15,653 bases of DNA from assembly GCA_902459845.2 (NCBI GenBank), contig CABPSV020000476.1, forward strand, positions 1 through 15,653. The letters are read 5' to 3'. Positions 1 to 15,653 of the stretch are shown piece by piece. The notes below the pieces were generated by a model. The model was not told the origin of the DNA, did not search any database, and saw only the letters and a list, made by a program, of their open reading frames with translations. Positions within the stretch are counted from its first letter, which is position 1. Each line of letters opens with the position of its first letter. Both the position numbers and the translations under genes were made by a program. The stretch comes from Hepatocystis sp. ex Piliocolobus tephrosceles. Its lineage: Eukaryota > Apicomplexa > Aconoidasida > Haemosporida > Plasmodiidae.

Positions 1-2
1 AC

Positions 3-158
3 AATAATATGAACAATAGTATGGACAATAATATGAACAATAATATGGACAATAATATGAACAATAATATGAACAATAATATGAACAATAATATGAACAA
101 TAATATGAACAATAATATGGACAATAATATGGATAATAATATGGACAATAATATGAAT
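3..158 (+). repeat. 12-base coding tandem array (Met-Asn-Asn-Asn/Asp)
   Basis: About thirteen units of ATG-AAC-AAT-AAT or ATG-GAC-AAT-AAT encode MNNN/MDNN at the visible N-terminus of the pseudokinase gene. Every unit contains an in-frame ATG, so the start codon cannot be decided from the window. The array already runs at base 3 and may continue upstream. Confidence 0.9.
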
Positions 159-3100
159 AGTATTGAGAAGAGTAAAAAACAGAAAAAAAAACTAAAAAAT
201 GCAAAATTATTTAATGAATTTTTAAATGACATAAATTGTATAAACTGTACTGATGGAAGTAGGCATACAGAAAAAAACACATCACTATACTCAACTATAG
301 ATTCTTATAAAAAAAAAACAAAAATAAATTACCATTCTTCTTTTGTAAATTTTTTCTGTAGTGAATATCAGTTTTATGCAAATAAAAATTGTATAGTTAA
401 TCAAAAAAATGAAAACAGTTTGTATCACATTATTAAACAATTAAATTTAACTAGATTTAAAAAAATTATTTATCATTATAAAATGATACAAAAAATAAAT
501 TTAAAAAAAATAATTCGAGAGTTAATTAAATTGTCTAAAGTACAACAAAAGTATCTAATTAGATATCATATGTCTTGGTCAGAAAGAGAAACTAGATTAG
601 AGAGGGACATTGAAAAAGAACAGGTTGAAAATGGATGTGTTAGCAACGATATATTAAAACGAAATAATATATTAAAATTAAGCAATTTAATGAAAATAGT
701 AACATGTGCAGCTATAAAAAAAAATGGAGAGGGTGGACAAAATGGAGAGGGTGGACAAAATGGAGAGGGTGGACAAAATAGAGAGGGTGGACAAAATGGA
801 GTGGGTGGACAAAATGGAGTGGGTGGACAAAATGGAAAGGGTGGACAAAATGGAGTGGGTGGACAAAATGGAAAGGGTTTTCATACAAATGTAAAAAAAA
901 ACAATAGTGTACTTCACTTGGATTGTAAAAGTAATAATAAAAACAGTAATAGTAGTACTATTAATAGTCAAGCATGGGGTGGTAAGAAAGTAAAAACGGC
1001 ACACTCGGTTTTAGCTCCCACCACTAGTACTACCACCACTAGTACTACTACCACTAGTACTACTACCAATAGTACTACTACCAATAGTACTACTACCAAT
1101 AGTACTACTACCACTAGTACTACTAATACGGGCGGTTCTTATTCACCCTACTTCAACAGACAAAACGAGAATCAAAAGTCTATTAACGAAACCAAATACT
1201 TTGAAAATTTGGTACATAAAAAAAAAAAAAAGTATACAGTTTTATATGTACAGTCAGAATATTGTAAAGGAACATTATTAAAAAATAAAATTCAAAATAA
1301 TTTTTTTCAGAATAATAATTATATTATATGGAAAATATTTAGGCAAATTTTAGAAGCAATGGATTATTTACATAAAAAAAATATTTATATAAAAAATTTG
1401 AATGTCGAAAATATGTACATAGATACAAATGATTATGGACCTCATATAAAAATATTTAACTATAGTGTAGGTAATATGATTGATTATTTTTATTTTTATT
1501 ATGAATTTTGTATAAACAATTATTCTTACCTGAATACATTCATGCAAGAGCTTCTTAATCTGAGTGTTAATTCCTCGATCGATAAAGAAGAATATGTGAA
1601 AAAACTAACAGAAACGAAACAAAAGACTGAACAACTCCCTAATTTTACTGAAAAACAAAATCAGTTCAATATAAAAAACAGTTACATACAAAACGACACA
1701 GCCAATTTTTACAACTATATAAAAGAGAATAAAAAAAATGGAAGTAATAGTAGTGACTTTAAATATGCTAAAAAGAGCACAGAGTTGGATAAAAATACAG
1801 ACATATATCAAGACTTTTACATGCATTCGTATAATCAATACTTTTATAGTAAATTAAATAAAAAAAAACATGATTATGAACAGTTAGATATTTTTTCTTT
1901 AGGATTAGTTTTATATGAACTATGTCATAAGCCATTTATATGTAAAGAAGACAAATTTGAAAATATAAAAAATTTAATTAATAATAAATGTTTTACACAT
2001 AGTTTTATTCAAAATGTAGATAATGAAGTAATAAAGGTGTTAAAATTTATTTTAATTAATACTATAAATTATGAACATAAAGAATATATGATCAATACAT
2101 TAGGATATGGAAATGTATTAGGTATGCATATGAATTCTACTGGACACGAAGCCAGTAATAACATTAACAAAAGAGAGTTATGTACATATAACCTCAATAA
2201 AAATAATACTATTGTTCATGATAGTGATAATTTGAGACATATTGAAAATGAAGATATTTATGATTATAATAGAGATCTTTTTTATACTAAGTTTAGTAAT
2301 AAAGTTTTTTCTGAAAAGGGAGAGAACAACATAGGGGGGAAGAATTATATGGCTAACCAGCAAAAGAATTCGGTGGTTAATCAGCAAAAGAATTCGGTGG
2401 CTAACCAGCAAAAGAATTCGGTGGTTAACCAACAAAAGAATTCGGTGGTTAACCAACAAAAGAATTCGGTGGTTAACCAACAAAAGAATTCGGTGGTTAA
2501 CCAACAAAAGAATTCGGTGGTTAACCAACAAAAGAATTCGGTGGTTAACCAACAAAAAAACTCGGTGGTTAATCAGCAAAAAAACTCGATGGTTAACCAA
2601 CAAACAAGTTCTGAATGCGAGATTAACCAGAAGAATTTAAAAATGTGTAATACAAATTGGGTTAGAATAACAGCAGCACAACTTTTGAAATCACCTTTAA
2701 TACCAGTGGTCATACAAAATGATTTATTTAAATATTTTTTAGAAAAATTAAAAAATAAATCGTCAATTGAATGTTACAACATTCTGAATATACTTTTATA
2801 TTATAGAGATAAAAAAGAATACGGTATTCCTTTTTCTATTAATAAAAATACATATCCTTATATAAACAAATGTACATACGAATATGATGTTATTAATAGT
2901 TATATTTTTGAATACTTTAACGATATGTTATCAAAAAAACAATGTTCTAATATTCAATTATCAATCTTACAAACTATAAAAGAAAATGTTAATAATCATA
3001 AAAATAGGTATGTTATAAATAATAATATGTTTTATGGAAATACAAATAATCATTTTTGTTGTTATAATAGTGGAAATAATTGTGAAATTCATGGAAGTAG

Positions 3101-5074
3101 CAGTGATTGTAGTTGTAGTTGTGGAAGTAGTGACAGCAATTCGGATTTGACAGCATGGAAACCAACCAAATTAAAAAAAAAAAAAAATAAACAGAAAAAA
3201 AAAAAAAAATCACCAGAAAATAATAATATTAACTGGTTTGACCTAAATTATGAAGTTAGCAAACAAGGGGATATGAACGAAAATAATATAAGTTTCACTT
3301 CAGAAAATGGTTTAAAAAAAAATGGAAGTAAAAGTGGAAGTGGTAACAACATAAACGATGACAATAATAATGCATTAAAATTAGGATCATCTAAAAAAAA
3401 TCAATCGAAGGTTAAAAATTTAAGGAATGTCCATAATCATAAGGAAGGGAAAAATAAGTACGAAGAAACAGAAGAAGAACATGTAGACCTAGATAAAGAT
3501 AAAAATAATATTGATAAAAATAGTATTGATAAAAATAGTATTGATAAAAATAGTATTGATAAAAATAGTATTGATAAAAATAGTATTGATAAAAACCAAA
3601 ACATATCTAAAGATGGTGTCATAAACAATCATAAATCAACTAATTCTTTGGAAAAAGATACAAGGGAGGGTAAAGAAAAGAAAATGTTAAACATTCACAT
3701 GAACTATAATTATAGTAATAGTATTAATAATTGCAATTCGAACGAACGTACACCCACACATACGTCCAATCTTGACAATAAAAACAATGATATATTATTA
3801 AAAATAAATAAAAAAATAGGTGAAAATGACAATAGTACCATATTAAACAGATTTAAACAAAGAATAAAGCTAATTGACAAAAATAATAAATTATTTTATG
3901 TACCATTTTATTTAACTAATGTTTATGTTAATTCAATTCCTTACTATACTGCAAATACAAATTTTTTTAGTTTTTTTTCATTTTTTCAAAATTATTTTAT
4001 AAATAATAATAAACAGAAACATATTCAAAGAGAAAATTCGATTCTTTACAGTAACATAATAACTGTTGATGGTGATAAACATCCCTGTTTTTATTACACC
4101 CATGACAAAAGTACTTTTTATTGTAAGGATAATTCTGCTCGTTCTATTATCACTACTGATACAAACGGTAATTTATATTTAAAAAATGACGAATCTCAAA
4201 TTAACATTCATTTTTGTGTATACCAAGTTATTATATTATATAACTTACTGGAAATATTACAACAATTTAATTGTTATTTACAAAAAATAGTTATTAGATG
4301 GTCCTATACATCTTTCTTAATTTTTATAATTAAAGATATATTTTCTTTATCTTGCAGTAAACAAATTTATTATATATATAATAAGTTACGTAAAAAAAAA
4401 ATGACATATGACAATTTAAAAAAGCTGTTAGCTACACTAGATATAAAACACAACGAACAGGTTTTATTACTGTTTTATTCTTTATTGTATGATGATAGTG
4501 ATAACGACAGTGGTAACGGTAGGGGCAGTAGTAACGGAAACAACGGAAACAACGGAAACAACGGAAACAACGGAAACAACGGAAACAACGGAAACAACGG
4601 AAACAACGGAAACAACGGAAACAACGGAAACAACGGAAACAACGGAAACAACGAAAACAACGAAAACAACGAAAACAATAGTATAAATTTGATTACCAAA
4701 ATGAATAAAGTATTACAAATGTATGATATATTGAATCATAAAAATAAAAATTTTATGAAAAGCATTATAATAAATATTATTTATTTAAATAACATGTTTC
4801 TTTATTTTAATAATTCAAATTTTATTTTTGTGTGGGATTTATATGTGAATAATTATAAAAAGTGGTTTAATTTTATTTTTGCTTTTACTATACATTCACA
4901 AAGAAATGAAAAAAAAATATTATCCTTTGGAGGGGTATGTACACAACTGTTCGATAACTTAAAACTGGCACAAAAAAAAATCACTTACCATATTATGTTT
5001 GAGATATTTGTTGATAACATTTCGTGGATCATATTTCAGGTAAGACCTCTTCCACATGTCCAAACATAAGTACA

Positions 5075-5128
<54 letters not shown>

Positions 5129-5302
5129 CATACATACTTATGCATATAACTTGCTATTTTTCATTCAGGATGTGAAGCGAAATTCATTTTCTCACCTGTC
5201 CTTGGATTTTCATTCACCAAATGTTGTAATTACAACAAAGGCCTACAAACTATTAGTTCATGCCTTCTCCCTTTATAATCATTTGATACAGAATAATATT
5301 AA

Positions 5303-5339
<37 letters not shown>

Positions 5340-5773
5340 ACACTTATCCAGTGAAGTGGACCAACCGAGTAAGTAATTGTTTATTTGCCTGCTCATTTAT
5401 TTTGATTGATTGATTTATTTATTTTATTTTATTTTTTTTTTTTTTTTTTTTTTTTCTCGTACAGTGTGAATGCAAAATTTCCCCGCTAATCGAAACAGCG
5501 AAGTTTGAACAAGGATTACAAAAATATAACAACATAAATATGCATGTACAAATAAGTCAAAGAATAAATGCAACAACAACAAATGTTGTTAAAGATCATG
5601 AACACTTAACCGATAATAGTAATAATAATAATAATAGTAACACACAGATAATAGGAGAAGACAATGTAATTATAATATACACTATTCACATTTTTAAATT
5701 GAATATAAAAAAAAAATTCGATAATGAAAACATAGTAATCAATTATATCAAGCAGTTATATTCTAAAAAATGA
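3..5773 (+). CDS. GCN2-like pseudokinase with HisRS-like region (5' end outside window)
   Basis: Exons: <3..5039, 5169..5303, 5465..5773, all joined in phase 0 (CAG|GTAAGA, AAG|GTAAAA donors; TTCAG and TACAG acceptors). The frame is open to the window edge, so the true start may lie upstream; from the first visible Met (base 9) there are 1824 residues. Residues 157-195 resemble the GCN2 N-lobe (helix C Glu171, then IRYHMSWSE). A long low-complexity insert follows, where eIF2-alpha kinases carry their beta4-beta5 insert. The hinge is near SEYCKG (416-421) and the C-lobe has DIFSLGLVLYEL (from 627) and RITAAQLLKSPL (from 886). Catalytic positions are changed: VAIK Lys appears to be Gln161, HRD Asp is Asn463, DFG is NYS (484-486). 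Residues 1281-1650 match the GCN2 HisRS-like domain, and exons 2-3 look like its anticodon-binding region. It is probably a regulatory or scaffold protein linked to tRNA or amino-acid sensing. Family assignment is fairly sure; function is inferred. Confidence 0.88.
723..878 (+). repeat. 18-base coding array (NGEGGQ-type)
   Basis: Eight full units and a partial one encode N-G-[E/V/K]-G-G-Q, with one NREGGQ unit. The array lies in the insert between the N-lobe and the hinge. The Gly-rich character differs from the Asn/Lys-rich surroundings. Confidence 0.92.
1018..1130 (+). repeat. 15-base coding array (STTTT/STTTN)
   Basis: Units of AGTACTACTACCA plus two bases encode STTTT or STTTN, about seven copies, in the same N-lobe insert as the Gly-rich array. 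The tract is rich in Ser/Thr hydroxyls and is probably disordered. Confidence 0.88.
2355..2594 (+). repeat. 24-base coding array (NQQKNSVV x10)
   Basis: Ten units of 24 bases encode NQQKNSVV with VA and MV variants; a decayed NQQTSS unit follows. Units in the middle are almost identical at the DNA level and contain GAATTC. The array lies in the C-lobe between the DIFSLG helix and the conserved RITAAQLL segment, so it should form an excursion from the kinase fold. Confidence 0.93.
3498..3587 (+). repeat. 15-base coding array (DKNSI x6)
   Basis: Six units of GATAAAAATAGTATT encode DKNSI, the first being DKNNI. It lies in the charged low-complexity stretch between the kinase-like fold and the main HisRS-like segment. 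Confidence 0.92.
4536..4679 (+). repeat. 9-base coding array (GNN x13, then ENN x3)
   Basis: Thirteen units of GGAAACAAC encode Gly-Asn-Asn, followed by three GAAAACAAC units (Glu-Asn-Asn). It interrupts the HisRS-like region between the helical segment ending LLLFYSLLYDD and the later FGGVCTQLF strand, so it is an insertion inside a recognisable domain. Confidence 0.93.
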
Positions 5774-6473
5774 GAATTGTTTGTGTTGACACATGTGTCA
5801 TACATATATTACTTCATATTATGTTATATTATGCTATGGCACTTAAACATATTTATTTTTTAACTATACTCATAGTGTATATGGCATTAATTCGACATTT
5901 ACATAATATATATATTAATACTTTTTCATCATATATGTTTAGTTATTTAAGCCCGTGTTTGAATCGTTTTATTTTATTTTGTTTTTTTATACCTATTGTT
6001 TGTTTAAAATTGTTACTATTGTTGATTCATTTTCAATTTTAAAAGCATTTATTTTTTTTTAAGAATTTTGTTTATTCACTTTTTATATATATATATATGT
6101 ACATATATATATTAATATATATCACGCCTCCCCTTTTTTCCGAACAATTACATTTTTCATTTTGAAAGTTACATAAGTGCTAGCACATATATATATATAT
6201 ATATTTATGTGTACGCAAACATTATTTCGATTATGTTCATTCAATTTTATTCGTTTTTATTTTATTTCATTTTCTTTTAAATTTAATTAACTTTTTCCCA
6301 ACATGAAAATATAATTAAAACTTCAAGTTTATGAATAAGTTCAAAAAAAAACATGTGCTTAAATGTGCTTAAATGCGCTTAAATATGTACTTAAATATGT
6401 ACTTAAATATGTACTTAAATATATATACAAATATACATAAGTAGAGTATATGTTTATGTATGTATATATGTAG

Positions 6474-6510
<37 letters not shown>

Positions 6511-6624
6511 AGAGAATAAGACTAAGTTATTATAAGTTAATTACTCGTTAAAAGTATTGAGTATGTAACATGTTAACAAACAAATTGTTCCAATGTTATT
6601 AGAGCTCCCTCCCCCAAAAAAATT
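5774..6624. other. Intergenic region, tandem orientation (gene 1 to release factor)
   Basis: This stretch holds the 3' flank of the pseudokinase gene and the 5' flank of the release-factor gene. It contains a 14-base palindrome (5787-5800), a 10-base palindrome (6177-6186), a C-rich patch TCCCCTT (6129-6135), which is the complement of the Plasmodium G-box pattern, a short tandem array (6353-6420), TA-rich runs and an A tract (about 6478-6507). A 90-codon hydrophobic open frame (5770-6042) starts with ATGA overlapping the upstream stop; I do not call it a gene. No RNA gene is recognised. Confidence 0.7.
6353..6420 (+). repeat. Tandem array changing from 10-base to 12-base units
   Basis: Three units of ATG[T/C]GCTTAA are followed by three units of ATATGTACTTAA, about 200-270 bases upstream of the release-factor start. 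The second unit type contains GTAC, a core seen in some ApiAP2 binding sites. A regulatory role is only possible, not shown. Confidence 0.8.
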
Positions 6625-6986
6625 ATGAACATACCCATTGTGACATTTAACTTTTTATTCACTTGTATGTTGTTCTCTATTTTATTCATGTCTATATTTG
6701 GCTTCTATATAAAGCAGGTACATATACTGTTTTTATAAATTAAAAAAAAAACGAAAATCAGATGAAAAAAAAACGAAAAAAGCAAATGCGTTATTATTAT
6801 TATATATTTTTTTTTTTTATTCCATAGAATAACAAAATAAATATATTAAAAACTTGCATAAAACAAAAAACAAAATTCAAAAGTTGTCTTTTAAATAAGA
6901 ATAAAAATTTGATACGCATTGAATTTCGTCCGGGTATTGGTGGTAGAGAAGCCTTGTCATGGTCAACAGAGCTGTTAAATGTTTGT

Positions 6987-7030
<44 letters not shown>

Positions 7031-8608
7031 AACTTTAATAATGTTTGTGATACCACATTTTATACACACAAAACGGTATTTGTTTTTAATGGTACACAAG
7101 TTTATATGCCCCATTTGTTATTATTACTATTTTATTTTCTATTTTTTAATTTTTTTTTTTTTTTTTTTGTTAGACATATAAAACCTTTTTTGAAAAAAAC
7201 AATTGTGCAGTTAAAGAGGTAAAAGCTAAAATATAAATTGCAATTATTTTTTTTAGTCAGAGTAAGAGTTCTGGTCTTTTTTTTTATGTTCATCACATTT
7301 TGCTATTTAAAAAAATAAAGTAAAATAAATAAATAAAAAAATAAATAAAAAAATAAATAAATAAACAAAACGGACAATTCCCTTTTTTTTTTTTTTTTTT
7401 AAGGATGCTAACAATAGTTTAATAATTTACTCAAAAGATGAACTAATAATAAAAAAAAATGAGAAAAAAATTAACATAAATTTGTACGATCTTTTTAAAA
7501 ATGAAAGTGGAATTCATCAAGTTAAGCGCATTCCTTTAAACGAGTCAAAAGTAATAACACAAAATAGAAATAAAATAAGTCTAACAAATGAAAAATCTGA
7601 TATATATATACATTATATACACATTATATACACATTATATACACATTATATACATATTATATACACATTGTTAATACATTTTTGTTTTATTACTGCTTTT
7701 ATTATAGAGCAGGATTCATTCTTCAACTGCAACTGTAGCAGTTTTTTTACATGAACATATAAACATAAAAAATGAAATCAAACGTACTGATTTAAAAATT
7801 AAAACATTTAGGTCAAGTAAACCTGGGGGACAGAATGTAAATAAGGTATGTATATATAAAAGTCTGTATAAATAAAAGCATTTTTTATTTTTCATATAAT
7901 ATTGTCTTTTTTTTTTTTTTTTTTTTTCTAAGGTAGAGTCAGGTGTAAGCATTTTGTATAAACCATTGGGAATACATGTGGAATGTCAAAAAGAGCGGTA
8001 ACATATATATTTATATATAGAGACAATATGCATATTTAAAATTGCATAAGCAAGTGAAAAAAAAAAAAAAAAAACTTCTAAACTTGCAAAATTGTAAACT
8101 TGCAAAATTGTAAACTTGCAAAATTGTAAACTTGCAAAATTGTAAACTTGTAAAATTGTAAAATTATAAAATTGTAAAATTGTAAAATTGTTTACATATT
8201 CACTATCTATTTGAACACTTCATGTTGTAACATATAGGACTCAAGAACTAAACAAACAAATAGCCATGAAACAACTTAGTTTAAAAATAAATAAAATAAA
8301 AACTAGTAAAAAGGAAAATGCTATACAAGCTGAGAGAGCCAAACAAGTAATTTTTTTTTTTTTTTTTTTTTATTTCACCCATTTTATTATATATGTAAAT
8401 ATATATATATATATATATATATAACTAATCCATATTTGGTCATTTTGTCTTGTTACCTTTTTGGCTATAGGTTAAAGACAGCAGTAGAAGTAACAAAATT
8501 AGGACTTACAACTTTTTTAAAAAATACATAATTGATCATGTAAAAAAAAAAAAGTATGATATTATATACTTTGAAAAGGCCAAGTTAGAGTTTATACTTA
8601 ATCTATAA
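6625..8608 (+). CDS. Organellar class I peptide chain release factor, short form
   Basis: Eight exons: 6625..6717, 6828..6980, 7174..7218, 7404..7550, 7708..7845, 7933..7997, 8238..8346, 8471..8608, giving 295 residues. The joins were chosen because they restore the family sequence; the split Arg codon at exon 6/7 (CG|G) supports this. Domain 2 begins at IEFRPGIGG (62-70, like EIRAGTGG). The tripeptide region is RIPLNESK (139-146), followed by [12 protein letters not shown] (147-158). Domain 3 has [13 protein letters not shown] (180-192) with the catalytic GGQ at 186-188. Later come [10 protein letters not shown] and NKIRTYNF (258-265). GGQ triggers peptidyl-tRNA hydrolysis. The first 61 residues are a hydrophobic segment (res 5-29) and then a Lys/Asn-rich stretch, like an apicoplast signal plus transit peptide, and replace the usual domain 1. 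An in-frame TAA at 6574 supports the start. Apicoplast location is inferred; mitochondrion remains possible. Confidence 0.9.
7600..7675 (+). repeat. 11-base tandem repeat in release-factor intron 4
   Basis: About six units of ACACATTATAT fill much of the intron between the exon ending ACGAGTCAAAA (7550) and the exon starting AGCAGGATT (7708). One unit varies (ACATATTATAT). Confidence 0.8.
8079..8190 (+). repeat. 16-base tandem repeat in release-factor intron 6
   Basis: Units of AAACTTGCAAAATTGT repeat about five times with small changes, then decay into shorter AAAATTGT units. They occupy the intron between the split CG|G Arg codon halves (7997 and 8238). Confidence 0.8.
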
Positions 8609-9441
8609 TTTTTTATATTGCTTTAGGAGCACATATATATACATATATGTATGTATGAAGTTCCATATAAAAGTAAATATACAAAAAAATAATAAAAAAA
8701 ATTATATATATATATATATATATATATTTATGCCTATATGAGCAAATGGAAGCAATAAGGTTGAAGAAGCATTACAGTTTGGAACACATTTAAAATATTT
8801 ATGAATACTATATATAACATGTATATATGTATGTACACATACATACGTATACGTAAAAATGAAATCGAAAAACCAAAACAAAAACAACTAGAAAGAAGAT
8901 AAAAATAAAAATTAATTTAAAAATGTGAAAAATATATATATATATATATATATATACACAAAAATCCATATTAATAAGGTTACAAAATAACAAAATAAAA
9001 TAAAAAATGTGACAAAAATCTATAATTTTATAGTTATTCACTAAACAAACAATTTAAAAAGAAGGTACAAATATCAGTACTTTTTTTCTTTTTTTATATA
9101 AAAATTATGGGATATACATGCATATATATGTATATATAAACGAGAATAAATGTGGAGGAAACACTATGAAATAAAAAAAGTAAAATAGAATAAAAGTATA
9201 ACACAAAACAATTTTTTTTAATAATAATTATAAAATGCCTAATAATAAAAGAAATGTAGATAGAACAAGTTATTATTTTATTTTATTTATTTATTTTTTT
9301 TTTTATATATATACCAAAAAAAAAAAAAAGAAAAAGAAAAAAAAAAAAAAAGTACATAAGTTGTCATAAAATAAATATGTCATAAAATAAATATGTCATA
9401 AAATAAATGTTCCACAAAATAAATGTGACATAAAAGTTATA
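8609..9441. other. Convergent intergenic region
   Basis: The release-factor and cytochrome b5 genes point towards each other here, so this stretch should hold both 3' untranslated regions. I see TA microsatellites (8705-8728, 8933-8955), a 12-base palindrome TACGTATACGTA (8844-8855), A/T homopolymers and a short array near the minus-strand stop. There is no recognisable gene or RNA; the open frames here are low-complexity Ile/Tyr/Phe runs. Confidence 0.75.
9366..9427 (+). repeat. 16-base tandem repeat
   Basis: About four units of CATAAAATAAATATGT, the last ones varied (for example CACAAAATAAATGTGA), end just before the minus-strand stop of the cytochrome b5 gene. They would lie in its 3' untranslated region. 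Confidence 0.75.
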
Positions 9442-10917
9442 TTACATAAAAGCACAACTACTTTTTTTTTTTGTGTGATCTGTTATATTTTTTTTATCAC
9501 TTATAACTGGTTTGACACAATTTACAACTTTTCCTATTTTAACAGATTCCCAAATATAATTTTGTGCATATTTTGAATGAAAAAAAAAATCAGAAGTTAC
9601 ATCTTGACCTGCTTTTCTTAATATACAATCACTACCTCCTGGATGATCACTAATTATATTTGTAACATCATAAACAAATCCATTAGCCATAATCCAACAG
9701 TCGTTAATTTTATTATGTCTTTTTACTTCGCATGGAGTAAAACATTTTTTATATTTTATATAATTTTCACAGTTTGAATAATTAGCACATTTTGCATAAT
9801 TATTACCTTTTATATAATTTTCACATTTTGCATAATTAGCGCATTTAAAATTATTAAGATTTTCTTCGATATCTTTTGAAATATGTATAATATTTTCTGT
9901 ACCATTATATTTGGTTAAATTTATATTATTATTGTTAATACTACTACAACTATTACTACAACAACTACTACTATTACTACAACTATTACTACAACTATTA
10001 CTACAACTACAGCTACAACTATTACTACAACTATTACTACAACTATTACTACAACTACAGCTACAACTACTACAACTTTTTTCATTTTTTAAATTTTTTA
10101 TCATTACATTCATTTTGTTATTAACACATAAAGAAGTCATATGTTTGTTATTCGTATGATTAACAATATTTTCTATAACTGGATTTTTATTTATATTTTC
10201 ATTTTTTTTTTTTTCCTCTTCTTTTTCCCCTTCTTTTTCTTCCCCCTTTTTTGTTTTCATTTTTATACCATTATTATATAAAATTTGTTCATGTGTTTCT
10301 TTACTAATTTGTAGTAAACGTTTTATTTCCTTATTACATATTATTAAAGTGTATTTTTTATATTTTTTATATTTTCTATACAATTCTTTTTTTTTAGTAT
10401 GACATTTTTCGCAAAAATTAGATGAACATATATCATCGCAAAAATTACAAGCATCACATATAGTGTTATTATTTTCATCTATTTTAATACAATAATTATG
10501 ACAGTTGTTACTATCAGTGTTATATAGATTTTTATCATATGTTATTTTATTTTTTTCATTATTTTGGAATATATGTATAACATTATTATTATTACTAACA
10601 GCCTGTTTAATATTATCTTTAGGCAATTTTGTGTTTATACTACATAAGTGTAAACATGTGGAATTTTTTTCATTTGTTATAGAATCGTTTATAAAATTGT
10701 TTTTACAATTTTTATTTAAATTATGTACATGACTTTGTTCAACTTTTATTAACTGTTGTGATAAATTATCGTGCATATTATTTTTTGAGTCTTCTACAAC
10801 TTTATTTTTTATATATAATGTATATTCATCTATCTTTCTACTTATTTTTGATTTTTCTATTTTTTCTCTTACGCTTAGCGTTTTTATCTCTTCTTCTAAG
10901 TTTTTGCTTTCCAACAT
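9442..10917 (-). CDS. Cys-rich protein with C-terminal cytochrome b5 domain and CaaX-like end
   Basis: Single exon, 491 residues. The cytochrome b5 heme-binding domain spans about 392-467: VYDVTNIISDHPGG with the first axial His425, and DFFFHSKYAQ with the second His447. Both ligands are present, so heme binding and an electron-transfer role are expected. There is no C-terminal membrane anchor as in classical cytochrome b5. Instead the protein ends KKKSSCAFM, a basic stretch plus a Cys-aliphatic-aromatic-Met end that fits farnesylation. Upstream lies a Cys cluster (C154, C157, C160, C164, C169, C172) that could bind metal, a coiled Lys/Glu-rich stretch (176-245), a Cys/Ser/Asn tract (281-326) and NYxKC-type repeats (358-391). 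The gene shares the 10918-12984 intergenic region with the TBP-like gene. The redox partner is unknown; the domain call is firm. Confidence 0.93.
   Translation of the reverse strand: MLESKNLEEEIKTLSVREKIEKSKISRKIDEYTLYIKNKVVEDSKNNMHDNLSQQLIKVEQSHVHNLNKNCKNNFINDSITNEKNSTCLHLCSINTKLPKDNIKQAVSNNNNVIHIFQNNEKNKITYDKNLYNTDSNNCHNYCIKIDENNNTICDACNFCDDICSSNFCEKCHTKKKELYRKYKKYKKYTLIICNKEIKRLLQISKETHEQILYNNGIKMKTKKGEEKEGEKEEEKKKNENINKNPVIENIVNHTNNKHMTSLCVNNKMNVMIKNLKNEKSCSSCSCSCSNSCSNSCSNSCSCSCSNSCSNSCSNSSSCCSNSCSSINNNNINLTKYNGTENIIHISKDIEENLNNFKCANYAKCENYIKGNNYAKCANYSNCENYIKYKKCFTPCEVKRHNKINDCWIMANGFVYDVTNIISDHPGGSDCILRKAGQDVTSDFFFHSKYAQNYIWESVKIGKVVNCVKPVISDKKNITDHTKKKSSCAFM
9938..10077 (-). repeat. 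Cys/Ser/Asn low-complexity coding tract
   Basis: Alternating TGT-AGT and TGT-AGT-AAT-AGT codons encode about 46 residues of CS and CSNS units within the cytochrome b5-domain gene (residues 281-326). The opposite strand shows a Leu-rich open frame here that is only its shadow. Confidence 0.9.
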
Positions 10918-10952
10918 TTTAAACGAATAGACAATAGGTACATAAATATATC

Positions 10953-10987
<35 letters not shown>

Positions 10988-11296
10988 ATACATGATATAT
11001 ATAGATTTTTATTAATTTTTAAAAAAAAACATTGGGATGGGAAAGGAATGTATAACTTTTAAGGTCATTTCTAATTTAAATTAAAAAACTGTGACCTAAT
11101 TTGAATGAATACTTTTTCTTTTTTTTTTTTTATATTATTCTATGGTATGTTGTATTATGTGTTATGCTACTTTCTGTTTTCGTTGTACCATATATAATGT
11201 TTTTGTATTACACTCTATACTCTCTTTGAATGTTCTTATGTTATATTAATTTTATGTTTATCCTGGTTTATTCAAAAAAAAATAAACATGTAGTTC

Positions 11297-11317
11297 AGGT
11301 GCATTATGCTCGCACCT
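11297..11317. other. Inverted repeat AGGTGC / GCACCT
   Basis: Six-base arms with a 9-base loop sit in one of the few GC-richer patches of the intergenic region. A run of six T follows at about 11347. It may be a protein-binding site or part of a structured RNA; nothing decides between these. Confidence 0.4.
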
Positions 11318-11644
11318 AGCTCCTTTATCCGTGACTGGCGATATAATTTTTTATTTTATTTTATTTTTTTTTTATTTTTCTCCTATAAGTGTGAATTTTT
11401 ATTTCAGTGCATTTTCTTCCCCTAGCAAATCTATAAACTAGTTATAAAACATTAACTTTCATTATTTAATATGTCAGTAAATAAAATAAAAAAAAAGCTA
11501 ATAAATTATGAGGTAACAATATTTAATTACTTTATTGGACGAGTTATTGCTTATTAAACAATTTTACTCGTTTAATTAATTTGATTAAGCATATTAAATT
11601 AGTTTAATATTGTTGCACTACTTAGCTTGTAAACTTATTATTTT

Positions 11645-11675
11645 TCGATTTTTATTCGATTTTTATTCGATTTTG
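11645..11675 (+). repeat. 12-base repeat TTCGATTTTTAT
   Basis: Two full units and a partial third of TTCGATTTTTAT lie at the border between the mixed-sequence part and the T-rich part of the divergent intergenic region. Confidence 0.75.
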
Positions 11676-11944
11676 CTTTTGACTGCTTTTATAGTTTTTT
11701 ATCACGTTTTTGTGTCACGTTTTTTTATTTTATTTTAATTTATTTTTTTTATTTTATTTATTTTTTTTATTTTATTTTAATTTATTTTTTTTATTTTAAA
11801 TTTAAATTATGCCAGTTCATTGAATTTGATACAAGACAAAGCTAAATGGTCCAAGATTAAAAAAAAAAAAAAAATAAATAATAAACAGAAAATAAATGAG
11901 CATGATTATTATTTTATTTTATTTTATATATATTTTTTTTTCTG

Positions 11945-12105
11945 CTCATAAATAATATATAAATAATATATAAATAATATATAAATAATATATAAATAAT
12001 ATATAAATAATATATAAATAATATATAAATAATATATAAATAATACATAAATAATATATAAATAATACATAAATAATATATAAATAATACATAAATAATA
12101 CATTA
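11945..12105 (+). repeat. 11-base tandem array ATAAATAATAT
   Basis: About fourteen units in the divergent intergenic region; several later units read ACATAAATAAT. It is purely A/T apart from the occasional C, and is expected to be unstable in length between isolates. Confidence 0.9.
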
Positions 12106-12771
12106 ATTAATAAAAAAAAAACTAAATGTATATCATTGAATATATTTTAAAAGTTTAATTAATTAAAGATAATAAACTGTTATAAGTATATATGATGTAA
12201 AATCGTACATGTATACTGTTGAAAGAAAAAAAAAAAAAAAGCAACGCTTATTCATGCTTTATTCATGCTTTATTTATGTTTTATTTAATTTTATCTTATT
12301 TTATTTCGTTTGATTCATTTCATTTGTTTGCTTCATTTTATTCGTCTGCTTCATTTTATTCGTCTGCTTCATTTATTTCGTTTACGCTTTGTTTTTTTTA
12401 TTTTTTTTTATTTAAAATTTAACGGAAATATACAAAGTTTTATGATTTATTCAAGATTATTCATAAATTCTTAAGAACGTAAAACATATGTAATATATAT
12501 AAAAACATATATTTGTATGAGCCATTATATATATAATATGTACATACATATATATGTATATACATTTTTTTTTTTTTTTTTTTTTTTTTTATTATGTATA
12601 CATTATTTGCCATTCAAAGTATAAAAAAAAAGTAGGCATAAAAAAATCTTGCTATTCTAACTGTTCTATTTTATTAACTGAACATATATATATATATATA
12701 TATATTAGTGATTCTATCACTGTGTTTAATTATTCACTCTACAAAAAAAAAAAAAGAAAAAAAGAAAAAAG

Positions 12772-12836
<65 letters not shown>

Positions 12837-12984
12837 AATCGAATGAGCAAAGACAAAAAAAACTTTTCACGATAAGATAAGGTTGTAATTTGTTCACAAT
12901 ATATTTGATATATATTTTTTTTTTTTTTTTTAAAATATATAATTATACAGTTCTATATTTTTACGTACACACGTATTTTTCAAA

Positions 12985-13996
12985 ATGTCACAACCTTTGA
13001 AGAAATATAAATTAAACTACAATGAAAGTAAAAATATTTATGTTAAAAATGAAGGTAGTATGAGTGTTCATAATATATCAATGAATGCAATATTATGTTC
13101 TTCTTTAAATTTAGATTGTATTTATAAACATTTTTCTAATTGTATATACAACCCGAGAGAGTTTAAGTGTATGCGTATAGATGTCCCTGTTAGCTTGAAT
13201 ACTGTTAACAAATATAAAACATATGTTCAAAATAAAAAAAAAATAAAATTAGAAAATAAAGATGTAAAAACAGACAACTATATCTGTTTAAAGGGTGATA
13301 GTCCTACAATAAATGAAATAAATACAAATGTTGTTACGAATGAGGGTTTGAGGGTGAATAATAATAATAGTAGTAGTAGTAGTATTAGTAGCAGTAGGAA
13401 AAATAATGTCACTGATGGTTTGGTTAGCTCGGTTGGTGACGTTCCTATAGTTACTGATTTTTCTACTAATGTTAATCTTGTTTCTGCTACTAACATCACT
13501 CCTGTTACTGATATCGATAATTTCGATAATGTTTCCAACCTATCATGCAATCTTAGTAATATTAACACATCTGGTATTACAAGTGACAATATTGACTTAT
13601 TTAATGAAAATTCATTTTCATTGATAGGCGAAACAACAACAAATTTAAATAATATTAACAATAAATTAATTATAAATGTTTCTTTATTTTCGAATGGTAA
13701 AATTATATGTACAGGAAATAATTCAATTGAAGCTTGTAAAATAGCAATGAAAAAAATAGAAAAAAAATTAAAAGAATTAAATTATAAAAATATAAAATTA
13801 AAAAAAATAGCAATAACTAACATTTTAGCAGTATATAACGTTGGCTTTTCGATAGTTTTACCCCTTTTTGCCCTCTATTATAAGAGTGTGAGTTTAGCTG
13901 CAGCGTGTTAAAATTTGTTACGTATGTACATGTGCATGTGTATATGAATGTATGTGTTTTCATATTGGTATATTTCCCCTACCAGTTTTGGAATGC

Positions 13997-14036
<40 letters not shown>

Positions 14037-14705
14037 ATATAATTTTTACTATTTTTCAGGTCGATTATGACCCTAACGTCTTTCCTGCATGTAAGGTGAA
14101 AATAGCCATGACCAGTGGGGATGACAAAAATAGTTTTGAAAAAAAAGTAATTATTTTCTTTTTCTTCTCTTTCTCAATCTCTCTCTATATGTACATATGT
14201 ATGTATATGTTACCCTTTTATACACCCGTTTTGTTATCTCTTATTGCATCTTTTCACATTAATCTTGATTAACCTAACTCCACTCCTATTATTTATTTTT
14301 TCTCCTATTATTTATTTTTTCTCCTATTATTTATTTTTTCTCCTATTATTTATTTTTTCTCCTATTATTTATTTTTTCTCCTATTATTTATTTTTTCTCC
14401 TATTATTTATTTTTTCTCCTATTATTTATTTTCTCTCCTATTATTTATTTTTTCTCCTATTATTTATTTATTTATTTTATTTTATTTTTTTTTTTTACTA
14501 CCTTTTAAAGAAAAGCGATAACAATTATGCTTGGTGTAACGTCCCAAATGTTAAACAGCCTGAAAAGAATAAAGTAGATATCGTATCAGCTAGTATATTT
14601 TCTACAGGTAATATAACTTTAACTGGTGGTAAAAGTTATGAGAATCTTCAGAATTGTATTAATATTTTATTACCATATCTTATTAAAAGTAAATCCCAAC
14701 ATTAA
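12985..14705 (+). CDS. TLP: TATA-box-binding-protein-like factor
   Basis: Three exons: 12985..13887, 14060..14146, 14511..14705, 394 residues. The AGT|GTGAGT donor was chosen over reading on to the TAA at 13909 because it gives LFALYYKSVDYDPNVFP, which aligns without gaps to TBP GLVLTHQQFSSYEPELFP. Both TBP half-repeats are present. Repeat 1: SSLNLDC and YNPREFKCMRI (55-65), then a low-complexity insert of about 160 residues, then SLFSNGKIICTG (233-244). Repeat 2: ITNIL (277-281), YDPNVFPACKVKI, a shorter insert, and IFSTGNITLTGG (359-370). The Phe pairs that kink DNA in TBP are kept: F60, F235, F309, F360. The EPEL loop used for TFIIB contact is DPNV. It probably acts in the nucleus as an alternative TBP for Pol II or III promoters. 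Family call is firm; the TLP name follows my memory of the P. falciparum gene. Confidence 0.9.
14280..14468 (+). repeat. 19-base pyrimidine-rich repeat in TBP-like intron 2
   Basis: About ten units of CTCCTATTATTTATTTTTT fill the second half of the intron and run into the acceptor CTTTTAAAG at 14510. It acts as an exaggerated polypyrimidine tract. The unit is open in all three frames, which creates a false long open frame joined to exon 3. Confidence 0.92.
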
Positions 14706-14867
14706 ATTGGACAAAGAGTGTTATACCATATGACAAAAAAAAATAAATAAATAAAATAAATAAATAAAATAAATAAACAACAAATAACAAACAACAAATA
14801 ACAAACAACAAATAACAAACAACAAATAACAAACAACAAATAACAAACAACAACAAATAACAAACAA

Positions 14868-14916
<49 letters not shown>

Positions 14917-14944
14917 TACTCATATATATGTATGTGTGGAGTTG
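14706..14944. other. Convergent intergenic region with 14-base array and A tract
   Basis: The TBP-like gene and the last minus-strand gene end only 239 bases apart. Between them are AAATAAAT runs, about six units of AACAACAAATAACA (14777-14870) and an A tract of about 44 bases ending at 14914. The two 3' untranslated regions very likely overlap. Confidence 0.8.
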
Positions 14945-15653
14945 CTATGAACTAGAAGACGAGTATTGACTTGAACAGTTGAAGTTCAAAGAGTCAGATA
15001 ATTCATTGGGAGTAGAGGAATTGTCAGAAGGAATATTAAAAATATTATAATCCAAATTATTAATATAATTTATATCCTTAAGTTGTACTGCTTTTTCTTT
15101 GTCATTTTTATATGTATTAATATTATCATCATATATATTAATATATAAATCAAAACAGTCAGAAAAACATGGATGATTAAATAAAGACTCAAGTGGTTCT
15201 CTTTTATTTATATCTTCTTCTAAACAACTTTTTAAAAAATCTTTTATATTATCATCAAAATGTAAATAATCAAATTTACTCCCAGTAAATGTGTCTATTA
15301 GTGATTCTTCGAACAGTTTTCCTATGATATATGAATAAGCTTTTTGTAGTTTTATTTTATCTGTAAAATAAAAGCAGTTATCCGAGTTTGTTTGTGAGTT
15401 TTTATATGGAGAAGTTGTACATCCCCTTGATTTATCATAATCGTTACATCCTATGCCATTTTTACTCGTTTTGTTATGTTTGTCATTTTTACTCGTTTTT
15501 CTATGTTTGTCATTTTTTATATGTTCGCTATGTTTGTCATTTTTTATATGTTCGCTATGTTTGCCATTTTTTATATGTTCGCTATGTTTGCCATTTTTTA
15601 TATGTTCGCTATGTTTGCCATTTTTTATATGTTCGCTATGTTTGCCATTTTTT
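14945..15653 (-). CDS. C-terminal part of a divergent kinase-like protein (5' end outside window)
   Basis: An uninterrupted minus-strand frame runs from the window edge to TAG at 14945-14947 (235 residues visible). It has no obvious start inside the window, so it is a gene fragment cut by the edge. It begins with 9-residue KHSEHIKN[G/D] repeats. The segment FLKSCLEEDINKREPLESLFNHPCF resembles subdomain XI of protein kinases (DFLKKCL..DP..R....LL.HPFF), with the conserved Arg. Just before it, AYSYIIGKLFEESL could be the D-[IV]-[WY]-S-x-G helix, but the Asp is not evident, so it may be another degenerate kinase fold. The tail is Ser/Asn-rich and acidic. I do not recognise a specific family; the catalytic part, if any, lies outside the window. 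Confidence 0.75.
   Translation of the reverse strand, partial: KNGKHSEHIKNGKHSEHIKNGKHSEHIKNGKHSEHIKNDKHSEHIKNDKHRKTSKNDKHNKTSKNGIGCNDYDKSRGCTTSPYKNSQTNSDNCFYFTDKIKLQKAYSYIIGKLFEESLIDTFTGSKFDYLHFDDNIKDFLKSCLEEDINKREPLESLFNHPCFSDCFDLYINIYDDNINTYKNDKEKAVQLKDINYINNLDYNIFNIPSDNSSTPNELSDSLNFNCSSQYSSSSS
15505..15653 (-). repeat. 27-base coding array (KHSEHIKNG/D)
   Basis: About five units of 27 bases, the outermost nearly identical, encode KHSEHIKNG or KHSEHIKND. They decay into KHRKTSKND and KHNKTSKNG units towards 15450. The array runs off the window edge, so its copy number is unknown. Confidence 0.9.

Follow-up and report, generated by a model that had tools for sequence, protein, structure and literature searches.

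In the DNA of Hepatocystis considered here (a stretch of 15,653 nucleotides, hereafter the window), positions 3 to 5773 encode, in three exons, a pseudokinase derived from GCN2, the 5' end of which is cut by the contig edge. The layout is that of an RWD domain (seen in the orthologues), a dead eIF2-alpha kinase domain, a GCN2-type linker and a degenerate HisRS-like plus anticodon-binding-like region. The preliminary description of this locus had suggested that it encodes a second protein of GCN2 type, one without catalysis. Sequence profiles, comparison with orthologues and the C-terminal fold support this suggestion, and the RWD domain of the orthologues strengthens it.

Gene model and orthologues

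The open-frame list contains an uninterrupted reading frame at 3 to 5069, and the gene model obtained by splicing (Table 1) gives a product of 1,826 residues with 0 internal stops. The gene had been assumed to start at position 480, which was not borne out: it leaves the left edge of the window within a repeat, and the part upstream of the contig edge corresponds to the RWD domain and the first N-lobe strands of the orthologues. Searching the own genome with the P. ovale protein, we found no upstream piece in the assembly. An RWD match elsewhere in that genome (on C49) was considered as the missing 5' end and rejected, being a separate protein of 396 aa. Residues are numbered here from the gene model, in which Asn465 and Gln163 are Asn463 and Gln161 counted from the first ATG.

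Table 1. Gene structure and domain features in the window
Feature	Positions	Strand	Basis
Exon 1 (5' end missing beyond contig edge)	3..5039	+	Open frame; alignment with 8 orthologues
Alpha-C to beta-4, pseudokinase N-lobe; alpha-C Glu retained	492..578	+	hhalign of orthologue block vs GCN2 kinase domain
Insert beta-4/beta-5, mainly low-complexity	579..1238	+	Alignment and flanking matches
Hinge, alpha-D/E, degenerate catalytic loop IYIKNLNVEN	1239..1424	+	PDB sequence match to GCN2
NYS at DFG position	1458..1466	+	Orthologue alignment
Alpha-F to alpha-G, pseudokinase C-lobe (DIFSLGLVLYEL)	1872..1979	+	PDB profile match; hhalign
C-lobe end and GCN2-type kinase-to-HisRS linker (RITAAQLLKSPL...)	2664..2801	+	hhalign
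HisRS-like region: motif 2-like block, helical insertion, FGGV	3849..4952	+	Foldseek/VIA; weak collinear profile matches
Intron 1, GTAAGA...TTCAG, phase 0, GT-AG	5040..5168	+	Orthologue proteins run on across intron
Exon 2, start of anticodon-binding-like end	5169..5303	+	P. ovale protein search; orthologue alignment
Anticodon-binding-like C-terminal domain (coding parts of exons 2 and 3)	5202..5770	+	Fold assigned by eye
Intron 2, GTAAAA...TACAG, phase 0, GT-AG	5304..5464	+	Orthologue alignment
Exon 3 including stop codon	5465..5773	+	P. ovale protein search; orthologue alignment

The comparisons below cover nine sequences, namely that of the window and those of orthologues from eight named species, which their source databases name protein kinase. 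Gene order, with a release factor (PF14_0265), a b5 cytochrome (PF3D7_1428700) and a TBP-like gene (PF14_0267) as the markers listed in the published sources, suggests that the P. falciparum orthologue is PF14_0264/PF3D7_1428500. In the parts of the literature covered, this gene is listed only as putative or kinase-like, and the 2004 kinome omits it (PMC526369, PMC10581088, PMC11629380); a term search of the main text of PMC8960227 gave no match.

Parentage of the kinase domain and its catalytic residues

The motifs on which the kinase assignment had been based, INLKK..RELIKLSKV..LIRYHMSW in the N-lobe (inside 492 to 578) and the two C-lobe stretches of Table 1, are present. The best match of the window sequence in the PDB is GCN2 (E of 1.5e-11), and so is that of the profile built from the nine sequences (E of 4.9e-17), with a ranking of GCN2 (63.9 bits), PERK (36.5), PKR (28.2) and NEK1 (27.8). 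Furthermore, an HMM of the GCN2 kinase domain scored 42.5 to 74.3 bits in all nine sequences, compared to a maximum of 6.4 bits in 900 shuffles; the GCN2 profiles and HMMs were built from 28 GCN2s, mostly fungal, chosen among 120 listed proteins out of 5,121 found. Profile-to-profile alignment with hhalign gave a score of 213.3 for the kinase segment against GCN2, and the block from alpha-C to beta-4 matched the GCN2 kinase domain with an E of 2.4e-6 and a probability of 89%. The insert of the eIF2-alpha kinases PfeIK1 and GCN2 is reported at the corresponding place between beta-4 and beta-5 (PMC2684119). The AlphaFold model of the P. ovale pseudokinase fragment is of low confidence (mean pLDDT of 31.1), and Foldseek with this model returned no match at an E of 0.001 or lower. 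Taken together, the profiles put the predicted kinase part with the eIF2-alpha kinases, GCN2 first.

GCN2 itself carries a separate N-terminal pseudokinase domain, whereas none was recognised in the nine parasite sequences, the best match to an HMM of that domain landing in 9/9 on the kinase region itself. The possibility that the domain described here is GCN2's own pseudokinase domain was rejected, since the kinase HMM scored higher than the pseudokinase HMM in all nine. The NYS triplet of the window is similar to the DYS of the N-terminal pseudokinase domain of GCN2.

In active kinases the catalytic loop reads HRDLKPxN. The loss of the HRD Asp and of DFG, as initially proposed, was confirmed: the loop of the window reads IKN, with Asn465 in the place of the Asp, and the DFG position is occupied by NYS. 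Neither is a peculiarity of Hepatocystis, as the Asp is absent from 9/9 sequences (Asn in eight, Thr in one) and so is DFG (NYS in five, NYT in four); moreover, the HRDxK Lys is gone in all nine, and the seven sequences that extend over the VAIK Lys and glycine-rich loop have lost both, so that the orthologues do not retain the Lys/Asp/Asp triad. The alpha-C Glu (8/8) and the catalytic-loop Asn (9/9) are kept. Judged by these residues, the protein should not phosphorylate eIF2-alpha.

The identification of Gln163 as the equivalent of the VAIK Lys, on the other hand, is very probably wrong. We scanned ungapped segments of 36 residues against the 28 GCN2s: the Gln site ranked 47th to 174th in eight sequences, and an upstream Tyr-(Ile/Val)-Ile-His site ranked first of about 2,000 segments in five of seven orthologues and second and fourth in the remaining two. 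In addition, choosing the Gln would leave 10 residues between the Lys and the alpha-C Glu, compared to 15 to 23 in GCN2s. It is because of these low ranks and this short spacing that we reject the Gln, a position occupied by Arg in P. relictum. The better equivalent is situated before the start of the contig, and in the 7/7 orthologues that cover it this residue is His. Against this reassignment, the N-lobe block alone, aligned as an hhalign profile with GCN2, was located where expected without being significant (probability of 0.8%, E of 0.07).

RWD domain, linker and HisRS-like region

The RWD domain is the GCN1-binding module of GCN2. The Pfam family RWD (PF05773) matched in seven of the nine sequences, the same seven whose database records list it, with HMM scores of 23.4 to 34.7 bits, whereas shuffled sequences did not exceed 7.1; the other two, the window and the record of P. 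fragile, start downstream of the RWD region. This RWD domain may also bind a partner other than GCN1.

Downstream of the kinase domain, the linker profile scored 26.1 with hhalign, more than any of 120 column shuffles (highest 17.8), and the linker HMM applied to single sequences surpassed all shuffles in 0/9.

The region that follows had been described as HisRS-like, with FGGVCTQLF as one of its marks. This string is present (inside 4917 to 4952), and the assignment stands as regards the fold, but the sequence support is weak. With the P. ovale model of the region, the top nine of 350,542 chains in Foldseek are the HisRS-like domain of GCN2 or HisRS (best E of 2.3e-4), and the top 30 rows in VIA are GCN2 HisRS-like, HisRS or HisZ; in both searches the best matches are HisRS-like domains of GCN2. 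The model is mostly of low confidence (mean 34.3, with 68 of 738 residues at 70 to 90), and its matches were still relied on in view of how uniformly they rank. On the sequence side, the HisRS family is absent from the Pfam matches of the nine members, the HisRS HMM exceeded all 900 shuffles in only two of them (in P. gonderi it was equalled by 492), and hhalign gave the whole region a probability of only 1 to 2%. Column shuffles reached the score of block C (FGGV to the end) in 21 of 120 cases and that of block B in one of 120; for the control, the HisRS region against the kinase profile, the figure was five of 120. Aligning the whole protein with whole GCN2 printed 250.9 at HisRS and 30.8 at the kinase, scores that we take to have been exchanged, because the separate segments gave the kinase score reported above and the low HisRS probability, and both were disregarded. 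Thus, the location of a HisRS-like region after the kinase domain is supported, mainly by its predicted fold.

The aromatic-Arg pair of motif 2 binds tRNA. It occurs in 26 of the 27 GCN2s aligned there and in 0/9 parasite sequences, in the stretch matched by eye; canonical sensing of uncharged tRNA therefore appears doubtful. Neither an anticodon-binding HMM, in any sequence listed, nor an HMM of the GCN2 C-terminal part (anticodon-binding domain and end) was significant, and the orthologue alignment indicates that the protein terminates shortly after the anticodon-binding-like block.

Possible roles beside the active eIF2-alpha kinases

The protein shares with GCN2 (eIF2AK4) an RWD domain (in the orthologues), a kinase-type domain with an insert, the linker and a HisRS-like region, arranged in identical order. 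Unlike GCN2, it has lost the catalytic residues, and neither the motif 2 pair nor the GCN2 C-terminal part was recognised. By published description, Toxoplasma TgIF2K-D is likewise an apicomplexan GCN2-type protein with an RWD domain, but it is reported as an eIF2-alpha kinase (PMC4889150). PfeIK1 (PF3D7_1444500), also compared by description, is GCN2-like with a C-terminal anticodon-binding-like region, but is reported as active with all catalytic residues, the other GCN2 extension domains not being recognisable (PMC2684119). RWD is reported absent from PfeIK1 and TgIF2K-C and present in TgIF2K-D, and the N-terminal pseudokinase domain is reported missing in all three (PMC4889150). Since PfeIK1 is reported without RWD, it seems that in Plasmodium a protein with a dead kinase is the one that has kept the RWD and the HisRS-like part.

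The reading that we tentatively favor, at somewhat less than an even chance, is that the protein, docked on GCN1, regulates an active eIF2-alpha kinase without catalysis of its own. GCN1 on stalled or starved ribosomes would be the docking site of the RWD domain, with the HisRS-like part touching the translation machinery. Through its kinase-like domain the pseudokinase would bind an active eIF2-alpha kinase (probably the orthologue of PfeIK1, which is reported without RWD) and, as a non-catalytic partner, might recruit it or tune it allosterically. The same genome contains a GCN1-like open frame, at least 3,292 aa long; searches of that genome with HEAT_GCN1 and GNC1_N, run without a working control, gave no match. 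Plasmodium GCN20 is reported to be functional in yeast (PMC1088945).

It is also possible, though unlikely, that the protein is an inhibitor, whose RWD domain would occupy GCN1 in the manner of IMPACT/Yih1, or which would form unproductive heterodimers, and which would thereby hold back one of the active eIF2-alpha kinases at some stage or under some condition. The retention of RWD in the 7/7 orthologues long enough, alongside the loss of the catalytic motifs in 9/9, is consistent with this, as are the values of 2.3 and 1.8 that a paper on the gametocyte transcriptome tabulates for PF3D7_1428500 (PMC10581088). When overexpressed, Yih1 reportedly inhibits Gcn2 through competition for Gcn1, but the deletion of YIH1 is reported to have no detectable effect on Gcn2 activity (PMC4503747). 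Moreover, a simple competitor would not need the retained HisRS-like region and kinase-like domain, and the RWD plus IMPACT layout of IMPACT/Yih1 was not encountered, the IMPACT family being absent from the Pfam matches of the nine members at an E of 1 or lower.

A bolder form of the favored reading, which we regard as unlikely, is a split GCN2, in which the dead kinase would provide the GCN1-docking RWD and the HisRS-like part and RWD-less eIK1 the catalysis, the pseudokinase being an obligatory co-activator that signals ribosome stalls to the active kinase. Slightly less probable than inhibition is a translation or tRNA scaffold, that is, a GCN2 relative co-opted for another ribosome job and untied from eIF2-alpha. 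The catalytic motifs are altered, as is the motif 2 pair, and among 13 aligned blocks, with mean pairwise identities of 51 to 72%, the anticodon-binding-like block is at the top (72%); however, the stretch from the hinge to NYS and the linker (70% each) and alpha-F to alpha-G (62%) are nearly as conserved, and therefore the kinase-like part must still be of importance. A functionless relic in decay, which the loss of catalytic motifs in 9/9 might suggest, is very improbable given predicted proteins of 1,225 to 2,220 aa with conserved blocks across eight species whose hosts range from birds to rodents and primates. The least credible alternative is an atypical yet active kinase: some degenerate-motif proteins retain activity, and the kept Glu and Asn and the database name would fit, but the HRD Asp, HRDxK Lys and DFG are missing throughout, as are the VAIK Lys and glycine-rich loop wherever covered.

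Returning to the GCN1-docked regulator, three eIF2-alpha kinases are listed for Plasmodium (PMC13076163, PMC9942083), and the word GCN1 is absent from the main texts of both papers. The detection of amino acid shortage is described as "elusive" until then in PMC9942083, which names Nek4, eIK1 and eIK2 as regulators. A conserved dead-kinase protein with RWD and HisRS-like parts is a concrete candidate for a component that acts upstream; it would represent a GCN2 with docking and catalysis separated. Thus, a conserved GCN2 relative exists in malaria parasites beside the active stress kinases and, since it has lost the catalytic residues and kept other GCN2-type parts, it may regulate the response to amino acid shortage.

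Gene model and relatives in Plasmodium

In the draft genome holding the window (12.4 Mb in 611 contigs; the window is bases 1 to 15653 of contig C429), the model of the pseudokinase gene joins three exons by two introns, both GT-AG and of phase 0, into a frame of 1826 residues without internal stops, the first ~50 of which are made up by a repeat. The gene extends past the left window edge, and a search of the same genome for its 5' part found none. The nearest relatives found for the window protein are from Plasmodium only, with identities over the alignment of 42% in P. ovale, 43% in P. chabaudi, and 42% in P. vinckei; orthologues were also recovered from P. relictum, P. gonderi, P. coatneyi, P. 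fragile, and P. knowlesi, eight in total, P. falciparum being absent among the matches of these searches. A Pfam RWD match occurs in seven of the nine members, and the window protein and the P. fragile record start downstream of that region; thus, RWD is observed in orthologues and is expected for the window's gene.

Features located in the window (C429) and on other contigs of the same genome
Feature	Contig	Position	Strand	Remarks
Pseudokinase gene, exon 1	C429	3-5039	+	
Pseudokinase gene, exon 2	C429	5169-5303	+	
Pseudokinase gene, exon 3	C429	5465-5773	+	
Class-I release-factor gene	C429	6640-8610	+	apparently multi-exon
Release-factor exon	C429	7711-7845		Pfam RF-1 match E 7.5e-8, just under cut-off; GGQ present
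Cytochrome b5 protein	C429	9442-10917	-	491 aa; domain near C terminus; N-terminal part long, low-complexity
TBP-like gene	C429	12985-14705	+	apparently several exons; TBP half-repeat ends first open frame
Second kinase-like protein, C-terminal end	C429	14945-15652	-	truncated at contig edge, near pseudokinase gene; weak CaM kinase 1D match, E 0.0059
RWD-matching protein (locus L009)	C49	1369-2559		396 aa; distinct from GCN2-like gene
GCN1-like open frame (locus L039)	C96	17500-27400	-	at least 3292 aa

Kinase-like domain and its catalytic positions

The top PDB match of the window protein is GCN2 (E 1.5e-11), which also came first in a PDB search with the nine-sequence profile (E 4.9e-17, 63.9 bits), followed by PERK, PKR, and NEK1 (36.5, 28.2, and 27.8 bits). 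The GCN2 kinase HMM scored 42.5 to 74.3 bits in all nine sequences, no score among 900 shuffles being higher than 6.4; in each of the nine, it also exceeded the HMM of GCN2's own pseudokinase domain. A long insert separates beta-4 from beta-5 in the Plasmodium domain, the same place at which a kinase insert is described for PfeIK1 and GCN2 in the accessible part of the source (PMC2684119). The HRD Asp is replaced by Asn (eight of nine) or Thr (one), the HRDxK Lys by Asn, Ser, or Thr in every sequence, and DFG by NYS (five) or NYT (four). The catalytic-loop Asn is retained in all nine, as is the alpha-C Glu in the eight sequences spanning it. We consider it very probable that the gene product is a GCN2-derived pseudokinase.

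The preliminary description had placed the VAIK Lys at Gln161, counted from the first ATG, an assignment that is very probably wrong, as the Gln site ranked only 47th to 174th among ~2000 windows scored against 28 GCN2s. The upstream stretch found in seven orthologues aligns without gaps to GCN2 beta-1 to beta-3, with equal Phe-to-Lys-position spacing, and by this alignment His occupies the Lys position in all seven. The His site ranked 1st in five of them, 2nd in P. chabaudi, and 4th in P. relictum in the same kind of scoring. However, it needs a long beta-3 to alpha-C insert (134 to 213 residues from His to Glu), and the beta-1 to beta-3 block as a profile was not significant in hhalign (probability, 0.8%). 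At most one glycine remains in the glycine-rich loop of these seven sequences. Within the beta-3 to alpha-C insert of the N-lobe, which is variable elsewhere, an FCSEYxxYAxK block is conserved in the aligned sequences P0001 to P0003, P0005 to P0007, and P0009 and in the window (345-392).

Averaged over sequence pairs, identity is 58% for RWD (a value that takes in a small number of misaligned columns of the window), 61% for beta-1 to beta-3, 68% for alpha-C to beta-4, 70% for hinge to NYS, 62% for alpha-F to alpha-G, 70% for the linker, 52 to 63% for the three HisRS-like blocks, and 72% for the C-terminal block. The dead kinase is thus conserved about equally with the remaining parts, which suggests that it is in use.

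Gene order and the probable P. falciparum counterpart

In the available excerpts of the P. falciparum literature, PF14_0264 is one of the sequences excluded from the kinome, PF14_0265 is peptide release factor 1, PF3D7_1428700 is a b5-type cytochrome, and PF14_0267 is TBP-like, names that agree with the window's order of kinase-like gene, release factor, cytochrome b5 protein, and TBP-like protein. PF3D7_1428500 appears there among pseudokinase or kinase-like entries and also in a table of kinases in a study of gametocyte transcriptomes (PMC10581088); from the numbering, it would be the same gene as PF14_0264. If the gene-order assignment holds, the literature already contains this gene and describes it as kinase-like. 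No statement giving this gene RWD, GCN2-type kinase, and HisRS-like parts was found in the literature listings and excerpts covered.

Possible partners and role

Three Plasmodium eIF2-alpha kinases are named in the accessible parts of the literature (PMC13076163, PMC9942083). On contig C138, an eIF2-alpha-kinase-like gene, with PERK as its nearest PDB match, keeps HRDLKPAN and DFG intact, so that an active kinase of this type apparently coexists with the dead one in the same genome. The giant frame on C96 matches HEAT_EF3_N (7.7e-13) and HEAT_EF3_GNC1 (2.1e-7) and, among structures, yeast GCN1 (1.6e-13) and EF3 (1.5e-8), although the top match (E 2.7e-45) is to a chain of 2898 aa that bears the label ribosomal protein L19. 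The length of the frame favours GCN1 over EF3.

The best-fitting mechanism, which we put forward tentatively at somewhat less than even chances, is that the pseudokinase would dock on GCN1 and, so placed, would partner an active eIF2-alpha kinase without any catalysis of its own. Second comes an inhibitory decoy, which we hold to be unlikely. RWD is reported absent from PfeIK1 and TgIF2K-C and present in the Toxoplasma kinase TgIF2K-D (PMC4889150, accessible part), which suggests that the pseudokinase gene could be the Plasmodium counterpart of TgIF2K-D, with catalysis lost.
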